Shown piece by piece: positions 1 to 64,000 of a stretch of 64,000 nucleotides of DNA. Under the pieces are notes generated by a model. It searched no databases and was not told where the DNA came from. It saw only the letters and a list, made by a program, of their open reading frames with translations. Position 1 is the first letter of the stretch. Each line of letters starts with the position of its first letter. Source of the stretch: Streptomyces venezuelae (GTDB lineage: Bacteria; Actinomycetota; Actinomycetes; Streptomycetales; Streptomycetaceae); NCBI RefSeq assembly GCF_008642315.1, contig NZ_CP029192.1, forward strand, positions 7,130,001 through 7,194,000, in the 5' to 3' direction. The position numbers and the translations under genes are program-made.

Positions 1-536
1 CCATGCACCTCGTCGCGTCCCGCCGCCGCGTGGGCGTCACCGTGCTGCCCGCCGAGGAGTGGAACGTCTACGACCCGCAGGTCATCCGGTGGCGGCTGGC
101 CGGCGCCGACCGGCCGCGACAGCTGCGCTCCCTGACCGTCCTGCGGTCCGCCGTCGAGCCGGTCGCCGCCGGACTCGCCGCGCGGTACGCCACGGCGGCG
201 CAGTGCGCGGAGCTCACCGAGTGCGCGCTCGGCATGGTCGCCCACTCCCGGGGACACCAGCTGGAGGGCTACCTCAAGCACGACGTCGCCTTCCACCGGG
301 TGATCCTCAACGCGTCCGGCAACGAGATGTTCGCCCGGCTCGGGGACGTCGTCGCCGAGGTCCTGACGGGACGTACCGCGCATCAGGTGATGTTCGAGGA
401 CCCGGACCCGCCCGCCGTCACCCTGCACGTGCGGGTCGCCGAGGCGGTCAGGGAGGGCGACGCGGTCCGCGCGGAGGCCCTCACACGGGAGATCGCGCTC
501 GGCGCCCTGGAGGAGCTGGACATCCTCGCGCCCTGA
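1..536 (+). CDS. GntR/FadR-family regulator, C-terminal part (5' end outside window)
   Basis: The visible 177 residues match the ligand-binding FCD half of a FadR-type GntR repressor. They open with the linker that normally follows the winged helix (RRRVGVTVLP, then EEWNVYDPQVIRW) and continue as an all-helical bundle with conserved Asp/His positions (HDVAFHRVIL, LHVRVAEAV). In characterised family members these bind a metal and a small carboxylate effector. The DNA-binding helix-turn-helix is missing because the gene starts before base 1, so the ATG at base 3 is probably internal. No target gene is visible downstream: the next ORF is an unrelated SEC-C-type protein. The effector cannot be predicted. 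Confidence 0.8.
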   Translation, partial: MHLVASRRRVGVTVLPAEEWNVYDPQVIRWRLAGADRPRQLRSLTVLRSAVEPVAAGLAARYATAAQCAELTECALGMVAHSRGHQLEGYLKHDVAFHRVILNASGNEMFARLGDVVAEVLTGRTAHQVMFEDPDPPAVTLHVRVAEAVREGDAVRAEALTREIALGALEELDILAP

Positions 537-595
537 GGCACGGGGACCGTCCCCTGAGGTCGGGGGCGCGCCACGCGTCGGCGACAATGGGCGCC

Positions 596-1003
596 ATGTC
601 CCGACGCGCCCGCCGCCCCGCCGCCACGTCCTGCCCCTGCGGGCACCCCCAGCCGTACGACAAGTGCTGCGGAAGGCTCCACCGGGGCGAGAGCGCCGCG
701 AGCACCCCCGAAGAGCTGATGCGCTCCCGCTACAGCGCCTTCGCCGTACAGGACGAGGGGTACCTGCTCCGCACCTGGCACCCCCGCACCCGGCCGCCCC
801 GCGTCGAGTTCGACCCGGCGATGCGCTGGGTCGGCCTGGAGATCGAGGACACCACCGAGGGCTCGGCGTTCCACACCACCGCAACCGTGACGTTCCGGGC
901 CCGGTACACCGACAGCGGCCGCCCGGACGCCCTGCACGAGAAGAGCAGGTTCGAGCGCGTGGACGGCTCGTGGCTGTACGTGGACGGCGACTTCATCGAC
1001 TGA
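596..1003 (+). CDS. YchJ/UPF0225-family protein with N-terminal SEC-C metal-binding motif
   Basis: A 135-residue protein of the YchJ (UPF0225) family. The N-terminus carries a SEC-C-like zinc motif (CPCGHPQPYDKCCGRLH), followed by the family signature EELMRSRYSAFAV and a small NTF2-like fold ending in an acidic tail. The molecular role of the family is not established; SEC-C motifs in other proteins bind zinc and sometimes SecB or ribosomal partners. The start is either ATG 596 or ATG 587, and neither has a strong ribosome binding site. The gene stands alone, converging on the lipase gene 41 bases downstream. Confidence 0.85.
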   Translation: MSRRARRPAATSCPCGHPQPYDKCCGRLHRGESAASTPEELMRSRYSAFAVQDEGYLLRTWHPRTRPPRVEFDPAMRWVGLEIEDTTEGSAFHTTATVTFRARYTDSGRPDALHEKSRFERVDGSWLYVDGDFID

Positions 1004-1044
1004 GCAAGGATCGGCCCGCGACCGGGACGTTCACAGCACGGCGG

Positions 1045-2316
1045 TCACAGCACGTCCCCGTACTCGCTGACGGCCCCTTCCGGAGCCAGCGCGTTGACGT
1101 AGTGGCCGGGCCCGTGGTCCTCGAAGGAGTACGTGAACGGGATCGTCCGCGTCAGCGCCAGACGCGCCGCGAAGAACGCGAGCGGCGCCACCACCGCGAG
1201 CCCCGCGAGGCTGTCCATCTGCGGATAGTGCAGGCCCGGGTCGTGCACCTCGGCCCAGCCGCCCGCCCGGGGCCCCCGCGCGAGCTCGGACAGCGAGCGC
1301 CCCGCGGCCCGCGCCCTGCGCCCCGCGTTGCGGCGCAGCTGCCCGCGGAGCAGGTCGCCCGGCAGCGAGACCGCGTCGATCGCCGTCTCCGCGGCGAGGG
1401 CCAGCGCCCCCTCCGGTACGCCGCGCGGCCTGCGGTAGTGGAACTCCCGGCCGAAGGGGGCGTAAGGGCCGACGGGCCGGGGCGGCAGCGCGGGCACGAC
1501 GTCGCGGTCGAAGATGTAGCGCAGGAGCCGGTCGCGCAGGACGTGCTCGCCGCGGTGGTCGGTCGCCGCCGCGCACGCCTCGGCGAACTCGGGGCCGCCG
1601 AGCAGCGGCTGGCCGAAGGTGTAGACGGCCCGCAGACGTTCGGCGATGAGCCGGTATCGCTTCTCGTGGGTCAGGACCACGCCCATCAGCGCGGCCATCG
1701 CGCCGCCCAGGCTGTGCCCGGTGATGTACAGCGCCTCCATGCCGTCGCCGCGCACGCCCGTCTCCGAGGGGTCGACCGACTCGCCGCGCGCGGCCCGCTC
1801 CAGGGCCTGCATGATGAGGTGACGGGTGGCGCGCATGTTGCGGTAGAAACCGGCGTGGACCTGGTGGCGCGTGCCGGCCAGCTCCACGGAGAGTGTCTCG
1901 GGGCGCACGTCGGCATCGGTGAGGATGCTGATGATGTCCTCGGGCTGAGTGCCGCGGTAGCAGAGGATCACCACCCGCCGGTCCTTGTCCTGGATCAGAT
2001 AGGCGGCCGATGCGATGTACATGGCGTCGACGCGCTGCTCGAAGACCCGGCAGCGGTTCTCCTCCAGACCGAGCCTCGACATGATCATCGCGACGGTGTC
2101 CGGGTCGCCCACCCGGCCGACCCCCGCGTACGCGTACGCCGCACAGGTCGCCATGGTGTGCGGGACGGGTCCCTCCGTCTCGGGCGGCCCCTTCTCCGCG
2201 GCGAGCCGGTCCACGAGATCCCGGTGGACGGGGAAGCCGCCGGGCCCGCCCGCGGTGGGCTCCTTGAGCGGGCGCAGATCGGCGAAGCGCGGTCCCCTGG
2301 CGAAGTCGTCCCGCAT
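1045..2316 (-). CDS. class 3 (fungal-type) lipase/esterase
   Basis: A 423-residue alpha/beta hydrolase of the lipase class 3 family. Visible family marks are the YRGT loop (residues 120-123), the nucleophile elbow GHSLGG with Ser202, the acid residue in DRDVVPALPP (Asp272) and a C-terminal His in DHGPGHYVNAL. No signal peptide is seen, so it is probably cytoplasmic or membrane associated. ATG 2316 was chosen because it follows a GGGGGGAC ribosome binding site. The reading frame stays open far upstream on this strand, but that is antisense to the heme peroxidase gene. It is transcribed divergently from the heme fusion gene. Family members release fatty acids from acyl lipids, which would supply the substrate class expected for that dioxygenase; this link is inference. 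Confidence 0.85.
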   Translation of the reverse strand: MRDDFARGPRFADLRPLKEPTAGGPGGFPVHRDLVDRLAAEKGPPETEGPVPHTMATCAAYAYAGVGRVGDPDTVAMIMSRLGLEENRCRVFEQRVDAMYIASAAYLIQDKDRRVVILCYRGTQPEDIISILTDADVRPETLSVELAGTRHQVHAGFYRNMRATRHLIMQALERAARGESVDPSETGVRGDGMEALYITGHSLGGAMAALMGVVLTHEKRYRLIAERLRAVYTFGQPLLGGPEFAEACAAATDHRGEHVLRDRLLRYIFDRDVVPALPPRPVGPYAPFGREFHYRRPRGVPEGALALAAETAIDAVSLPGDLLRGQLRRNAGRRARAAGRSLSELARGPRAGGWAEVHDPGLHYPQMDSLAGLAVVAPLAFFAARLALTRTIPFTYSFEDHGPGHYVNALAPEGAVSEYGDVL

Positions 2317-2491
2317 GGCGTCCCCCCACGGCGAGCGGTGGCCGCCCCCGCGACGAGCGGCGGCCGCACCGGACTTGCGAGCACACCACCGGCCCGGCGC
2401 ACCGTCAACTCGGCGGCTCCCGCACGGCGGACACCCGACGGGACCCGGCCACCGTGCCCGCCCCGCACATGGGGCTGGTGGGAAGCGGAGA

Positions 2492-2508
2492 TTCACACGG
2501 GGTGTGAA
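2492..2508. promoter_or_regulatory. perfect palindrome TTCACACGGGGTGTGAA (operator candidate)
   Basis: Seven-base arms TTCACAC and GTGTGAA flank a GGG spacer, giving a perfect dyad of the size bound by dimeric bacterial repressors. It sits between the divergent lipase and heme-fusion genes, 176 bases upstream of the lipase start and 229 upstream of the other. The binding protein is unknown. Confidence 0.55.
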
Positions 2509-2669
2509 CCGGCCGACCGGCCCGGCTCGGCGCACCCGGCGAACCGCCGCCCACGGGCCCAAACGCCCTGGCCCGCCCGCCTGTTCGACGCCCCGGGGCG
2601 GCCGCGCACATAGGCGGGAACCATCGCTGCGGCCGACCGGCGCCGCCAGTAGCGTCTGCCTGCCCCCTG

Positions 2670-2699
2670 TCCCGTACGCAGTGGAGTCCCGTACGCAGT
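2670..2699. repeat. two direct repeats TCCCGTACGCAGT, 17-base period
   Basis: Identical 13-base copies lie at 2670-2682 and 2687-2699, immediately upstream of the ribosome binding site of the heme-fusion gene. A 17-base period is not an integral number of helical turns, so cooperative binding on one face is not obvious. Spacing this close to the start still suggests a regulator site or a replication-slippage duplication. Confidence 0.5.
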
Positions 2700-2736
2700 C
2701 CCGCGCAGCCCAGCAGTGCGAAGGAAGAGGCGCCCG

Positions 2737-5625
2737 ATGGCCGACACCGGACAGCACCAGCAGAGTTACGAGCGCTACATGGGCGGCAGCCCGGAAGCGG
2801 AGCGACGCCTCTTCGAGCGCCTGGCCAAGGAACTGATGAAGGTCCAGGAGAAGAACCGGCGCGCGGCACGGGCGGCCACACCCGAGCGCGCCCTGCACGC
2901 CAAGGCCGCACTCGGCGTGGAGAACGCACGCCTGCGCTTCCACGACGACCTGCCGGCCTCGCTGCGCGGCGGCTTCGCGCAGCCCGGCGCCGAGTACCCG
3001 GCGACCGTGCGGCTCTCCAACGCGAGCGGCATCCGCCAGGCCGACGGAGCGCCCGACCTGCGCGGCGCCGCCGTGCGCGTCACCGTCTCCGCCGAGGAGA
3101 GCCACGACCTGCTCGCCACCAACCACCCGGTCTCGCACGCCCGTGACGCCCGCGAGTTCGTCGCCTTCGCGAAGGCCATGGCGGGCGCCACGACCACGCT
3201 CCAGAAGGCCGTCGGGCTCTTCGTGAAGCTGCCGCTCGCCGTCGGCGTGGCCACCGCCACCCGTATGCGCCGCAACGTGCAGGCCGCCGCCCGGCACACC
3301 GTGAACAGCCTCGCCGCGGAGACGTACTGGAGCCGCAGCGCCATCCTGTGGGGCGAGGCCGGACCGGTCCGCTACCTGCTGCGGCCCTCCGGCGGCAGCG
3401 CCACCGCCACCCGCTCCGACCCCGAGCGCCGCGACCCGCAGTACCTGCGCCGCGAGCTCGAGACCCGGCTCGCCCGGCAGGACGTCACCTTCGACCTGTG
3501 CCTCCAGCGGTACGTCGACGAGCGGCGTACCCCCGTCGAGGACGGCTCCGTCGAATGGCTGGAGTCCGTGGCCCCCGCCGTGTCCGTGGCCACCCTCACC
3601 GTGCCGAGCCAGGACCTCGACACGGCGGAGGCCCGCGCCGCGGGCGGCCGCGTCGAAGTGACCGGCTTCAACCCGTGGTTCACCACGGACGAGTTCCGTC
3701 CGCTCGGCAACCTCAACCGCGCCCGCAAGTCCGCGTACGAGGCGAGCGCCGCACACCGCCACGGCCTGCGCTTCGTCACCGGCGAACCGCTGCGCAACAC
3801 GGTCCTCGGCGTGCCCGTGGCCGCCGCCTTCCGGCTCCTGAACCGGTACGTGCCCTGGCACAAGCTGCCCGTCGAGGCGGGCCTGCTCAACCTCGTCTTC
3901 CTCCGCAAGGCGCTGCGCCGCCTCAACCTCGTCGACACCGACGTGCACGAGGCGCCGCCCAGGACGACGCGGGTGCCCGCGCCGGTCGACGAGCAGCTGC
4001 GCACCGCCCGGTCCTACGACGGAACGTACAACGACCTCTCGAAGCCCTCGATGGGAGCCGTGGGCGCCGCCTTCGGCCGCAACCTCAAGCCCGTCTACCG
4101 GCCCGACCTCTTCGACGTCCCGAACCCCGTCACCGTCAGCCGGCAGCTCCTGCACCGCGACACGTTCCTGCCCGCGACGTCACTGAACGTCCTCGCCGCC
4201 GCCTGGATCCAGTTCCAGGTCCACGACTGGGTCAACCACCGGCGGTACAAGCCCGGCGGCAAGTCCGTCGAGGTGCCGTTGCCGCCCGGCACCAGCTGGC
4301 ACAACACCCCCGGCGGGCCCGCGGAGCACGTGATGCGCTTCGCCGACAACGAGGGCATCGAACTCCCCGGCGACCAGCCGCCCGTCCTCTTCGCCAACAC
4401 CGCGTCGCACTGGTGGGACGGCTCCGAGGTGTACGGCGAGAACGAACACACCGCCCGGTTCCTGCGCGAGCCCGACGGCGGCGCCAAACTCCGTCTCGAA
4501 GAGGGCCACTTGCCGATCGCGCAGAACGGCGTCCCGCTCACCGGCTTCGCCGACAACTGGTGGCTCGGCCTCAGCGCCATGCACACGCTCTTCGCCCGCG
4601 AGCACAACGCGGTCTGCGACGCGCTGCGCCACGCCTACCCGTCGATGAGCCAGGAGAGCGTCTACCACACCGCCCGTCTCGTCGTCTCCGCACTCATCGC
4701 GAAGATCCACACGGTGGAGTGGACCCCGGCGATCCTCGCCACCGAGGCCATCGACATAGGCCTGCACACCAACTGGGACGGACCGCCCAACAGTTGGCTG
4801 AACAAGCTCGGCCTCTGGCTCCTGGAGGCCCACTCGCTGACCGGCATTCCCGCGACGCTGCCGGACCACCACAGCGCGCCGTACTCCCTGACGGAGGACT
4901 TCGTCACCGTCTACCGCATGCACCCGCTCATCCCCGACGACTACGAACTGCGCGAGCACCGCTTCGGGCAGCGCCTCGAAACCCTCGGGTTCAACGACAT
5001 CCAGGGGCGCGCCGCCGAGGGCGCCATCCGCAAGACGGGCCTCGCCGACACGCTCTACTCCTTCGGCATCGCCCACCCCGGCGCGATCACCCTGCACAAC
5101 TTCCCGCGCGCGCTCCAGCGGTTCGAGCGCGACGGCGAACTCATCGACCTGTCCGTCGTCGACCTCGTCCGCACCCGCAGGCGCGGCGTGCCCCGCTACA
5201 ACGACTTCCGCGAGGGCCTGCACAAGCAGCGCATCCGCCGCTTCGAGGACCTGTCGCAGGACCCCGAGACGGTGGCCCGCCTCAAGGACGTCTACCGCTC
5301 CGTCGACGAGATCGACACCGTGGTCGGCCTGTTCGCCGAGAACCCGCCGCACGGATTCGGCTTCAGCGACACCGCGTTCCGCATCTTCATCCTGATGGCC
5401 ACGCGGCGCCTGCAGAGCGACCGCTTCCTGACCGTCGACTTCCGCCCCGAGATCTACACGCCGCTCGGCATCGACTGGGTGCAGAAGGGCGGCATGAACT
5501 CGGTGCTGCTGCGCCACTGCCCGGAGCTCGCGGGCCTGCTCCCGCGCGGGGCGAGCGCGTTCGCACCGTGGCGACAGGTACAGCAGACGACCGACGGGGA
5601 CGAGGGCGGACGTGCCGACGGCTGA
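2737..5625 (+). CDS. double-heme fusion: catalase-like domain + alpha-dioxygenase-type heme peroxidase
   Basis: A 962-residue two-domain protein. Residues ~1-400 follow the catalase fold: distal His54 in ALHAK, VRLSNA (catalase VRFSTV), distal Asn129 in ATNHP, and a proximal R330-x-x-x-Y334. The His-Asn and His-Tyr spacings (75 and 280) are close to those of catalase. Residues ~420-962 match fatty acid alpha-dioxygenases and related animal-type heme peroxidases: distal His496 in QFQVHDW, WWDGSEVYG, FAREHNAVCDALR, and V-Y726-R-M-H729 with the radical Tyr and proximal His. The Tyr/His spacing resembles plant alpha-DOX. Alpha-DOX makes 2-hydroperoxy fatty acids; catalase-like domains in other fusions rearrange or remove lipid hydroperoxides. 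The combined activity is inference. ATG 2737 follows AGGAAGAGG. The 3' end overlaps the next gene by 14 bases. Confidence 0.88.
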   Translation: MADTGQHQQSYERYMGGSPEAERRLFERLAKELMKVQEKNRRAARAATPERALHAKAALGVENARLRFHDDLPASLRGGFAQPGAEYPATVRLSNASGIRQADGAPDLRGAAVRVTVSAEESHDLLATNHPVSHARDAREFVAFAKAMAGATTTLQKAVGLFVKLPLAVGVATATRMRRNVQAAARHTVNSLAAETYWSRSAILWGEAGPVRYLLRPSGGSATATRSDPERRDPQYLRRELETRLARQDVTFDLCLQRYVDERRTPVEDGSVEWLESVAPAVSVATLTVPSQDLDTAEARAAGGRVEVTGFNPWFTTDEFRPLGNLNRARKSAYEASAAHRHGLRFVTGEPLRNTVLGVPVAAAFRLLNRYVPWHKLPVEAGLLNLVFLRKALRRLNLVDTDVHEAPPRTTRVPAPVDEQLRTARSYDGTYNDLSKPSMGAVGAAFGRNLKPVYRPDLFDVPNPVTVSRQLLHRDTFLPATSLNVLAAAWIQFQVHDWVNHRRYKPGGKSVEVPLPPGTSWHNTPGGPAEHVMRFADNEGIELPGDQPPVLFANTASHWWDGSEVYGENEHTARFLREPDGGAKLRLEEGHLPIAQNGVPLTGFADNWWLGLSAMHTLFAREHNAVCDALRHAYPSMSQESVYHTARLVVSALIAKIHTVEWTPAILATEAIDIGLHTNWDGPPNSWLNKLGLWLLEAHSLTGIPATLPDHHSAPYSLTEDFVTVYRMHPLIPDDYELREHRFGQRLETLGFNDIQGRAAEGAIRKTGLADTLYSFGIAHPGAITLHNFPRALQRFERDGELIDLSVVDLVRTRRRGVPRYNDFREGLHKQRIRRFEDLSQDPETVARLKDVYRSVDEIDTVVGLFAENPPHGFGFSDTAFRIFILMATRRLQSDRFLTVDFRPEIYTPLGIDWVQKGGMNSVLLRHCPELAGLLPRGASAFAPWRQVQQTTDGDEGGRADG

Positions 5626-7027
5626 GGCCGGACCGGGGGGCCGGGGCGAGCGCACCACCGGCCCCGGCCCCGGCCACCCCGGGCTCGGCGATCTCTTCGC
5701 CCGGCCCCTCCTGGAGACCGTCTGGCGGCGGCGTACGCACCGGGTGAGCCGCGGTGCCGCCGTGCCCGCCGGGTCGATGAGCTACCGGTCGCCGCACGAG
5801 CCGCGGCCGCTGTCCGAGCTGGAGGAGGCGGTGCTCGTCGCGCTGACGGGGTGCACCGGACTCACCATGCCGGACCGCCCCTTCGACGATCCGCGCGACG
5901 GCAAGCCCATCATGGCCAAGCCCAACATGACCATGGCGGGCCGGACCGCGGGCAGCCCCGACAACGCTCAGGGCACGCATTTCTTCCTGATCAACGACTC
6001 GGGCACGTACTTCCTGCGCCGGCTGCCCCCGGCCCCCTCCACGCCCCTCGACGCGACCGCCCTGGTGGAGCGGGCACGGCAGGCCAAGGTCCGCGTCCTC
6101 GACCACCGCCTGGACGTCGCCGATGGCATGCGCGACTTCCCGGCCTACCTCGACTCCAACCGCTTCCTGTCCAACTTGCCGGGAACCACCGTCCTGTTCC
6201 CCGTCGTGGACCTCTCCCACCAGTACATCAACGCCCTCATGTACCTGCTCACCCAGCCGGACGACGTCCGCCCCACCCTGGTCGACGACCGCAACTTCTA
6301 CCGCCCGGCGGGTGTCAAGAAATGGGTCCGCAACGGGTTCCTGAACGGCGACATCAAGCTGCCGCTCGGCGCGCTCGGCCCGCTGCGCACCCAGATCGAG
6401 GCGGACCTGCTCCTGCAGAACCTGATGCTGACCGCCGAGGCGATGGGCCTCGGCGCGTGGATCCACGCCTCCATCAGCCCCCAGATCGCCCTGGGCGACC
6501 CCAAGTTCTCCCGCGCCTACGGCCGCATGCTGGGCTTCACCTTCGTCACCCCGCGCTGGCGCCTGCCGGACGTGTGGCGCTGGCACGTCCCGCTCCCCAA
6601 GTACGCCGACCTGCGCTCGCACCCCGTCGGCCTGAAGTCCCCGGAGGGCGAGCCGCTCATCGAGGCGGCGTGCCCGCCGGCGCACCGCACCATGGCGGCG
6701 GCGGTCGACGCGGTGATCCGCGCCAAGTTCGGCCCCGGCGGAACGTACGGCGACAAGGACGTCTTCTCCCGCATCTACAAGGAGGGGTACGGGCAGCGGT
6801 ACCTCGCGGAGGCGAGCGAGTACGAGGACCGGGTCGTGGAGTGCGCGCGGGACATCTGCGCGTACATCCTGCGCACACACCGCCGCTTCCCCGCGCACAC
6901 CGACGCGATCCACGTCCCCGGCGTCTGGCTCCAGGTCCACCACGTCGAGACCGACTACTACGACCGGTTCTTCGCCGACGGCCTGACGGACGCCCACCGC
7001 CGCCACGAAGCACTGTGGGACACGTGA
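5612..7027 (+). CDS. nitroreductase-fold flavoprotein coupled to the heme fusion
   Basis: A 471-residue protein starting with GTG at 5612, 14 bases inside the end of the heme-fusion gene, so translation is probably coupled. The segment LLLQNLMLTAEAMGLGAWIH (about residues 269-288) is the FMN-nitroreductase signature helix, and the N-terminal WRRRTHRVSRG resembles the phosphate-binding arginines of that fold. The protein is about twice the usual nitroreductase length, so it may be a pseudo-dimer or carry an extra domain; the last 150 residues were not assigned. No signal peptide or membrane segment is seen. By context it may supply or accept electrons for products of the heme enzyme, for example reducing an aldehyde, enone or hydroperoxide. 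Specific function unknown. Confidence 0.65.
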   Translation: MPTAEAGPGGRGERTTGPGPGHPGLGDLFARPLLETVWRRRTHRVSRGAAVPAGSMSYRSPHEPRPLSELEEAVLVALTGCTGLTMPDRPFDDPRDGKPIMAKPNMTMAGRTAGSPDNAQGTHFFLINDSGTYFLRRLPPAPSTPLDATALVERARQAKVRVLDHRLDVADGMRDFPAYLDSNRFLSNLPGTTVLFPVVDLSHQYINALMYLLTQPDDVRPTLVDDRNFYRPAGVKKWVRNGFLNGDIKLPLGALGPLRTQIEADLLLQNLMLTAEAMGLGAWIHASISPQIALGDPKFSRAYGRMLGFTFVTPRWRLPDVWRWHVPLPKYADLRSHPVGLKSPEGEPLIEAACPPAHRTMAAAVDAVIRAKFGPGGTYGDKDVFSRIYKEGYGQRYLAEASEYEDRVVECARDICAYILRTHRRFPAHTDAIHVPGVWLQVHHVETDYYDRFFADGLTDAHRRHEALWDT

Positions 7028-7045
7028 CACGCCGGTGCCGGGCCG

Positions 7046-8611
7046 TCACGCCAGCGGCGGGACCGTACAGGCGATCAGGGAGGGTCCGGGTTCCGCGAGC
7101 CCCCGCTTCAGGAGCGCCGCGAACTCCTCGGCCGTGGCCGCCCGTTCCGCCGGCACGCCCATCCCGCGCGCCAGCGCGACGAAGTCGAGGGGCGGCCCCG
7201 ACAGGTCGAGGAGCCGCCGCGCCCGCTCCCCGCCCGCCACCGCCCCCACCGCTTCCAGCTCCAGGTTGAGGATCGCGTACGACCCGTTGTCGTAGACGAC
7301 CGTCGTGACGTCGAGCCCCTCCCGCGCCTGCGTCCACAGCGCCTGCAGCGTGTACATCGACGCGCCGTCCCCGACCAGCGCCAGCACGGGCCGGTCGGGA
7401 CAGGCGACCCCCGCGCCCACCGCGAGCGGCAGCCCCTGTCCCATGGCGCCGCCGGTCAGCGTCAGCCAGTCGTGCGGCGGCGCCCCCGCGGTCGCGCCCG
7501 GCAGCCACAGCCCCGAGGTGTTCGCCTCGTCGACGACGACGGCGCCCTCCGGCAGCAGCGCCCCGATCACCGCGGCCGCCGACTCGGCCGTCAGCTCACC
7601 GCTGGGCAGCGCGGGCCGTGCCGCCTGCGCCCGGACGCGCCGCGCGCCGGGCCCCACCACTTCGGCGAGCCCTTGGAGCGCTGCCGTCACGTCCTCGGCG
7701 CCCGCCGCGAGCGTGTGCACCGCGCAGCCCTGCGGCACCAGCGCGCCGCCCTGCCCGGGATACGCGAAGAAGGTCACCGGCGACGCGGCTCCGGCGAGCA
7801 CCAGGTGCCGTACGCCCGCCAGCTGGCGCGTCGCACCGGCCGCCAGGTAGGCGAGCCGCTCGACGGCGGGTCGGCCCGCGCCCCGCTCCATGCGGGCGGG
7901 GAAGGTCTCGCAGAGCAGCTCGGCGCCGGTCGCCGCGGCGATCCGCCCCGCCGCCTCGAGACCGGCCCCGCGCACGGCGTCCCCGCCGAGCAGCAGGGCG
8001 GCGCCCTCACCGGACCGCAGCGCCCCGGCCGCGCCCGTCACGGCGTCCACGGAGACCAGGCCGTGCCGCGCCGGGGCGGGGCGCTGCGGTCCGGTGAGGG
8101 CGCCGCCCGCCTGCGACCAGGACACGTCGGCGGGCACGACCAGCGTCGCGACGGCGCCGGGCGGGCCGGTCGCCGCGGTGACGGCGGCGGCCACGTCACC
8201 GGCGAGTTCGGTGGCGTAGTAGGTGCGCCGCGTCCAGGCCGAGACGGTGCGGGCGAGCGCCCCGATGTCGGACTCCAGGGGCGCGTCGAGCCGCTTGTGG
8301 TGCAGGGCGTGGTCGCCCACGACGTTGACGACGGGGGTGGCGGCCCGGCGCGCGTTGTGCAGGTTGGGCAGGCCGCCCGCGAGGCCGGGGCCGAGGTGCA
8401 GGAGCGTGCACGCGGGGCGCCGTGTCATCCGTCCGTAGCCGTCGGCGGCGCCCGTGGCCACGCCCTCGAAGAGGCAGAGCACGGGCCGCAGTTCGGGCGT
8501 CTCGTCCAGGGCGGCCACGAAGTGCATCTCGGAGGTGCCGGGGTTGGCGAAGCACGCGCGGACGCCTCCGTCCACGAGTCCGTTGATCAGGATCTGCGCT
8601 CCGGTCGGCAT
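7046..8611 (-). CDS. ThDP-dependent enzyme (acetolactate synthase/benzoylformate decarboxylase-like)
   Basis: A 521-residue thiamine-diphosphate enzyme with the three usual domains. The N-terminal Pyr domain has the activating Glu in CLFEGVATGAADGYG. The C-terminal PP domain has the ThDP/Mg motif GDGASMYTLQ...YDNGSYA. The central FAD/nucleotide-type domain looks shortened. Such proteins are often annotated acetolactate synthase large subunit homologues, but no regulatory subunit gene is adjacent. Decarboxylation or carboligation of a 2-oxo acid is the safest prediction. ATG 8611 was chosen because translation reads MPTGAQILINGLVDGGV from there. The GlxA regulator is encoded 73 bases upstream on the same strand, so the two may be co-transcribed. 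Confidence 0.85.
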   Translation of the reverse strand: MPTGAQILINGLVDGGVRACFANPGTSEMHFVAALDETPELRPVLCLFEGVATGAADGYGRMTRRPACTLLHLGPGLAGGLPNLHNARRAATPVVNVVGDHALHHKRLDAPLESDIGALARTVSAWTRRTYYATELAGDVAAAVTAATGPPGAVATLVVPADVSWSQAGGALTGPQRPAPARHGLVSVDAVTGAAGALRSGEGAALLLGGDAVRGAGLEAAGRIAAATGAELLCETFPARMERGAGRPAVERLAYLAAGATRQLAGVRHLVLAGAASPVTFFAYPGQGGALVPQGCAVHTLAAGAEDVTAALQGLAEVVGPGARRVRAQAARPALPSGELTAESAAAVIGALLPEGAVVVDEANTSGLWLPGATAGAPPHDWLTLTGGAMGQGLPLAVGAGVACPDRPVLALVGDGASMYTLQALWTQAREGLDVTTVVYDNGSYAILNLELEAVGAVAGGERARRLLDLSGPPLDFVALARGMGVPAERAATAEEFAALLKRGLAEPGPSLIACTVPPLA

Positions 8612-8684
8612 GGCGGTCCGCCTCTGCTCGGTGGCGAGGGCGCGCGGTGGGCGACGGCGCCCGGCGCGTGGGGGAGGCCAGTCT

Positions 8685-9782
8685 TCACGGGGTCCGGGCC
8701 GTGGCGGCAGCCGGGATCCGGCCAGCCGGTGCGGGCGCGCCGGGCCCGAACCTGCGCCGGTAGCCGGACGGGCTGAGCCCCGTCTCGCGGCGCAGCCGGG
8801 CCCGCAGATTGGCGGCGGTGCCGAGGCCGCTGCGGTGCGCGACCACGTCGAGGCGTTCCTCGCCGCGCTCGATGAGTCGGCAGGCCAGCGCCACGCGCTC
8901 ACCGGTCAGCCAGGCCAGCGGGGTCGTGCCGAGCTGGGCGCGGAAGCGGCGGTGCAGGGTGGCGGGACTGACCCCGGCGCGCGCGGCGAGACCGGTCACG
9001 GTCACGGGATCGCCGAGCCGCTCCTGCGCCCAGGCGAGGACCGGGGCGAGGGACTCGTCCGGCACCGCGGGGACGGGCCGTTCGATGAACTGCCGCTGCC
9101 CGCCGTCGCGGTGGGCGGCGAACACGAGCCGCCTGCTCACGGAGTTGGCGACCTCCGCCCCGAAGTCCTTGCGCACGATGTGCAGACCGAGGTCGAGGGC
9201 GGCCGCACTGCCCGCCGCGGTGAGGATGTCGCCGTCGTCCACGAACAGCACGTCGGGTTCGAGCTGCACGGCCGGAAACCGCTCACGGAAGGAGTCGGCC
9301 CACTGCCAGTGCGCGGTGGCCCGCCGCCCGTCGAGCACCCCGGCCTCGGCGAGCGTGAACGCCCCGCTGCAGAACCCCACCAGGCGGGCGCCCCGCGCGT
9401 GGGCGCGGCGGACGGCGTCGAGGACGGCGGGGCGGCGCGGCACGTCGGTGTCCGGCCGGTTGGGCACGATCAGGGTGTCCGCGCGGTCGGCGGCGTCGAG
9501 TCCGGCCACGCCGGTGAGCGTGAAGAAGCCGTCCCGCATCAGGGTGCCGGGGGTGGGCGAGCAGAGCGTGAAGTCGTACAGGTCGCGGCCGAGTTCGGGT
9601 CGGCGCAGGCCGAACACCTCCGTCGCGCAGCCGAGCTCGAAGGGGTTGGAGTTCTCGTCGACGATGACGACGACGCGGTGCGGAGGCCGCGCGGCGGGCG
9701 AGTGCGCGGCGGGCGAGTGTGGGGTGAACGGGTGCGGGGTGAACGGGTGCGGGGTGACCGGGTGCGAGGATCCTTGCGTCAT
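8685..9782 (-). CDS. GlxA-type regulator: DJ-1/PfpI domain + AraC helix-turn-helix
   Basis: A 365-residue transcription factor. Residues ~35-210 form a DJ-1/PfpI-like amidase-fold sensor with the nucleophile-elbow Cys in GFCSGAFTLAEAG. Residues ~235-340 are an AraC-type double helix-turn-helix (VTGLAARAGVSPATLHRRFRAQLGTTP ... GLGTAANLRARLRRETGLSPSGYRRRF). The N-terminus, residues 7-31, consists of five pentapeptide repeats starting with His (HPVTP, HPFTP twice, HSPAA twice), encoded by a 15-base tandem repeat. The start ATG 9782 has a weak ribosome binding site and the repeats may vary between strains. It is divergent from the cupin gene (52-base gap) and precedes the ThDP enzyme gene, the likeliest targets. 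Confidence 0.85.
   Translation of the reverse strand: MTQGSSHPVTPHPFTPHPFTPHSPAAHSPAARPPHRVVVIVDENSNPFELGCATEVFGLRRPELGRDLYDFTLCSPTPGTLMRDGFFTLTGVAGLDAADRADTLIVPNRPDTDVPRRPAVLDAVRRAHARGARLVGFCSGAFTLAEAGVLDGRRATAHWQWADSFRERFPAVQLEPDVLFVDDGDILTAAGSAAALDLGLHIVRKDFGAEVANSVSRRLVFAAHRDGGQRQFIERPVPAVPDESLAPVLAWAQERLGDPVTVTGLAARAGVSPATLHRRFRAQLGTTPLAWLTGERVALACRLIERGEERLDVVAHRSGLGTAANLRARLRRETGLSPSGYRRRFGPGAPAPAGRIPAAATARTP
9691..9765. repeat. five 15-base tandem repeats inside the glxA-type gene
   Basis: Two copies of GCGGCGGGCGAGTGY (9691-9720) are followed by three of GGGGTGAMCGGGTGC (9721-9765). They are in phase with the gene, so each unit adds five residues to the N-terminus of the regulator without breaking the frame. 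Confidence 0.85.
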
Positions 9783-9834
9783 GTGCGATTTCTAGCACTC
9801 GTGGCAGGGGCGGGCCACGTCGCAGGATCACTGC

Positions 9835-10233
9835 ATGAACACCGAACCCATCGCTCTCGACCGGGCTTTCGCCTCCTTCGACGCCCTGTGGAGCCCTCGC
9901 ATCGTCACCTCCGTCAACGACTACGACGTCCGCGTCACCAAGGTCGAGGGCGCACACATCTGGCACGTCCACGACGACACCGACGAGTTCTTCCTCGTGG
10001 TCGACGGGGAGCTGCACATCGATCTGCGCGAGCCCGCGGGGGAGCGCCGGGTCACCCTCCGGCAGGGCTCCGTCTTCACCGTCCCGCGCGGCGTCGAGCA
10101 CCGGCCCCACGCCCCGGAGGGCGCCCGCATCCTCCTCTTCGAGCCCACCGGCACCCCGACGGTCGGCGACCGCCACGACGAGATCCCCGACCACGTGCAC
10201 GCGACGACGGGACGCCTATTCAAATTTGACTAG
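9835..10233 (+). CDS. single-domain cupin protein
   Basis: A 132-residue cupin_2-type beta-barrel. The first metal motif is visible as HVHDDTDEFFLVVDGELHI and the second as GSVFTVPRGVEHRP, giving His, His, Glu and His metal ligands. Cupins of this size act as small metalloenzymes, isomerases or ligand sensors, and sequence alone does not say which. The gene starts at ATG 9835 behind a modest AGGA site, is divergent from the GlxA-type regulator, and is followed after 10 bases by the VOC gene, so the two form an operon. Its last codons include an AT-rich palindrome. Confidence 0.8.
   Translation: MNTEPIALDRAFASFDALWSPRIVTSVNDYDVRVTKVEGAHIWHVHDDTDEFFLVVDGELHIDLREPAGERRVTLRQGSVFTVPRGVEHRPHAPEGARILLFEPTGTPTVGDRHDEIPDHVHATTGRLFKFD
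10220..10229. promoter_or_regulatory. AT-rich palindrome TCAAATTTGA at the cupin/VOC junction
   Basis: A perfect 10-base palindrome in a region that is otherwise over 70% GC, overlapping the last codons of the cupin gene (Phe-Lys-Phe-Asp-stop). It could be an operator for internal control of the VOC gene, but the coding sequence alone also explains it. Confidence 0.3.
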
Positions 10234-10243
10234 ACTGGGGCGC

Positions 10244-10945
10244 ATGCCCGAGAAGATGATTCCGCTCCTCCCGTGCCGCACCGTCCAGCCGGTGGTCGAC
10301 TTCTACACCGCCCTCGGCTTCGAGACGACCTTCTTCCAGAAGAGCCCCTATCCGTACGCCGTCGTCGAGCGCGGCCGCATCGAGCTGCAGTTCTTCGCCA
10401 TGAAGGAGTACGACCCCCAGCAGTCCTACTCCGGGTGCTACGTCGTCACCGACGACGTCGAGACGCTGTACGCCGCCTTCCGTGCCGGGCTCAAGGCGGC
10501 GTACGGCAGGATCCCCTCCCGCGGCCTGCCCCGCATCGGCCCGCTCAAGGACATGTCGTACGGCATGCGGCAGTTCCTGATGACCGACCCCGGCGGCAAC
10601 AGCATCCGCGTCGGGCAGCAGATCAGCGAGGACCAGTCGATGCGCCCCGTCCCCAAGGGGACCTTCGCGCGGGCCCTGCACATGGCCGACCTGTTCGTCG
10701 ACTCCAAGGAGGACCTGCCCGGCGCCGCGAAGATCATCGACAGGGCCCTCGGTCTCACCGACGAGCGCCCGACCCCCGAGCAGGAGCTGCGCCTCCTGGT
10801 CCTGCGCGCCGACCTCGCCCGCCGCCTCGGCGACGACGGCCTTGCGGACCGGCTCCTGGCCCGCGCCGCAGCCGTTCCGCTCGCCGACGCGGAGCGGGAG
10901 TCCGCGCGGGACGCCCTGGCGCGCCTGGCCGAGCTGCGGGAATAG
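10244..10945 (+). CDS. VOC-family (glyoxalase/bleomycin-resistance fold) protein with C-terminal helical extension
   Basis: A 233-residue protein whose first ~125 residues form one vicinal-oxygen-chelate module (IPLLPCRTVQPVVDFYTALGF at the start; FLMTDPGGNSIRVGQQ at the end), as in bleomycin-resistance proteins. The C-terminal ~100 residues are helical, with an Ala/Leu/Arg-rich TPR-like pattern (AARIIDRAL-type, EQELRLLVLRADLARRL). The start is ATG 10244, after CTGGGG and 10 bases past the cupin stop. It may bind a small molecule as a dimer; whether it confers resistance or is catalytic cannot be told. It ends 170 bases before the kdp leader. Confidence 0.75.
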   Translation: MPEKMIPLLPCRTVQPVVDFYTALGFETTFFQKSPYPYAVVERGRIELQFFAMKEYDPQQSYSGCYVVTDDVETLYAAFRAGLKAAYGRIPSRGLPRIGPLKDMSYGMRQFLMTDPGGNSIRVGQQISEDQSMRPVPKGTFARALHMADLFVDSKEDLPGAAKIIDRALGLTDERPTPEQELRLLVLRADLARRLGDDGLADRLLARAAAVPLADAERESARDALARLAELRE

Positions 10946-10975
10946 CGGCCGGCCCCCCTGGCGGACGTGGACAGG

Positions 10976-11027
10976 CACCCTCCGTATGAGAGCCGTCAAG
11001 ACGGCCGAACGCGCCGTATGGAGGGTG
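10976..11027 (+). promoter_or_regulatory. nested stem-loop in the kdp leader
   Basis: Arms CACCCTCC (10976-10983) and GGAGGGTG (11020-11027) can pair around a second hairpin GCCGT-CAAG-ACGGC (10992-11005). The direct repeat CCGTATG occurs just inside both outer arms. The structure lies 89-140 bases upstream of the first kdp-leader ORF, where an RNA switch or transcription-factor site would be expected. Confidence 0.45.
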
Positions 11028-11053
11028 TCAACGCCGGCCGTGGACGGCGAAAA

Positions 11054-11075
11054 GGGCGGTTACCTCTAACCGTCC
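11054..11075 (+). promoter_or_regulatory. inverted repeat CGGTTA-CCTC-TAACCG upstream of kdp
   Basis: The perfect six-base arms (11057-11062, 11067-11072) extend to nine pairs with one G-U (GGGCGGTTA/TAACCGTCC). It lies 41 bases before the first leader ORF. It is either an operator dyad or a leader hairpin; there is no T-run, so a terminator is less likely. Confidence 0.45.
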
Positions 11076-11115
11076 GAGCAACTACTGCACCATCCACTTC
11101 CTTCAGGAGCTCACG

Positions 11116-11199
11116 ATGGCCGACGTGGCCTTCGTCGTCACCACGCTCGCGGTCTTCGCGCTGGTGGCCCTCGTCGCCAAGGGGGTGACCAAGCTGTGA
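11116..11199 (+). CDS. 27-residue membrane peptide preceding kdpF
   Basis: ATG 11116 follows a good CAGGAG site and encodes [20 protein letters not shown] plus AKGVTKL: one hydrophobic helix with a short basic tail. The stop TGA overlaps the GTG of kdpF in a GTGA arrangement, the usual sign of translational coupling. It resembles KdpF in size and topology but not in sequence. It may be a second small stabilising subunit of the Kdp pump or a leader peptide whose translation controls kdpF. The product has not been seen; evidence is the start site, coupling and hydrophobicity. Confidence 0.65.
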
Positions 11200-11285
11200 C
11201 CGCCGAGAACATCGTCGGCCTCGTCGTGGCCGTCGCCCTCCTTGGCTATCTCGTCCTCGCCCTCGTCTTCCCGGAGAGGTTCTGA
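11196..11285 (+). CDS. kdpF: KdpF, small subunit of the K+-transporting ATPase
   Basis: A 29-residue peptide from GTG 11196 with one membrane helix and the recognisable KdpF end [14 protein letters not shown]. KdpF is a lipid-like stabilising subunit that sits in the membrane next to KdpA and KdpB. It overlaps the preceding small ORF by four bases and ends eight bases before kdpA, so it is clearly part of the operon. Confidence 0.9.
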
Positions 11286-11293
11286 GTACGGAT

Positions 11294-12973
11294 ATGAGCC
11301 CCGTTCTTGCCGGTGTGCTCCAGCTGCTCGCCCTCGTGGCGGCGCTCGCCCTCGCATACCGACCGCTCGGCGACTACATGGCCCACGTCTACGGCTCGAA
11401 GAAGCACCTCCGTGCCGAGAAGTGGATCTACAGGGCCATCGGCGCCGACCCCGACACGGAGATGCGCTGGCCCGCGTACCTGCGCGGCGTCCTCGCCTTC
11501 TCCGCCGCCGGCGTCCTCTTTCTCTACCTGCTGCAGCGGCTCCAGGGCTCGCTGCCCGGCTCGCTGGGCTTCAAGTCCATCGATCCCGACCAGGCGTTCA
11601 ACACCGCGGCGTCGTTCGTCGCGAACACCAACTGGCAGTCGTACTCCGGCGAACAGGCCATGGGCCACGTCGTGCAGACCGGCGGCCTCGCCGTGCAGAA
11701 CTTCGTCTCCGCCGCCGTCGGCATCGCCGTCGCGGTGGCGCTGGTACGCGGCTTCGCACGGTCCCGCACGGGTGAGCTCGGCAACTTCTGGGCCGACCTC
11801 GTGCGCGGCACCGTCCGCATCCTGCTCCCGATCTCCGTGATCGGCGCGCTCGTCCTCGTCGCCTGCGGCGCCCTGCAGAACTTCTCCGGCATCCACGAGG
11901 TCGGGCAATTCCTGACTGGGCACAGCACGGGTGGCACGCAGCAGTGGAACGGCGGAGCCGTCGCCTCCCAGGAGGTCATCAAGGAGCTGGGCACCAACGG
12001 CGGCGGCTACTTCAACGCCAACTCCGCCCACCCCTTCGAGAACCCCAACGCGCTCTCGAACCTCTTCGAGATCTTCCTGATCCTGCTCATCCCGTTCGCG
12101 CTGACGCGGACCTTCGGCAGGATGGTCGGCTCCCTCCGGCAGGGCTACGCGATCCTCGCCACGATGGCGACGATCTGGCTCGGCTTCACCGCGCTGATGA
12201 TGTGGACCGAGTTCCACCACGGCGGCCCGGCCTTCGACCTCGCGGGCGGGGCGATGGAGGGCAAGGAGAACCGGTTCGGCATCGCGGGGTCGTCGATCTT
12301 CTCCGTGGCCACCACGCTCACCTCCACCGGCGCGGTGAACTCCTTCCACTCCTCGTACACCGGCTTCGGCGGCGGCATCCAGATGCTGGGCATGCAGCTC
12401 GGCGAGATCGCGCCCGGCGGCACCGGATCCGGCCTCTACGGCATGCTCGTCATGGCGATCATCGCCGTGTTCATCGCCGGACTGATGGTCGGCCGCACCC
12501 CCGAGTACCTCGGCAAGAAGATCGGCACCCGCGAGATCAAGCTGGCCGCCTGCTACATCCTCGTCACCCCGGCGCTCGTCCTCGGCTTCACGGCCGTCGC
12601 GATGGCCCTGCCCACACCGGGCGACTCCATGACGAACACCGGCGCGCACGGCTTCTCCGAGATCCTCTACGCCTACACCTCCGGGGCCAACAACAACGGT
12701 TCCGCCTTCGCGGGCCTGAACGCCGACACGCAGTGGTTCAACAGCACGATCGGGCTCGCGATGCTGCTCGGCCGCTTCCTGCCGATGGTGTTCGTCCTCG
12801 CGCTCGCCGGATCGCTGGCCGAGCAGCAGCCCGTCCCCAGGACGGCGGGCACCCTGCGCACCGAGAAGCCGCTCTTCACCGGTCTATTGGTCGGCACGAT
12901 CATGATCATCACCGGTCTGACCTATTTCCCCGCGCTCGCGCTGGGACCGCTTGCCGAGGGACTCGCAGCATGA
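11294..12973 (+). CDS. kdpA: KdpA, potassium-translocating subunit
   Basis: A 559-residue polytopic membrane protein, the full length for KdpA. It has the four selectivity-filter-type loops of the superfamily of K+ transporters, seen as [44 protein letters not shown] and [13 protein letters not shown]. It binds K+ from outside and passes it to KdpB through an intersubunit tunnel. Start ATG 11294. The stop overlaps the kdpB start (ATGA). Expression of such operons is normally induced by low K+ through KdpDE, but no kdpDE genes are in this window. Confidence 0.97.
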
Positions 12974-15069
12974 GCACAGACACCAAGGTGGACGTCCCCA
13001 CCGGCCACGAGCCCGCCGCCGGAGACTCCGGCAAGGTCGGCGCGGGCCTCTTCGACCCGGCCCAGCTCCTGAAGTCGCTGCCGGACGCCTTCCGCAAACT
13101 GAACCCGCGCGTGATGGTCAAGTCGCCCGTCATGTTCGTCGTCCTGATCGGCTCGGTGGTCACCACCGTGCTCGCGCTCAAGGACCCCGGGGACTGGTTC
13201 GGCTGGGCGATCACCGCCTGGCTCTGGCTGACCACGGTCTTCGCCAACCTCGCGGAGGCCGTCGCCGAGGGCCGCGGCAAGGCGCAGGCCGACACCCTGC
13301 GCAAGGCCAAGACCGACACCGTCGCCCGCCGCCTCACGGGCGCCGCCGAGGAGTCCGTGGCCGGCACCGAGCTGCGCATCGGCGACCTGGTCGTCTGCGA
13401 GGCCGGCGACATCATCCCCGGCGACGGTGACGTCGTCGAAGGCGTGGCCTCCGTCGACGAGTCCGCGATCACCGGCGAATCGGCCCCCGTCATCCGCGAG
13501 TCCGGCGGCGACCGCTCCGCCGTCACGGGCGGCACGAAGGTCCTCTCCGACCGCATCGTCATCAAGATCACGACGAAGCCGGGCGAGACGTTCATCGACC
13601 GCATGATCAACCTGGTCGAGGGCGCGGCCCGGCAGAAGACGCCCAACGAGATCGCCCTGAACATCCTCCTGGCGTCCCTCACCATCGTCTTCCTGCTCGC
13701 CGTCGTCACCCTCAAGCCCTTCGCGATCTACGCGGGCGCCGACGACCAGACCTCGCTGATCGTCCTCGCGGCGCTGCTCGTCTGTCTGATCCCGACGACC
13801 ATCGGCGCCCTGCTCTCCGCGATCGGCATCGCGGGCATGGACCGCCTGGTCCAGCGCAACGTCCTCGCCATGTCGGGAAGGGCCGTCGAGGCCGCGGGCG
13901 ACGTGTCGACGCTGCTCCTCGACAAGACGGGCACCATCACCCTCGGCAACCGCCGGGCCGCCGAGTTCCTGCCGGTGCGCGGCACGACCGCGGCCGAGGT
14001 CGCCGACGCCGCCCAGCTCTCCTCACTGGCCGACGAGACGCCCGAGGGCCGCTCCGTCGTCGTACTCGCCAAGGAGGAGTACGGCCTGCGCGAGCGCCAC
14101 CAGGGCGAGCTGACCGGCGCCGAGTGGGTGCCGTTCACCGCGCAGACCCGCATGTCCGGCGTGGACGTCGACGGACGCAAGGTGCGCAAGGGCGCGACCG
14201 GTTCGGTCATCGCCTGGGTGAAGGAACGCGGTGGCGAGGTCGCCGAGGACGCACAGGAGCTGGGCGGCCGGATCTCGCAGGCCGGCGGCACACCGCTGCT
14301 CGTGGCTCTGGAGGACGCCGACGGCCCGCGCGTCCTCGGAGTGATCCACCTCAAGGACGTCGTCAAGGAAGGCATGCGGGAACGGTTCGACGAACTGCGC
14401 CGCATGGGCATCAAGACCGTCATGATCACGGGTGACAACCCGCTGACCGCCAAGGCCATCGCGGACGAGGCCGGCGTGGACGACTTCCTCGCCGAGGCCA
14501 CGCCCGAGGACAAGATGGCGCTGATCAAGCGCGAGCAGGCGGGCGGCAAGCTGGTCGCGATGACGGGCGACGGCACCAACGACGCCCCCGCGCTCGCCCA
14601 GGCCGACGTCGGCGTCGCCATGAACACCGGCACCTCCGCCGCCAAGGAGGCCGGGAACATGGTCGACCTGGACTCCAACCCGACGAAACTCATCGAGATC
14701 GTCGAGATCGGCAAACAACTCCTCATCACCCGAGGGGCGTTGACGACCTTCTCGATCGCCAACGACGTCGCGAAGTACTTCGCGATCATCCCGGCGATGT
14801 TCGCGGTCGCCTATCCGTCGCTCGACAAGCTCAACATCATGAACCTGTCGTCGCCGGAGTCCGCGATCCTCTCCGCGGTCGTCTTCAACGCGCTGATCAT
14901 CGTCGCGCTCGTGCCGCTCGCCCTCAAGGGTGTCCGGTACCGGCCGATGAGCGCCGACAAGATGCTGCGGCGCAACCTCGGCCTCTACGGCCTGGGCGGG
15001 CTCGTCGCCCCGTTCATCGGCATCAAGATCATCGACGTACTCATCTCCCTCATCCCCGGCATTGGGTGA
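12970..15069 (+). CDS. kdpB: KdpB, P-type ATPase subunit
   Basis: A 699-residue P-type ATPase. All core motifs are intact: the actuator loop TGES, the phosphorylation loop DKTGTITLG (catalytic Asp), the hinge TGDNPLTA and [20 protein letters not shown]. The N-terminal region has a ~45-residue hydrophilic extension before the first membrane segment, longer than in E. coli. It hydrolyses ATP and drives K+ received from KdpA across the membrane. ATG 12970 overlaps the kdpA stop by four bases. Confidence 0.97.
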
Positions 15070-15076
15070 CGCAGCC

Positions 15077-15745
15077 ATGAACAACTCCGTAGGAAACACC
15101 GCCCGGCTGATCGGCGCGGGCCTGCGCGCCCTGCTCGTCCTCACCGTCATCTGCGGCGTCCTCTACCCCCTCGCCGTGACCGGCGTCGCCCAGGCCCTCC
15201 TGCCCGGCAAGGCCAACGGCTCCGAGGTGACGGCGGACGGCAGGACCGTCGGCTCCGAACTCATCGGCCAGCGCTACGACCTGCCGCTGAAGAAGGGCCA
15301 GGAGACGGCAGATCCTGACCTCAAGTGGTTCCAGCCCCGCCCCTCCAACGGCCTCGGCGAGAACAGCGTCAACACCCAGTACAAGCTGCTCCTGTCCGGC
15401 GCCACCAACCTCTCCGGTGCCGACAAGGAACTGATCCGGCAGGTGAAGGACGCCAAGGCGGCCGTCATTGAGGACAACTCCACCCCCGGGCACCGGATCA
15501 GCCCCTCGGACGTGCCCGCCGACGCGGTCACCTCCTCCGGCTCCGGCCTCGACCCGCACATCTCCCCGGAGTACGCGGATCTCCAGGTCCGTCGCGTGGC
15601 CGCCGAGAACCACCTGTCCGTACGACAGGTCCAGAAGCTGGTCGACGACCACACCGACGGGCGCACCCTCGGCTTCATCGGCGAGCCGCGCGTCAACGTC
15701 CTCCAGCTCAACATCGCCCTCGGGGAACTCACCGGCAAGGGATGA
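15077..15745 (+). CDS. kdpC: KdpC, stabilising subunit
   Basis: A 222-residue protein with one N-terminal membrane helix (LLVLTVICGVLYPLAVTGVAQ) and a soluble domain with family motifs GSELIGQ, WFQPRPS, DLQVRRVAAEN and LNIALGEL. KdpC assists KdpB in nucleotide use and holds the complex together. The start is ATG 15077, seven bases after kdpB; upstream in-frame alternatives lack a good start codon. The operon ends here. The next gene is convergent, and a weak GACCGG/CCGGTC dyad (15744-15777) fills the gap. Confidence 0.95.
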   Translation: MNNSVGNTARLIGAGLRALLVLTVICGVLYPLAVTGVAQALLPGKANGSEVTADGRTVGSELIGQRYDLPLKKGQETADPDLKWFQPRPSNGLGENSVNTQYKLLLSGATNLSGADKELIRQVKDAKAAVIEDNSTPGHRISPSDVPADAVTSSGSGLDPHISPEYADLQVRRVAAENHLSVRQVQKLVDDHTDGRTLGFIGEPRVNVLQLNIALGELTGKG

Positions 15746-15777
15746 CCGGACGGCCCGGCGGCCCGGAGGGGCCGGTC

Positions 15778-16134
15778 TCAGGGCGCCGGGTCCGCGTCCC
15801 CCAGTACCGTTCGGATGAACTCCTCGGCGCCCGAGATCTGCTCCGCGTCGATCTCCACCTCCTTGCCGTCCGGGTGCCGGACGACGATGGAGAGGTTCGC
15901 GCGCCGCTGCTTGATCCAGAGCTGCGCGGACGCCACCAGCGCGGCGACCGTGCCGCTGCTGACGGTGGTCAGGACCAGCTCCGACACGGTCCCCATCTGG
16001 CCGGGCTCCGGCGTTCCGCCCGCGAGCCGGACCCGGCCCCGCAGGTCGTCCTCCCGCTGCAGCCAGGCGTGCAGATCCCGCACCAGCGCCGTGTCGGACC
16101 CCGCCGGGCCCGCCACCTCGATCAGTACCGACAT
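15778..16134 (-). CDS. EACC1-like protein (effector-associated constant component 1)
   Basis: A 118-residue protein with the layout of EACC1: an N-terminal strand, then LHAWLQREDDLRGRVRL, PEPGQMG, a small hydrophobic helix (LTTVSSGTVAALVASAQLWI), the basic QRRANLSI and a closing strand VRHPDGKEVEID. EACC1 proteins are known from counter-invader (conflict) systems in multicellular actinobacteria, where they usually neighbour caspase- or trypsin-like proteases. Here the nearest caspase gene is 7.4 kb away, across the sugar-phosphate locus. The start is ATG 16134, behind GGGAGGGG. It is divergent from glucokinase with a 126-base gap. Identification is by pattern, without a profile search. Confidence 0.75.
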   Translation of the reverse strand: MSVLIEVAGPAGSDTALVRDLHAWLQREDDLRGRVRLAGGTPEPGQMGTVSELVLTTVSSGTVAALVASAQLWIKQRRANLSIVVRHPDGKEVEIDAEQISGAEEFIRTVLGDADPAP

Positions 16135-16260
16135 GACATCACCGCATCCCCTCCCGCGTCGTGCGTACGCGTCCGCATGGACGTCTCTCATACTGTGCCC
16201 CACGACAACTCGGTCCGTACGGGGGAGAATTGGGCCGACCCGAGACGAAGTGGTGAGGCA

Positions 16261-17295
16261 GTGCGCACAGCGGTGGCCGCGTTCGACGTGGGTGGTACCA
16301 ATTCCCGGCTGCGCGGCGGCTGGGCCGGCGAGCCGGAGTACACGGAGCGGAAGGTGCGGACCGCCGACTTCCCGTCGCTTGGGGACCTCGTGACCGCCTC
16401 CCTCGGCGAGGCGGGCCTGCGCCCCGAGGCCGTGGTGCTCGCGGTCGCGGGACGCGTCCCCGCGCACGGCGACGTACAGATGACCAACCTGCCGCACTGG
16501 CCGCTGTTCGAGAGCGCCGCGTTCGCGGCCGAACACGGCATCCGGCTCCGCGTCGTGAACGACATGACGGCGACCGCGCACGGCATGGCGGACCTCGGAC
16601 CGGACGAGGTGCGGCCGCTCACCCACCACGACGCCGCCGCCCGCGCGGACGAACTCCTCGCGGTCTCCGTGGGCAGCGGCGTCGGCAGCGCCCTCCTCGA
16701 CGGGCAGGGGGCGGTGCGCACGTCCGAGTCGGGACACGTCACGTGGCAGCCGGTGGACGCGTTCGAGGCGGGATACCTCGACTTCCTCAGGTCCGGGAGC
16801 GCAGGGGTCGTCACCGTCGAGGAGTCCATCGGAGGGCTCCGCGGCTTCGACCGGATGTACGACTACGTGTGTCACGCGGCGCCGCCCACCCCCGAACTGC
16901 ACGCCAGGGTGACCGAGGCGCGCGGGACGGGCGCCCCCGTCGCGCCGCTGATCACCGCGGCGGCGCTGGCCGGCGACCCCCGCGCCCGCGAGGTCGTCCG
17001 GCTGTTCGCCGCCGTCTTCGGCCAGTACCTGCGCGGTCTCGTCCTGGTGTGCCTGCCCGCGGGCGGCGTCGTCACCCTCACGAGCGGGGTGCTGCAGGCG
17101 CCAGGGGTCGCGGAGTTCCTGTGCGCGCGGACGGCGTTCCTGGACCGCTTCATCAGCCCGGGCGCCTGCCACCACGACCTGCTCGCCGAGGTCCCTGTCC
17201 GCCTCGCCCTCGACCCGCTGGTGGGCGTGCGGGGCGCCTACCGCCTGGCGACGCGGGACGCGCTCGGGGAGGGGCCGCGGGACCAGAGGTTCTAG
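16261..17295 (+). CDS. Glk-type glucokinase
   Basis: A 344-residue hexokinase-fold sugar kinase of the Glk (not ROK) family. Motifs: the phosphate-1 loop DVGGTNSRL, the substrate region MTNLPHWPL, the catalytic Asp in NDMTATAHGM, the phosphate-2 loop SVGSGVGSAL and SESGHVTW, where Glk enzymes have an EGGH. The usual zinc CXCGXXGC motif of ROK kinases is absent. It phosphorylates glucose to glucose-6-phosphate with ATP. GTG 16261 was chosen because family proteins begin RTAVAAFDVGGTN; the ribosome binding site GTGAGG is close to it. It is convergent with G6P dehydrogenase, which would use its product. Confidence 0.85.
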   Translation: MRTAVAAFDVGGTNSRLRGGWAGEPEYTERKVRTADFPSLGDLVTASLGEAGLRPEAVVLAVAGRVPAHGDVQMTNLPHWPLFESAAFAAEHGIRLRVVNDMTATAHGMADLGPDEVRPLTHHDAAARADELLAVSVGSGVGSALLDGQGAVRTSESGHVTWQPVDAFEAGYLDFLRSGSAGVVTVEESIGGLRGFDRMYDYVCHAAPPTPELHARVTEARGTGAPVAPLITAAALAGDPRAREVVRLFAAVFGQYLRGLVLVCLPAGGVVTLTSGVLQAPGVAEFLCARTAFLDRFISPGACHHDLLAEVPVRLALDPLVGVRGAYRLATRDALGEGPRDQRF

Positions 17296-17374
17296 GGCCT
17301 GTCGGAAGCCCCGCCTGCCCCCCTCCGGGCGGACGGCGGGACAGGTCGGGGCGGACGACGGGACAGGTCCTAGA
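17291..17374. terminator. bidirectional stem-loop spanning the stop codons of glucokinase and zwf
   Basis: TCTAGGGCCTGTC (17291-17303) pairs with GACAGGTCCTAGA (17362-17374) with one mismatch. The arms contain the TAG stop of both convergent genes. The loop holds a 21-base tandem repeat with one difference (17327-17347, 17349-17369). The element resembles the one after the GH31 gene and probably terminates both transcripts. Confidence 0.6.
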
Positions 17375-18746
17375 GCGGCGCGCACCACCCGTCCGCCCCG
17401 GGCATCCCCGCGGCCTCCTCCGGCCCCCACGACCCGCGCGCGTAGGGCAGCGGAGCGTCCCGCACGTCCAGCGCGGGAGCCACGATGCGCCACGACTCCT
17501 CCACCGTCCGCATCGACACGAACCGGCCCGTCCTGCCGTGGACGGCATCCGCCAGCAGGTGCGTGTACGCCTCCCACGACGGCCCGGCCGCCTCCAGGTC
17601 GAAGGCCAGATCCACCGGCATCGGCCCGGGATCCGCCCCGGGCCTGCGGGCGTTGACCGTCAGCACGGCCCCGCCGTGACCGCCGAGCCGGAAGCGCAGC
17701 CGCGCGGGCCCCGGATCCTCGCGGGTGAACCAGAGCCGGTGCCCGGCGGGCACGAAGTCCACGACCACCTCGATCGCCGTCGCGGCGAGCCCCTTGCCGG
17801 AGCGCAGCAGGAACGGCACCCCGCGCCAGCGCTCCGCGTCGACGTCGAGGCGCAGCGCGGCGAAGGTCTCCACCGCCGAGTCGTCGGCCACGCCCGCCTC
17901 CGCCCGGTAGCCCGCGTACTGCCCGCGCACGAGCCGCCCCGGATCGACCGGGCGCACCCGGGCCAGGGCCTGCGCGATCCGCTCGCGGAACGCCTCCGCG
18001 GTGCCGTCGGCGGGCGACTCCATCGCCACTATCCCGACGAGTTGCAGCAGATGGCTCTGGACGACGTCGCGGACCGCGCCGATCTCCTCGTACAGGGATC
18101 CACGCGTGTCGACACCCCTGCTCTCGCAATGCGTGATCTGCACCCGGGAAATGGTGTTCCGGTCCCATGCGGAGGCGATGAACGGATTGCAGAAACGGAA
18201 AGCCAGGAGATTCTCGACCGCTTCCTTGCCGAGGTAGTGATCCATTCTCAGCACGGAGTCGGCCGAGAATACTTTGAGCAGCGATTCGTTGAGCGCCCGC
18301 GCCGAATGGAGATCATTGCCGAAGGGCTTCTCGACGAGCACGGAGCCCGGCGGGAGACGCACGGCCCCCATCGTCGCGATCGTGCCGGTCGCCAGCGGGG
18401 GCGGGACACCGAGGAAGTACACGGGACGGTCCGTGGTGCGCAGCGCGTGGGCCACGTCCTCCATGGTGCCGCGCCGGGCCGTGTCCCCCTCGATGTAGCA
18501 GGTCCTGGCCAGCAGCCCGTGGACCGTGACGCCGTCCGACGGACCGCACATGTCGTGGACCGCCGACGTCACGAACTTCTCGAAGCCCTCCCTGCCGAGA
18601 CCGGGCAGACCGACCGCGACGATCAAAGGCGTGCACCGCTCGGAAAGCGAGAGTGACAGACGATAGAGGGCGGGCCAGAGTTTTCGTCGCGCCAGATCTC
18701 CGGTCGCGCCGAAGAGAACCAAGGCATCTGACGATGCGTTCGCCAC
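17370..18746 (-). CDS. zwf: glucose-6-phosphate dehydrogenase
   Basis: A 458-residue enzyme with the NADP fold start FGATGDLARRK (residues 12-22), EKPFG (139-143) and the active-site motif DHYLGKE (169-175; His170 binds substrate and Lys174 is conserved). It oxidises glucose-6-phosphate to 6-phosphogluconolactone, the entry to the oxidative pentose phosphate pathway. Length is slightly below the usual ~490-510. No opcA or tal neighbours are present as in the housekeeping Streptomyces zwf cluster, so this is probably an additional copy. GTG 18746 follows GAGGAGGGT. It is divergent from the STAND ATPase gene and convergent with glucokinase. Confidence 0.9.
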   Translation of the reverse strand: MANASSDALVLFGATGDLARRKLWPALYRLSLSLSERCTPLIVAVGLPGLGREGFEKFVTSAVHDMCGPSDGVTVHGLLARTCYIEGDTARRGTMEDVAHALRTTDRPVYFLGVPPPLATGTIATMGAVRLPPGSVLVEKPFGNDLHSARALNESLLKVFSADSVLRMDHYLGKEAVENLLAFRFCNPFIASAWDRNTISRVQITHCESRGVDTRGSLYEEIGAVRDVVQSHLLQLVGIVAMESPADGTAEAFRERIAQALARVRPVDPGRLVRGQYAGYRAEAGVADDSAVETFAALRLDVDAERWRGVPFLLRSGKGLAATAIEVVVDFVPAGHRLWFTREDPGPARLRFRLGGHGGAVLTVNARRPGADPGPMPVDLAFDLEAAGPSWEAYTHLLADAVHGRTGRFVSMRTVEESWRIVAPALDVRDAPLPYARGSWGPEEAAGMPGADGWCAPL

Positions 18747-18810
18747 GCACCCTCCTCAGGGAGAACCCGACGCCCGCGAGAATACCCAAGCCACCCGTCC
18801 GGGACACGTC

Positions 18811-18836
18811 TCGCAACCTTTCGCGAGCCGTATAAT
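18811..18836. promoter_or_regulatory. TATAAT box and TCGC/GCGA dyad between zwf and the STAND gene
   Basis: A consensus -10 hexamer TATAAT lies at 18831-18836, 36 bases before the STAND start, preceded by TCGCAACCTTTCGCGA (18811-18826). No good -35 is seen, so the promoter may rely on an activator. TATAAT is rare in DNA of this composition. Confidence 0.45.
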
Positions 18837-18871
18837 TCCCTCCACTTGGCTTGACCCACGGGGGTGGACCG

Positions 18872-21220
18872 GTGTCGGCAGGGGAAATCCACGGAACGGT
18901 CGCGGGCGCGCCGTCGCGCGACGCGCCCACGACCGGCTCGCAGACCAGCTGGGAGGGGCTCCGCAGGCTGGTGGACGACCGCACGGGCAGGCGGGCCGGC
19001 CGGGACGCGCCGGTCCCGCGGGAGCACCGCGGGACCGCGGTCGGGTCGGTCGACGAGCTGTCGCGGGCCGTCACCGAAGACCCCGAGTTCGGCCGCAGGC
19101 TGATCGAGGGCCTGCTGCGGTTCCGTCCTGCCGAGGCGGCGCCCGCGGACCGGCCGCCGCTCCCCGTCCCCCACCAGCTGCCGCTCGACCGCCCGGGGTT
19201 CGTCGGCCGCGGCGGCGAACTCGCCGAACTGGACCAGCTGCTGGGCGAGCGCCGGCGCACGGGCCCCGACACCGCCGTGATCTCCTCCGTCGGCGGCGCC
19301 CCCGGAGTGGGGAAGACCGCGCTGATGGTCCACTGGGCGCACCGCTCGCGCGACGCCTTCCCGGACGGACAGCTCTACGTCAACCTCCGGGGCTACGGAC
19401 CGGGCATCCCCCTCGAACCCGCCGAGGTCCTCGCCGACTTCCTGCACGCGCTGGACGTGGCCCCGCCCAAGGTGCCGCAGGAACTCGAACCGCGCGCGGC
19501 CATGTTCCGCACCCTGCTGCACGAACGGAAGATGCTGCTCCTCCTCGACAACGCCCGCGACACGGCGCAGGTGCTGCCCCTGCTGCCGGGCAGCGCCACC
19601 TGCGTGGTGATCGTGACCAGCCGCAACCGCCTCCAGGGCCTCGTCGGGACCTACGGCGCGCGCAGCATCCGCCTCGACACCCTGAGCGAGCGCGAGTCCG
19701 TGGAGCTGCTCACCGGAATCGTCGGCGGCGACCGCGTGCTGCACGAGCCCGGCGCGGTCGAGGAACTCGCCGCCGGCTGCGGCCATCTGCCGCTGGCCCT
19801 CAGCATCGTGGGCGAGCGCGTCGCCGCGTATCCGCAGTGGCCCATAGCCGACCTCCTGGAAGGCCTCGGCGACGAGCGCCACCGGCTCGACGCCTTCGCC
19901 GCGGACGGCGAGGACACCGGCGCCGAACAGCGCGAGGTGCGGGCCGCATTCTCCTGGTCGTACCGCGCGCTCGGCGCCGGCAGCGCCCGCTGCTTCCGCA
20001 TCCTCGGCCTGCACCCCACGGGCGAGTTCAGCCTCCTCGCCGCGGCCGCCGCGACCGGCGACTCCCGGGCCCGCACCCACGTGTACCTGCGCGGCCTGAT
20101 CGACTGCCATCTCCTCGAACAGGTGGCGCCCGACCGGTTCCGCTTCCACGACCTCATCCACGACTACGCCGCCGAGCGCGCCTACGAGGAGGAGTCGCAG
20201 GCGTCCCGCGACGAGTCCATCAGGCGCTGCCTGCTCTGGTACCTGCACACCGCCGACGCGGCGAACCGGCAGCTCATGCCCCACCGGCGCGCCATCGACC
20301 TCGACGCGCTGCCCGACCGGTGCGAACCTCTCCGCTTCGCCGACGGGGCCCAGGCCCTGACGTGGTGCGACACCGAACGGACCCATCTGATCGCCCTCGT
20401 GCGCCAGGCCGTGGCGTGCGAGCAGGACGCCGTCGCCTGGCAGCTGCCCGTGGTCCTCTGGAGCTTCTTCAACGTCCGCAAGCTGATGAGCGACTGGATC
20501 GTCACCCACGAACTGGGGCTGCGCGGCGCACGCCGCTCCGGCTGCCACAAGGGCGAGGCGTGGACACTCAACAGCCTCGGCAACGCCTACCGCGGCACGC
20601 TGGAGTTCGACAAGGCCGTCGAGGTCTGGGAACAGGCCCTGGCCATCCGCCGCCGGATCGGCGACAAGTACGGCGAAGGGACCTCGCTCAACAACCTGGC
20701 GGGCGCACTGCGGAGGATGCACCGCATGGAGGACTCGATCCGCTGCTCCAAGAAGGCCCTGGCCATCCACCGGGAGATCCGCGACCGCTGGAACGAGGGC
20801 ATCGACCTCAACAGCCTCGGCACCGCCTACCGCGACCTCGGCCGGATCGAGCAGGCGATCGCCTACTGGCTCGACGCCCTCGTCATCCAGCGCGAGATCA
20901 AGGACCTCTTCGGCCAGGGCACGTCGCTCAACCACCTCGGCGAGGCCTACCGCACGGCCGGGCGCGACGACGAGGCCGTGGCGACGTTCGACGAGGCGCT
21001 GCGGATCAGGCGCTCCTTCGGCGACGAACCGGGCGCCGCGACGACCGCGGTCAACCTGGGCGCGACACTGGCCGCCATGGGCCGCCCGAAGGAGGCCGCC
21101 GTCTACTACTCCCTCGCCCTGAAGGACCTCGAACGGCTCGGCGACCCGCGCACCGAGTCGGTCAAGGAGGCGATCCGTGCCCTGGACGAGGACATCGCGC
21201 CCTGGAGCCCCGAGCCCTAG
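18872..21220 (+). CDS. STAND (NB-ARC type) ATPase with C-terminal TPRs
   Basis: A 782-residue AfsR-like protein without the SARP DNA-binding domain. Residues 1-115 are an unassigned adaptor-like region (VGSVDELSRAVTEDPEFGRRL). Then follow Walker A GAPGVGKT (142-149), Walker B LLLLDNARD (Asp226), VTSRNRL, the GHLPLAL motif and an MHD-like FHDLIHDY (His426-Asp427), so the switch looks intact. From ~560 on there are five TPRs (LNSLGNAYRG, LNNLAGALRR, LNSLGTAYRD, LNHLGEAYRT, VNLGATLAAM). STAND proteins oligomerise on ligand binding and activate a partner. Partners in range are the caspase-like protease and the EACC1 protein. The start is GTG 18872 behind GGGGGTGGA. It overlaps the GT20 gene tail-to-tail by four bases. 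Confidence 0.88.
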   Translation: MSAGEIHGTVAGAPSRDAPTTGSQTSWEGLRRLVDDRTGRRAGRDAPVPREHRGTAVGSVDELSRAVTEDPEFGRRLIEGLLRFRPAEAAPADRPPLPVPHQLPLDRPGFVGRGGELAELDQLLGERRRTGPDTAVISSVGGAPGVGKTALMVHWAHRSRDAFPDGQLYVNLRGYGPGIPLEPAEVLADFLHALDVAPPKVPQELEPRAAMFRTLLHERKMLLLLDNARDTAQVLPLLPGSATCVVIVTSRNRLQGLVGTYGARSIRLDTLSERESVELLTGIVGGDRVLHEPGAVEELAAGCGHLPLALSIVGERVAAYPQWPIADLLEGLGDERHRLDAFAADGEDTGAEQREVRAAFSWSYRALGAGSARCFRILGLHPTGEFSLLAAAAATGDSRARTHVYLRGLIDCHLLEQVAPDRFRFHDLIHDYAAERAYEEESQASRDESIRRCLLWYLHTADAANRQLMPHRRAIDLDALPDRCEPLRFADGAQALTWCDTERTHLIALVRQAVACEQDAVAWQLPVVLWSFFNVRKLMSDWIVTHELGLRGARRSGCHKGEAWTLNSLGNAYRGTLEFDKAVEVWEQALAIRRRIGDKYGEGTSLNNLAGALRRMHRMEDSIRCSKKALAIHREIRDRWNEGIDLNSLGTAYRDLGRIEQAIAYWLDALVIQREIKDLFGQGTSLNHLGEAYRTAGRDDEAVATFDEALRIRRSFGDEPGAATTAVNLGATLAAMGRPKEAAVYYSLALKDLERLGDPRTESVKEAIRALDEDIAPWSPEP

Positions 21221-22716
21221 GACCGGCGGCCCTGGAACCGGCGGTCCCTGACCTCCGCGAGGTCGGCGAGCTGTGCCCGCAGCCAGCTCTCGGGCGAGGT
21301 GGCCAGCAGCGGTTCCCGCATCCGGCCGGCCCGCGCGGCACGCTCGTCGGGCGGCATCGCGAGCGCCCGCCCGAGGGCCGCCGCGGTCTCGCGCACATCA
21401 CGCGGATCGTCCACGACCACGGCGCCCGCGCCGAGCCGCTCGGCGCTCCCGGTCCGCGCCGACAGGACGACCGCCCCGTCCCGCCGGTTCACCAGGACCC
21501 CTTCCTGGGCGACCAGATTCATCCCGTCGTGCACGGAGTTGACCAGCAGGACGTCGTACTCGCGCAGCGCCGCCATGGCCCGCACCCGGTCCTCCTCCCA
21601 GTACACGGTCAGGACCCCGGGATGGTCCCGCTGGATGGCGGCGACCGCCTCCCGCACCCGGGCCGCGTACCACGCGTACTCGGGCACGGCGGGCCGGGAA
21701 GGCGTCAGACAGCACACGAACCTGACGCTGTGCCGCAGCCGAGGGCGCTCCGCCAGGAGCAGCGCGAAGGCCTCGAAGCCCCGCAGCACGTTCTTCGCGG
21801 GATCGAGCCGGTCGACACGCACCAGCAGCCGCGCCCCGCGCCCCGCCCCCTCCCGCAGCCGCCCGAAGACACCGGACCACCGGTCCGCGTCCGCCGCGCC
21901 GAACACACCGGACAGGTACTCCTGGTCGGGCGGCGCCGGATAGCGGCGGACCAGCGTCCGCCCTCCCGCGTGCCGGACCGTGCCGGCCGCCGCGTCGACC
22001 TCGTGTCCGGCCTCCCCGGCGAACCGCAGGAAGGAGTCCGCCCACCGCTCGCACTGGAAGCCCAGCACGTCCGCCGCGAGCATGCCGCGCAGGAGCAGCC
22101 CGCGCGCCGCGTCCGGCAGCGCGGCGAGCGCCGAGGGACCGGCGAACGCGGCGTGCACGAAGAGGCCCACGGTCTGCGTGGGCAGCAGGGAGCGCAGGAA
22201 ACCGGGCGCCGTGGCGAACTGGTAGTCCTGGAAGCAGACGACGGTACGGGGACGGCAGTACGTCGCCGCCGCCGCGGCCACACCACGGTTCACCCGCTGG
22301 TACGCCCGCAGCGCCGCGCCGTCGCCGAGTGGCCCCGGGCCCCCGTCGTCGAGGCCTCGCGGCAGGTCCGCCCACAGGTCGTGGAGCGCGTACCAGAGCC
22401 CCCGTACGCCCGCGTCCTCGTAGTACCGCCGGTAGTCCGCGGCCCGGAAGGGCACCGGCCGGAATTCGTAACCGAGCCCCAGCCCGGCGAACCGGCCGTC
22501 CCGGACCGCCCCGCGGTCCTCCTCGCTCGCCGAAGGAGCCAGCCAGTACACGTCGCCGTCGAGCGCCCGCGCGGACCGGTCGAGCAGCGCCGTCACACTG
22601 CCCGTGCGACGTTCCGGGGTCGGACCCGACGGGGTGGCCCGGAACGTCACGGGTCCCCGGTCGGACACCAGCACCACATCGGCCGTACGCGCCCCCCGCG
22701 CGGACCGCAGGGCCAC
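21217..22716 (-). CDS. GT20 family (trehalose-6-phosphate synthase-like) glycosyltransferase
   Basis: A 499-residue GT20 enzyme. Donor-site residues are kept: Arg303 and Lys308 in RLDPAKN, DGMNLVAQE (397-405), QDYQ (Asp164) and His188. Several positions differ from textbook OtsA: SDRGPV for SNRLPV, AAFAGPSAL after His188 where OtsA has a FP-S/T loop, and RLDPAKN for RLDYSKG. It may make trehalose-6-phosphate from UDP-glucose and glucose-6-phosphate, or use a different donor or acceptor, as VldE-like relatives do. GTG 22716 starts two bases after the SIS gene stop, so the two are co-translated. No trehalose-phosphate phosphatase gene is adjacent. Confidence 0.82.
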   Translation of the reverse strand: MALRSARGARTADVVLVSDRGPVTFRATPSGPTPERRTGSVTALLDRSARALDGDVYWLAPSASEEDRGAVRDGRFAGLGLGYEFRPVPFRAADYRRYYEDAGVRGLWYALHDLWADLPRGLDDGGPGPLGDGAALRAYQRVNRGVAAAAATYCRPRTVVCFQDYQFATAPGFLRSLLPTQTVGLFVHAAFAGPSALAALPDAARGLLLRGMLAADVLGFQCERWADSFLRFAGEAGHEVDAAAGTVRHAGGRTLVRRYPAPPDQEYLSGVFGAADADRWSGVFGRLREGAGRGARLLVRVDRLDPAKNVLRGFEAFALLLAERPRLRHSVRFVCCLTPSRPAVPEYAWYAARVREAVAAIQRDHPGVLTVYWEEDRVRAMAALREYDVLLVNSVHDGMNLVAQEGVLVNRRDGAVVLSARTGSAERLGAGAVVVDDPRDVRETAAALGRALAMPPDERAARAGRMREPLLATSPESWLRAQLADLAEVRDRRFQGRRS

Positions 22717-22718
22717 CG

Positions 22719-23384
22719 TCAGCCCTGCGTTCCGTTGAGAGAGGACTCCAGAATGTCCTGGGAGCGCCCTCTGCCCGTGCCCAGCGCCAGCGCCAAGGAG
22801 TGCACGAGGCCCAGATGGACGGTCTCCACCACGCCGTACACGTCGCTGTCGACCAGCAGCGGCACGTCGACGAGCGCGGCCGCGCTGCCCCCCGAGCCGC
22901 CGAGCAGCCCGACCGTGCGCACCCCGCGCGCCCGCGCCGTCTTCAGGCCCTCCAGAATGTTCGGCGAGTTGCCGCTGACGCTGATGGCCACCACGACGTC
23001 GCCCGGCGTGAGCAGGCGGGCCAACTGCTCGGAGAACACGCGGTCGTAGCCGATGTCGTTGGCCAGCGCGCTGAGCAGCGGGGTGTTGCCGGTGAGTGCG
23101 TTCGTCCGCAGCCCCGCGACCTGCGGGCCCGACGTCATGGCGAGGTCGCACGCCAAGTGGCCCGCCGTCGCGGCGCTTCCGCCGTTGCCGATCGCGTAGA
23201 GACAGTTGCCGTTCGTCCTGACCGAGTCGAGCAGCCGGACCGCCGACGCGAACTCGTTCGGCTCCACCGCGAGAGCGGCGTCGGCCACCAGATTCTGGAA
23301 CGCCGTACAGACTGCGGTCGCTCGGTGCGCACCGCCCCTGCCGTCTAACGCGTTCGCGTCGTCCCGCACGTCCGAGCGCCCCAT
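22719..23384 (-). CDS. SIS-domain phosphosugar isomerase, GmhA/DiaA-like
   Basis: A 221-residue single SIS domain with the motifs of sedoheptulose-7-phosphate isomerases: GNGGSAATAGHLACDL, LTGNTPLLSALANDIGYDRVF and SVSGNSPNILEGLKTARARG. GmhA converts sedoheptulose-7-phosphate to heptose-7-phosphate, the first step to activated heptoses; DiaA-like proteins bind only. No heptose kinase or nucleotidyltransferase is present in the window. The start is ATG 23384 with GGGGGTT upstream; a GTG at 23396 is an alternative. It is the first gene of a two-gene unit with the GT20 gene and is divergent from the caspase gene. Confidence 0.85.
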   Translation of the reverse strand: MGRSDVRDDANALDGRGGAHRATAVCTAFQNLVADAALAVEPNEFASAVRLLDSVRTNGNCLYAIGNGGSAATAGHLACDLAMTSGPQVAGLRTNALTGNTPLLSALANDIGYDRVFSEQLARLLTPGDVVVAISVSGNSPNILEGLKTARARGVRTVGLLGGSGGSAAALVDVPLLVDSDVYGVVETVHLGLVHSLALALGTGRGRSQDILESSLNGTQG

Positions 23385-23464
23385 ACCAACCCCCACGCGT
23401 CACAGCCGACTTCGGATTGGCCAGCATGCCCGAAACCTCGGACGGCGGTAAGAGCGCCACCCCT

Positions 23465-23490
23465 CAAATGAGTTGCGTCGCTATCATTTG
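23465..23490. promoter_or_regulatory. inverted repeat CAAATGA-N12-TCATTTG before the caspase gene
   Basis: Perfect seven-base arms (23465-23471 and 23484-23490), AT-rich against the background, lie in the 139-base divergent gap between the SIS and caspase genes. The right arm overlaps a possible -10 (TATCAT, 23482-23487), so a protein bound here would block transcription of the protease gene. This is a strong operator candidate. Confidence 0.6.
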
Positions 23491-23523
23491 GGCAGCGGTG
23501 CGGCGCAGCAAGAGGGGGACCAA

Positions 23524-24837
23524 GTGCGGTTGGCCGGCGGTTCGAACTCGCATGCAGTGCTCATCGGTTGCGGCAGCTACGACGACGACGGACTGCCGCC
23601 GCTCCCCGCGGTCCGCAACAACCTCGACGACCTGCGGTCCCTGCTCACCGGCCCCCGCAACGTCGCACTCCCCGAGGAGCGCTGCACGCTCCTGCGCGAC
23701 GTGCGGGAACCGCACACGGTCGGTGCGGCGCTCAGCCGCGCGGCGAGCGGCGTGGACGACATGTTCCTCGTCTACTTCGCGGGCCACGGCGCGCTGGACG
23801 AACGCGGACTGCTCCACCTCCTGCTCTCCGGAACCCAGACCCGGCTGCTCGGCTGGACGAGCCTGCCGTTCGACCTCATCCGCCAGACCATGGCGTCGGC
23901 ACCCGCCAGGAACCGCGTCCTGCTCCTCGACTGCTGCTTCTCCGGCCGGGCCATCGAAGCCATGGGCGACACCGCGTCGCTCTACTTCGGCCAGCTGGAG
24001 ATCGCCGGTACGTTCGTCCTGGCCTCCGCCCCCGCGAACGCCCCCGCCCGCGCGCCCCTGGGCGACCGCCACACGCTGTTCACGGGCGAGCTGATCAAGT
24101 TCCTGCGCGACGGTTCCGCGGCGGAGCCCGAGCTGCTCACCCTCGGCGCGGCCTACCGCCACACGGCCCGCGTCCTCGCCGCCAAGGGCGAGCCGAGGCC
24201 CCAGCGGTGCGGCACCGGGACGAGCGACCAGTTGGCCCTGGCCGCGAACACCGCGTTCCGCAGGCTCACCGCCGAGGACGTGCCCGAGCGGCTGAGCGGC
24301 GCCGTCGAGCTGGGGGAGGCCGGGGACCTGGCGGGAGCGCTGGAAGCCCTGGACGTCCTCGCGCAGCAGTGCGGCCGGGTGCTCGGTGCCCACCACGAGC
24401 TCACCCTCCTCACGCACCGCGCCCTGGCGCACGCCGAGGGGGAGAGCGGCCGGGCGGCGGCCGCCGCCGCGCGGTACGAGCACCTCGCCGAGCTGCTGGC
24501 CGTCGAGCACGGCGCACGCCACCCGGACACCCTCCAGGTGCGCCACGAGCACGCCCGCTGGGCGGGCATCGGCGGCGACGCCGCGGCCGCCGCGGACCTC
24601 TTCGCCGAGCTCGCAGTGGACGCCTCGGGGGCGCTGGGCCCCGGGGACGTGCGCGCGCTCAGCTGCCGGTGGCAGCACGCCCACTGGCTGGGGGTGAGCG
24701 GCCACCCCGAACGGGCCGCGGCGGCCTTCGCCGAGCTCGCCGAGAACTACCGTTCCTCGCTGGGCGCGCGGCACGACGACACGCGCGCGGCCCGCCGCAA
24801 CCACGTGTACTGGCGGGACGCGGCAGGACCGGCATGA
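23524..24837 (+). CDS. caspase-like (peptidase C14) protease with C-terminal TPR-like repeats
   Basis: A 437-residue protein. Residues ~8-245 form a caspase-fold domain: HAVLIGCGSYDDD, NNLDDLRSLL, the catalytic His88 in YFAGHG and Cys138 in LLDCCFSG, 50 residues apart as usual. Residues ~260-437 carry repeats like those of kinesin-light-chain TPRs (LGAHHELTL, HGARHPDTLQVRHEHARWAG, LGARHDDTR). There is no signal peptide. In bacterial conflict systems such proteases are effectors released by a sensor to kill or arrest the cell. The likely partner here is the STAND ATPase. The start is GTG 23524 behind AGGGGGAC. It ends just before a strong terminator. Confidence 0.85.
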   Translation: MRLAGGSNSHAVLIGCGSYDDDGLPPLPAVRNNLDDLRSLLTGPRNVALPEERCTLLRDVREPHTVGAALSRAASGVDDMFLVYFAGHGALDERGLLHLLLSGTQTRLLGWTSLPFDLIRQTMASAPARNRVLLLDCCFSGRAIEAMGDTASLYFGQLEIAGTFVLASAPANAPARAPLGDRHTLFTGELIKFLRDGSAAEPELLTLGAAYRHTARVLAAKGEPRPQRCGTGTSDQLALAANTAFRRLTAEDVPERLSGAVELGEAGDLAGALEALDVLAQQCGRVLGAHHELTLLTHRALAHAEGESGRAAAAAARYEHLAELLAVEHGARHPDTLQVRHEHARWAGIGGDAAAAADLFAELAVDASGALGPGDVRALSCRWQHAHWLGVSGHPERAAAAFAELAENYRSSLGARHDDTRAARRNHVYWRDAAGPA

Positions 24838-24854
24838 GTGCGCGTACGCAACGC

Positions 24855-24886
24855 GAAGGGCCCCAGTCTCTCGACTGGGGCCCTTC
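24855..24886. terminator. 14-bp perfect stem-loop, bidirectional terminator
   Basis: GAAGGGCCCCAGTC (24855-24868), loop TCTC, GACTGGGGCCCTTC (24873-24886). It sits 17 bases after the caspase stop and directly downstream of the tRNA on the other strand, so it can end both transcripts. Confidence 0.85.
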
Positions 24887-24889
24887 GGC

Positions 24890-24977
24890 TGGTGTCCGAG
24901 GGGGGACTTGAACCCCCACGCCCGATAAAGGGCACTAGCACCTCAAGCTAGCGCGTCTGCCATTCCGCCACCCGGAC
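24890..24977 (-). tRNA. tRNA-Leu (anticodon GAG), CCA encoded
   Basis: Reading the minus strand, a 7-bp acceptor stem (GTCCGGG/CTCGGAC with one G-U) encloses a class II tRNA with a long variable arm. The anticodon arm CTAGC-TTGAGGT-GCTAG gives anticodon GAG for CUC/CUU codons. The T-arm GGGGG-TTCAAGT-CCCCC is canonical. Discriminator A (24893) is followed by an encoded CCA (24892-24890). The anticodon stem and loop contain paired CTAG, otherwise rare here. tRNA-Leu genes often serve as integration sites, but no integrase is in the window. Confidence 0.95.
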
Positions 24978-25165
24978 AAGGTGTCTGTCTTCGCGGGGCG
25001 TTTCCCGCGGCGACACAGAGAACATTACCAGGCTTCCAGGGGTCCCCGATCACCCCCGCCACCCCTCGTGAACTGCGGATGACGACACCCGCCCGCCCTT
25101 GGGCGCGGAGCCGCGGAGAGAGAGGATGAGGGGGACCACCAGCAGCGAATGCGGGAGGAGCCAGC

Positions 25166-26491
25166 GTGAGCGGGTCCAGCACGGGCAAGGCCGTCACCGG
25201 TGAGGACGAGGTCGTCGACCTCTGTCGCGAACTGATCCAGATCGATACGAGCAACTACGGCGACCACTCCGGCCCGGGGGAGCGCAAGGCCGCCGAGTAC
25301 GTCGCGGAGAAGCTCGCCGAGGTGGGCCTCGAACCGAAGATCTTCGAATCCCACCCGGGGCGGGCCTCCACCGTCGCCCGGATCGAGGGCGAGGACCCGT
25401 CGCGGCCCGCGCTCCTCATCCACGGCCACACGGACGTCGTCCCGGCCAACGCGGCGGACTGGACGCACCACCCCTTCTCCGGGGAGATCGCGGACGGCTG
25501 CGTCTGGGGCCGGGGCGCGGTCGACATGAAGGACATGGACGCGATGACCCTCGCGGTCGTCCGCGAGCGCATGCGCACCGGCCGCAAGCCCCCGCGCGAC
25601 ATCGTGCTCGCCTTCCTCGCGGACGAGGAGGCGGGCGGCACGTACGGCGCGCGGCACCTGGTCGACAACCACCCCGGTCTCTTCGAGGGGTGCACGGAGG
25701 CGATCAGCGAGGTCGGCGGCTTCTCGTTCACCGTCAACGAGAACCTGCGGCTCTACCTCGTCGAGACGGCCCAGAAGGGCATGCACTGGATGAAGCTCAC
25801 CGTGGACGGCACCGCCGGCCACGGATCGATGATCCACAAGGACAACGCGATCACCGAGCTCTCCGAGGCCGTGGGGCGGCTGGGGCGCCACAAGTTCCCG
25901 GTGCGCGTGACCAAGACGCTCCGGCACTTCCTCGACGAACTCGGGGACGCCCTCGGCACCGAGCTCGACCCGGAGAACATGGACGAGACGCTCGCCAAGC
26001 TCGGCGGCATCGCCAAGCTCATCGGCGCCTCCCTGCAGAACACCGCCAATCCCACGCAGCTCGGCGCCGGGTACAAGGTGAACGTGATTCCGGGCCAGGC
26101 CACCGCGCACGTCGACGGTCGCTACCTGCCCGGCTACGAGGAGGAGTTCCTCGCCGACCTCGACCGGATTCTCGGCCCGCGGGTCAAGCGCGAGGACGTC
26201 CATGCCGACAAGGCACTGGAGACCACCTTCGACGGTGCGCTCGTCGACGCCATGCAGACCGCCCTGCGCGCCGAGGACCCGATCGCCCGCGCCGTGCCGT
26301 ACATGCTCTCGGCCGGTACGGACGCCAAGTCCTTCGACGACCTCGGCATCCGCGGCTTCGGCTTCGCACCGCTGAAGCTGCCGCCGGAGCTGGACTTCGC
26401 CGGCATGTTCCACGGTGTCGACGAGCGGGTGCCGGTGGACGGCCTCAAGTTCGGGGTCCGGGTGCTCGACCGGTTCATCGACGCGTCCTGA
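25166..26491 (+). CDS. M20-family metallopeptidase/amidohydrolase
   Basis: A 441-residue zinc hydrolase of the M20 (ArgE/DapE/CPG2) family. Metal-site motifs are GHTDVVP (first His and Asp), GRGAVDMKD, and ADEEAGG (catalytic Glu and metal Glu); a dimerisation domain with GTAGHGS follows from about residue 210. It hydrolyses an amide or peptide bond in a small substrate; the substrate is unknown. GTG 25166 has the good site GGAGGAGCC. It lies between tRNA-Leu and the chaplins. It is cytoplasmic, and nothing suggests a direct role in chaplin processing. Confidence 0.9.
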   Translation: MSGSSTGKAVTGEDEVVDLCRELIQIDTSNYGDHSGPGERKAAEYVAEKLAEVGLEPKIFESHPGRASTVARIEGEDPSRPALLIHGHTDVVPANAADWTHHPFSGEIADGCVWGRGAVDMKDMDAMTLAVVRERMRTGRKPPRDIVLAFLADEEAGGTYGARHLVDNHPGLFEGCTEAISEVGGFSFTVNENLRLYLVETAQKGMHWMKLTVDGTAGHGSMIHKDNAITELSEAVGRLGRHKFPVRVTKTLRHFLDELGDALGTELDPENMDETLAKLGGIAKLIGASLQNTANPTQLGAGYKVNVIPGQATAHVDGRYLPGYEEEFLADLDRILGPRVKREDVHADKALETTFDGALVDAMQTALRAEDPIARAVPYMLSAGTDAKSFDDLGIRGFGFAPLKLPPELDFAGMFHGVDERVPVDGLKFGVRVLDRFIDAS

Positions 26492-26637
26492 CTACCGCGG
26501 CCGGAATTCGGTGGAAAACCGGCCGCATCATGCGCTGAAACGAAACTCCAACAATCGTCAGCGCGTGCGTACTTGACTGAAAAGAGTGAAAGGGGGCGTG
26601 CGCTCGTAGCCCCACGAGTTCCTCCTCGTTACAGGTC

Positions 26638-26662
26638 ATGCAGTCCGCGGCTGGGACTGCAT
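26638..26662 (+). promoter_or_regulatory. hairpin in the chpH 5' leader
   Basis: ATGCAGTCC (26638-26646), loop GCGGCTG, GGACTGCAT (26654-26662): a perfect 9-bp stem ending 8 bases before the AAGGAGGAA ribosome binding site of chpH. Its position suits an RNA element affecting mRNA stability or translation. A TTGACT -35-like box lies at 26573-26578. Confidence 0.6.
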
Positions 26663-26680
26663 TGCCAACAAGGAGGAATA

Positions 26681-26914
26681 ATGATCAAGAAGGTCGTCGC
26701 TGCTGTGGCTGCCACTGGTGGTCTCGTGCTCGCCGGTGCGGGCATCGCCACCGCCGACGCCGGTGCCCAGGGTGCCGCCGTGGGCTCTCCCGGTGTGGTG
26801 TCGGGCAATGTCATCCAGGTGCCCGTGCACGTTCCGGTGAACGCCTGCGGCAACACGGTCTCCGTGATCGGGCTGCTGAACCCCGCCTTCGGCAACACCT
26901 GCATCAACAAGTGA
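26681..26914 (+). CDS. chpH: short chaplin ChpH
   Basis: A 77-residue secreted chaplin: signal peptide (~1-26, MIKKVVAAVAATGG start, cut near ATADA) and one chaplin domain with the conserved Cys56 and Cys74 and the signature GNTVSVIGLLNPAFGNTC. Short chaplins assemble into amyloid-like surface films that lower surface tension and let aerial hyphae leave the water phase. A strong AAGGAGG ribosome binding site precedes ATG 26681. It is followed by a terminator and then the long chaplin, as in the chpH/chpC pair of S. coelicolor. Confidence 0.95.
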   Translation: MIKKVVAAVAATGGLVLAGAGIATADAGAQGAAVGSPGVVSGNVIQVPVHVPVNACGNTVSVIGLLNPAFGNTCINK

Positions 26915-26950
26915 CGTCGTTGTGCCTCACCCCTTGAGGGTCTGAGTCCG

Positions 26951-26987
26951 TCGGCCCCGGAGTGCGTGCCATGCGCTCCGGGGCCGA
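26951..26987. terminator. stem-loop after chpH
   Basis: TCGGCCCCGGAG (26951-26962) pairs with CTCCGGGGCCGA (26976-26987), a 12-bp stem with a 13-base loop, 37 bases after the chpH stop. It separates the two chaplin transcripts. Confidence 0.8.
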
Positions 26988-27052
26988 TGGGCATTCCGCG
27001 TCCGGGCAGCGGGCCCGTACGCATTTCGGCAGGTTGAAGGCAGGGAACAGCT

Positions 27053-27856
27053 ATGCGACAGGTCACGCGCAAAGGCCTGACCATCGTGGCGGCCGCGACC
27101 GGCGTGCTCGCCGCGACCGGCGGTTACGCACACGCGGACTCGGGTGCCCAGGGAAGCAGTACGAACTCGCCCGGCGTGTTGTCGGGCAACAATGTCCAGC
27201 TTCCCGTCGACGTACCGGTCAACGTGTGCGGGAACACCGTGAACGTGGTCGGCGTCCTCAATCCGGCGATGGGCAACAGCTGCGCCAACGGAGGCCACAA
27301 GGGCGGCGGTTCGCACAAGCCGTCCGGTGGCGCCAAGGCGCACGGTCACGCCAGTGACTCGCCCGGCGTCGGCTCCGGCAACAACGTGCAGTTGCCGATC
27401 AACGCCCCGGTGAACGTGTGCGGCAACAGCGTCACCATCGGCGGCCTCGGCAACCCCGCCATGGGCAACGAGTGCGCCAACGAATCCGGTTCCACGGTCA
27501 CCCCGCCGGGCGGCGAGAAGCCCCCGACCGGGCCCGAGGAGCCGGGCAAGCCGGAACACCCCGGCAACCCGGAGGAACCCGGCAAGCCGGGCAACCCAGG
27601 TGAACCCGGTCACCCCGGCAACCCCGGCGACCCGGAGACCCCCGGGGGCTCCCAGTCCCCGCACGATCCGGTCAAGCCGATCCAGGACCGCGCCATGCCG
27701 AACAACCCGCAGGCGCAGGTCGTCACCCCGCCCGAGGGGACGTCACAGCTCGCGTCGACCGGCAGTGAGCTGCCGCTCGGTCTCGCGCTGCCCGTCGGCG
27801 CGGGCGCGGTGCTCGCGGGCGCCGTGCTCTACCGCAGGGCCCGGGCGTCCGCCTGA
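27053..27856 (+). CDS. chpC: long chaplin, sortase-anchored (ChpC-like)
   Basis: A 267-residue wall-anchored chaplin. It has a signal peptide (cut near YAHADS), two chaplin domains with Cys59/Cys77 and Cys123/Cys141, a Pro/Gly/Glu-rich wall-spanning spacer (~145-205), the sortase signal LASTG (233-237), a membrane helix and an Arg-rich tail. LAXTG signals are processed by class E sortases. Long chaplins tether and seed the surface film made by short chaplins. The symbol is given by position next to chpH; chpA and chpB have the same architecture, so the assignment to C rather than A or B is tentative. Confidence 0.88.
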   Translation: MRQVTRKGLTIVAAATGVLAATGGYAHADSGAQGSSTNSPGVLSGNNVQLPVDVPVNVCGNTVNVVGVLNPAMGNSCANGGHKGGGSHKPSGGAKAHGHASDSPGVGSGNNVQLPINAPVNVCGNSVTIGGLGNPAMGNECANESGSTVTPPGGEKPPTGPEEPGKPEHPGNPEEPGKPGNPGEPGHPGNPGDPETPGGSQSPHDPVKPIQDRAMPNNPQAQVVTPPEGTSQLASTGSELPLGLALPVGAGAVLAGAVLYRRARASA

Positions 27857-27880
27857 GCCACCGCGCACCAGCACGCCGAA

Positions 27881-27914
27881 CGGAGCGGGCCCCGCCGTCG
27901 CGGGGCCCGCTCCG
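27881..27914. terminator. 15-bp perfect stem-loop between chaplin and DUF5703 genes
   Basis: CGGAGCGGGCCCCGC (27881-27895), loop CGTC, GCGGGGCCCGCTCCG (27900-27914), followed by TTTC. It serves the convergent chaplin and DUF5703 genes; the last codon and stop of the latter start three bases further on. Confidence 0.9.
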
Positions 27915-27916
27915 TT

Positions 27917-28105
27917 TCACCAGGTGGCTCTCAACTGACGGATGATGCGCCGTTTCAGGCGCACTCTGCGACTTCCGTCGGGGTGCAGACTCAGGCGGTC
28001 CAGCTCCCAGTGTCCGTACTCCGCGTGGTCCGTCAGCAGGCGGGTGGCTTCCTTGCGGGTGACCCCGCGCGGTACATACACGTCGACAAATTCGTATTCC
28101 GGCAT
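27917..28105 (-). CDS. DUF5703-type small conserved protein
   Basis: A 62-residue basic protein (MPEYEFVDVYVPRGVTRKEA start; RRVRLKRRIIRQLRATW end) matching a small family found next to chaplin genes across Streptomyces. There is no signal peptide; the basic C-terminal half suggests nucleic acid or membrane contact. Function unknown. It is divergent from the following acidic protein with a 47-base gap and convergent with the chaplin. Confidence 0.85.
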   Translation of the reverse strand: MPEYEFVDVYVPRGVTRKEATRLLTDHAEYGHWELDRLSLHPDGSRRVRLKRRIIRQLRATW

Positions 28106-28152
28106 CGCATCTATTGTGCGGGCACGGGCCTCGTACGGATAGCGTCTGCACT

Positions 28153-28920
28153 ATGTCTGATGCTGCGCAGCCCACCGCTGCCGAGGTACGTGCCGCCGCC
28201 GAGGCGGTCAAGACCGCGCTCGACCGCCACCTGGCCGCGGTCGAACGCAGGTCGGGCGAGGACGATCCGGCCGTCTACGAAGCGTTCAACGAACTCGCCG
28301 CGGCCGCCGAGGAGTACGACGAACTCCTCTACGACCGCTACGACGAGGTCACCCCCTTCGAGATCCCCGGCTCCGACGACGCGCTCCCGCCGTACCAGGG
28401 CCCCGACGAAGCCAACGCGCTGAGCGTGCTGCTCCGCCGTGACTACACCGTGGTGGAGCCGCAGCGGCTCCTGGCCCAGGCCCAGCGGGTCGCCGACCTC
28501 GAAGCGGGCGGCACGGGGGGCGCGGGATCGGCGGACACCGTGCACAGCGCGCTCGGCGTCCTCTTCGGGGAGTTCGAACCGGACGAAATCTCCTCCCGGC
28601 ACAAGGAGTTCGGTCTGGAGGAGGGCGACTCCACGCTCTGGGTCACCGCGGTGGACACCCCCGCGGAGCCGGGGGAGTGGCTCGACGCTCCCTTCGACCA
28701 GGCCGACCCGCACCGGGTGGTGTGCCGCTTCGACGTCAGCGTGGTCTTCGACGACGAACTGGACGACGAAGGGCTCGACGGCCTGGACACCGACGTCGAC
28801 ATCGACATCGACCCGGACGTGCCGGTGCCGGTCGACGACACCGATGACACCGATGACGCCGAGGAGGACGGGGACGGGGCCGCGGGGGGCGGTTCCGCCG
28901 CCTGGCGGGCCGGCCGCTGA
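28153..28920 (+). CDS. acidic conserved hypothetical protein
   Basis: A 255-residue cytoplasmic protein. The N-terminal ~60 residues are helical and may form a coiled coil (VRAAAEAVKTALDRHLAAVER ... AAAAEEYDELLYDRYDE). The middle has a compact alpha/beta region ending VCRFDVSVVFDDEL. The last ~65 residues are a run of Asp/Glu (TDVDIDIDPDVPVPVDDTDD). Similar proteins occur widely in Streptomyces without an assigned role. ATG 28153. It converges on the helicase-like gene with a stem-loop between. Confidence 0.75.
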   Translation: MSDAAQPTAAEVRAAAEAVKTALDRHLAAVERRSGEDDPAVYEAFNELAAAAEEYDELLYDRYDEVTPFEIPGSDDALPPYQGPDEANALSVLLRRDYTVVEPQRLLAQAQRVADLEAGGTGGAGSADTVHSALGVLFGEFEPDEISSRHKEFGLEEGDSTLWVTAVDTPAEPGEWLDAPFDQADPHRVVCRFDVSVVFDDELDDEGLDGLDTDVDIDIDPDVPVPVDDTDDTDDAEEDGDGAAGGGSAAWRAGR

Positions 28921-28958
28921 CGCTGCCTCCCGCGCCGCCGACCGCGGCGAATCGCTCC

Positions 28959-28992
28959 TGCGCTCGCCGCTCCCTCGGGGGCGGCGAGCGCA
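28959..28992. terminator. 12-bp stem-loop between convergent genes
   Basis: TGCGCTCGCCGC (28959-28970), loop of 10 bases, GCGGCGAGCGCA (28981-28992), midway between the stop codons of the acidic protein and the helicase-like gene. Confidence 0.8.
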
Positions 28993-29015
28993 CTGCGTGG
29001 GGCGGGCGGCGGCTC

Positions 29016-31271
29016 TCAGGCCGTCGTGGCCGGCACCTGCGGGCGCAGCAGCGTCTGCAGACGCGTCGTACGGTCCTTCCAGAGGCGCTCCGCCACCGCA
29101 CGCGGCAGCGCCTGCTCCACGCCTTGCACGACCGACAGATGCCGCTCCGCGCGGCTGAACGCGGTGTACACCCACGGGCGGGACAGTGCCGGGGCCGCGT
29201 CGCCGGGCAGCACCACGACGACCGCGGGCCAGCGCTGCCCCGTCGCCTGGTGCGCGGTGAGCGCCCAGCCGTGCCGCACCTCCCGCTCCACCCGCTCCTG
29301 GGGTACGACGACGGGGGCGCCGTCGCACTCCAGGTGCAGCCCCTCCGCGTCGGCCCGCACCACACGGCCGAGCGTCGTGCGGCCCGGCGCGGGGACGTGC
29401 GCGACCCGGTCGTCGGGGTCGAAGCCGCCGAACCGGCCGGGGCCCGGATTCAACCGTTCTTTCAGGGCGGCGTTGAGCGCGCGCGTGCCCGCGGCGCCGC
29501 CGTGTCCCGGCGTGATGACCTGGGTGTGCTCGGCGGGCACGCCGATCGCCCGGGGCACGGAGTCCGCGACGAGCTGGACGGTGCGGTGGATCGCCTCGGC
29601 GGGGTCGCGCACCGGGACGAGGACGACTTCCTTGCCGGGCGCCTCGACCTGGTTCAGCTCGCCGATGCCGATGCCGGACGTCAGCTCGCCGACGGGCCCG
29701 GGGTCCGGGGTGCGCGAGACGACCTGTGGGCAGCACCGCGCGGAGAGGAGATCGGCGAAGACCCGTCCCGGACCCGCCGACCACAGCACGCCCGGGTCGC
29801 CGCTGAGGACCAGGCGCGCGCCGTCCGGCAGGGACTCGACGAGCATCGCCGCCGTCTCCACGTCCAGCTGCGGCGCGTCCAGGACGACCAGGAGGTCGAG
29901 CGCGAGCGCGCCCTCCGCGTCGCGCCCGGGGCCCTCGTCGCCCGCGAGCAGCCCGGCCACGGTCACCGCGGTGCCTTCGACGCCCGCCGCCCGCGCGAGC
30001 CTGCGGCGTCCGTCGGCGCTGTGGGCGGCGGCGCACACCCGCAGGCCCAGCGCCGCCGCGGCGGCCACCAGCGCCGCGGGTTCGGCACGCGCCTCCTCGC
30101 CGCCGGAGTGCAGCACGAGGCCGTGCCCGGCGACGGCGCGGATCAGCTCGGCGGCGGACCCGGAGGCCCGCGCGGCGGCGCCCTTCCAGTCGGGGCCCTC
30201 CGGTTCCGCGGTGTCGTCGGTCTCCTTCGGCAGCGAGTTGATCACCCGGGCCAGGCCGTCGGCGAGGCTCTCCTCCGCGAGTGCGTACCGCTCCAGGCCG
30301 ATCAGGACGCGGACCGGGCGCTCCGGCTCCGCGTCCGCACCGTCCTCGCCGCTCTCCTCGTTCCGCGCGGCCTCGTCGTCCGTGCGCTGGACCGGCACCT
30401 CGGTCCCTTCGAGCGCGTCCTGGAAGACGAGGGCATCACCCTCGGCGAGCGCGCCCTGCACCGCCGCCTCCGGATCCGGCACCGCGCGCTGCCCGAGCGC
30501 GGCGCTCAGTGCCGCGGCGTCGAGCGCCGTGTGCCCCGCGACGGCGGCCTGCTCCAGGAGCCATACGGTGATCGCGCGGCCCCTGCGCTCGTCGTCGGGC
30601 CCGCACTCCGCGCCGAGCAGCGCCCTGGCGAACCCATCGGCCTGCTCGGGCCGCACGCCGGTGACCCGCAGCAACTGCCACGGGTCCGCGCGCAGTTGCC
30701 CGTCGGCGCCGTCACCGAGCGCGGCCGCCGTCGGCTCGGCGAGCGCGGGCGGCGCGCCTCCTTCGGCGAGCACGGCACGGACGGCCTCGACGGTCTCCCG
30801 CGCGGGCGCCCGGTCGGCCGCGGGCTGCTGCGGGCGCACGGGCTCGGGCGCGCGGGACGGGGCGGGCCTGCGCGCGGGCTCCGGCTCCCGGAACGCGCTC
30901 GCGACGGGCTTCTCGCCGCTCTCCACGGCGCGCACGGCGGCCAGCAGATCGGCGGCGGTGCCGCTCAGCTTCGTCCCTGCGTCGATCGGGCCCTGCTTCG
31001 ACGCCTTCCGCTGCTCGATGCGCTCCCGCAGTTCGCGCTGCGCGGCGATCTCGGCCTCGGTCTCGGACAGCTCGGCGCTCTCGCCCTCGCCCTTGGCCTC
31101 TTCTGTGTTCTCGGCGTTCTCGGCGTTCTCGGCGTTCTCGCCCTCGACCTTGCTCTCGCCGGTGTCCGAAGCGGCCTCGGCGTCCGGCGCGGCTTCCTCC
31201 GTGCCGGGCGACTCCGCCTCCTCCGCGGCAGCGGCCCCGGGGTCCTCCGCGGCAGCGGGTTCCGTACTCAC
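29016..31271 (-). CDS. RecD2/TraA-type helicase relative with degenerate ATPase motifs
   Basis: A 751-residue protein aligned by eye with RecD2. It has an acidic N-terminal tail, a helix-hairpin-helix part (LLRVTGVRPEQADGFARALLG), two RecA-like domains and a C-terminal UvrD_C_2 domain (WALTAHQATGQRWPAVVVVL ... VYTAFSRAERHLSV). Key residues are lost: where RecD2 has GGPGTGKT this reads SGGEEARAEP, where it has DEAS this reads DAPQ, and the HKSQG motif reads HQATG. ATP hydrolysis is therefore doubtful, and it may act as a structural DNA-binding protein. GTG 31271 overlaps the aldo/keto reductase stop (GTGA), so the genes are coupled. Confidence 0.8.
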   Translation of the reverse strand: MSTEPAAAEDPGAAAAEEAESPGTEEAAPDAEAASDTGESKVEGENAENAENAENTEEAKGEGESAELSETEAEIAAQRELRERIEQRKASKQGPIDAGTKLSGTAADLLAAVRAVESGEKPVASAFREPEPARRPAPSRAPEPVRPQQPAADRAPARETVEAVRAVLAEGGAPPALAEPTAAALGDGADGQLRADPWQLLRVTGVRPEQADGFARALLGAECGPDDERRGRAITVWLLEQAAVAGHTALDAAALSAALGQRAVPDPEAAVQGALAEGDALVFQDALEGTEVPVQRTDDEAARNEESGEDGADAEPERPVRVLIGLERYALAEESLADGLARVINSLPKETDDTAEPEGPDWKGAAARASGSAAELIRAVAGHGLVLHSGGEEARAEPAALVAAAAALGLRVCAAAHSADGRRRLARAAGVEGTAVTVAGLLAGDEGPGRDAEGALALDLLVVLDAPQLDVETAAMLVESLPDGARLVLSGDPGVLWSAGPGRVFADLLSARCCPQVVSRTPDPGPVGELTSGIGIGELNQVEAPGKEVVLVPVRDPAEAIHRTVQLVADSVPRAIGVPAEHTQVITPGHGGAAGTRALNAALKERLNPGPGRFGGFDPDDRVAHVPAPGRTTLGRVVRADAEGLHLECDGAPVVVPQERVEREVRHGWALTAHQATGQRWPAVVVVLPGDAAPALSRPWVYTAFSRAERHLSVVQGVEQALPRAVAERLWKDRTTRLQTLLRPQVPATTA
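31108..31140. repeat. nine-base tandem repeat in the helicase-like gene
   Basis: TTCTCGGCG is repeated three times plus a partial copy. On the coding strand this encodes a Glu-Asn-Ala tripeptide repeat in the acidic N-terminal tail. It keeps frame and is probably length-variable between strains. Confidence 0.8.
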
Positions 31272-32248
31272 AGCGTGCTCCAGTCGTGATCGGGATAGCG
31301 GTGCACCGGCGCCGACACATCGTCGAGCGCCCGGCAGATCTCGTCAGGAAGACTAAGGGTCTCCACTGACAATGCGGCCGTGAGCTGCTGCGCGTTGCGC
31401 GCGCCGATGATCGGCGCCGTCACTCCGGGGCGGTCCCGCACCCAGGCGAGGGCGACCTGGAGCGGGGTCGCCGCGAGCCCGTCGGCGGCCGTCGCGACCG
31501 CGTCGACGATGTGACTCGCCGTCTCGTCCAGATACGGCGCGACGAAGGGCGCCATGTGGTCGGAGCCGCCGCGCGAGTCGGCGGGCGTCGCGTGCCGGTA
31601 CTTCCCGGTGAGCACGCCTCTGCCCAGCGGCGAGGACGGCAGCAGCCCGACGCCCAGGTCGAGGGCGGCGGGCAGCACCTCCCGCTCCACGCCGCGCTGC
31701 AGCAGTGAGTACTCCATCTGCGTACTGGCCAGGCGGGTGCGGGTGCCGGACGCCGCGAGCTGCCACGTCGCGGCCTTGGCGAGCTGCCAGCCGCAGAAGT
31801 CCGCGACGCCCGCATAGCGGGCCCGCCCGCTGCTCACCGCGATGTCCAGAGCCTGGAGGGTCTCCTCCAGGGGCGTCCCCGGATCAAAGGCGTGGACCTG
31901 CCACAGGTCCACGTAATCCGTGCCGAGGCGGCTGAGGGAGGCGTCCAGCGCGGCCAGGAGGTGCCCGCGTGAGCCGTCGAAGCGCCGCTCCGGGTCCGGG
32001 ACGCTGCCCGCCTTCGTCGCGATGACCAGATCGCGGCGGGGTACGAGCCGCTCGATCAGGCGGCCGATGAGGTACTCGGCCTCCCCGTCTCCGTACACAT
32101 CCGCGGTGTCGACGAGGGTGCCGCCGGCTTCCCAGAACACCTTCAACAGGTCGGCGGCGTCGTTCTCCTCGGTGTGGCCCCAGGTGAGGGTTCCGAGTCC
32201 GATGCGGGACACGCGCAGGCCGGTCCGGCCGAGATGCCTCTGCTCCAT
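31268..32248 (-). CDS. aldo/keto reductase
   Basis: A 326-residue (beta/alpha)8 NADPH-dependent oxidoreductase. The catalytic tetrad can be read: Asp in DTADVYGDGEAE, Tyr in the same motif, Lys in IATKAG and His in WQVHAFD. The C-terminal NADPH-binding RxxxxG region is present as PIIGARNAQQL. It reduces aldehydes or ketones; the substrate is unknown. ATG 32248. It is the first gene of a two-gene unit with the helicase-like gene and is divergent from the LLM oxidoreductase. Confidence 0.92.
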   Translation of the reverse strand: MEQRHLGRTGLRVSRIGLGTLTWGHTEENDAADLLKVFWEAGGTLVDTADVYGDGEAEYLIGRLIERLVPRRDLVIATKAGSVPDPERRFDGSRGHLLAALDASLSRLGTDYVDLWQVHAFDPGTPLEETLQALDIAVSSGRARYAGVADFCGWQLAKAATWQLAASGTRTRLASTQMEYSLLQRGVEREVLPAALDLGVGLLPSSPLGRGVLTGKYRHATPADSRGGSDHMAPFVAPYLDETASHIVDAVATAADGLAATPLQVALAWVRDRPGVTAPIIGARNAQQLTAALSVETLSLPDEICRALDDVSAPVHRYPDHDWSTL

Positions 32249-32414
32249 GGGCGCTGAGATTACTGGCCGTGCCCCCGCGACGGGCGAGCCTGTGGACAAA
32301 CCAGCGATTGTGGAGAACCGGGCCACCCCGCCGTCCCTGACGGATCGGGCGCCGCACGCTACAGTCCCGGACACAGACACGTTACTCATGAGTACAGCGG
32401 TAAGGGGACCGGTC

Positions 32415-33470
32415 ATGCAGCTCGGGATCAACCTCGGCTACTGGGGCGCGGGGATGGACGCGGACAATCTCGCCGTCGCGAAGGAGGCCGACAAGCTCGG
32501 CTATGCGGTCTGCTGGGCCGCGGAGGCGTACGGATCGGATGCCGCGACGGTCCTCTCCTGGGTGGCCGCGCAGACGGAACGCATCGACATCGGGTCCGCC
32601 ATCTTCCAGATCCCGGCGCGGCAGCCGGCGATGACCGCGATGACGGCGGCGACCCTCGACTCGCTCTCCGGCGGCCGGTTCCGCCTCGGCCTCGGCGTCT
32701 CGGGCCCGCAGGTCTCCGAGGGCTGGTACGGCGTCAAGTTCGACAAGCCCCTGGCCCGCACGCGCGAGTACGTCGAGATCGTCCGCAAGGCCATGACCCG
32801 CGAACGCCTCTCCTACGAGGGCGAGCACTGGACGCTGCCGCTGCCCGGCGGCCCCGGCAAGCCCATCAAGCTGACCGTCCACCCCCAGCGCGAGCACATC
32901 CCGCTGTACGTCGCCGCGATCGGCCCGAAGAACCTGGAGCAGACCGGCGAGATCGCCGACGGCGCCCTGCTGATCTTCCCGGCCGCCGAGCACCTGGAGG
33001 ACACCGCGATCCGGCACCTGCGCGCCGGGCGGGAGAAGGCAGGCAAGACCATGGACGGCTTCGACGTCGTCCCGACGGTGCCGCTCGCCGTCGGCGAGGA
33101 CGCGCAGGTCGACGCCCTCGCGGACATGTTCCGGCCGTACACCGCCCTGTACGTCGGCGGCATGGGCAGCCGGAAGCAGAACTTCTACAACCAACTGGCG
33201 CAGCGCATGGGGTACGAGAAGGAGGCCGCCGAGATCCAGGACAAGTACCTGGCGGGCGACAAGGACGGCGCGGCCGCCGCGGTGCCCCGGCAGCTCATCG
33301 ACTCCACCACGCTGCTCGGTTCCGTGGACCGGATCGCCGACCGCATGCAGGCCTACGCCGCGGCCGGGGTCACCACGCTCACGCTGGCGCCCGCGGGCTT
33401 CACGCTGGAGGAGCGGCTCGCCTCGCTGCGCGCGGGCACGGAGGCCCTGGAGCGCGCCGGACTGGCGTAG
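32415..33470 (+). CDS. LLM-class F420-dependent oxidoreductase
   Basis: A 351-residue luciferase-like monooxygenase-fold enzyme of the F420 subgroup (MQLGINLGYWGAGMD start; LGLGVSGPQVSEGWYG cofactor region; YVAAIGPKNLEQTGEIADGALL). It uses reduced or oxidised deazaflavin F420 as hydride carrier; the substrate is unknown. ATG 32415 was preferred to the in-frame ATG 32388 because AAGGGGACC precedes it at proper spacing. The gene is probably monocistronic. Confidence 0.9.
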   Translation: MQLGINLGYWGAGMDADNLAVAKEADKLGYAVCWAAEAYGSDAATVLSWVAAQTERIDIGSAIFQIPARQPAMTAMTAATLDSLSGGRFRLGLGVSGPQVSEGWYGVKFDKPLARTREYVEIVRKAMTRERLSYEGEHWTLPLPGGPGKPIKLTVHPQREHIPLYVAAIGPKNLEQTGEIADGALLIFPAAEHLEDTAIRHLRAGREKAGKTMDGFDVVPTVPLAVGEDAQVDALADMFRPYTALYVGGMGSRKQNFYNQLAQRMGYEKEAAEIQDKYLAGDKDGAAAAVPRQLIDSTTLLGSVDRIADRMQAYAAAGVTTLTLAPAGFTLEERLASLRAGTEALERAGLA

Positions 33471-33631
33471 AGGGAAGAGGAAGTCCGCGGCCGTGGTGGG
33501 GGCTCGGGGGGTCTTCCCCGCCACGGCCGTCACGGGGAACAACGCGTCAAGAAGCCCTCGGTTACGGCCTCGTGGCGGTGTCGGTGTCCTTCGTTCGGCG
33601 CAGTCGACCGGTACAGCTGTTGCCCCTGGCG

Positions 33632-33665
33632 GAACCTCGCACTTGACTCGTTCTTTGCGAGGTTC
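33632..33665. promoter_or_regulatory. 9-bp inverted repeat before the ferritin-like gene
   Basis: GAACCTCGC (33632-33640) and GCGAGGTTC (33657-33665) are perfect arms around 16 bases that contain TTGACT, a -35-like hexamer. The element ends 26 bases before the start codon. It is an operator dyad over the promoter or a leader hairpin. Confidence 0.55.
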
Positions 33666-33691
33666 GCGCGCAGGCCATGGAGGTGCCCGTG

Positions 33692-34480
33692 ATGCTGTCG
33701 GCCAGGAGTGTCTTCGAAGAGATCCTCGACAACGACGAGTCGTACCGGCTCTTCTGCTCCATCGCGGCCAGCGGCGAGGCGCAGGGCGGCTGGGAGAACG
33801 GCCGTATCGCCGCGCTCGTACCGCAGTCGGAGCGCGCCCTCGCCCCCAAGATCGCCCGGCACGGCGCCGACGAGGACAAGCACGGCAGGATCTTCCACGC
33901 CCTCCTGAAGAAGCGCGGCCTCCAGCCCGTCGACGTCCCGCACGACACCGACTACACGATGCTCCTGGAGAAGCACGGCATCGGCCTCGCGCACGACAAG
34001 CTGAAGGCCGACGAGCCGCTGTCCGTCCGGGACGTCGTCACCTACCTCTCGCACAGCAGAGTCACCGAGCAGCGCGCCTCCGAACAGATGCGGTTGCTGC
34101 TCAAGTACTTCGCCGACCACCCCGACATCGGCCGCGCCGTGCGGATGATCTCCAACGACGAGGACAACCACCTCGCGTACTGCCACGAGGAACTGCTCCG
34201 GTTCGCGCGCGCCGGACACGGCCGCGCCATCCAGCGCACCCTGCGCGAGTGCGCCCACGCCGAGATCCGCGTGTACCGCGACGTCAGCCTCGCGGTGATG
34301 GAGCGCATGGGACGCATCCTCCACTGGCCGCACGCCAAACGGCAGCTGCTCACCGCGGGCATCCACGCCGTGTACGGCTACGAGAGAGCCGTCGGCTGGC
34401 GGCGGATGGTCTCCCTGGAGATGCCGGGCCGCCGCGACGCCCTCGGCGGACCCGCCACGACCGCCACCGAGTTCGCCTGA
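33692..34480 (+). CDS. ferritin-like diiron protein
   Basis: A 262-residue four-helix protein. Two helices carry ferritin-type metal ligands: E-x-x-H in GADEDKHGRIF and NDEDNHLAYCHEE; further Glu residues sit in RVTEQRASEQM and ECAHAEIR. This is the layout of ferritin-like/rubrerythrin-type oxidases rather than storage ferritin. ATG 33692 was chosen because GGAGGT lies seven bases before it; ATG 33677 is an upstream alternative. Possible roles are iron or oxidative stress handling or a diiron oxygenase. It converges on corA. Confidence 0.82.
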   Translation: MLSARSVFEEILDNDESYRLFCSIAASGEAQGGWENGRIAALVPQSERALAPKIARHGADEDKHGRIFHALLKKRGLQPVDVPHDTDYTMLLEKHGIGLAHDKLKADEPLSVRDVVTYLSHSRVTEQRASEQMRLLLKYFADHPDIGRAVRMISNDEDNHLAYCHEELLRFARAGHGRAIQRTLRECAHAEIRVYRDVSLAVMERMGRILHWPHAKRQLLTAGIHAVYGYERAVGWRRMVSLEMPGRRDALGGPATTATEFA

Positions 34481-34507
34481 GCCGGCACCCGGGCCGGACC
34501 CGCGGGC

Positions 34508-35518
34508 CTACAGCCAGCCGCGGCGCTTGAACATGCGGTAGAGGACGACCTCCAGGAGCGCCATCAGGAGGATCACCGCCGGGTACGTCCACCACCAGTG
34601 CAGCTCGGGCATGTGGTCGAAGTTCATGCCGTAGACACCCGCGATCATCGTGGGCACCGCGGCCATCGCCGCCCACGCCGAGATCTTCCGCATGTCGTCG
34701 TTCTGCCGCACGCTCATCTGCGCCAGATGCGCGGACAGGATGTCCGACACCAGCCGGTCCAGGCCCTCCACGGACTCGTTGACGCGCGTCAGGTGGTCGT
34801 TGACGTCCCGGAAGAACGGCTGGGCCGTCTCGTCCACGAACGGCACCGAGGGGCTGAAAGGGCCCACTCCGGAGAGGCGTGCCACCGGCAGCGCCAACGG
34901 ACCCGTCGCCCGGCGGAACTCCAGGATCTGCCGCTTGAACCGGTAGATCCGCGACGCCGTGTTCCGCGACGAGCTCCCGCCGTCCGGCGAGAAGACCTCC
35001 GCCTCCAGGACCTCCAGGTCGGCCTGCAGCTCGTCGGCGACCTCCAAATAGTGGTCCACGGACGCGTCGGCGATCGAGTACAGGACAGCCGTCGGACCGT
35101 GCTTCAGGACATCGGGTTCGGCCTCCAGGCGGTGGCGTACGACACCGAGCGGCGCGCCCTCGCCATGGCGGACGGTGACCACGAACGAGTCACCCATGAA
35201 GATCATGACCTCGCCCGAGGAGACGGTGTCGCTGTCCTGCTCGTAGACCACCGGCTTGAGGACCATGAACACCGAGTCGTCGTACACCTCCAGCTTGGGC
35301 CGCTGGTGGGCCTTGAGGGCGTCCTCGACGGCCAGCGGATGCAGCCCGAACTCCTGGGTGACCCGGTCGAACTCCTTCTCCGTCGGCTCGTGCAGGCCGA
35401 TCCACACGAACGCGTCGCCCTCCGCCCGCGCCTGGTCGAGGGCGTCGGAGAGGTCACCGGGGCCCTCGGTCCGACGCCCGTCCCGGTAGATGGCGCAGTC
35501 GACGATCACACAGCGCAT
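34508..35518 (-). CDS. corA: CorA-family magnesium/cobalt transporter
   Basis: A 336-residue channel with a large cytoplasmic N-terminal domain and two C-terminal membrane helices. The pore signature YGMNFDHMPEL follows the first helix (MAAVPTMIAGVYGMN) and the C-terminus is basic (YRMFKRRGWL). CorA pentamers import Mg2+ down the membrane potential. ATG 35518. The gene is divergent from the phosphatase gene (53-base gap). No M-box-like leader was recognised. Confidence 0.95.
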   Translation of the reverse strand: MRCVIVDCAIYRDGRRTEGPGDLSDALDQARAEGDAFVWIGLHEPTEKEFDRVTQEFGLHPLAVEDALKAHQRPKLEVYDDSVFMVLKPVVYEQDSDTVSSGEVMIFMGDSFVVTVRHGEGAPLGVVRHRLEAEPDVLKHGPTAVLYSIADASVDHYLEVADELQADLEVLEAEVFSPDGGSSSRNTASRIYRFKRQILEFRRATGPLALPVARLSGVGPFSPSVPFVDETAQPFFRDVNDHLTRVNESVEGLDRLVSDILSAHLAQMSVRQNDDMRKISAWAAMAAVPTMIAGVYGMNFDHMPELHWWWTYPAVILLMALLEVVLYRMFKRRGWL

Positions 35519-35571
35519 TCTTCCCAGGCTTCCCACCGGTTGCACCCCCTGGGGCGCATAGGCTGAACCGC

Positions 35572-36258
35572 ATGCCCACGCTGATCCTCGTCCGGCACGG
35601 ACGCTCCACGGCCAATACCGCCGGCCTGCTCGCCGGGTGGACCCCCGGCGTGGCCCTCGACGAGCGCGGCTCCGCACAGGCCGCCGCCCTGCCCGGACGG
35701 CTCTCCGCGCTGCCCCTGTCCGAGGTGGTCACCAGCCCCCTGCAGCGCTGCCGCGAGACCGTTGCGCCGCTGCTCGCCGCCCGCCCCGGGCTGCAGGCGC
35801 ACACGGACGACCGCATCGGGGAGTGCGACTACGGAGACTGGTCGGGCCGCAAGCTCGCCGAGCTCGCCGACGAGCCGCTGATGGAGGTCGTGCAGCGGCA
35901 CCCGTCCGCCGCCGCGTTCCCCGGCGGCGAGTCCATGCGCGCCATGCAGACCCGCGCAGCAGAGGCGGTCCGCGAATGGAACGCGCGCGTGGAGCGTGAC
36001 CACGGCGAGGACGCCGTCTACCTGATGTGCTCCCACGGCGACATCATCAAGTCCCTCGTCGCCGAGGCCCTCGGGCTCCACCTCGACCTGTTCCAGCGCA
36101 TCTCCGTGGAGCCCTGCTCCGTCACCGCCATCCGCTACACACGGCTGCGGCCCTTCCTCGTACGCCTCGGCGACACCGGCGACTTCGCCTCGCTCGCGCC
36201 GCGCGAGGAGCCGTCGGGTGACGACGCCACCGTCGGGGGCGGTGCCGGCGCGCCGTGA
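35572..36258 (+). CDS. histidine phosphatase superfamily protein
   Basis: A 228-residue phosphoglycerate-mutase-fold phosphatase. The catalytic motif is LVRHGRSTAN (phospho-acceptor His), with SPLQRCRET, ECDYGDWSG and the second His in MCSHGDIIKSL. It belongs to the actinobacterial type found beside DUF3090 and mshC, for which a phosphomonoesterase role is assumed but no substrate is agreed. ATG 35572. It begins the phosphatase/DUF3090/TIGR03843/mshC string. Confidence 0.9.
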   Translation: MPTLILVRHGRSTANTAGLLAGWTPGVALDERGSAQAAALPGRLSALPLSEVVTSPLQRCRETVAPLLAARPGLQAHTDDRIGECDYGDWSGRKLAELADEPLMEVVQRHPSAAAFPGGESMRAMQTRAAEAVREWNARVERDHGEDAVYLMCSHGDIIKSLVAEALGLHLDLFQRISVEPCSVTAIRYTRLRPFLVRLGDTGDFASLAPREEPSGDDATVGGGAGAP

Positions 36259-36331
36259 TCGTCCCCCGCAGTAGGGTGAACCGGGCTGAAACAGCCCTCC
36301 GAACTTTGCAGTCGATCAATGGAGACAGGAC

Positions 36332-36922
36332 GTGTCCCGTCAGGTGTTCCTCTACGACCCCCCGGAGCGATTCGTCGCGGGAACGGTAGGGCTGCCCGGA
36401 CGGCGTACCTTCTTCCTGCAGGCCTCCGCCGGTGTCAGGGTGACCAGCGTCGCCCTGGAGAAGACCCAGGTGGCCGCGCTCGCCGAGCGCATGGAAGAGC
36501 TCCTCGACGAGGTCGTACGCCGTAGTGGGGGCAACGCCCCGGTGCCGGCCGTCGCACCGTCCGAGGTCTCCGACAGCGCGCCGCTCGACTCCCCCGTGGA
36601 GGAGGAGTTCCGCGTCGGCACCATGGCGCTCGCCTGGGACGGCGAGGAGGAGCGGATGGTCGTCGAGGCGCAGGCCCTCGTCGAGCTGGACGCCGATACC
36701 GAGGACGACCTCGCCGCCGCCGAAGAAAGGCTCCTGCAGGACGAGGAGAACGGCCCGCCGATGCTCCGCGTCCGGCTCACCGGCGCGCAGGCCCGCGCCT
36801 TCGCCAAGCGCGCACTCGACGTCGTCAACGCCGGCCGCCCGCCGTGCCCGCTGTGCAGCCTCCCGCTCGACCCGGAAGGACACGTATGCCCGCGCCAGAA
36901 CGGATACCGGCGGGGAGCGTGA
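36332..36922 (+). CDS. DUF3090-family protein
   Basis: A 196-residue protein (VSRQVFLYDPPERFVAGTVG start) of the actinobacterial DUF3090 family. It ends in a small zinc-ribbon-like stretch with two Cys pairs (CPLCSLPLDPEGHVC). Function unknown; conserved position next to the TIGR03843 protein and mshC suggests a shared pathway. GTG 36332. Its last 37 bases overlap the next gene in another frame. Confidence 0.9.
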   Translation: MSRQVFLYDPPERFVAGTVGLPGRRTFFLQASAGVRVTSVALEKTQVAALAERMEELLDEVVRRSGGNAPVPAVAPSEVSDSAPLDSPVEEEFRVGTMALAWDGEEERMVVEAQALVELDADTEDDLAAAEERLLQDEENGPPMLRVRLTGAQARAFAKRALDVVNAGRPPCPLCSLPLDPEGHVCPRQNGYRRGA

Positions 36923-37710
36923 CCGCCGTCGATCCCGTCACGCTCCTCACCCACGGGGAGCTGACCGTGCGCGGCCGCATCCGCGAGGCCTCCAACGCGG
37001 TGCTCTACTGCACGGTCGCGTACGAAGGGCAGGAGGCCGCCTGCGTCTACAAGCCGGTCGCCGGCGAGCGCCCGCTGTGGGACTTCCCCGACGGCACGCT
37101 CGCCCAGCGCGAGGTCGCCGCGTACGAGGTGTCGCTCGCCACCGGCTGGGACCTCGTGCCGCCGACCGTGCTGCGGGACGGACCGCACGGCGAGGGCATG
37201 TGCCAGCTGTGGATCGAGGCGTCCGGCGACGCGGAGCTCCTCGCCCTGGTCGACGGCGACGAACCCGGCGAGGGCTGGAAGGCGGTCGGCCTCGCGCAGG
37301 TCGACGAGGAGCGGACGGCGCTCCTCGTGCACGCCGACGACGTACGGCTGCGGCGGCTCGCCGTCCTCGACGCGGTGATCAACAACAGCGACCGCAAGGG
37401 CGGCCACCTGCTGCCCGCCGACGGCCGGCTCTACGGCATCGACCACGGCGTCACCTTCCACGCCGAGAACAAGCTGCGGACGCTCCTGTGGGGCTGGGCG
37501 GGTGAACCCCTGACCGACGAGGCCCTGGAGGCCCTTCAGGGCCTCCAGGACGGCCTCGCGGAGGGAGCGGGTCTCGCGGGGCGGCTGGCCGCGCTGATCA
37601 CCGCCGGGGAGACCGAGGCGCTGCGTGCACGGGTGGCGGCACTCCTGAAGTCGGGGCGCCACCCCGAGCCGAGCGGCGAGTGGCCCGCTATTCCCTGGCC
37701 GCCCGTGTGA
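36886..37710 (+). CDS. TIGR03843/SCO1662-family protein (PI3/4-kinase-like fold)
   Basis: A 274-residue protein with kinase-like features: a nucleotide-loop-like GRIREASNAVLYCTV, the Lys in CVYKPV, and a catalytic-loop-like DAVINNSDRKGGHLL followed by YGIDHGVTFH. The family resembles phosphatidylinositol kinases in fold and is restricted to actinobacteria. No substrate is known. ATG 36886 follows GGAAGG and lies inside the end of the DUF3090 gene, so the two are translationally coupled. Confidence 0.88.
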   Translation: MPAPERIPAGSVTAVDPVTLLTHGELTVRGRIREASNAVLYCTVAYEGQEAACVYKPVAGERPLWDFPDGTLAQREVAAYEVSLATGWDLVPPTVLRDGPHGEGMCQLWIEASGDAELLALVDGDEPGEGWKAVGLAQVDEERTALLVHADDVRLRRLAVLDAVINNSDRKGGHLLPADGRLYGIDHGVTFHAENKLRTLLWGWAGEPLTDEALEALQGLQDGLAEGAGLAGRLAALITAGETEALRARVAALLKSGRHPEPSGEWPAIPWPPV

Positions 37711-37743
37711 TCCCCCACTCTTATCCGCCGTGATCCCCCACTC
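37707..37743. repeat. two copies of GTGATCCCCCACTC before mshC
   Basis: Copies at 37707-37720 and 37730-37743 (23-base period) with similar flanks. The first includes the stop codon of the upstream gene. They fill the 67-base gap before mshC and could be promoter elements or slippage products. Confidence 0.6.
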
Positions 37744-37777
37744 GTATACGGACGCTCCGTCCGGTTAGGCTCAGGGC

Positions 37778-39007
37778 ATGCATGCCTGGCCCGCTTCTGA
37801 GGTCCCCGCCCTTCCTGGCAAGGGCCGCGACCTCCGGATCCACGACACCGCGACCGGTGGCCTCGTCACCCTCGACCCCGGTCCCGTCGCCCGTATCTAC
37901 GTCTGCGGAATCACCCCGTACGACGCGACCCACATGGGTCACGCGGCGACCTACAACGCGTTCGACCTCGTGCAACGCGTGTGGCTCGACACCAAGCGGC
38001 AGGTTCACTACGTCCAGAACGTGACCGACGTGGACGACCCGCTCCTCGAACGCGCCACCCGCGACGGCAAGGACTGGGTCGAGCTCGCCGAGGGCGAGAC
38101 CGCGCTGTTCCGCGAGGACATGACCGCGCTGCGCCTGCTGCCGCCGAAGCACTACATCGGCGCCGTCGAGGCCATACCCGGCATCGTGCCGCTCGTCGAA
38201 CGCCTGCGTGACATGGGTGCCGCCTACGAACTCGAGGGCGACGTCTACTTCTCCGTCGAGTCCGACACCCACTTCGGGGAGGTGTCCGGGCTCGACACCG
38301 CCGCGATGAAGCTCCTCTCCGCGGAGCGCGGCGGCGACCCCGAGCGCGTCGGCAAGAAGAACCCCCTCGACCCGATGCTCTGGATGGCGGCCCGCGAGGG
38401 CGAGCCGAGCTGGGACGGCGGCAGCCTCGGCCGCGGGCGCCCCGGCTGGCACATCGAGTGCGTCGCCATCGCTCTCGACCACCTCGGCATGGGCTTCGAC
38501 GTGCAGGGCGGCGGGTCCGACCTCGCCTTCCCGCACCACGAGATGGGCGCGTCGCACGCGCAGGCCCTGACCGGCGAGTACCCCTTCGCGAAGGCGTACG
38601 TCCACGCGGGGATGGTCGGCCTGGACGGCGCGAAGATGTCCAAGTCCAAGGGCAACCTCGTCTTCGTCTCGCAACTGCGGCGCGACGGGGTCGACCCCGC
38701 GGCGATCCGGCTCGCCCTCCTCGCGCACCACTACCGCGCGGACTGGGAGTGGACGGACGCGGTGCTGGCGGAGGCGGTGGAGCGGCTGGGCCGCTGGCGC
38801 GCGGCCGTGTCCCGTCCCGACGGGCCGTCCGCCGAGGCGCTCGTCGAGGAGATCCGCGAGGCGCTCGCGAACGACCTGGACGCGCCGGCCGCGTTGGCCG
38901 CGGTGGATCGCTGGGCAGCGGGGCAGGCTTCCGCCGGTGGGGCGGACGAAGGGGCGCCCGGGGTCGTGTCGCGCGCCGTCGACGCGTTGCTTGGCGTGGC
39001 CTTGTAG
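37778..39007 (+). CDS. mshC: MshC, cysteine:glucosaminyl-inositol ligase of mycothiol synthesis
   Basis: A 409-residue class I aminoacyl-tRNA-synthetase-fold ligase. The HIGH-type motif is THMGHA and the KMSKS motif is AKMSKSKGN. MshC rather than CysS is indicated by the start [16 protein letters not shown], the motif [13 protein letters not shown] and the short C-terminus without an anticodon-binding domain. It joins cysteine to GlcN-Ins with ATP, the committed step to mycothiol, the main thiol of actinobacteria. ATG 37778. Confidence 0.97.
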
Positions 39008-39274
39008 GGGTTTCCCTCTGCTGAGGCCGATCGCCCTGCGGGCTCGTCCTCAAGCGCCGGACGGGCTGGATTCTCTTCCGCCCGTCCGGTTTTCGCGTGC
39101 GGGTGCAGGCGATCGCCCTGCGGGCTCGTCCTCAAGCGCCGGACAGGCTGGTAGTTCTCCGGCCGACCGGTTCTCGCGTGCGGCCCCAGCCGGGCCGGAT
39201 ACGTCCCCGGAAATCCACGAGCTGGGGTGCAAAGTCCATGGCCCTGGGGCCGGTTACCGCGCTAGACCTCCGCC
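39008..39274. repeat. intergenic region with two copies of a dispersed Streptomyces-type repeat
   Basis: No gene is seen. A 34-base sequence beginning GATCGCCCTGCGGGCTCGTC occurs identically at 39029-39062 and 39111-39144 (period 82); similarity continues past each copy into a CCG-rich inverted repeat. This resembles intergenic repeat units scattered in Streptomyces genomes. It may terminate mshC transcription. The last part must hold the GH31 promoter. Confidence 0.75.
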
Positions 39275-42200
39275 ATGAGATCTCCCACGCGCTTCAGACC
39301 GGTGGTCGCGGTCGTTCTTCTGGGGCTCCTCGCGGTGTTCGCCGGGCCCGGCGGTGGCTCCGCGCAAGCCGCCGAGGAGCCTTCCGGCACCACCGTCGGT
39401 GACGTCACCGGGTTCGACGCCGACGGCTCCGTCTATCAGTTGACCGCGGGTCAGGTCGAGGCACGCGTCAGCTTCGTGTCGGCCGAGACCTTCCGGATCG
39501 AACTCGCCCCCGACGGGAAGTTCACCGATCCTGCGGGCGGCGACATCGTTCTGCCGCAAGGCAAGGCCCCCCGCACCAAATGGGCCGACAAAGGTGACCG
39601 TTATGAGATGCGCACCTCCGAGGTGACTCTGCGCGCCTACAAGTCGCCGCTGCGGTTCGCCCTCTACAGGAGTGACGGCAGTCGGGTCTGGGCCGAGTCC
39701 AAGGGGCTGTCCTGGACCAAGGAGGGGACCACGCAGAGCCTCGCCCGGGGCGGTGACGAGCAGTTCTACGGCGGCGGGATGCAGAACGGGCGTGGCAACA
39801 CCTCCCATCGCGGGAAGAAGGTCGAGGTCAGCGTCGACTACAACTGGGACGACGGAGGGCATCCCAACTCCGTGCCCTTCTATCTGTCCTCCGAGGGGTA
39901 CGGCGTCTTTCGGAACACGTACGCACCCAACACCTATGACTTCGGCGCGCCCGTGACCGCCACCGCCAAGGAACAGCGGTTCGACGCCTACTACTTCGCC
40001 GGGCGCGGCAGCGACGCCGCAAAGGACGTCATCGGGCAGTACACCAAGCTCACCGGAAAGCCCTTCCTGCCGCCGGTCTACGGCATGGAGATCGGCGACG
40101 CGGACTGCTACCTCCACAACGCCAACCGCGGCGAGCGGCACACCCTCGACTCGCTGAAGGTCGCCGACGGGTACGTCGAGAACGACATGCCCAACGGGTG
40201 GATGCTCGTCAACGACGGTTACGGCTGCGGTTACGAGGATCTTGCCGAGACCGCCAAGGGGCTCCAGGAACGCGACATGCAGCTCGGCCTGTGGACCGAG
40301 GACGGGCTCGACAAGATCGCCGAGCAGGTCAAGGCGGGCCAGCGGGTCGCCAAGCTCGACGTCGCCTGGGTCGGCGACGGCTACAAGAAGGCGCTCGACG
40401 GATGCAAGGACGCCTACAAGGGGATCGAGGACAACAGCGACGCCCGCGGCTTCACCTGGGCCCCGGAGAGCTGGTCCGGCGCGCAGCGCTGCGGCGTGCA
40501 GTGGTCCGGCGACCAGAGCGGCAGCTGGGAGTACATCCGCTGGCAGATCCCGACCTACGCGGGGTCCACCATGTCCGGGCTCGCCTATACGACGGGTGAC
40601 GTCGACGGCATCTTCGGCGGCAGCCCCAAGACGTACGTGCGCGACCTCCAGTGGAAGATGTTCCTGCCCGTCACGATGACGATGGACGGCTGGGCCGCCA
40701 GCGACAAGCAGCCGTTCCGCCAGGGCGAGCCCTACACCTCCATCAACCGCAAGTATCTGAAGCTGCACGAGTCGCTGCTGCCCTATCTGTACTCGTACGG
40801 CCACGAGGCGACCCAGACCGGGGTCGGAGCCGTGCGGCCGCTCGCCCTGGAGTACCCCCATGACCCCAAGGCCGCGACCGACGCCGCCAAGTACGAGTTC
40901 CTGACCGGCGAGGACTTCCTTGTCGCGCCCGTCTACAAGGACACCACCACCCGCGACGGCATCTACCTCCCCAAGGGCACCTGGACCGACTACTGGAGCG
41001 GGCGCACCTACCAGGGGCCGACCACGATCGACGGCTACAGCGCGCCCCTCGACACGCTGCCCCTCTTCGTGCGAGGCGGTGCGACCGTGCCCATGTGGCC
41101 GGGCGGCATCCGCTCCTACCGGGACCGCACGTCACATTCGCCGCTCGCCTGGGACATCTACCCGCAGGGCGACTCCTCCTTCGAGCTGTACGAGGACGAC
41201 GGCGTGACCCGGCAGCACCGCGACGGCAAGTACGCCACTCAGCGCGCCGAGGTCAGGGCGCCGCACTCCGGAGCGGGTGACGTGCGGGTACGGATCGGCG
41301 CGAGCAAGGGCACGTACAAGGGGAAGCCCGGCAGCCGGGCCCATTCCTTCACCCTGCACACCGGTGACGCGCCCAGTCGTGTGGAGCTGGGCGGGCACCG
41401 GCTGCCGCGGCTCTCCTCGGAGAGCGCGTACGACCGTGCGCGGGCCGGATGGTTCTACGACCGTGACGACCGCGGCGGTGTGGTGAAGGTCAAGACGGCC
41501 GCTCTGCGCACCGATCGCGGCTTCGAGCTGCGGCTCGACGACACGAGCGCCGTCGGCGGCGCCGTGCCGGGCGCGCCGGCCACCGTCAGTGTGCCCGCCG
41601 GTCAGGAGCTCGGCGCGGGCACGCCCGGGAAGGTCGCCGTCGACATCACGGCGGGCACGAGGGACGCCACCGGCGTCGAGGCCACCCTCGACGTGCCGGC
41701 CGGCTGGACCGCGGGCACCGCGAAGGCCGACCGCGTCCCCGCGGGCACCACGCGCCGCGTCGAGGTGGCCCTCACCCCGGCCAAGGACGCGGACATCGGC
41801 GAGCAGCCGCTCACCGCGACCGTCCGCCACCGGTCGGCGGGCCAGGACCGCACCGCCGTCCAGCGGTTCGCGCTCGGTGTGATGCCCAAGGCGCCCGTCG
41901 AGGACACCTGGGCGAGCGACATGAAGTGGCTCAAGTCCACCAACGGGTACGGGCCCGCCGAACGCGACCGCAGCAACGGCGAGTCCGGCGCCGAGGACGG
42001 TCACACGCTGACCCTGGCCGGAAGGACGTACGAGAAGGGGATCGGTACGCACGCCGACTCCGTCATCGAGGTCTATCCGGGCGGCCGCTGCACGAAGTTC
42101 AGCGCGGACGTCGGCATCGACGACGAGATCAACGGCTACGGAGAGGTCGCCTTCTCCGTCGAGGCCGACGGCAAGGTGCTGTGGACCTCGCCGAAGGTGA

Positions 42201-42337
42201 CGGGCGCGTCGGCGACGGTCCCGGTCGACGTCGACGTGCGGGGCGCCCGGCACGTGGAGCTGAAGGTGTCCGACACCAACGGCTCCAAGAGCGGGGACCA
42301 CGCGGACTGGGCGGCGGCCCGGTTCAGCTGCGCCTAG
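39275..42337 (+). CDS. secreted GH31 glycosidase with C-terminal NPCBM domain
   Basis: A 1020-residue exported enzyme. The signal peptide covers residues 1-33 (VVAVVLLGLLAVFAGPGG, cut near AQAAEE). The GH31 barrel has nucleophile Asp362 in KLDVAW and acid/base Asp413 in WSGDQSGSWE. A proximal beta domain follows, then a NEW3-like domain (~790-865, TPGKVAVDITAGTRDATGVE) and an NPCBM/F5-8-like carbohydrate-binding domain (~890-1020, YEKGIGTHADSVIEV). GH31 members cut alpha-glucosides, alpha-galactosides or alpha-xylosides; the unusual nucleophile context (DVAW, not DMNE) points away from typical maltase. The exact substrate is not predicted. ATG 39275. Confidence 0.9.
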   Translation: MRSPTRFRPVVAVVLLGLLAVFAGPGGGSAQAAEEPSGTTVGDVTGFDADGSVYQLTAGQVEARVSFVSAETFRIELAPDGKFTDPAGGDIVLPQGKAPRTKWADKGDRYEMRTSEVTLRAYKSPLRFALYRSDGSRVWAESKGLSWTKEGTTQSLARGGDEQFYGGGMQNGRGNTSHRGKKVEVSVDYNWDDGGHPNSVPFYLSSEGYGVFRNTYAPNTYDFGAPVTATAKEQRFDAYYFAGRGSDAAKDVIGQYTKLTGKPFLPPVYGMEIGDADCYLHNANRGERHTLDSLKVADGYVENDMPNGWMLVNDGYGCGYEDLAETAKGLQERDMQLGLWTEDGLDKIAEQVKAGQRVAKLDVAWVGDGYKKALDGCKDAYKGIEDNSDARGFTWAPESWSGAQRCGVQWSGDQSGSWEYIRWQIPTYAGSTMSGLAYTTGDVDGIFGGSPKTYVRDLQWKMFLPVTMTMDGWAASDKQPFRQGEPYTSINRKYLKLHESLLPYLYSYGHEATQTGVGAVRPLALEYPHDPKAATDAAKYEFLTGEDFLVAPVYKDTTTRDGIYLPKGTWTDYWSGRTYQGPTTIDGYSAPLDTLPLFVRGGATVPMWPGGIRSYRDRTSHSPLAWDIYPQGDSSFELYEDDGVTRQHRDGKYATQRAEVRAPHSGAGDVRVRIGASKGTYKGKPGSRAHSFTLHTGDAPSRVELGGHRLPRLSSESAYDRARAGWFYDRDDRGGVVKVKTAALRTDRGFELRLDDTSAVGGAVPGAPATVSVPAGQELGAGTPGKVAVDITAGTRDATGVEATLDVPAGWTAGTAKADRVPAGTTRRVEVALTPAKDADIGEQPLTATVRHRSAGQDRTAVQRFALGVMPKAPVEDTWASDMKWLKSTNGYGPAERDRSNGESGAEDGHTLTLAGRTYEKGIGTHADSVIEVYPGGRCTKFSADVGIDDEINGYGEVAFSVEADGKVLWTSPKVTGASATVPVDVDVRGARHVELKVSDTNGSKSGDHADWAAARFSCA

Positions 42338-42388
42338 GGCCTGTGCCGGGCGTCGCGGGGCAGGCGGGACTTCCGCCCCAGGCCCTAG
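42334..42388. terminator. stem-loop at the GH31 stop codon
   Basis: CTAGGGCCTG (42334-42343) pairs with CAGGCCCTAG (42379-42388), and the left arm contains the TAG stop. Its sequence matches the arms of the element at 17291, suggesting one repeated terminator family that includes the stop codon. Confidence 0.65.
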
Positions 42389-42454
42389 GGCGCGCGTGAG
42401 CGGCGCCGGGCGGGAAGAGATCTCCGCCCGGCGCCGCCGTTGCGACTCGGTGTC

Positions 42455-43060
42455 CTACTTGGTGATGACGATGGCCAGCAGGTAGCCCGGGTTGTTGGTG
42501 TCGTAGTAGCCGATCACCTGATGCCCGTAGGCGAAGGCCTCCTGGACCTCGTCATGGGTGTGCGGGTTGGGGTCGACGAAGGCGCGCCAGGCGTTGTCGA
42601 CGTGCAGATAGAGGATGTACGCCTGGCCGGGCAGCGGCTCGACGACGTCCCAGAACGCCGTCGCGACGTTGGACGCGAGTGCCTGGGTGGAGATCTCCGG
42701 CGCCTGCGCCTGCGGGATCTGCTGTTCCTGCTGCTGGCCGAACTGCTGGAGCAGGTTCTGGAACGGCTGCTGCTGGCCGAGCTGCTGGAGCTGCTGGCGC
42801 AGCTGCGGCGGGACCTGCTGCATGCCCTGCTGGCCCTGCATGCTGTGCTGGCCCTGCATGCCCGGTTGCCCCTGGATGCCCTGCTGGCCGTACTGCTGCT
42901 GGCTCTGCTGCGGCGGGGCCGTGCTGGGGCTCTGCTGCTGGCCGTACTGCTGCGGCCCGTACTGTTGCGGTCCGTACTGCTGGGGGCCGTGCTGCTGCTG
43001 TGATTCGTACTGCCGTCCTTGCTGCTGACCCAGTTGACTCATCTGCGGGGTGGTGCTCAT
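42455..43060 (-). CDS. glutamine-rich low-complexity protein with a C-terminal domain shared with the adjacent subtilase
   Basis: A 201-residue protein. Residues 1-120 are about half glutamine with Gly, Pro, Met and Tyr (units such as GPQQYGPQQYGPQQYGQQQ), a prion-like composition without a signal peptide. Residues 147-201 form a compact domain (LHVDNAWRAFVDPNPHTHDE, VQEAFAYGHQVIGYYD, YLLAIVITK). It aligns with the last 50 residues of the subtilase encoded just upstream (WRNLDNPSPETRQAVHAAFA ... EVVGLVVTG). ATG 43060 is preceded by GGGAAGGTGG. The gap to the subtilase gene is 33 bases, so they form an operon. Function unknown; substrate, adaptor or scaffold for the protease are possible. Confidence 0.8.
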   Translation of the reverse strand: MSTTPQMSQLGQQQGRQYESQQQHGPQQYGPQQYGPQQYGQQQSPSTAPPQQSQQQYGQQGIQGQPGMQGQHSMQGQQGMQQVPPQLRQQLQQLGQQQPFQNLLQQFGQQQEQQIPQAQAPEISTQALASNVATAFWDVVEPLPGQAYILYLHVDNAWRAFVDPNPHTHDEVQEAFAYGHQVIGYYDTNNPGYLLAIVITK

Positions 43061-43093
43061 GCGTGTGCCACCTTCCCTCACTGATTGGTTGAT

Positions 43094-44851
43094 TCAGCCG
43101 GTGACGACGAGGCCGACGACCTCGTCGTCCGAGAACCAGACGCGTACGTCCGGCCGTCCCCCCGCGAAGGCGGCGTGGACCGCCTGCCGCGTCTCGGGGG
43201 ACGGGTTGTCGAGGTTGCGCCACTGCCCGGCCACGAACAGCCGGAGCCGCGGCGGGAGCTCCGGCGGATACGGGAGCAGCTCGTCCCAGTACCGCTCGGC
43301 CTGACCCGAACCCACCGCGGACGGCAGCAGGTTCGTCACCGCCGCCTTGAGGTCGGGGCGGTTGCCTATCCGCTGCGACGCGGGCCTGCCCGGCGCGTCC
43401 TGCTGCGGGGAGCCCGTCGCGCGCAGCGTCGCACGGGCCCGGTCCGGCGTCATCGGCTGCTGGCCCGCGGCCTTCAGCATGCCCTGCAGCGAGGCGAGGG
43501 CGCCCACGACGATCGGTGACGCGGAGGACGTGCCGGAGAACGTGTCGGTGTACCAGGCGATTTCGTCGGCGCCGCCCTGCAGATCGCCGGGCCGGTCCCA
43601 GAAGCCGCCGGTCGTGGTGGTCTCACGGCCCCAGCCCTGCGCGTCCACGCGCGCCCCGTAGTTGGAGAACGCGAGGCGTGAGCGGTCGGGGCCGTGATCG
43701 CGGCCATGGGTGCCGGGCGGGGGAGCGCCCGCGCCGACCAGGACCGCTCCGGAGGAACGGTTGCTGGGGTTGAACGGGTTGCGCCACCAGGATGGGAAGC
43801 CGTCCGGCCTGCGCTCGTACACCGCGTCGTCCAGGGACTCGGCGCCGTTGCCCGCCGCGCCGACGACGAGGACGCCCTTCGCGGTGGCGTACCGCACCGC
43901 CGCGTAGTCGTCCGGCCACCACTCGATGGCGATGTAGCCCTTCTGGTCGTCGCGCGGCCCGAAGTCGAACTTCGGCCCAGGGCGGTGCAGTTCGAGCAGG
44001 ATGATGTCGCCGGGGTTCAGCCGCTCCGCCGCCGCGTGGATCGTCGCGGCCGTGCCGAGGGGCTGGAAGGAGGCGGTCGCCGTCACGGCCTCCGGCACGA
44101 TGCCGGTGATGCCGAGGGAGTTGCGATCGCCGCCGATGACGCCGATCACCGCGGTGCCGTGGTTGCGCCAGGCCAGGTCCTGGAGGGGTGTCCCGACGAC
44201 GACACCGGCGAGCTTCGCGGCGAGGTCCTCGTGGCGCAGCTGCCAGGCGCCCTCGATGTCGACGACGGTGACGCCCTCGCCGGAGCCGCCGATGCGCTGC
44301 CACGCCCAGCGTGCGTCGATTCCCTCCGGCGCCGGCTTCAAGTAGCCCTGTCGGCTGGTGAAGTCGGGTGTGGCGGGCATGCCCTCCTTGCGTCGCCGCG
44401 TCGCCTCGTCCAGGTCGTGCGGCTGGGTCGGCGAGGGGTCGATCGACGCCGGTACGGCGCCGGGCTTCACGTACGCCGTGTCGATGCCCGGCAGCGCCGC
44501 CATCCGTGCGCGCAGTTCGTCGGGCCGGTCGTCGCCGCCGCGGACGCGGTAGAAGAGGGCCAGGTCGGGCACGTCGTCCCCGCCCGTCGCCGAGGGGGCG
44601 GCGGCCCGCAGTCGGTCCTCGTTGCCGAACAGCGGCTCCAGAGTGAGCTGTTCGTCCGTGAGGAACATGTTCAGGGCCGATACGTCGGAGCCGGAGGCCG
44701 AGCGGACGTCCCGCTCGCCGGCGCGCAGCCGGGCCTCGGGCCTGGCGACGACGATCAGCTCTTGTTGGGCTTCTCGGTAGGTGAATCCCATGCCGTCGGG
44801 GCCCGGCCCGCCGGCTCCGGGGTCCCGCGCCGGGTCTGCCTGCTCGGTCAT
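43094..44851 (-). CDS. cytoplasmic subtilisin-like (S8) serine protease with novel flanking domains
   Basis: A 585-residue S8 protease without a signal peptide. The catalytic triad is Asp198 (VVDIEGAW), His231 (RNHGTAVIG) and Ser442 (FSGTSSASPI), with oxyanion Asn335 (GAAGNGAE). Residues ~20-150 are an N-terminal region resembling an inhibitory prodomain or sensor (FTYREAQQELIVVARPEARL). Residues ~535-585 are a small C-terminal domain also found in the neighbouring Q-rich protein. Intracellular subtilases of this kind are used in regulation or in conflict systems rather than nutrition. ATG 44851. It is the first gene of a two-gene operon. Confidence 0.88.
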   Translation of the reverse strand: MTEQADPARDPGAGGPGPDGMGFTYREAQQELIVVARPEARLRAGERDVRSASGSDVSALNMFLTDEQLTLEPLFGNEDRLRAAAPSATGGDDVPDLALFYRVRGGDDRPDELRARMAALPGIDTAYVKPGAVPASIDPSPTQPHDLDEATRRRKEGMPATPDFTSRQGYLKPAPEGIDARWAWQRIGGSGEGVTVVDIEGAWQLRHEDLAAKLAGVVVGTPLQDLAWRNHGTAVIGVIGGDRNSLGITGIVPEAVTATASFQPLGTAATIHAAAERLNPGDIILLELHRPGPKFDFGPRDDQKGYIAIEWWPDDYAAVRYATAKGVLVVGAAGNGAESLDDAVYERRPDGFPSWWRNPFNPSNRSSGAVLVGAGAPPPGTHGRDHGPDRSRLAFSNYGARVDAQGWGRETTTTGGFWDRPGDLQGGADEIAWYTDTFSGTSSASPIVVGALASLQGMLKAAGQQPMTPDRARATLRATGSPQQDAPGRPASQRIGNRPDLKAAVTNLLPSAVGSGQAERYWDELLPYPPELPPRLRLFVAGQWRNLDNPSPETRQAVHAAFAGGRPDVRVWFSDDEVVGLVVTG

Positions 44852-45048
44852 CGCTTCACCGCTCCCTTCCGTCCTTCGGGTGCCGTGCTGTGCGCTGCGC
44901 CAGGTTTCCGGGGCACACCCTGCTACGGCCGGGCCGCGCCGTCCACCCCTCTTTCGAGCAACAGCGTTTGAAGAGAAGTTGAAAAGGGAACCCCGTGCAA
45001 TTCGGCCACGAGCCGCACATCAGTCGCACTTCGGCCATGAGCAGCACA

Positions 45049-45080
45049 ATGGGGCGGCACCTCTACAGGTGCCGCCCCAT
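45049..45080. terminator. 14-bp stem-loop after the PAC2 gene
   Basis: ATGGGGCGGCACCT (45049-45062), loop CTAC, AGGTGCCGCCCCAT (45067-45080), just downstream of the PAC2 stop on the minus strand. The rest of the 242-base gap (44852-45093) holds an AT-enriched stretch around 44956-44985, probably the promoter of the subtilase operon. Confidence 0.85.
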
Positions 45081-45093
45081 CGCGCTGTGAAGG

Positions 45094-46092
45094 TCAGTCG
45101 TCCGAGGAATCCGGAGGGCCCGAGTCGCCGCTCTCGCCCTCGCCGTCCTCCGTGCCCTGTCCCGGCCGCTGCGTCGGCTTCGGCTTCGGCGGCCGCGTGC
45201 GGTCGCTCGGCGAGTCCCGGAGGTACGCCGCTCCGCCGGCTCCGCCCTCCCCGCCGTCGCGCCGCCGCAGGTACCGCTCGAACTCGCGGGCGATGGCCTC
45301 GCCGGACGCCTCGGGGAGCTCCGCGGTGTCCCGCGCCTCCTCCAGCGACTGGACGTACTCCGCGACCTCGCTGTCCTCGGCGGCCAGCTGGTCCACGCCC
45401 ACCTGCCAGGCGCGCGCGTCCTCGGCCAGCTCGCCCAGCGGGATCCGCAGGTCGATCAGGTCCTCCAGGCGGTTGAGGAGCGCCAGTGTGGCCTTGGGGT
45501 TGGGTGGCTGCGACACGTAGTGCGGCACGGCGGCCCACAGGCTGACGGCCGGGACACCCGCGTGCGTGCACGCCTCCTGGAGGATGCCGACGATGCCCGT
45601 CGGCCCCTCGTACTTGGTCTCTTCGAGGTCCATGGTGCGCGCCAGGTCCGGGTCGGACGTCACTCCGCTGACCGGGACGGGGCGGGTGTGCGGGGTGTCA
45701 CCGAGCAGTGCGCCCATGATCACGACCAGCTCGACGCCCAGTTCGTGCGCGAAGCCCAGGATCTCGTTGCAGAACGACCGCCAGCGCATGGACGGCTCGA
45801 TGCCACGGACCAGGACGAGGTCGCGGGGCTTGTCGCCGCCGACGCGGACCACCGAGAGCCTGGTCGTCGGCCACGTGATCTTCCGCACTCCGCCGTCGAG
45901 CCAGACGGTGGGGCGGTTGACCTGGAAGTCGTAGTAGTCCTCGGCGTCCAGTGCCGCGAACACCTCGCCCTTCCACTCCTTGTCGAGATGCGCGACCGCG
46001 GCGGAGGCGGCGTCGCCGGCGTCGTTCCAGCCCTCGAACGCGGCCACCATGACCGGGTCGACCAGCTCGGGTACCCCCTCGAGCTCGATCAC
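45094..46092 (-). CDS. PAC2-family protein
   Basis: A 332-residue protein of the PAC2 (proteasome assembly chaperone 2-like) family: VMVAAFEGWNDAGDAAS at the start, LVRGIEPSMRWRSF, VVIMGALLGDTPHTRPVPV and a GILQEACTHAGVPAVSLWAAVPHYV core. The C-terminal ~60 residues are disordered and rich in Pro, Gly and Asp. Actinobacterial PAC2 proteins may relate to the proteasome system, but their role is unproven. GTG 46092. Confidence 0.9.
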   Translation of the reverse strand: MIELEGVPELVDPVMVAAFEGWNDAGDAASAAVAHLDKEWKGEVFAALDAEDYYDFQVNRPTVWLDGGVRKITWPTTRLSVVRVGGDKPRDLVLVRGIEPSMRWRSFCNEILGFAHELGVELVVIMGALLGDTPHTRPVPVSGVTSDPDLARTMDLEETKYEGPTGIVGILQEACTHAGVPAVSLWAAVPHYVSQPPNPKATLALLNRLEDLIDLRIPLGELAEDARAWQVGVDQLAAEDSEVAEYVQSLEEARDTAELPEASGEAIAREFERYLRRRDGGEGGAGGAAYLRDSPSDRTRPPKPKPTQRPGQGTEDGEGESGDSGPPDSSDD

Positions 46093-46243
46093 CCAGGCCT
46101 CCTTCCGACGTTCCCTTGCGTACGCCCCAACCTTACGGCGTCGGCGGGGTCCGTCCGCAGCCCCCTTGCGTGGGGGAGTGCGTGATCACTGCCCACGCTC
46201 CGGCCCGGGAAACAGCGCTTTCACGCACAGGAACGAGGCGGTC

Positions 46244-46915
46244 TCACAGCGTCGTGCGCAGCCACTGTTCGACGCTCGCGATGTGCACCGTCGCCCACGA
46301 GCGGGCCGCCTCCGCGTCGCGGTCGCGGAGCGCGGTGAGGATCGCCCGGTGCTCGTGGAGGGTGCGGCTGACGGCGTCCTCCTGCGTCAGGCCGCGCCAG
46401 ACGCGGGCCCGGGTGGTGGGGCCCGAGAGGCCGTCGAGGAGGGAGCACAGGACGGAGTTGCCGGACGTCTGGACGATGCCGCGGTGGAACTCCAGGTCGG
46501 CGGCGACCAGCTCCTCCACCGACGGCGCGGCCCCCAGCGCGTCCAACTGCTCGCTCAAGGCGTCCAGTTCGGCGTCGGAGATGTGGGCGCAGGCCATCGC
46601 CGTGGCCGCCGGTTCCAGGATCCGGCGGACCGCGAGGAACTCCAGGACCGTGTCGTCGCGGTGGAAGTCGACGACGAAACTCAGGGCCTCCAGGAGGAGT
46701 TGGGGGTCCAGGCTGGTGACGTACGTGCCGTCGCCCTGGCGTACGTCGAGGATGCGGATCAGGGCGAGGGCGCGCACCGCCTCGCGCAGCGAGTTGCGCG
46801 AAAGGCCCAGCTCGGCGGCGAGTTCGCTCTCCTTGGGCAGCCGGTCGCCGGGGCGCAGCGCGCCCGAGACGATCATTCCCTTGATCTTCTCGATGGCCTC
46901 GTCGGTGACAGCCAT
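46244..46915 (-). CDS. FadR-type GntR regulator
   Basis: A 223-residue repressor: winged helix at residues ~5-70 (LRPGDRLPKESELAAELGLS, RNSLREAVRAL, DVRQGDGTYV) and an FCD effector domain with metal ligands in LEFHRGIVQTSGN and LHEHRAILTAL. Such proteins respond to carboxylic or sugar acids. ATG 46915. A perfect dyad ACATC-C-GATGT lies 18 bases upstream, a likely autoregulatory site. It is divergent from the MarR gene at the edge of the catabolic region and may control part of it. Confidence 0.92.
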   Translation of the reverse strand: MAVTDEAIEKIKGMIVSGALRPGDRLPKESELAAELGLSRNSLREAVRALALIRILDVRQGDGTYVTSLDPQLLLEALSFVVDFHRDDTVLEFLAVRRILEPAATAMACAHISDAELDALSEQLDALGAAPSVEELVAADLEFHRGIVQTSGNSVLCSLLDGLSGPTTRARVWRGLTQEDAVSRTLHEHRAILTALRDRDAEAARSWATVHIASVEQWLRTTL

Positions 46916-46932
46916 GGGACCTCGCCTAATAG

Positions 46933-46943
46933 ACATCCGATGT
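46933..46943. promoter_or_regulatory. operator candidate ACATCCGATGT before the GntR gene
   Basis: A perfect 5-1-5 dyad at 46933-46943, of the short palindrome type bound by FadR-family GntR proteins, in the 183-base divergent region between gntR and marR. Confidence 0.6.
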
Positions 46944-47008
46944 ATCAGGCGATTATGGACCGGGTCGCGGCCGCACCGCACGGGAGTAGGAGGATTCCCC
47001 CCGGTGCT

Positions 47009-47020
47009 CGTAGGCCTACG
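47009..47020. promoter_or_regulatory. 12-base perfect palindrome CGTAGGCCTACG
   Basis: It lies midway in the gntR/marR divergent region, 11 bases before the MarR-like site. The binding factor is unknown. Confidence 0.4.
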
Positions 47021-47030
47021 GAGACATTTC

Positions 47031-47043
47031 CTTGAGGGCTAAG
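47031..47043. promoter_or_regulatory. MarR-like operator candidate CTTGAGGGCTAAG
   Basis: It lies 55 bases upstream of marR. It matches 11 of 13 positions of CTTAAGCGCTAAG found before the MFS gene (57817-57829), which suggests one regulator acts at both promoters. Confidence 0.55.
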
Positions 47044-47098
47044 ATTTCCCCACGGGTCCCGGCGCACCGCCGGGCGGTCCCAGGAGGGCGGGCGGCAG

Positions 47099-47653
47099 AT
47101 GGCCGGGAAGAAGGCGGCGCACCAGCCGGACGCGGTGGCGTCGATCATCGCGGACTGGGCACGGGAGCGGCCCGACCTCGACACCTCGCCGCTGGAGGTC
47201 CTCGCCCGGCTGCACCGCACCTTCATCCGCTACAACACACGGCTGACCTCGGCGATCGAGCAGCACGGACTCGCGGTCGCCGGGTTCGACGTGCTGACCG
47301 CGCTGCGCAGGGCCGGCGCTCCCTACCGCCTCACCGCGGGCCAGCTGGCCGACTCCGGCCTCGTCTCGTCGGCCGGGGTGACGCTCCGCATCGACCGGCT
47401 GGAGAAGGACGGCCTGATCGTGCGCGAGCGCGACGCCGACGACCGCCGCGTCGTCTACTCACGGCTCACCGACGCCGGTCTCGCCAAGATCGACGAGGTG
47501 TTCGCGGAGCACCTCGAGAACGAACGCCGGATGCTCGACGGGCTCTCCCCGGCCGAACGGCGTCAGCTGGCCCGCCTCATGTCCAAACTGGAGCGGTCCA
47601 TCACCGAAGCCGGTCCGCGGGAAGCGCAGGAGGATCAGGCCGGCGAGGCCTGA
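47099..47653 (+). CDS. MarR-family transcriptional regulator
   Basis: A 184-residue winged-helix repressor. The HTH lies around LTAGQLADSGLVSSAGVTLRIDRLEKDGLI and the wing in RERDADDRRVVYSRLTDAG. MarR proteins bind short palindromes and are released by aromatic ligands. ATG 47099. It is divergent from gntR. Its last 19 bases overlap the end of the catabolic operon on the other strand. Matching sites upstream of itself and in the aldehyde dehydrogenase/MFS gap make it the likely regulator of the operon. Confidence 0.92.
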   Translation: MAGKKAAHQPDAVASIIADWARERPDLDTSPLEVLARLHRTFIRYNTRLTSAIEQHGLAVAGFDVLTALRRAGAPYRLTAGQLADSGLVSSAGVTLRIDRLEKDGLIVRERDADDRRVVYSRLTDAGLAKIDEVFAEHLENERRMLDGLSPAERRQLARLMSKLERSITEAGPREAQEDQAGEA

Positions 47654-48648
47654 GCCACCGCCTCCGCGCGGTACATCCGACGCAGCCGGACCACGCCCAG
47701 ATCGTGCTGGTAGAGGTTCTCCCGCTGGTCGGCATCGGCCGGCATGGCCTCCAGCATCACGCGGTCCTGTTCGAGGACCTGCCAGTGGCGCTCCTCGATG
47801 AGGGTCTTGTAGAGGAAGCGCCACGTGTCGCGCTGCCACCCCCGCACGCGCCGGTAGCGCCAGAAGAAGACGCCGGTGCGGTCCTCGTCGACCGGGCAGA
47901 CCATGCCGACGATCCCGAACGGGCCGCCGGGGCCCGCCGACGGCGGATACGGGATGGTCAGGTCCACCCAGTCCACGCCCGTGCGGCACAGCTCCACCCA
48001 GTCGAAGTTGACGCCCCGCTGGTCCGTCTTCTCGAAGAAGTAGCCGCGGTCCGTCTCCCGGATGCGGAACTTGGCGGTGGTGTCGCCGTTGTACATGGTG
48101 TGCGACTCGTGGTGCAGGAACGCGCCGTGCATCGGGTCGAGGAGGTTCTCCACCGCGAACCGCCACGGCCCGTTCCACTCCGCGTAGCAGAGGATCGCGT
48201 CGACCTCGGGGTCGGTGAGCGGCTCGGGCAGCGTCAGTTCGGCCGGTTCGGGGTGCCGCTCGTCGCCGAAGTACGCGAGGACGGCGCCGCCGACCTCGCG
48301 CACGGGCAGCGACGTGACGAGCTTCTTGCCCTCCAGGTTGCAGCCCGGCAGGCCGGGCACGGACGACACGGTGCCGTCGGTCTCGACCTCCACCCCGTGG
48401 TACCAGCACGCCACCCGGTCGCCCAGGTGCTTGCCGAGCGAGAGGGGCGCCCCGCGGTGCGGGCAGCGGTCGGCGAGCATCGACAGGGTGCCGTCGGAGC
48501 GGCGGAAGAGCAGCCACTGTTCGCCGAGGGCGGTGACCTTGCGCATGGCGCCGGGTGTCACGAAGGAGGACGGGACGACCGGGTGCCACTGGTTGCGCAG
48601 GCCCGTGGCGTAGATGTGGTCGGCGGTGTCGTGCACGGGCAGGGTCAT
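47635..48648 (-). CDS. Rieske non-heme iron oxygenase, alpha subunit (VanA/phthalate type)
   Basis: A 337-residue ring-hydroxylating or demethylating oxygenase. The Rieske [2Fe-2S] centre is Cys62-x-His64 and Cys81-x-x-His84 (RCPHRGAPL, CWYHGVEV). The mononuclear iron ligands are in ENLLDPMHGAFLHH (Asp171 region, His174, His179). Enzymes of this small type pair with a single reductase carrying FMN and a plant-type ferredoxin domain, and that reductase is encoded two genes upstream. It is the last gene of the 11-gene operon. ATG 48648. Confidence 0.92.
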   Translation of the reverse strand: MTLPVHDTADHIYATGLRNQWHPVVPSSFVTPGAMRKVTALGEQWLLFRRSDGTLSMLADRCPHRGAPLSLGKHLGDRVACWYHGVEVETDGTVSSVPGLPGCNLEGKKLVTSLPVREVGGAVLAYFGDERHPEPAELTLPEPLTDPEVDAILCYAEWNGPWRFAVENLLDPMHGAFLHHESHTMYNGDTTAKFRIRETDRGYFFEKTDQRGVNFDWVELCRTGVDWVDLTIPYPPSAGPGGPFGIVGMVCPVDEDRTGVFFWRYRRVRGWQRDTWRFLYKTLIEERHWQVLEQDRVMLEAMPADADQRENLYQHDLGVVRLRRMYRAEAVAQASPA

Positions 48649-48649
48649 C

Positions 48650-48874
48650 TCAGGCTCCCAGTCGGTTCATCTCGGCGCGGAAGGACTCCTCGGTCCAGGG
48701 CGCGCCGTCGGGCGCGTGGACCTGGCGGGCGTTGAGCCCGCGGACGACGTCGGCCAGTTCGTGGCCCTCTTTGGTGAAGACCTCTTCGAGGGTGGCGGCG
48801 AGCTTGTACTCGTAGGGGGTCGGTTCGTGCGTACGGGACTGGTGGACGTCCAGGTACGGCCAGGTCGTGGTCAC
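48650..48874 (-). CDS. 74-residue Rieske-oxygenase-associated protein
   Basis: A small protein (VTTTWPYLDVHQSRTHEPTP start) encoded one base before the oxygenase gene. Small proteins with this look accompany class IA Rieske oxygenases in actinobacteria and are sometimes called recombinase-like HTH proteins. The central segment (EEVFTKEGHELADVVRGLNA) can form a helix-turn-helix. It may be a subunit or a specificity factor; no function is proven. GTG 48874. Confidence 0.7.
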   Translation of the reverse strand: MTTTWPYLDVHQSRTHEPTPYEYKLAATLEEVFTKEGHELADVVRGLNARQVHAPDGAPWTEESFRAEMNRLGA

Positions 48875-48920
48875 TGATGCCTCCAGGGGCCGGGGGAGTG
48901 GTTCACAGGTCTCACAGGTC

Positions 48921-49871
48921 TCACAGGTCGAGGACGAGACGGCGGCCGGAGGCGCAGCGCGAGACGCAGATCATCATCGAGGCGTTCGTGGCGTGCTCGG
49001 CCTCGCTGAGCAGGAAGTCACGGTGGTCGGGGGTGCCGTCGAGGACACGGGTCTCGCAGGAGCCGCAGATGCCGTCCCGGCAGGAGCTGCGCACGGGCAG
49101 CCCCGCGGCCTCGGCGGCCGCCAGGACCGAGGTGTCCGGGCCCACCGAGAGCGTCACCCCCGAACGCCGGCACTCCACCTCGAAGGCCGCGTCGCCGCCC
49201 GAGCGCTCGACGACCGGCGCCGCGAAGCGCTCCACGCGCAGCCGCTCGGCCGGGCAGGCCGCCTCCACGGCGGCGAGCAGCGGCTCGGGCCCGCAGCAGT
49301 ACACGAGCGTGCCCTCCGGCAGGGTCTGTCCCTCAAGTGCTTCGGCGAGGTCGATGTGCCCCCGCTCGTCCTGCGGTACGAGGGTCAACGCGCCGCCCAG
49401 CGCGTCCAGTTCGTCGGTGAACGCCATCGAGTCGCGGGTGCGCCCGCCGTACACGAGCCGCCAGGGCGCCTCGCGCCGCGCCGCCTCGCGGGCCATCGCG
49501 AGGATCGGCGTGATGCCGATGCCGCCCGCGACGAACACATAGGCGGGCGCCTCCTCCAGCGCGAAGTGGTTGCGCGGCTCGGTGACGGTGACGGTCTGGC
49601 CGGGGCGCAGCTGCGTGTGCACGTACCGCGAACCGCCGCGCGAGGACGGTTCGTTGAGGACACCGATGCGGTACGACGCGGTGTCCCGGGGGTCTCCGCA
49701 CAGGCTGTACTGCCGCACCTGCCCGCCCACCAGCACGTCGACGTGCGCGCCGGGCTCCCAGGCGGGCAGGGGCTTGCCGTCCGGGTGGGCGAGCTCGACG
49801 GAGAGGACGCCCTGCGCCTCCCACGTCATCCGGCGCACCCGCAGGTCGAGACGGTTCTCCGATGTGGTCAT
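48921..49871 (-). CDS. phthalate-dioxygenase-reductase-type electron transfer protein
   Basis: A 316-residue flavin and iron-sulfur reductase. The N-terminal FMN domain has RQYSLCGDP; the NAD domain has GGIGITPILAMA and YCCGPEPLL; the C-terminal plant-type [2Fe-2S] ferredoxin has CRDGICGSCETRVLDG and a distant Cys. It passes electrons from NADH to the Rieske oxygenase two genes downstream. ATG 49871, 13 bases after the ThDP gene. Confidence 0.92.
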   Translation of the reverse strand: MTTSENRLDLRVRRMTWEAQGVLSVELAHPDGKPLPAWEPGAHVDVLVGGQVRQYSLCGDPRDTASYRIGVLNEPSSRGGSRYVHTQLRPGQTVTVTEPRNHFALEEAPAYVFVAGGIGITPILAMAREAARREAPWRLVYGGRTRDSMAFTDELDALGGALTLVPQDERGHIDLAEALEGQTLPEGTLVYCCGPEPLLAAVEAACPAERLRVERFAAPVVERSGGDAAFEVECRRSGVTLSVGPDTSVLAAAEAAGLPVRSSCRDGICGSCETRVLDGTPDHRDFLLSEAEHATNASMMICVSRCASGRRLVLDL

Positions 49872-49884
49872 GGCTGCGGCCTCC

Positions 49885-51516
49885 CTACGCGGCGGGGATC
49901 TTCACGGGCGGGGTGAACGGGCTCTTCATCGGGCCGAGCGCCGCGAGGTCCACCTCGACGAGCACCGGGCCGCCCGACGCGACGGCCTCGCCGACGACGG
50001 GCCCCGCCTGCTCGGCCGCGGCGATCCGCCGGTACGGCAGTCCGCAGGCCCGCGCGAGGAGCGCGAAGTCGGGCGTGGTGAGGTCGACGCCGGAGCGGCG
50101 CTCGGCGTAGCGGTCCTGCATGTTGCGCAGCACGCCGTAACCGCCGTCGTTGAAGACGATCAGTGTCAGGTCCGGCGCCTCCTGCGCGAGCGTGAGGAGC
50201 TCGCCGAGGTGCACGGCGAGCCCGCCGTCGCCCGCGAGGACCACCGTGGGCGCGCCCGGCCGCGCGAGCGCCGCCCCGATGCCCATGCCGAGGCCCTGCC
50301 CGATGCCGCCGCCGCGCGGGAAGACGTTGTCCCGCGGGTCGTACATGTCCAGGAGCCGGTTGCCCCAGCTGCTCGACGCGATCGTCACGTCACGGGCCAC
50401 CACCGCCTCCCGGGGGAGCGCGGCGCGGATCGCGTCGCAGAGCGCGGCCTGCGGGCCGATGGCGTCGCGCAGGTTCGCGCGGACCTCGTCCCGCACACCG
50501 GTGACGCGTCCGCTCCAGCCCGGCTCGGTCCCGACGCGGCGGGCATACGGCAGCAGGGCCCGCAGCACGCCCGCCGCGTCGCCGCACAGCGTGTGCGCGG
50601 CGGGGTAGACGCGGCCGAGGGCGGCCGGATCGATGTCGACCTGGATGTGGGCGGCGGGCAGTTCGAGGCTGTAGTCAGCGGTCTCGTTCGACCTGAAGTG
50701 CGTGCCCACGCTCAGTACGACGTCGGCGTCCGCGAGCAGCGCGCGGCCCTCGGGGGTGGTCGCGAAGTTTCCGACGACCCGCGGGTCGTCCTCGGGCACC
50801 GTGCCGCGCCCCGAGTTGGAGGTGAGCAGGCCGGCCCCGGTGGCGGTGAGCAGCTCCGCGAGCTCGGTCCCGGCACGCGTGGCACCGCCGCCCGCCCAGA
50901 CCAGGGGGCGCCGCGCCGACGCCAACAGCTCGCCCGCCGCCGCCAGTTCGGCGCCCAGCGGCTCGGAGAAGAGCGGCGCGGGCACGTCGAGCGCGGTGTC
51001 GGTCTGCGCCGCGTACTGGAGGTCCACCGGCCACTCCACGCTCGCGGGGCCGCCGGGCGCGGCCAGCGCGGCACGGGCCGCCTCGCGCAGCACGCGGCCC
51101 GCGTCCACGGCGGACGGCACGGTCGCCGCGTACGCCGACACCGCCGTCAACATGCCCAGCTGGTCCTTCGTCTCGTGGATGAATCCGCGCCCGCTGCCCA
51201 GGTAGCGGCTCTCCACCTGCCCGGTGACGTGCAGCACGGACGTCCCCGCGCTGAGCGCCTCGACGAGCGACCCGGCCGCGTTGCCCGCGCCGGTACCGGT
51301 CGAGGTGAGCGCGCAGCCGAGCGAACCACGGGCCCGGCCGTGGGCGTCGGCCGCGTTCACGGCCGTCGCCTCGTGCCGCACCGGCACGAAACGCAGCTCC
51401 CGGTCGACGGCCTCGACGAGCGGCAGATTGTGGACGCTGACGATCCCGAAGACCGTGTCGATGCCGAGTTCCCGCAGGACGGCGACGAGGAGATCGCCTC
51501 CGTTGTCGTAACGCAT
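49885..51516 (-). CDS. ThDP-dependent decarboxylase/carboligase
   Basis: A 543-residue ThDP enzyme: activating Glu in VRHEATAVNAADAHGRA, and cofactor motif GDGGLAVHLGELL...FNDGGYGVL. By family it decarboxylates or ligates a 2-oxo acid, as in benzoylformate or phenylpyruvate decarboxylases and acetolactate synthases. In this operon a 2-oxo acid from aromatic side-chain or ring cleavage is a plausible substrate. ATG 51516; 9 bases after the SDR gene upstream. Confidence 0.88.
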   Translation of the reverse strand: MRYDNGGDLLVAVLRELGIDTVFGIVSVHNLPLVEAVDRELRFVPVRHEATAVNAADAHGRARGSLGCALTSTGTGAGNAAGSLVEALSAGTSVLHVTGQVESRYLGSGRGFIHETKDQLGMLTAVSAYAATVPSAVDAGRVLREAARAALAAPGGPASVEWPVDLQYAAQTDTALDVPAPLFSEPLGAELAAAGELLASARRPLVWAGGGATRAGTELAELLTATGAGLLTSNSGRGTVPEDDPRVVGNFATTPEGRALLADADVVLSVGTHFRSNETADYSLELPAAHIQVDIDPAALGRVYPAAHTLCGDAAGVLRALLPYARRVGTEPGWSGRVTGVRDEVRANLRDAIGPQAALCDAIRAALPREAVVARDVTIASSSWGNRLLDMYDPRDNVFPRGGGIGQGLGMGIGAALARPGAPTVVLAGDGGLAVHLGELLTLAQEAPDLTLIVFNDGGYGVLRNMQDRYAERRSGVDLTTPDFALLARACGLPYRRIAAAEQAGPVVGEAVASGGPVLVEVDLAALGPMKSPFTPPVKIPAA

Positions 51517-51525
51517 GAGGGCTCC

Positions 51526-52299
51526 TCAGAGGATGCCGCGGCCGACTCCGCCGCAGACGTCGATGCTGGTTCCAGTGATGTAGGAGGCGCGCGGCGAGAG
51601 CAGCGCGAGGATCGCGTACGCCACCTCCTCGGCCCGCCCGAGCCGCCCGAGCGCCACACCCCGGTCGGCGGCGAGCTCCGCCTGCCACTCCTCGTACGGC
51701 AGACCGGACCCGGCGGCGGCGTGCCGGCGCGTCCACTGCCCGGTGTCGACGAGACCCAGGCAGACGGAGTTGACGCGGATGGCGTCCGGCGCGAGCTCCC
51801 TGGCCAGGGACGCGGAGAGGTTGAGGATGCCGGCGCGGGCGGCGCTGGTGGTGATGAGGCGCGGCTCGGGCTGCTTGGCCAGGACGGCGTTGACGTTGAC
51901 GACGGACGCGGCGGTCGAGGCGCGCAGGTGGGGGCGGGCGGCGTGCAGCGGGTTGAGGACCCCCGCGAACTTCAGCTCCAGCTCGTCGCGCCAGTCGTCC
52001 TCGGTCGTCTCGTCGAAGCGCTTCATCCGGGACTGCCCGGCGTTGTTGACGAGCCCGTCCACGCCGCCGAACGCATGGGCTGCGGCGCCCGTGAACTCCC
52101 GTACGGCGGCGGCGTCCCGTACGTCGCAGGGCGCGGTGAAGAGGCGCTCGTGCGTGCCGATGCTCTTCAGCCGGTCGGCGTCGCGGCCGCAGGTGGCGAC
52201 GTTCGCGCCCTCGTCGAGCAGGGCGCGGACCGTGGCCAGGCCGACGCCCGAGCTGCCGCCGGTGACCAGATAGGTCCGGTCGGCGAGGCCCAGATCCAT
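51526..52299 (-). CDS. short-chain dehydrogenase/reductase lacking the catalytic Ser-Tyr-Lys
   Basis: A 257-residue SDR with a normal cofactor loop (TGGSSGVG), DVR and NNAG motifs. Aligned without gaps to the SDR encoded next door, the catalytic residues are replaced: Ser by Ala138, Tyr by Thr151, Lys by Arg155 (region RLITTSAARAG). Classical reductase chemistry is therefore unlikely, and it may bind NAD(H) as a partner or catalyse a different reaction. ATG 52299. The C-terminus ITGTSIDVCGGVGRG is otherwise typical. Confidence 0.88.
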   Translation of the reverse strand: MDLGLADRTYLVTGGSSGVGLATVRALLDEGANVATCGRDADRLKSIGTHERLFTAPCDVRDAAAVREFTGAAAHAFGGVDGLVNNAGQSRMKRFDETTEDDWRDELELKFAGVLNPLHAARPHLRASTAASVVNVNAVLAKQPEPRLITTSAARAGILNLSASLARELAPDAIRVNSVCLGLVDTGQWTRRHAAAGSGLPYEEWQAELAADRGVALGRLGRAEEVAYAILALLSPRASYITGTSIDVCGGVGRGIL

Positions 52300-52318
52300 G
52301 ACGGTGTTCTCCCGTGGG

Positions 52319-53059
52319 TCAGTTCATGGTGAAGCCGCCGTTGACGGCGACCACCTGTCCGGTCAGGTAGCGGGACTCCTCGGAGAGGAGGAAGGCGGCG
52401 AGCCCGACCAGGTCGTCGGGCCGCTGCGGGCGTGCGATGGCCCGGCGCGCCCGGTACAGGCCGTGCCGTTCGGCCGGCACCGTCTCGGTCGCCTCGCACT
52501 CGGTGAGGCCCGGCGCCAGCGCGTTGACGGTGATGCCGCGCTCGCCGAGCTCCCGCGCCATGGCCCGGGTGAGGGCGATGACGGCACCCTTCGACGCGAT
52601 GTAGTGGGCGAGTCGCGGGGAGCCGTACAGGGCCGCGTCCGACGCGATGTTCACGATGCGCCCGGTGGGCCCGAACAGCGGGAGCAGGATCTTCGCGACG
52701 AGCCAGGGCCCGCGTGCGTTGACCGTCATCAGCCGGTCCCACGCCGCGATGTCGATGTCCTGGAACTCCCTGCCGCCCACGCCGTTGGCGAGGGCCGCGT
52801 TGTTGATGAGTCCGTACAGCGGCCCCATGTCGCCCACCGCGTCGGCGAGTTCCCCGGCCGACGCGGGGTCGGCGACGTCGCAGCGCACGAAGTGGGCGTC
52901 GAGCCCCTCGGCGCGCAGCTCCCGCGCCGCCCCCGCACCGCGTCCGGCGTCGAGCTCGGCGACGACGACCCGGAAGCCGTCGGTGCCCGCCCGGCGGGCC
53001 ATGGCGAGCCCGAGCCCGCGGCCCGCCCCGGTGAGCACGACGGTGCGCGGGTCAGTCAC
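52319..53059 (-). CDS. short-chain dehydrogenase/reductase (catalytic)
   Basis: A 246-residue classical SDR: TGAGRGLG cofactor loop, NNAA, and an intact triad (Ser in NIASDAA, Tyr and Lys in HYIASK). It oxidises or reduces a hydroxyl/keto group; in a ring-degrading operon a cis-diol or hydroxy-acid dehydrogenase role is possible. GTG 53059 overlaps the cupin gene end by eight bases. Confidence 0.92.
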   Translation of the reverse strand: MTDPRTVVLTGAGRGLGLAMARRAGTDGFRVVVAELDAGRGAGAARELRAEGLDAHFVRCDVADPASAGELADAVGDMGPLYGLINNAALANGVGGREFQDIDIAAWDRLMTVNARGPWLVAKILLPLFGPTGRIVNIASDAALYGSPRLAHYIASKGAVIALTRAMARELGERGITVNALAPGLTECEATETVPAERHGLYRARRAIARPQRPDDLVGLAAFLLSEESRYLTGQVVAVNGGFTMN

Positions 53060-53573
53060 GGGTCACGCCGTGCATCGGCGAGTACTCCGGGTACGACGGC
53101 ACCTGCGGCTTCCGCGTGCCGATGACGACGCAGAACAGGGCGTCGGTGTCGCCCTCGTTCTTCAGCGACCGGGTCACCCCGGCCGGGACGACGATCATGT
53201 CGCGGTAGCCGAGCGTGCGGTACTCGACCTCGTCGGGGCCCCGGTGCACGCCGACCCTGACCTCGCCCTCCAGGACGAAGAAGGCCTCCTCCACGTCGTG
53301 GTGGGTGTGGGCGGGCCCTTCGGCGCCGGGCGGCAGCAGCATGTTGGAGAAGGTGAAGCCGCCGGAGGGCAGGATGCGGCTGTCGCCCTCGTGGTCGCCG
53401 GTGGCGCCGGAACCCACGTAGCGGATCTGGCCGCGGCGGTACTGCGGGCCCGCCTTCTCCTGGAAGGAGAGGGTGTCGAAGTCCGCGACGCGCGAGTCCT
53501 TCGACGCGATGAGGGAGTCGGTGTAGCGGGCGAGGTCGCCGCCGTTGTCGTACGCGGTCGTGGTCAGAGGCAT
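53052..53573 (-). CDS. cupin-domain protein
   Basis: A 173-residue cupin. Metal motifs are HTHHDVEEAFFVLEGEVRVGV and the second half YRDMIVVPAGVTRSL, where one His of the second motif appears missing. Possible roles are an isomerase or dioxygenase-like metalloenzyme in the pathway. It shares its first residues (TTAYDNGGDLARY) with a pattern also seen at the start of the ThDP enzyme (MRYDNGGDLL), probably by chance. ATG 53573, 3 bases after the hydrolase gene. Confidence 0.85.
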   Translation of the reverse strand: MPLTTTAYDNGGDLARYTDSLIASKDSRVADFDTLSFQEKAGPQYRRGQIRYVGSGATGDHEGDSRILPSGGFTFSNMLLPPGAEGPAHTHHDVEEAFFVLEGEVRVGVHRGPDEVEYRTLGYRDMIVVPAGVTRSLKNEGDTDALFCVVIGTRKPQVPSYPEYSPMHGVTRD

Positions 53574-53576
53574 GGC

Positions 53577-54374
53577 TCAGAACTCCTGCTCGGGTAGGCG
53601 GTCGGTGATGCGGAGGTGGGAGAGCACCCAGGCGTTGAACCGCCCGGGCTGTTCCTGGTTCGCCAGGTGACCGGCGTCCTTGACGATCACGTAGGCGGTC
53701 TTGTGCAGGGCGCCGGCGAGGACTTGCGAGGCCTCGACGCCGGTGACCCGGTCCTGGTCGCCGCAGAGGACGAGGGCGGGCGCGGTGATCGCGGGGATCT
53801 CCTCGCGCAGGTCGGCGGCGGCCATCGACTCGGCGGCGTACGCGTAGCCGGGCAGGCGCACCGAGGCGGCCATGGTGTCGACGACCCGGGCGACGAGCTC
53901 GGGCGGCGCGTCCGGTGAGACGAGGCGGGGGCCGCGCCGCTCGGCGAAGGCGCGGGGTCCGGCCTCGGCGAGCTCGGCGGCGCGCCGCCGCATGGCGTCG
54001 GCCTTCGCCGGGTCGGTGCCGGAGCCGGGGCCGGAGTCCGCGACGATCAGTGAGTCGACGAGGCCGGGGTGGCGGGCGGCGAGCCGCAGCGCGATCACAC
54101 CGCCCCACGAGACGCCGAGCACGTGCGCCGACGCGCCCCGGGAGCGGATCACCTCGGCCGTCGCGTCCGCGAACCCGTCCAGGTCCAACGGCCCGTCCGG
54201 GTCCGGGGACCTGGCGTACCCCGGTGCGTCCCAGGCGAGGACCCTGAGGTGCCGGGAGAGCTCGGCGAGCTGCGGGGCGAAGGCGGCCGACGAGGAGCCG
54301 ATGCCGTGCAGGCACAGCAGCAGCGGGCCCGACGATCCGGCTTCCTCCACATGGACGGCGGGGGCGGCGGTCAC
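53577..54374 (-). CDS. alpha/beta hydrolase (meta-cleavage-product-hydrolase-like)
   Basis: A 265-residue hydrolase: oxyanion region LHGIGSSSAAF, nucleophile elbow GVSWGG (Ser), acid in CGDQDRVTGV and His in KDAGHLANQEQP. This is the layout of hydrolases that split ring-cleavage products. GTG 54374 overlaps the stop of the upstream gene (GTGA). Together with the extradiol dioxygenase two genes upstream it suggests a meta-cleavage pathway. Confidence 0.9.
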   Translation of the reverse strand: MTAAPAVHVEEAGSSGPLLLCLHGIGSSSAAFAPQLAELSRHLRVLAWDAPGYARSPDPDGPLDLDGFADATAEVIRSRGASAHVLGVSWGGVIALRLAARHPGLVDSLIVADSGPGSGTDPAKADAMRRRAAELAEAGPRAFAERRGPRLVSPDAPPELVARVVDTMAASVRLPGYAYAAESMAAADLREEIPAITAPALVLCGDQDRVTGVEASQVLAGALHKTAYVIVKDAGHLANQEQPGRFNAWVLSHLRITDRLPEQEF

Positions 54375-55168
54375 AGGATCTGCCCCGTCCGCCCGGCGAG
54401 CGCCGCCACCGAGCGCAGCACCGCGTACGGCACGACCTGGCTGGTCGCCGGGTTGCCGGGGTCCGGGAGGTGGGCGACCTCGAAGCGGTACGCGCCGTGC
54501 GCCCCGGACGCCTCGACGACGTGCCGCGTGCGGTGCGCGCCGGGATCGGCGACGACCCTGACCCGCACGGCGTCCAGGTCGCCGACGGCGAGGGCGACGG
54601 ACGCCGCGACGTTCGTCGACTTCGGGAACTTCACGGGGACGTCGCGCGCGGTGCCCGACATGACCTCGACGGGTCCGGTCGCCGAGCGCAGCCGCGCCAG
54701 CAACGCCTCGTCCATCCAGGGCTGTTCGAGGGTGCCCGGCAGTTTCGTGGTGGTCAGCCGCACCTCGTCGAGCGGGCCGAGGGAGCGTACGGCTTGGAGC
54801 AGGTCGAGACCGCCGACCGCGCCCCCGGTGAAGTACACCCGGCCCGGGCCCGCCGCGAGCAGCCGCTTCGACAGCTCCTCGTCGGTGAGCGCGCCGGTCG
54901 AGGCGATCAGCAGGTCGGTCCCGGAGGCCAGGACGCGCTCGCCCCACTCCCGTACGACACCCTGCCCCGCCGCCTCCACGATCAGGTCGCAGCGCTCCAG
55001 GGCCTCGTCGAAGGAGACCTGCGGCGCGGGCGCCGCCTCGCCGAGCGGACGGTTGTCGACGACGCACACCAACTCGGCGCCGGGGAGGCGGCCTTCGACG
55101 AGGGCGGTGCCGACGACGCGGCCGATGGCACCCCAGCCGACGAGCCCCACTTTCCGTACGGTGGTCAT
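54371..55168 (-). CDS. aspartate-dehydrogenase-like NAD(P) enzyme
   Basis: A 265-residue protein with a Rossmann start KVGLVGWGAIG and the AspDH-type core (ASTGALTDEEL, YFTGGAVGGLDLLQA, PKSTNVAASVALAVGD). AspDH homologues interconvert L-aspartate and iminoaspartate or oxaloacetate plus ammonia. In a catabolic operon this hints that the substrate contains nitrogen or that a 2-oxo acid is aminated. ATG 55168; its first four bases overlap the stop of the extradiol dioxygenase gene (ATGA). Confidence 0.88.
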   Translation of the reverse strand: MTTVRKVGLVGWGAIGRVVGTALVEGRLPGAELVCVVDNRPLGEAAPAPQVSFDEALERCDLIVEAAGQGVVREWGERVLASGTDLLIASTGALTDEELSKRLLAAGPGRVYFTGGAVGGLDLLQAVRSLGPLDEVRLTTTKLPGTLEQPWMDEALLARLRSATGPVEVMSGTARDVPVKFPKSTNVAASVALAVGDLDAVRVRVVADPGAHRTRHVVEASGAHGAYRFEVAHLPDPGNPATSQVVPYAVLRSVAALAGRTGQIL

Positions 55169-56091
55169 GCGCGTACTCCTTCCGGCGAGCCGGCCATGTG
55201 GCAGCGGATCTCCTTCGACGGTGGCCCCGCCGTGCCCCACAGGTCCGACAGCTCCGGCACCCGCCGCCACACCTTGGCGATCCAGCGGTCCTCGACGACC
55301 TGCGCGACCTCGGAGGTGTACTCGCAGACGAGCCCGGTCGGATCGGTGAAGTACGAGAAGGTGTTGTTGCCGGGACCGTGCCGGCCGGGGCCCCACTGCG
55401 GGACGACCCCGTGGTGGCGGAGGCGTCCGAGGCCCCGCATGAAGTGGTCGACCGAACTCATCTCGTACGCCACGTGGTTGAGGGAGACCCACTCCGCCTG
55501 GTTGAAGGCGACGCAGTGGTGGTCGGCGTTGCAGCGCAGGAACGCCATCTGGTGCTCGGACCAGTCGGAGACGCGCAGACCGAGCACGTCCGTGTAGAAG
55601 GAGACCGACGCGTCGATGTCGGTGGTGTTCAGGACGGCGTGCGTGACGCCCACGGGCACCGCGCCGTCCCTGCCGCGCGGCGGTACCGCCCAGGTGTCGG
55701 CGGAGAGCTCGACGACGCGGCCCTCGTGGTCGGCGAACCGCAGGCCGTAGCCGCCGCCCACCTGGTCGAGCGGCCCGGGACCGCACAGCGGGACGATGCC
55801 GCGCGCCTCCAGGCGCCGTGCGGCCTCGTCGACCTCGGCGGGGGTGCCGACGGCGAAGGAGAGGCGGCCGAGTCCGGTCCGGTCGGAGCGGGTGAGCTGG
55901 AGGGCGTGGTGCTCGTCGCCGGTGCCGCGCAGCCAGCTCGCGCTGTGCTCGGCCTCGACGACCTCGAGGCCCCAGGCGTCCTCGTAGAAGTCGGCGGCCT
56001 CCGCGAAGGAGGGGGTGAGCAGTTCGACGGAGCGCAGGGCGCGCAGCCGGGCTATCGGGGGGTGGGCAGAGGCTGTCGGGGGAGGGGGCAT
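55165..56091 (-). CDS. extradiol ring-cleavage dioxygenase, two VOC domains
   Basis: A 308-residue type I extradiol dioxygenase with two VOC modules. The C-terminal module has the iron ligands His151 (GVTHAVL), His206 (LNHVAYEM) and Glu257 (VCEYTSE), with spacings typical for catechol 2,3-dioxygenase relatives. It opens catechol-like rings next to the diol. ATG 56091, 16 bases after the aldehyde dehydrogenase gene. Confidence 0.9.
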   Translation of the reverse strand: MPPPPTASAHPPIARLRALRSVELLTPSFAEAADFYEDAWGLEVVEAEHSASWLRGTGDEHHALQLTRSDRTGLGRLSFAVGTPAEVDEAARRLEARGIVPLCGPGPLDQVGGGYGLRFADHEGRVVELSADTWAVPPRGRDGAVPVGVTHAVLNTTDIDASVSFYTDVLGLRVSDWSEHQMAFLRCNADHHCVAFNQAEWVSLNHVAYEMSSVDHFMRGLGRLRHHGVVPQWGPGRHGPGNNTFSYFTDPTGLVCEYTSEVAQVVEDRWIAKVWRRVPELSDLWGTAGPPSKEIRCHMAGSPEGVRA

Positions 56092-56107
56092 CGGGTGCTC
56101 CAGAAGG

Positions 56108-57634
56108 TCATGCGGCCCAGGGCAGCGGGGTGTCGGCGGTGCCCCAGTACAGGGACTTCTGGCGCTGGTAGGAGCGGATGCCGTCGCGGCCCTTCTCCCG
56201 GCCGAGGCCGCTGTCCTTCATGCCGCCGAAGGGGGTCGAGATGCTGAACTGCTTGTACGTGTTGATCCAGACGGTGCCCGCGTCGACGCGGCGCGCGATC
56301 CGCCACGCCGCCCGGTGGTCGCGGGTCCAGATGCCGCAGGCCAGTCCGTACACGGAGGAGTTGGCCTGCCGTACGAGGTCGTCCTCGTCGTCGAAGGGCA
56401 GGGCGACGAGGACCGGGCCGAAGATCTCCTCCTGGCAGGTCCGCGAGGAGTTCGGCAGGCCGTCGAGGACGGTGGGCAGGTAGTACGCGCCGTCGGCGTA
56501 AGCGGCCCCTTCCGGCGCGGCGCCGCCGCACAGCACGCGTGCGCCTTCCTCGCGGGCGAGGTCCACGTATCGGGCGACGGAGTCCCGGTGCGCGTGGTGG
56601 ACGAGCGGGCCGACCTGGGTGTCGGGGTCCGTGCCGGGCCCGACGCGCAACTTGCACACACGCTCGACGAGTTCGCCGACGAACTCCGCGTACAGCTCGC
56701 GTGCCACGAAGAGCCGTGACCCGGCGACGCAGGACTGCCCGCTGGAGGAGAAGACCCCGAACATCACCCCGGCCAGGGCCTGTTCGACGTCCGCGTCGGC
56801 GAGGACGACCGTCGGGGACTTGCCGCCGAGCTCCAGCGATACGGGCATGAGCTTGTCGGCGGCGGCGTGCGCGAGGGTCCGGCCCGTCGCGGTGCCACCG
56901 GTGAAGGTGACCTTGCCGACGTGCGGGTCCCGCACGATCGCGTCGCCGACGATGCTGCCGCGCCCCGGCAGGACGGACAACAGGGCCGCGGGCAGGCCGA
57001 GTTCGTCGAGCGCCGTGCTGACCAGGCGGCCGAGAGCCAGCGAGACCAGCGGGGTCCACTCGGCGGGCTTGAGGAGGACGGCGTTGCCGCCCGCGAGCGC
57101 GGGGGCGAGTTTCTGCGCGTCGCTCGCGACGGGCGAGTTCCAGGGGTTGATGGCGCCGACGACGCCGATCGGCTCGTACACGCTCATCGTGACGTAGTCA
57201 CCGCGCGAGGGCGTGAGCGCGTCCTCGGCGGTCTCCAGGGCGGCCGCCGTGTAGCGGAACGTCCCGGCGGCGCTCGCGACCAGTGCGCGGGTCTCGGTGA
57301 GGGTCTTGCCGGTGTCGGCGGTCTGCAGCGCGGCGAGGTGCTCGGCGTTGTCGTCGATCAGGGTGGCCACGCGGTGCAGGAGCCGGGCGCGGTGGTGCGG
57401 CAGCAGGTCGCGCCAGCGGGGGTCGGCGGCGGCGCGGGCCGCGGCACCGGCCGCCTCGGCGACCTCCTCGACGGTGACGGCGTGCACGGTGGCGAGCTCG
57501 CGGCCCGTGGCCGGGTCGAGGGTGCGGACGGGGGCGCCCGCACCGCGCCGCCACTCGCCCGCGATGAGCGCTTCGTCCGCGACGGATCCTGCGTCAACGA
57601 CGGCCGCTTCGCCTGCTGCGGGTGTTCGGGGCAT
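56108..57634 (-). CDS. aldehyde dehydrogenase (first gene of catabolic operon)
   Basis: A 508-residue NAD(P)-dependent aldehyde dehydrogenase: NPWNSP cofactor region, catalytic Glu in SLELGGKSP, nucleophile Cys in SSGQSCVAGSR, and EEIFGPV near the end. Its similarity to betaine-aldehyde and hydroxymuconic-semialdehyde dehydrogenases fits oxidation of a ring-cleavage or side-chain aldehyde. ATG 57634 was chosen because of the strong AAGGAGGG site. It heads an operon of 11 genes with overlaps or gaps of at most 46 bases. Confidence 0.92.
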   Translation of the reverse strand: MPRTPAAGEAAVVDAGSVADEALIAGEWRRGAGAPVRTLDPATGRELATVHAVTVEEVAEAAGAAARAAADPRWRDLLPHHRARLLHRVATLIDDNAEHLAALQTADTGKTLTETRALVASAAGTFRYTAAALETAEDALTPSRGDYVTMSVYEPIGVVGAINPWNSPVASDAQKLAPALAGGNAVLLKPAEWTPLVSLALGRLVSTALDELGLPAALLSVLPGRGSIVGDAIVRDPHVGKVTFTGGTATGRTLAHAAADKLMPVSLELGGKSPTVVLADADVEQALAGVMFGVFSSSGQSCVAGSRLFVARELYAEFVGELVERVCKLRVGPGTDPDTQVGPLVHHAHRDSVARYVDLAREEGARVLCGGAAPEGAAYADGAYYLPTVLDGLPNSSRTCQEEIFGPVLVALPFDDEDDLVRQANSSVYGLACGIWTRDHRAAWRIARRVDAGTVWINTYKQFSISTPFGGMKDSGLGREKGRDGIRSYQRQKSLYWGTADTPLPWAA

Positions 57635-57700
57635 GCGGGTGCCCTCCTTGCATCGCTTGCGGGGCGGGGGAGTTGAGGGGGTGCGCTTGGCCGACTTGGG

Positions 57701-57727
57701 CAAGCGCTAGAAATCTAAGGGCTTAAA
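57701..57727. promoter_or_regulatory. AAGCGCTA half site and inverted CTAAGGGCTTAAA operator candidate
   Basis: CTAAGGGCTTAAA (57715-57727) matches the complement of CTTAAGCGCTAAG at 10 of 13 positions, and AAGCGCTA lies at 57702-57709. They sit ~67-93 bases upstream of the aldehyde dehydrogenase start, in AT-rich surroundings where its promoter should be. Confidence 0.55.
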
Positions 57728-57816
57728 TATCTCGGGCGCAAGACCCCGTCGATGAGCGACTGTCGACGATTTCCCTGTACAGGCCCTTGACGCGGTCCTG
57801 AGGGCGAGCGATACAA

Positions 57817-57829
57817 CTTAAGCGCTAAG
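57817..57829. promoter_or_regulatory. MarR-like operator candidate CTTAAGCGCTAAG before the MFS gene
   Basis: CTTA and TAAG arms around AGCGC at 57817-57829, 76 bases before the MFS start. Related sites are at 47031 (marR) and 57715 (aldehyde dehydrogenase side). The 271-base gap 57635-57905 contains nothing else recognisable. Confidence 0.6.
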
Positions 57830-57905
57830 AGACTTTGCGCTCACGCGCCTCTCCGCCCCCCACGCGCCCTTCCGGCCCCCGCCCCCTCAGCAGCGGAGTA
57901 CCCGC

Positions 57906-59342
57906 ATGACGATCGACGCCTCCCCGGACCGCACACCGGACAGCCCCGCCGGCGCCGCCCGCGCCCACATCGCCGCCCGCTTCGAACGCCTCCCCCTGTG
58001 CCGCTGGCACGTCACCGTCCGGCTCATCGTGGGCGCCGTCACCTTCTTCGAGGCCTTCGACCAGCTCCTGATCGCCTACGCCCTGCCCGAGCTCCGCGAC
58101 GAGTGGCACCTCTCCACCTCACGGGCGACGCTGCTGCTCACCGTCGGCTCGATCGGCATGCTCGTCGGCGCCCTGCTCTCCGGCCGCCTCGCCGACCGCA
58201 TCGGCCGGGTGAAGGTCATCGCGCTGTGCGTCGCCGTCTCCAGCGCCGCCAACCTCGCCCTCGCCGCGTCCCCCACGCCCGACGTCTTCATGGCGCTGCG
58301 CTTCGTACAGGGCCTCGCGATCGGCGGCGAGGTCCCGGTCGCCGCCACGTTCATCGCCGAGATCACCCGCAGCCACCGGCGCGGCCGCTTCGTGCTCCTC
58401 TACGAGCTGGTCTTCCCCGCCGGGCTCACCGTCGGCGCGCTGGTCGCGGCATGGGTGGTGCCGGTCCTCGGCTGGCGCTGGATGTACGTCCTCGCCGCAC
58501 TGCCCGGCGTCCTGTGTGTCGTCGTCCAGCGCAAGGTGCCCGAGTCGCCGCGCTGGCTCGCGGACCACGGCAGGTCGGAGGAGGCCGGGGCGGTGATGGA
58601 CGGCATCGAGGCGGAGGTCGAACGGGTCACGGGCAGGCGCCTGCCACCCGTCGGCACGGTGCCGGACCCGGAGCCCGCCGAGGCGGTGCCCGGGGAGCGG
58701 CACGCAGAGTCGGACGAGGCCGCCGCCACCGGACTGCGCGGCCTCTTCACCGGCCGCTACCGCCGCCGCACCCTCGTCATCGGCGTTCTCTGGTTCACCG
58801 GCTACTTCGTCAACTACGGCATCACGTCCTGGCTGCCGACGATCTACCAGAACCGCTACGACCTGTCCCTCTCGGACGCGCTCCTCTACTCCACCGTCAC
58901 GTCCTGCGCGGGCCTGCTCGGCTGCCTCGTCGCCGCGCTCACCGTCGACCGGGCCGGGCGCAGGCGCGTGATCACCGGGTGTCTGGGCGGCGCGGCGGCC
59001 ATGCTGCTCGTACTCGCGTTCCTCGGCGCCCGCACCCCGCTGGAGGTCCTCGCCTGGACGTCGCTGGCCGCGGTCTTCTTCTTCGGCTCCAACATCTGCC
59101 TGTACCTGTACACGCCGGAGCTGTTCCCGACCCGGATGCGGGCCCTCGGCAGCAGCGTGGGCGGCGCCATGAACCGGCTCGGCGTGATCCTCGGCCCGAT
59201 CGTGGTCGGCGCGGTCTACGCGGGCGGGAACGTCACGTCCGTCTTCGTGACCCTCGGCGCGGTGGCCGTGGTGGGCGCCGTCGTCGCGGCGCTCGGCGCG
59301 GAGGAGACGGCGGGGCGGCGCCTGGAGGAGGTCTCCCCCTGA
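57906..59342 (+). CDS. MFS transporter, aromatic-acid/sugar-porter type
   Basis: A 478-residue 12-helix permease. MFS signatures are GRLADRIGRVKVI after helix 2 and DRAGRRRVI after helix 8; AFDQLLIAYALPEL in helix 1 resembles the acidic motif of aromatic acid:H+ symporters, and PESPRWLADHGR and PELFPTRMR are sugar-porter-like. It probably imports the substrate of the divergent operon by proton symport. The cytoplasmic loop between helices 6 and 7 is long (~60 residues). ATG 57906. Confidence 0.9.
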   Translation: MTIDASPDRTPDSPAGAARAHIAARFERLPLCRWHVTVRLIVGAVTFFEAFDQLLIAYALPELRDEWHLSTSRATLLLTVGSIGMLVGALLSGRLADRIGRVKVIALCVAVSSAANLALAASPTPDVFMALRFVQGLAIGGEVPVAATFIAEITRSHRRGRFVLLYELVFPAGLTVGALVAAWVVPVLGWRWMYVLAALPGVLCVVVQRKVPESPRWLADHGRSEEAGAVMDGIEAEVERVTGRRLPPVGTVPDPEPAEAVPGERHAESDEAAATGLRGLFTGRYRRRTLVIGVLWFTGYFVNYGITSWLPTIYQNRYDLSLSDALLYSTVTSCAGLLGCLVAALTVDRAGRRRVITGCLGGAAAMLLVLAFLGARTPLEVLAWTSLAAVFFFGSNICLYLYTPELFPTRMRALGSSVGGAMNRLGVILGPIVVGAVYAGGNVTSVFVTLGAVAVVGAVVAALGAEETAGRRLEEVSP

Positions 59343-59379
59343 CGCCGCCCCCCCGCACCACCGCATGGGGCGCAAGTGG

Positions 59380-60141
59380 TCAGCCGAAGCGTTCGATCCT
59401 GATCCGGTCCACCGGCTGGCCGCCCGCCACCAGCAGCTGCGAGGCATGCTCGGCGAACCCGTTGGAGCCGCAGATGTACGCCTCCCAGCCGCCCTCGGGC
59501 TGCCCCTCCGCGCCGAGGAACGGCGCCAGATGGGCGGCGTTCAGACGGCCCTCGGAGCGGGTCAGGACGACGGTGGCCTCGTCCCCGTACTCGTCCGCGT
59601 AGATCAGGTCGGCGGGCGTGCGCGCCGAAACGACGAGCCGCACCGGCACGTCGAGCCCCGCGAGCCGCTGGTGCCGGACCATCGACATCAGCGGCACCAC
59701 GCCCGAGCCGGCCCCGAGCAGCAGCGCGGGACGGTCGCCGGGCCAGGCGAAGAAGCCGGACAGCGGCCCGCGCACCTCGACCGTGTCGCCGACGTGCGCC
59801 ACGGTGTGCAGATGCCCCGACACCTCGCCGTCCGGCACGTGGTCGAGGGTCAGCTCGATCTCGCCGCTGCCGTCGGGCGCGGAGGCGATCGAGTAGTGCC
59901 GCTGGGCGACGTAGCCGTCCTCGGCGGTGAGCCGCAGCATCAGGTGCTGGCCCGGCAGATGCCCCTGCCAGTCGGGCACCTTCAGACGGAACGTCGAGAC
60001 GAGCGGCGTCTCACGGCGGATCTCCACGACGGTCGCCCGCTGCCACACGGCCGCGGAACGGTTGCTCACCTCGATGCGGCCGGGCACGGCGAACGCCGTC
60101 GGCGGCACGAAACGCTCCTGGAGGCTCTGTGGATCAGTCAC
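59380..60141 (-). CDS. FAD/NAD oxidoreductase partner of the sulfite-oxidase-like protein
   Basis: A 253-residue ferredoxin-reductase-fold protein without an iron-sulfur domain: FAD motif RHYSIASAP, NAD-site GAGSGVVPLMSMVRH and CGSNGFAEHAS. Genes like this follow sulfite-oxidase-like molybdoenzymes in actinobacteria and probably exchange electrons with them. GTG 60141 overlaps the upstream gene by eight bases. It converges on the MFS gene. Confidence 0.88.
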   Translation of the reverse strand: MTDPQSLQERFVPPTAFAVPGRIEVSNRSAAVWQRATVVEIRRETPLVSTFRLKVPDWQGHLPGQHLMLRLTAEDGYVAQRHYSIASAPDGSGEIELTLDHVPDGEVSGHLHTVAHVGDTVEVRGPLSGFFAWPGDRPALLLGAGSGVVPLMSMVRHQRLAGLDVPVRLVVSARTPADLIYADEYGDEATVVLTRSEGRLNAAHLAPFLGAEGQPEGGWEAYICGSNGFAEHASQLLVAGGQPVDRIRIERFG

Positions 60142-60751
60142 CGGCGTAACGCTCCTCGGCCCACGGGTCGCCCCGGTGGTGGTAGCCGTTCTGCTCCCAG
60201 AAGCCGGGCTCGTCGCGGTCGGAGAGCCGCAGCCCCGCCACCCACTTGGCGCTCTTCCAGAAGTACAGGTGGGGGACGATCAGCCGGGCGGGGCCGCCGT
60301 GCTCGGCGGGCAGCGGCCCGTCGCCGTACTCCCAGACGATCCACGCCTTGCCGTCCGTCACGTCGGACAGCGGGAGGTTCGTGGTGTAGCCGGTGTGCGA
60401 GTAGGCGACGACGTGCGTCGCGGTGGGGAGCGGGCGGGCCGCCGCCAGGAACGTGTCCAGGCTCACCCCGCCGAACCGCACCCCGAACTTGGACCAGCTC
60501 GTCACGCAGTGGATGTCGCCCCGGTACTCGGAGGCGGGCAGCGCGTGCGCCTCGTCCCAGGACCAGGTGTGCGGGGCCACGACGAGACCGTCGACGCGGA
60601 ACGTCCAGTCGGCGGCGGCGAGCCGCGGGGTGACCTCGGCGGACAGGACGGGCCAGCCGTCGCCCGCGTCGTACTGCCCCGGGGGCAGCCGCGGGTCGCG
60701 GTCGGCGGCTCGGGCGCGGCCGGTGAAGCCGCGGGTGGGTTCGAACGTCAT
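60134..60751 (-). CDS. sulfite-oxidase-like molybdopterin oxidoreductase
   Basis: A 205-residue molybdenum-cofactor protein of the YedY/sulfite-oxidase fold. The Cys in IHCVTSWSKFG is the Mo ligand, and the closing motif PARLIVPHLYFWKSAKWV is characteristic. It has no twin-arginine or other signal, so it is a cytoplasmic member of the family. The substrate is unknown; family members reduce or oxidise S- or N-oxides. ATG 60751. Translationally coupled to the flavin reductase gene. Confidence 0.9.
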   Translation of the reverse strand: MTFEPTRGFTGRARAADRDPRLPPGQYDAGDGWPVLSAEVTPRLAAADWTFRVDGLVVAPHTWSWDEAHALPASEYRGDIHCVTSWSKFGVRFGGVSLDTFLAAARPLPTATHVVAYSHTGYTTNLPLSDVTDGKAWIVWEYGDGPLPAEHGGPARLIVPHLYFWKSAKWVAGLRLSDRDEPGFWEQNGYHHRGDPWAEERYAGD

Positions 60752-60781
60752 GCGGTGGGTGCCACTTCGGGGGTCGATGTC

Positions 60782-60850
60782 GGTTCTGTACGGGTCAGGA
60801 GACCGGTTCTGTACGGGTCAGGAGACCGGTTCTGTACGGGTCAGGAGACC
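60782..60850. repeat. three perfect 23-base tandem repeats
   Basis: The unit GGTTCTGTACGGGTCAGGAG + ACC is repeated exactly three times (60782-60804, 60805-60827, 60828-60850). The third copy contains the stop codon and last codons of the amidohydrolase gene, so the gene's 3' end has been copied twice into the intergenic space. Confidence 0.95.
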
Positions 60851-62196
60851 GGCGCCGCCTCGGAGGCGGTCGCCGCGTCCTGGAGGGCCCGCAGGACGGC
60901 CCGCTCGTCCAGGGTGAGCAGGGTCCGGTCGCGCATCAGGACGCGGCCGTCCACCACAGTGTCCCGGACGTCGGCGGCCGATGCCGCGTACACCAGCGTG
61001 GACCACGGGTCGTGCCGGGGCGCGAGGTGCGGCCGGTCCAGGTCGAGAACGATCAGGTCCGCCTGCTTGCCGGCCTCCAGCGAACCGAGGCGGTCGCCGA
61101 GCCCGAGCGCACGCGCCGACTCGATCGTCGCCATCCGGACGGCCTGCTCGGCGCCGACCGCGGTGGGATCGCCGCCCGCCTTGTGCACCAGCGCGGCGAC
61201 CCTCACCGCGCCCAGCAGGTCGAGCGCGTTGGACGACACCGCGCCGTCGGTGCCGAGGCCCACCGTGACGCCCGCGTCCAGCAGGTCGGGCACGCGCGCG
61301 ATGCCGCAGCCCAGCTTGAGGTTGGACACCGGGCAGTGCGCCACCCCCGTGCCGGTGCGGGCCAGCGCCGCGATCTCGGCGTCCGTCAGGTCCACGGCGT
61401 GCGCGAGCAGCGTGTCGGGGCCCAGCACGCCGAGCGAGTCGAGCAGCTCCACGGGGCGCATGCCGTGCTGCTCGACGACGTTCGCCACCTCCGCCGCGTT
61501 CTCGGAGGCGTGGATGTGCAGCAGCGCGCCGTGCTCCCGGGCGAGCGCCGTGATCTCGGTGAGCTGCGCGGGGTTCAGCGTGTACGCGGAGTGCGCGCAG
61601 ACGACGGGACGGGCGCCCGGCGCCGCGACGTACGCCTTCAGGTGCGCGGTCGCCCAGCCGAGCCGCTCCTCGTAGAGCCTGCCGTCCGGCGGTCCCGGCA
61701 CGTCCATGAACGTCGGCCCGGTCAGCAGCCGCCACCCGGCGTCGCGGGCCGCGCCCTCGGCCGCCTCGTGGAACCAGTACATGTCGAGCGCGGTCGTGAC
61801 CCCGCCGCGCACGGACTCCGCGACGGCGGCCCGCATCGCGGTGGCCACCGTGTCCGGCGAGAGGACCTCGGCCTCGCGCGGAATGACCCGGGCCAGGAAG
61901 CCCTGCAGCGTGACGTCGTCGGCGATGCCGCGCATCAGGTTCATCGCGAGGTGCGTGTGCGTGTTGATCAGACCCGGCAGGACGAGACAGCCGCGCGCGT
62001 CGATCTCCTCCGCCGCCTCGTACGCGGCGCGCAGCCGCTCGGCGGGCCCCACCTCGACGACGCGGCCGCCGCGGACGGCGACCGCCCCGTCCGCCACGAC
62101 GGTGCCCGCGGCGTCGACGGTCAGCACGTCGCCGCCGTGCACCAGCAGGTCTATGGAGCCGCCGCGGTCCTGGGCCGGCACTTCAGTGGGCTGCAT
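60841..62196 (-). CDS. amidohydrolase, MTA/SAH-deaminase or TrzA-like
   Basis: A 451-residue amidohydrolase-superfamily deaminase. Metal and substrate motifs are NTHTHLAMNLMRG, CAHSAYTL, HIHASEN, AHCPVSNLKLGCG and GTDGAVSSNALDLLG. These fit 5'-methylthioadenosine/S-adenosylhomocysteine deaminases and related aminohydrolases. With a nucleoside phosphorylase gene directly upstream, a nucleoside or thio-nucleoside salvage role is likely (deamination, then phosphorolysis). ATG 62196. The gene ends inside a 23-base tandem repeat. Confidence 0.88.
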   Translation of the reverse strand: MQPTEVPAQDRGGSIDLLVHGGDVLTVDAAGTVVADGAVAVRGGRVVEVGPAERLRAAYEAAEEIDARGCLVLPGLINTHTHLAMNLMRGIADDVTLQGFLARVIPREAEVLSPDTVATAMRAAVAESVRGGVTTALDMYWFHEAAEGAARDAGWRLLTGPTFMDVPGPPDGRLYEERLGWATAHLKAYVAAPGARPVVCAHSAYTLNPAQLTEITALAREHGALLHIHASENAAEVANVVEQHGMRPVELLDSLGVLGPDTLLAHAVDLTDAEIAALARTGTGVAHCPVSNLKLGCGIARVPDLLDAGVTVGLGTDGAVSSNALDLLGAVRVAALVHKAGGDPTAVGAEQAVRMATIESARALGLGDRLGSLEAGKQADLIVLDLDRPHLAPRHDPWSTLVYAASAADVRDTVVDGRVLMRDRTLLTLDERAVLRALQDAATASEAAPVS

Positions 62197-62245
62197 CGTT
62201 CCGTTCTCCCTGGTCGCCTCGGTTCTGGCTGGCCGCTACGGTCGT

Positions 62246-63007
62246 TCAGCGCTCGGTGGAGGCCAGCAGGCGCAGCGCGTCCAAGGTTATCCGGGCACCC
62301 CGGGCGACCCCGTCGGCGACCACGTCGCGGTGCGGGTCGTACCCGCCTGTGGCGTCCTTGTCGACGAGCTCGTCGGCGTTCGCGCCGTCCACGACCAGGG
62401 CGCCGCCCGCCGTCAGGCCGTGCGTCGACGCGAAGACGTACAGCGCCGAGAGCTCCATCTCGATGGCGGCGATCCCGGCGGCCGCGTACGCCTCGCCGGG
62501 CAGCGGCAGGAACCCCGGCTGGAACGCGGCCCGCGTCCACACCACACCCCGGTGGTACGGGGCACCCGCGGCCCGCGCCGCGCGTTGCAGGGCGAGCACC
62601 GCCTCCGGCGCCGAGAACGCCGGGTACTCGGCGGGGATCAGCTGCTGCGTCACGCCGTCGTCGCGCACCGCCGCGTCCGCGACGACCAGGTCGCCGTCGC
62701 GGATGCCGGGCCGGATCGCGCCCGCCGTGCCGAGCCGCAGGATCGTCGTGACGCCCGCCTCGGCGAGCTCCTGGAACAGGAGGATCGCGCCGGGCGCGCC
62801 CACCCCGTGCGAGGCGACGACGACGGGCGTGCCCTGCCAGGTGCCGACGAAGGTGCGGTACTCACGGTGGTACGACACCTCCTTCGCGTCGGCCAGGAGA
62901 TCGGCGACGGCGGCCGCACGGCCCGGGTCGCCGACGACGACCGCGTGCGCGGGCAGGCCGGTGCGGGGGACGCGGGTGATGGGCAGCGCGTCGGTGGACG
63001 ACGTCAT
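62246..63007 (-). CDS. nucleoside phosphorylase (Udp/DeoD/MTAP-like)
   Basis: A 253-residue family 1 phosphorylase: phosphate motif GDPGRA, LRLGTAGAI, and the purine/ribose site IAAIEMELSALYVFAS with the Glu-Met-Glu signature. It cleaves a nucleoside with phosphate. Alongside the deaminase it would act on inosine-type products. ATG 63007 follows AGGAG, which lies inside a perfect palindrome CTCCTAGGAG (63015-63024). The 157-base gap upstream contains nothing recognised. Confidence 0.88.
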   Translation of the reverse strand: MTSSTDALPITRVPRTGLPAHAVVVGDPGRAAAVADLLADAKEVSYHREYRTFVGTWQGTPVVVASHGVGAPGAILLFQELAEAGVTTILRLGTAGAIRPGIRDGDLVVADAAVRDDGVTQQLIPAEYPAFSAPEAVLALQRAARAAGAPYHRGVVWTRAAFQPGFLPLPGEAYAAAGIAAIEMELSALYVFASTHGLTAGGALVVDGANADELVDKDATGGYDPHRDVVADGVARGARITLDALRLLASTER

Positions 63008-63164
63008 GAGGATGCTCCTAGGAGGGACTCGGTTTCCGCGGCGTGAGGCTGTTGCCCGGAGCCGGAACCCGACCGCCCCCGCGACCCCGAAGAGTAGCCG
63101 GGCGAGCAGCACCCCGAGGGGCGGCGCCCGGCCCGGCATCGCCGCGACCACGGCGACCGGGCCG

Positions 63165-64000
63165 CTACAGGGTGTCCCACAGCGTGGACGGCGCGGCCCG
63201 CCGCACCACCGGCGCGATCTCCTCGGCGAACCGCTGCAGCGTCTCGATCTGCTCCCCGCGCGCGAGCCCGAAGCCGTCCACCGTGATCGATTGCAGGTCG
63301 TGCCCGTACACCGCGTGGTAGCCGAGGATCTTGTCGATGATCTGCTGCGGGGAGCCGATGAGCTGCGGCCCGTCCGCGATGGCGTCCTCGATGGTCCGGA
63401 ACGGCGTGTTGTAGCCCGCCCTGCCCTCCAGATCGGGCCGGAACGTCTGGGCGACCTTCGCCTCGTACAGCTCCTTGTAGCGCGAGACGGCCTGTTCGGC
63501 GGTGTCCGCGATGAGCAGCCCGCCGGAGCCGGCCGCCACGCGGGCGCGGGCCGGATCGTGGCCGTACGCCTCGAACCGCTCGCGGTAGTGGCCGATGAGC
63601 GAGGCGTACGCGGAGCGGGGCTGGACCGCGTTGGCGGTGAAGAGCGGGTCGCCGTGTCTGGCCGCCAGCTCGGGGGAGTTGAGCGACGTCGCCGATCCGT
63701 GCCAGACGCGCGGGGTGCCCGCGTAGGGGCGCGGCACGGTCGTCACGCCCTTCAGCGGCGGTCTGAACTCGCCCTCCCAGTCGACGTTCTCCTCCTCCCA
63801 CAGGCGGCGCAGCAGTTCGTACTTCTCGCGCTGGAGGTCCCACTGCCGGGCCTCGTCGAGCCCGAACAGGTCGAAGTGCCCGGCTTCGGCGCCCTTGCCG
63901 ACGACGAGTTCCACACGGCCGCGCGAGATCTGGTCGAGCGTCGCGTAGTCCTCGGCGACCCGCACGGGGTCGAGGATCGCGACGACGGTGACACCGGTGA
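63165..64000 (-). CDS. LLM-class flavin-dependent oxidoreductase (5' end outside window)
   Basis: The last ~278 residues of a luciferase-like monooxygenase: ATLDQISRGRVELVVGKG, FEAYGHDPAR and IADTAEQAVSRY...LIGSPQQIIDKI. The frame is open to the window edge, so the start lies beyond base 64000. Members use FMNH2 and oxygen; the substrate is unknown. It is the upstream neighbour of the phosphorylase on the same strand. Confidence 0.85.
   Translation of the reverse strand, partial: TGVTVVAILDPVRVAEDYATLDQISRGRVELVVGKGAEAGHFDLFGLDEARQWDLQREKYELLRRLWEEENVDWEGEFRPPLKGVTTVPRPYAGTPRVWHGSATSLNSPELAARHGDPLFTANAVQPRSAYASLIGHYRERFEAYGHDPARARVAAGSGGLLIADTAEQAVSRYKELYEAKVAQTFRPDLEGRAGYNTPFRTIEDAIADGPQLIGSPQQIIDKILGYHAVYGHDLQSITVDGFGLARGEQIETLQRFAEEIAPVVRRAAPSTLWDTL

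Follow-up and report, generated by a model that had tools for sequence, protein, structure and literature searches.

Alpha-dioxygenases (alpha-DOX) generate (R)-2-hydroperoxy acids that decarboxylate spontaneously to the Cn-1 aldehydes, 2-hydroxy acids being formed too (PMC8720084). The tree in that article includes actinobacterial alpha-DOX; sequences longer than 1000 aa were discarded and the N-terminal alignment columns 0-368 trimmed. Because of this trimming a fusion may sit unseen in that data set, and the word catalase is absent from the main text. Catalase-related enzymes are known as allene oxide synthases (AOS) and hydroperoxide lyases (PMC13049297, PMC5617202), and catalase-lipoxygenase fusions have been described (PMC11719350, PMC5617202). 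In Nostoc the catalase-related partner of a fatty acid dioxygenase is encoded by a separate gene according to PMC13049297, and a cyanobacterial fusion protein is presented in PMC11719350; these are possibly one system. On either account the principle of a dioxygenase with a catalase-related partner is already known. An initial sequence-only reading of the DNA analysed here knew of no described system of this kind in Streptomyces, but relatives are thus in print, as the catalase-lipoxygenase fusions and as the cyanobacterial heme dioxygenase with its catalase-related lyase.

We have analysed a window of 64,000 nucleotides from Streptomyces venezuelae (contig NZ_CP029192.1, positions 7,130,001 to 7,194,000), and all coordinates below are those of the window. 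It contains a gene in which a minimal catalase-related domain directly abuts a complete fatty-acid alpha-dioxygenase on one chain of 962 aa, here called CAT-DOX.

The two domains of the fusion protein

Residues were compared in an alignment (A3) of 48 chosen rows, comprising 46 with the catalase-related half and 2 stand-alone cyanobacterial alpha-DOX. The features of the gene are as follows.

2737..5625, + strand: catalase-related/alpha-dioxygenase fusion gene (CAT-DOX), 962 aa, single ORF
2815..3771, + strand: catalase-related domain, about residues 27-345
2896..2898, + strand: His54, distal residue of the catalase-related site (His in 41/46 rows)
3121..3123, + strand: Asn129, distal Asn of the catalase-related site (Asn in 37/46 rows, Ser in 9)
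3724..3738, + strand: Arg330-x-x-x-Tyr334, proximal heme-ligand motif (46/46 rows)
3784..5583, + strand: alpha-dioxygenase domain, about residues 350-949
4222..4224, + strand: His496, distal His, equivalent to rice His157 (alignment and rice mapping)
4708..4725, + strand: His658 and Thr663, predicted to bind the substrate carboxylate, equivalent to rice His311 and Thr316 (alignment and rice mapping)
4912..4923, + strand: Tyr726, predicted catalytic radical Tyr, and His729, proximal His, equivalent to rice Tyr379 and His382 (alignment)
5404..5409, + strand: Arg890-Arg891, Arg891 being equivalent to rice Arg559 (alignment and rice mapping)

The sequence-only reading had placed a catalase-like domain and an alpha-DOX on one polypeptide, and this was borne out: both domains were matched, and His54, Asn129, Arg330-x-x-x-Tyr334, His496, Tyr726 and His729 all lie where it had put them. 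In profile searches the N-terminal half matches PF00199 and the C-terminal half PF03098; these are the only Pfam domains in the protein among all matches to E 1, and the same scan (E up to 1) found no lipoxygenase domain.

The closest match of the C-terminal half by sequence and fold is alpha-DOX, the plant enzymes being the nearest solved relatives, although the fold comparison leaves other families possible for either half of the protein. His496, His658, Thr663, Tyr726, His729, Arg890 and Arg891 are invariant in all 48 rows, and align with positions 160, 314, 319, 382, 385, 561 and 562 of the chain of rice alpha-DOX (4kvj). The offset of 3 between chain and literature numbering, set via Tyr379 in an entry title, converts these to His157, His311, Thr316, Tyr379, His382, Arg558 and Arg559. 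We take His157, Thr316, Tyr379, His382 and Arg558 to have the roles generally ascribed to them in the rice enzyme, Thr316 presumably binding the carboxylate. Rice His311 and Arg559 are named in the title of a reference in PMC8720084. The proposed likeness to plant alpha-DOX is therefore extended by the carboxylate set His311/Thr316/Arg559, which is present along with the aligned catalytic residues. Judged by sequence, fold and substrate-binding residues the second half is a true alpha-DOX, and it would be expected to form 2-hydroperoxy fatty acids.

The N-terminal half belongs to the catalase superfamily by Pfam and fold, with 3e4w as its closest solved relative. We take the 3e4w protein to be an organic-peroxide peroxidase with negligible catalase activity. 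The PF00199 profile is only partly covered (30-255 of 383) and the domain is about 320-345 aa in length, while the catalase PDB chains matched have at least 483 aa, save for one 226-aa piece of HPII. The N-terminal half therefore has neither the full-length chain nor the complete Pfam profile of a true catalase. Arg330 and Tyr334 are present in all 46 catalase-bearing rows. On the other side of the heme His54 is replaced by Gln in 5 of the 46, every one from Actinoplanes or Paractinoplanes, and Asn129 by Ser in 9 of them. His54 is preceded by Leu53, and no row of the 48 has Thr at this position. The heme-holding side thus appears to be fixed while the distal side can vary, in contrast to true catalases. 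The Arg-x-x-x-Tyr motif and the fold make this half a candidate heme protein.

We consider it very improbable that the catalase-related half is a relic, structural or heme-binding without catalysis, and that only the alpha-DOX works. Drift of the distal pocket in some lineages would fit such a relic, but Arg330 and Tyr334 are retained in every row that has the domain, and the pairing with alpha-DOX occurs in several gene arrangements, as described below.

Occurrence of CAT-DOX and of other couplings

Homologues of CAT-DOX are numerous. The best 120 of 6988 are 948-981 aa in length with 72-93% identity, and those that are named are mostly called 'peroxidase family protein', 'peroxidase' or 'catalase'; this suggests that many proteins so labelled as peroxidase family protein or catalase are neither. 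In a class-level set of 394 genomes 35 had a match at E 1e-20, of which 6 (the source genome included) were full-length CAT-DOX. A search with a mixed catalase alignment at the over-strict E 1e-30 matched 3 of 246 genomes. Among 295 Streptomyces genomes, 101 had a match at E 1e-12 and 36 (again with the source genome) the full-length fusion; three more (G447, G535, G550) match in both halves but are interrupted by a gap around residues 509-556, and another three (G483, G564, G576) match part of the N-terminal side only.

The named genome collection yielded at least 579 confirmed loci, and the best 80 were taken, ranked by likeness to the DOX of the window. CAT-DOX in this order is carried by 78 of the 80; 75 are open in one frame with near-complete DOX, one (L235) is open but cut at a contig end, and two (L175, L209) are split. 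Hosts of the 78 are Streptomyces (36), Nonomuraea, Actinomadura, Actinocorallia, Streptosporangium, Geodermatophilus, Actinoplanes/Paractinoplanes and Pseudonocardia. Other hosts are Rhizobium, Mesorhizobium, Phyllobacterium, Roseibium/Labrenzia, Salipiger and one Rhizobiales genome, together with metagenome-assembled genomes labelled Rhizobiaceae, Pseudonocardiales, Nitrococcus, Gammaproteobacteria, Myxococcales and Mycobacterium. The earlier framing of the fusion as a Streptomyces system was thus too narrow, since it is found in other Actinomycetota, Pseudomonadota and Myxococcota. Among 19 matching plasmid records 14 are from Rhizobium, and in 16 the match spans 80% or more of the query. 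Viral contigs gave no match, and the sole match in a phage collection was a 29% catalase-like one, in two records of one Acinetobacter phage.

The same two partners are coupled in other ways. The 148 genomes of genus g4 were searched with the reverse-order protein L023, and 42 matched. Among the fetched loci, nine have a DOX-CAT fusion with a single open frame, while L146 (G149:C21) proved on inspection to be a same-strand DOX/CAT pair and not a fusion. DOX and CAT are adjacent by coordinates in 14 further g4 genomes, on the same strand in 10 and divergent in 4. The exceptions are G298 and G739, where the genes are far apart or on separate contigs, and G689, where they are on separate contigs; four g4 genomes list a catalase-like gene without DOX. 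In seven Streptomyces loci a catalase-like gene lies upstream of a separate alpha-DOX in tandem, and in G033, of another family, it lies downstream. We note that 3e4w was considered as a relative of the reverse-order partner and dropped, the one partner tried (L063, from g4) matching no PDB chain at E 0.001.

In the alignment the distal position is Asn and not His in all seven Streptomyces tandem partners and in L029 and L072, while the distal His is kept in all 19 catalase-like partners of the g4 clade. Given this variation, with Gln or Ser in fusions and Asn in tandems, the partners may not all catalyse one reaction.

A tree of the DOX domains was built by a quick method with a midpoint root, using 106 of 177 classed domains with the fusions thinned from 96 to 25. 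The CAT-DOX fusions form one clade, the only other label inside it being the split fusion L175. The g4 rows form a second clade, and a third unites the Streptomyces tandems and four stand-alone rows; SH-aLRT support is 100 for each. Since the coupling is found in three alpha-DOX clades, it either had several origins or persisted through changes of order. It is not obligatory. No catalase-like gene lies within 1.5 kb in 50 of 58 loci fetched as DOX-only, so that alpha-DOX does not depend on one.

These data bear on a role for the catalase-related half in protecting or tuning the DOX, by clearing excess H2O2 or by setting the level of peroxide needed to initiate the tyrosyl radical. In favour of this, the protein of the window retains the distal His and Asn of true catalases, and the title of a cited reference describes alpha-DOX as peroxide-activated. 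We nevertheless regard such a role as improbable. Both residues vary among relatives, with Asn for His in the seven Streptomyces tandem partners; the domain is minimal and nearest to 3e4w; and most of the DOX-only loci manage without a catalase-like neighbour.

Genes linked to the fusion

The genes beside the fusion were not part of the sequence-only reading. Those in the window are as follows.

1045..2316, - strand: class 3 lipase, divergent neighbour; 10/78 named fusion loci, all Streptomyces
5612..7027, + strand: GD gene, 471 aa, predicted GTG start; overlaps the fusion gene by 14 bases
7046..8611, - strand: thiamine-diphosphate (TPP) enzyme, acetolactate-synthase-like, convergent with GD; 8/21 loci in one set, 3/78 named

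The GD start near 5612 is the only start codon compatible with its relatives. An AlphaFold model begun at 5777, 55 codons past the predicted start, was unusable (mean pLDDT 45.4), and the first GD searches likewise began at 5777. No NCBIfam match was found for GD, and no PDB match worth naming. Its best score against the Pfam nitroreductase profile PF00881 is 18.7 bits, below the cut-off of 23.5, and only 4 of 7 members gave any match, so GD does not qualify as a nitroreductase by this profile. One database source labels a member as such, and in our opinion an N-terminal RRTHR stretch and an internal motif look nitroreductase-like.

By profile searches GD is near the fusion in 50 of the 78 named loci, and in 29 of the 42 outside Streptomyces; it is absent from the fetched flanks, some of them short, of the other 28. 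Of the 36 genomes with the full fusion among the 295 of Streptomyces, 22 carry GD, always at 2.5 kb or less; 17 of these 22 lie within about 230 bp of the fusion, four of them overlapping it by match ends. Only one of the 259 other genomes has GD, as a weak match of 31% (Fisher p about 1e-22, with genomes counted irrespective of kinship). GD was found in none of 60 control loci (59 of them without the fusion) and none of 20 g4 loci. In the genomes tested GD therefore occurs almost only beside CAT-DOX.

A TPP enzyme of one family is found in 29 of the 78 named fusion loci, and was not found in the fetched flanks (some short) of the other 49. The TPP enzyme of the window is of another subfamily, and its association with the fusion is looser. 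With GD or that TPP enzyme missing from so many of these flanks, the fusion seems able to work without them. None of the best 25 NCBIfam families reached the cut-off for three cassette TPP enzymes, and an overly strict TPP-motif pattern matched 4 of 31 cassette TPP sequences. Patatin occurs in 9 of the 78 loci. Among the 60 control loci this TPP family was found in none and patatin in six, so patatin is not specific to the cassette; the 20 g4 loci had no cassette family. Seven of the 78 have a gene for a protein like dihaem cytochrome c peroxidase or RoxA together with a 204-aa protein, all with GD and none with that TPP family.

Two plasmids illustrate the gene sets in rhizobia. One from root-nodule Phyllobacterium carries patatin, two thiamine-pyrophosphate-binding pieces, a 'peroxidase family protein' and hypothetical proteins, and a conjugative plasmid of Rhizobium phaseoli carries a 'peroxidase family protein', cytochrome c and two hypothetical proteins. 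In a separate Streptomyces alpha-DOX clade a TPP enzyme is upstream in 13 of 17 loci. In the one fully scanned locus of that clade (L066) an FAD-linked oxidase, a P450 and a hydrolase (Lipase_3 21.9 bits against a cut-off of 22) lie between the TPP enzyme and DOX; of 14 other loci compared, 12, 14 and 12, respectively, contain relatives of these frames. Loci of this type would fit a 2-hydroxy-acid-type oxidase acting ahead of a 2-oxo-acid enzyme.

Probable function and comparison with known systems

The sequence-only reading had the fusion generate a fatty acid hydroperoxide in one site and convert it in the other. Two enzyme domains, a true alpha-DOX by sequence, fold and residues, and a coupling that recurs in three alpha-DOX clades and in both orders speak for this proposal; we infer the individual reactions, the passage from one site to the other and the product. 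We put at about even the chance that CAT-DOX is a bifunctional two-heme enzyme, the DOX making a 2-hydroperoxy acid that the catalase-related site converts to a product for the linked enzymes. The Tyr726 radical would direct O2 to C-2 of a free fatty acid, supplied by lipase or patatin where present, and the (R)-2-hydroperoxy acid would be intercepted by the catalase-related site ahead of spontaneous decarboxylation. A fused catalase-related domain makes sense if the hydroperoxide is thereby diverted from that fate.

Catalase-related enzymes also include organic-peroxide peroxidases, and the host bacteria are rich in saturated branched fatty acids. Allene oxide synthesis needs a double bond adjoining the peroxide and is impossible from a saturated 2-hydroperoxide. 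The coral AOS, named in the sequence-only reading, is therefore not the closest parallel in chemistry, and its Thr before the distal His is Leu here. Conversion at the catalase-related site would most likely yield the 2-hydroxy acid by reduction or the 2-oxo acid by dehydration, either of which we expect, by analogy, to be passed to the TPP enzyme. The TPP enzyme may act on the 2-oxo acid or on an aldehyde, and GD may perform a further step, probably redox. Sequential chemistry is supported by the occurrence of CAT-DOX, DOX-CAT and both same-strand and divergent pairs across the three clades.

Alternatively the catalase-related site could be a lyase that speeds the loss of CO2, making the fusion a synthase of Cn-1 fatty aldehydes, which the TPP enzyme may join to a 2-oxo acid as an acyloin. 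Catalase-related hydroperoxide lyases are known from coral and alongside the Nostoc 10S-dioxygenase, alpha-DOX reactions usually end in aldehydes (PMC8720084), and acetolactate-synthase-like TPP enzymes are linked to the fusion. We think this unlikely, since the decarboxylation is spontaneous according to the same article and an enzyme would be less needed, and no aldehyde dehydrogenase or reductase was present among the scanned subset of neighbour genes.

Taking instead diversion to the 2-hydroxy or 2-oxo acid, we suggest tentatively that CAT-DOX could be the core of a so far undescribed lipid pathway in bacteria, from lipase or patatin via that acid to the TPP enzyme and GD, and so to a new class of oxylipin such as long-chain acyloins, in soil actinomycetes and in nodule rhizobia (on plasmids). 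The fusion would equip bacteria whose oxylipin chemistry has seldom been described with a self-contained alpha-oxidation enzyme that both makes and processes the hydroperoxide. The linked genes, including the new family GD, form a testable set, and the fusion could serve as a biocatalyst in making fatty aldehydes or fatty acids with a 2-hydroxy or 2-oxo group.

As far as the literature searched shows, the alpha-DOX version of the catalase fusion, its breadth and its cassette appear to be new. No description of an alpha-DOX/catalase fusion, of the reverse fusion or of the cassette was found in titles and abstract openings, a search mostly outside subscription papers and so weak evidence of absence.

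The alpha-DOX of plants and cyanobacteria (rice, Arabidopsis, CalDOX, LepDOX) have the fold, heme ligands and catalytic Tyr in common with the fusion, and the plant enzymes share the carboxylate His, Thr and Arg too. However, plant alpha-DOX are single-domain chains of about 620-650 residues, whereas CAT-DOX carries a catalase-related domain N-terminal to its DOX. The stand-alone 33-kDa protein of Mycobacterium avium subsp. paratuberculosis (3e4w/3e4y) has the same Leu-His distal pair as the fusion, but its residue aligned with Asn129 is not Asn.

The Nostoc 10S-dioxygenase, which works with a catalase-related hydroperoxide lyase (Brash 2014), likewise belongs to the peroxidase-cyclooxygenase superfamily as a heme dioxygenase of fatty acids; it oxygenates carbon 10 of linoleate and oleate, unlike the 2-position expected here. 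The catalase-related AOS- and hydroperoxide lyase-lipoxygenase fusions (coral, Anabaena, Acaryochloris) similarly place a CAT domain, N-terminal in coral, on one chain with an oxygenase that makes the hydroperoxide. There the oxygenase is a non-heme lipoxygenase acting on polyunsaturated substrates, in contrast to a heme-type alpha-DOX. Coral AOS has Thr66-His67 with Asn137 (PMC5617202) where CAT-DOX has Leu53-His54, so the fusion lacks the distal pair of a coral-type AOS. The fungal DOX-P450 fusions also combine a dioxygenase with a heme enzyme that converts its hydroperoxide on one chain, but there the partner is a P450 and the DOX comes first, while in CAT-DOX the catalase-related half leads.

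GD, the neighbour of the fusion gene

Window 5612-7027 (+): GD, a family without assigned function; also found among L159-L238, loci fetched around alpha-dioxygenase (alpha-DOX) matches.

In the 295 Streptomyces genomes searched, 22 of 23 GD matches adjoin a CAT-DOX fusion (catalase-related domain followed by alpha-DOX), and the sole match lying elsewhere has 31% identity. The window GD is 63-94% identical to the aligned members, which span phyla, and its database relatives are mostly 450-473 aa in length.

Cassette variants

L210, L211, L213, L217, L218, L224, L226; L240: CAT-DOX cassette with a dihaem cytochrome c peroxidase/RoxA-like gene.
L064, L066, L069, L070, L071, L088-L094, L097: second alpha-DOX cassette, Streptomyces.

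In the first of these the dihaem protein is encoded together with an uncharacterised protein of 204 aa between CAT-DOX and GD, and the thiamine-diphosphate (TPP) enzyme of the usual family is absent from these loci; L240 is located on a conjugative Rhizobium plasmid. The gene order of L066, the one locus of the second cassette scanned fully, is TPP enzyme, FAD-linked oxidase, P450, lipase-like hydrolase and alpha-DOX.

Fused and separate catalase-like partners

L148 (L023), L139-L145, L147: DOX-CAT fusion in genus g4, with the DOX domain first, the opposite order to CAT-DOX.
L074, L086, L087, L098, L100, L102, L114; L029 and L072: catalase-like proteins encoded close to alpha-DOX, with Asn at the position of the distal His.

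Close relatives of the g4 fusions exist as two distinct genes, either adjoining or divergent. The proximal Tyr and Arg are retained in those distal-Asn partners that were aligned for this site, and the heme chemistry of the distal-Asn proteins is possibly different.

In Streptomyces ochraceiscleroticus (L184), no more than 9 kb holds a CAT-DOX fusion together with an unfused catalase-like gene and a further alpha-DOX. In three genomes (G447, G535 and G550) genes match both halves of CAT-DOX but diverge from it around query residues 509-556.

On the cyanobacterial heme dioxygenase and its catalase-related protein, two reviews (PMC11719350 and PMC13049297) are seemingly at odds as to whether the two are fused or separate.
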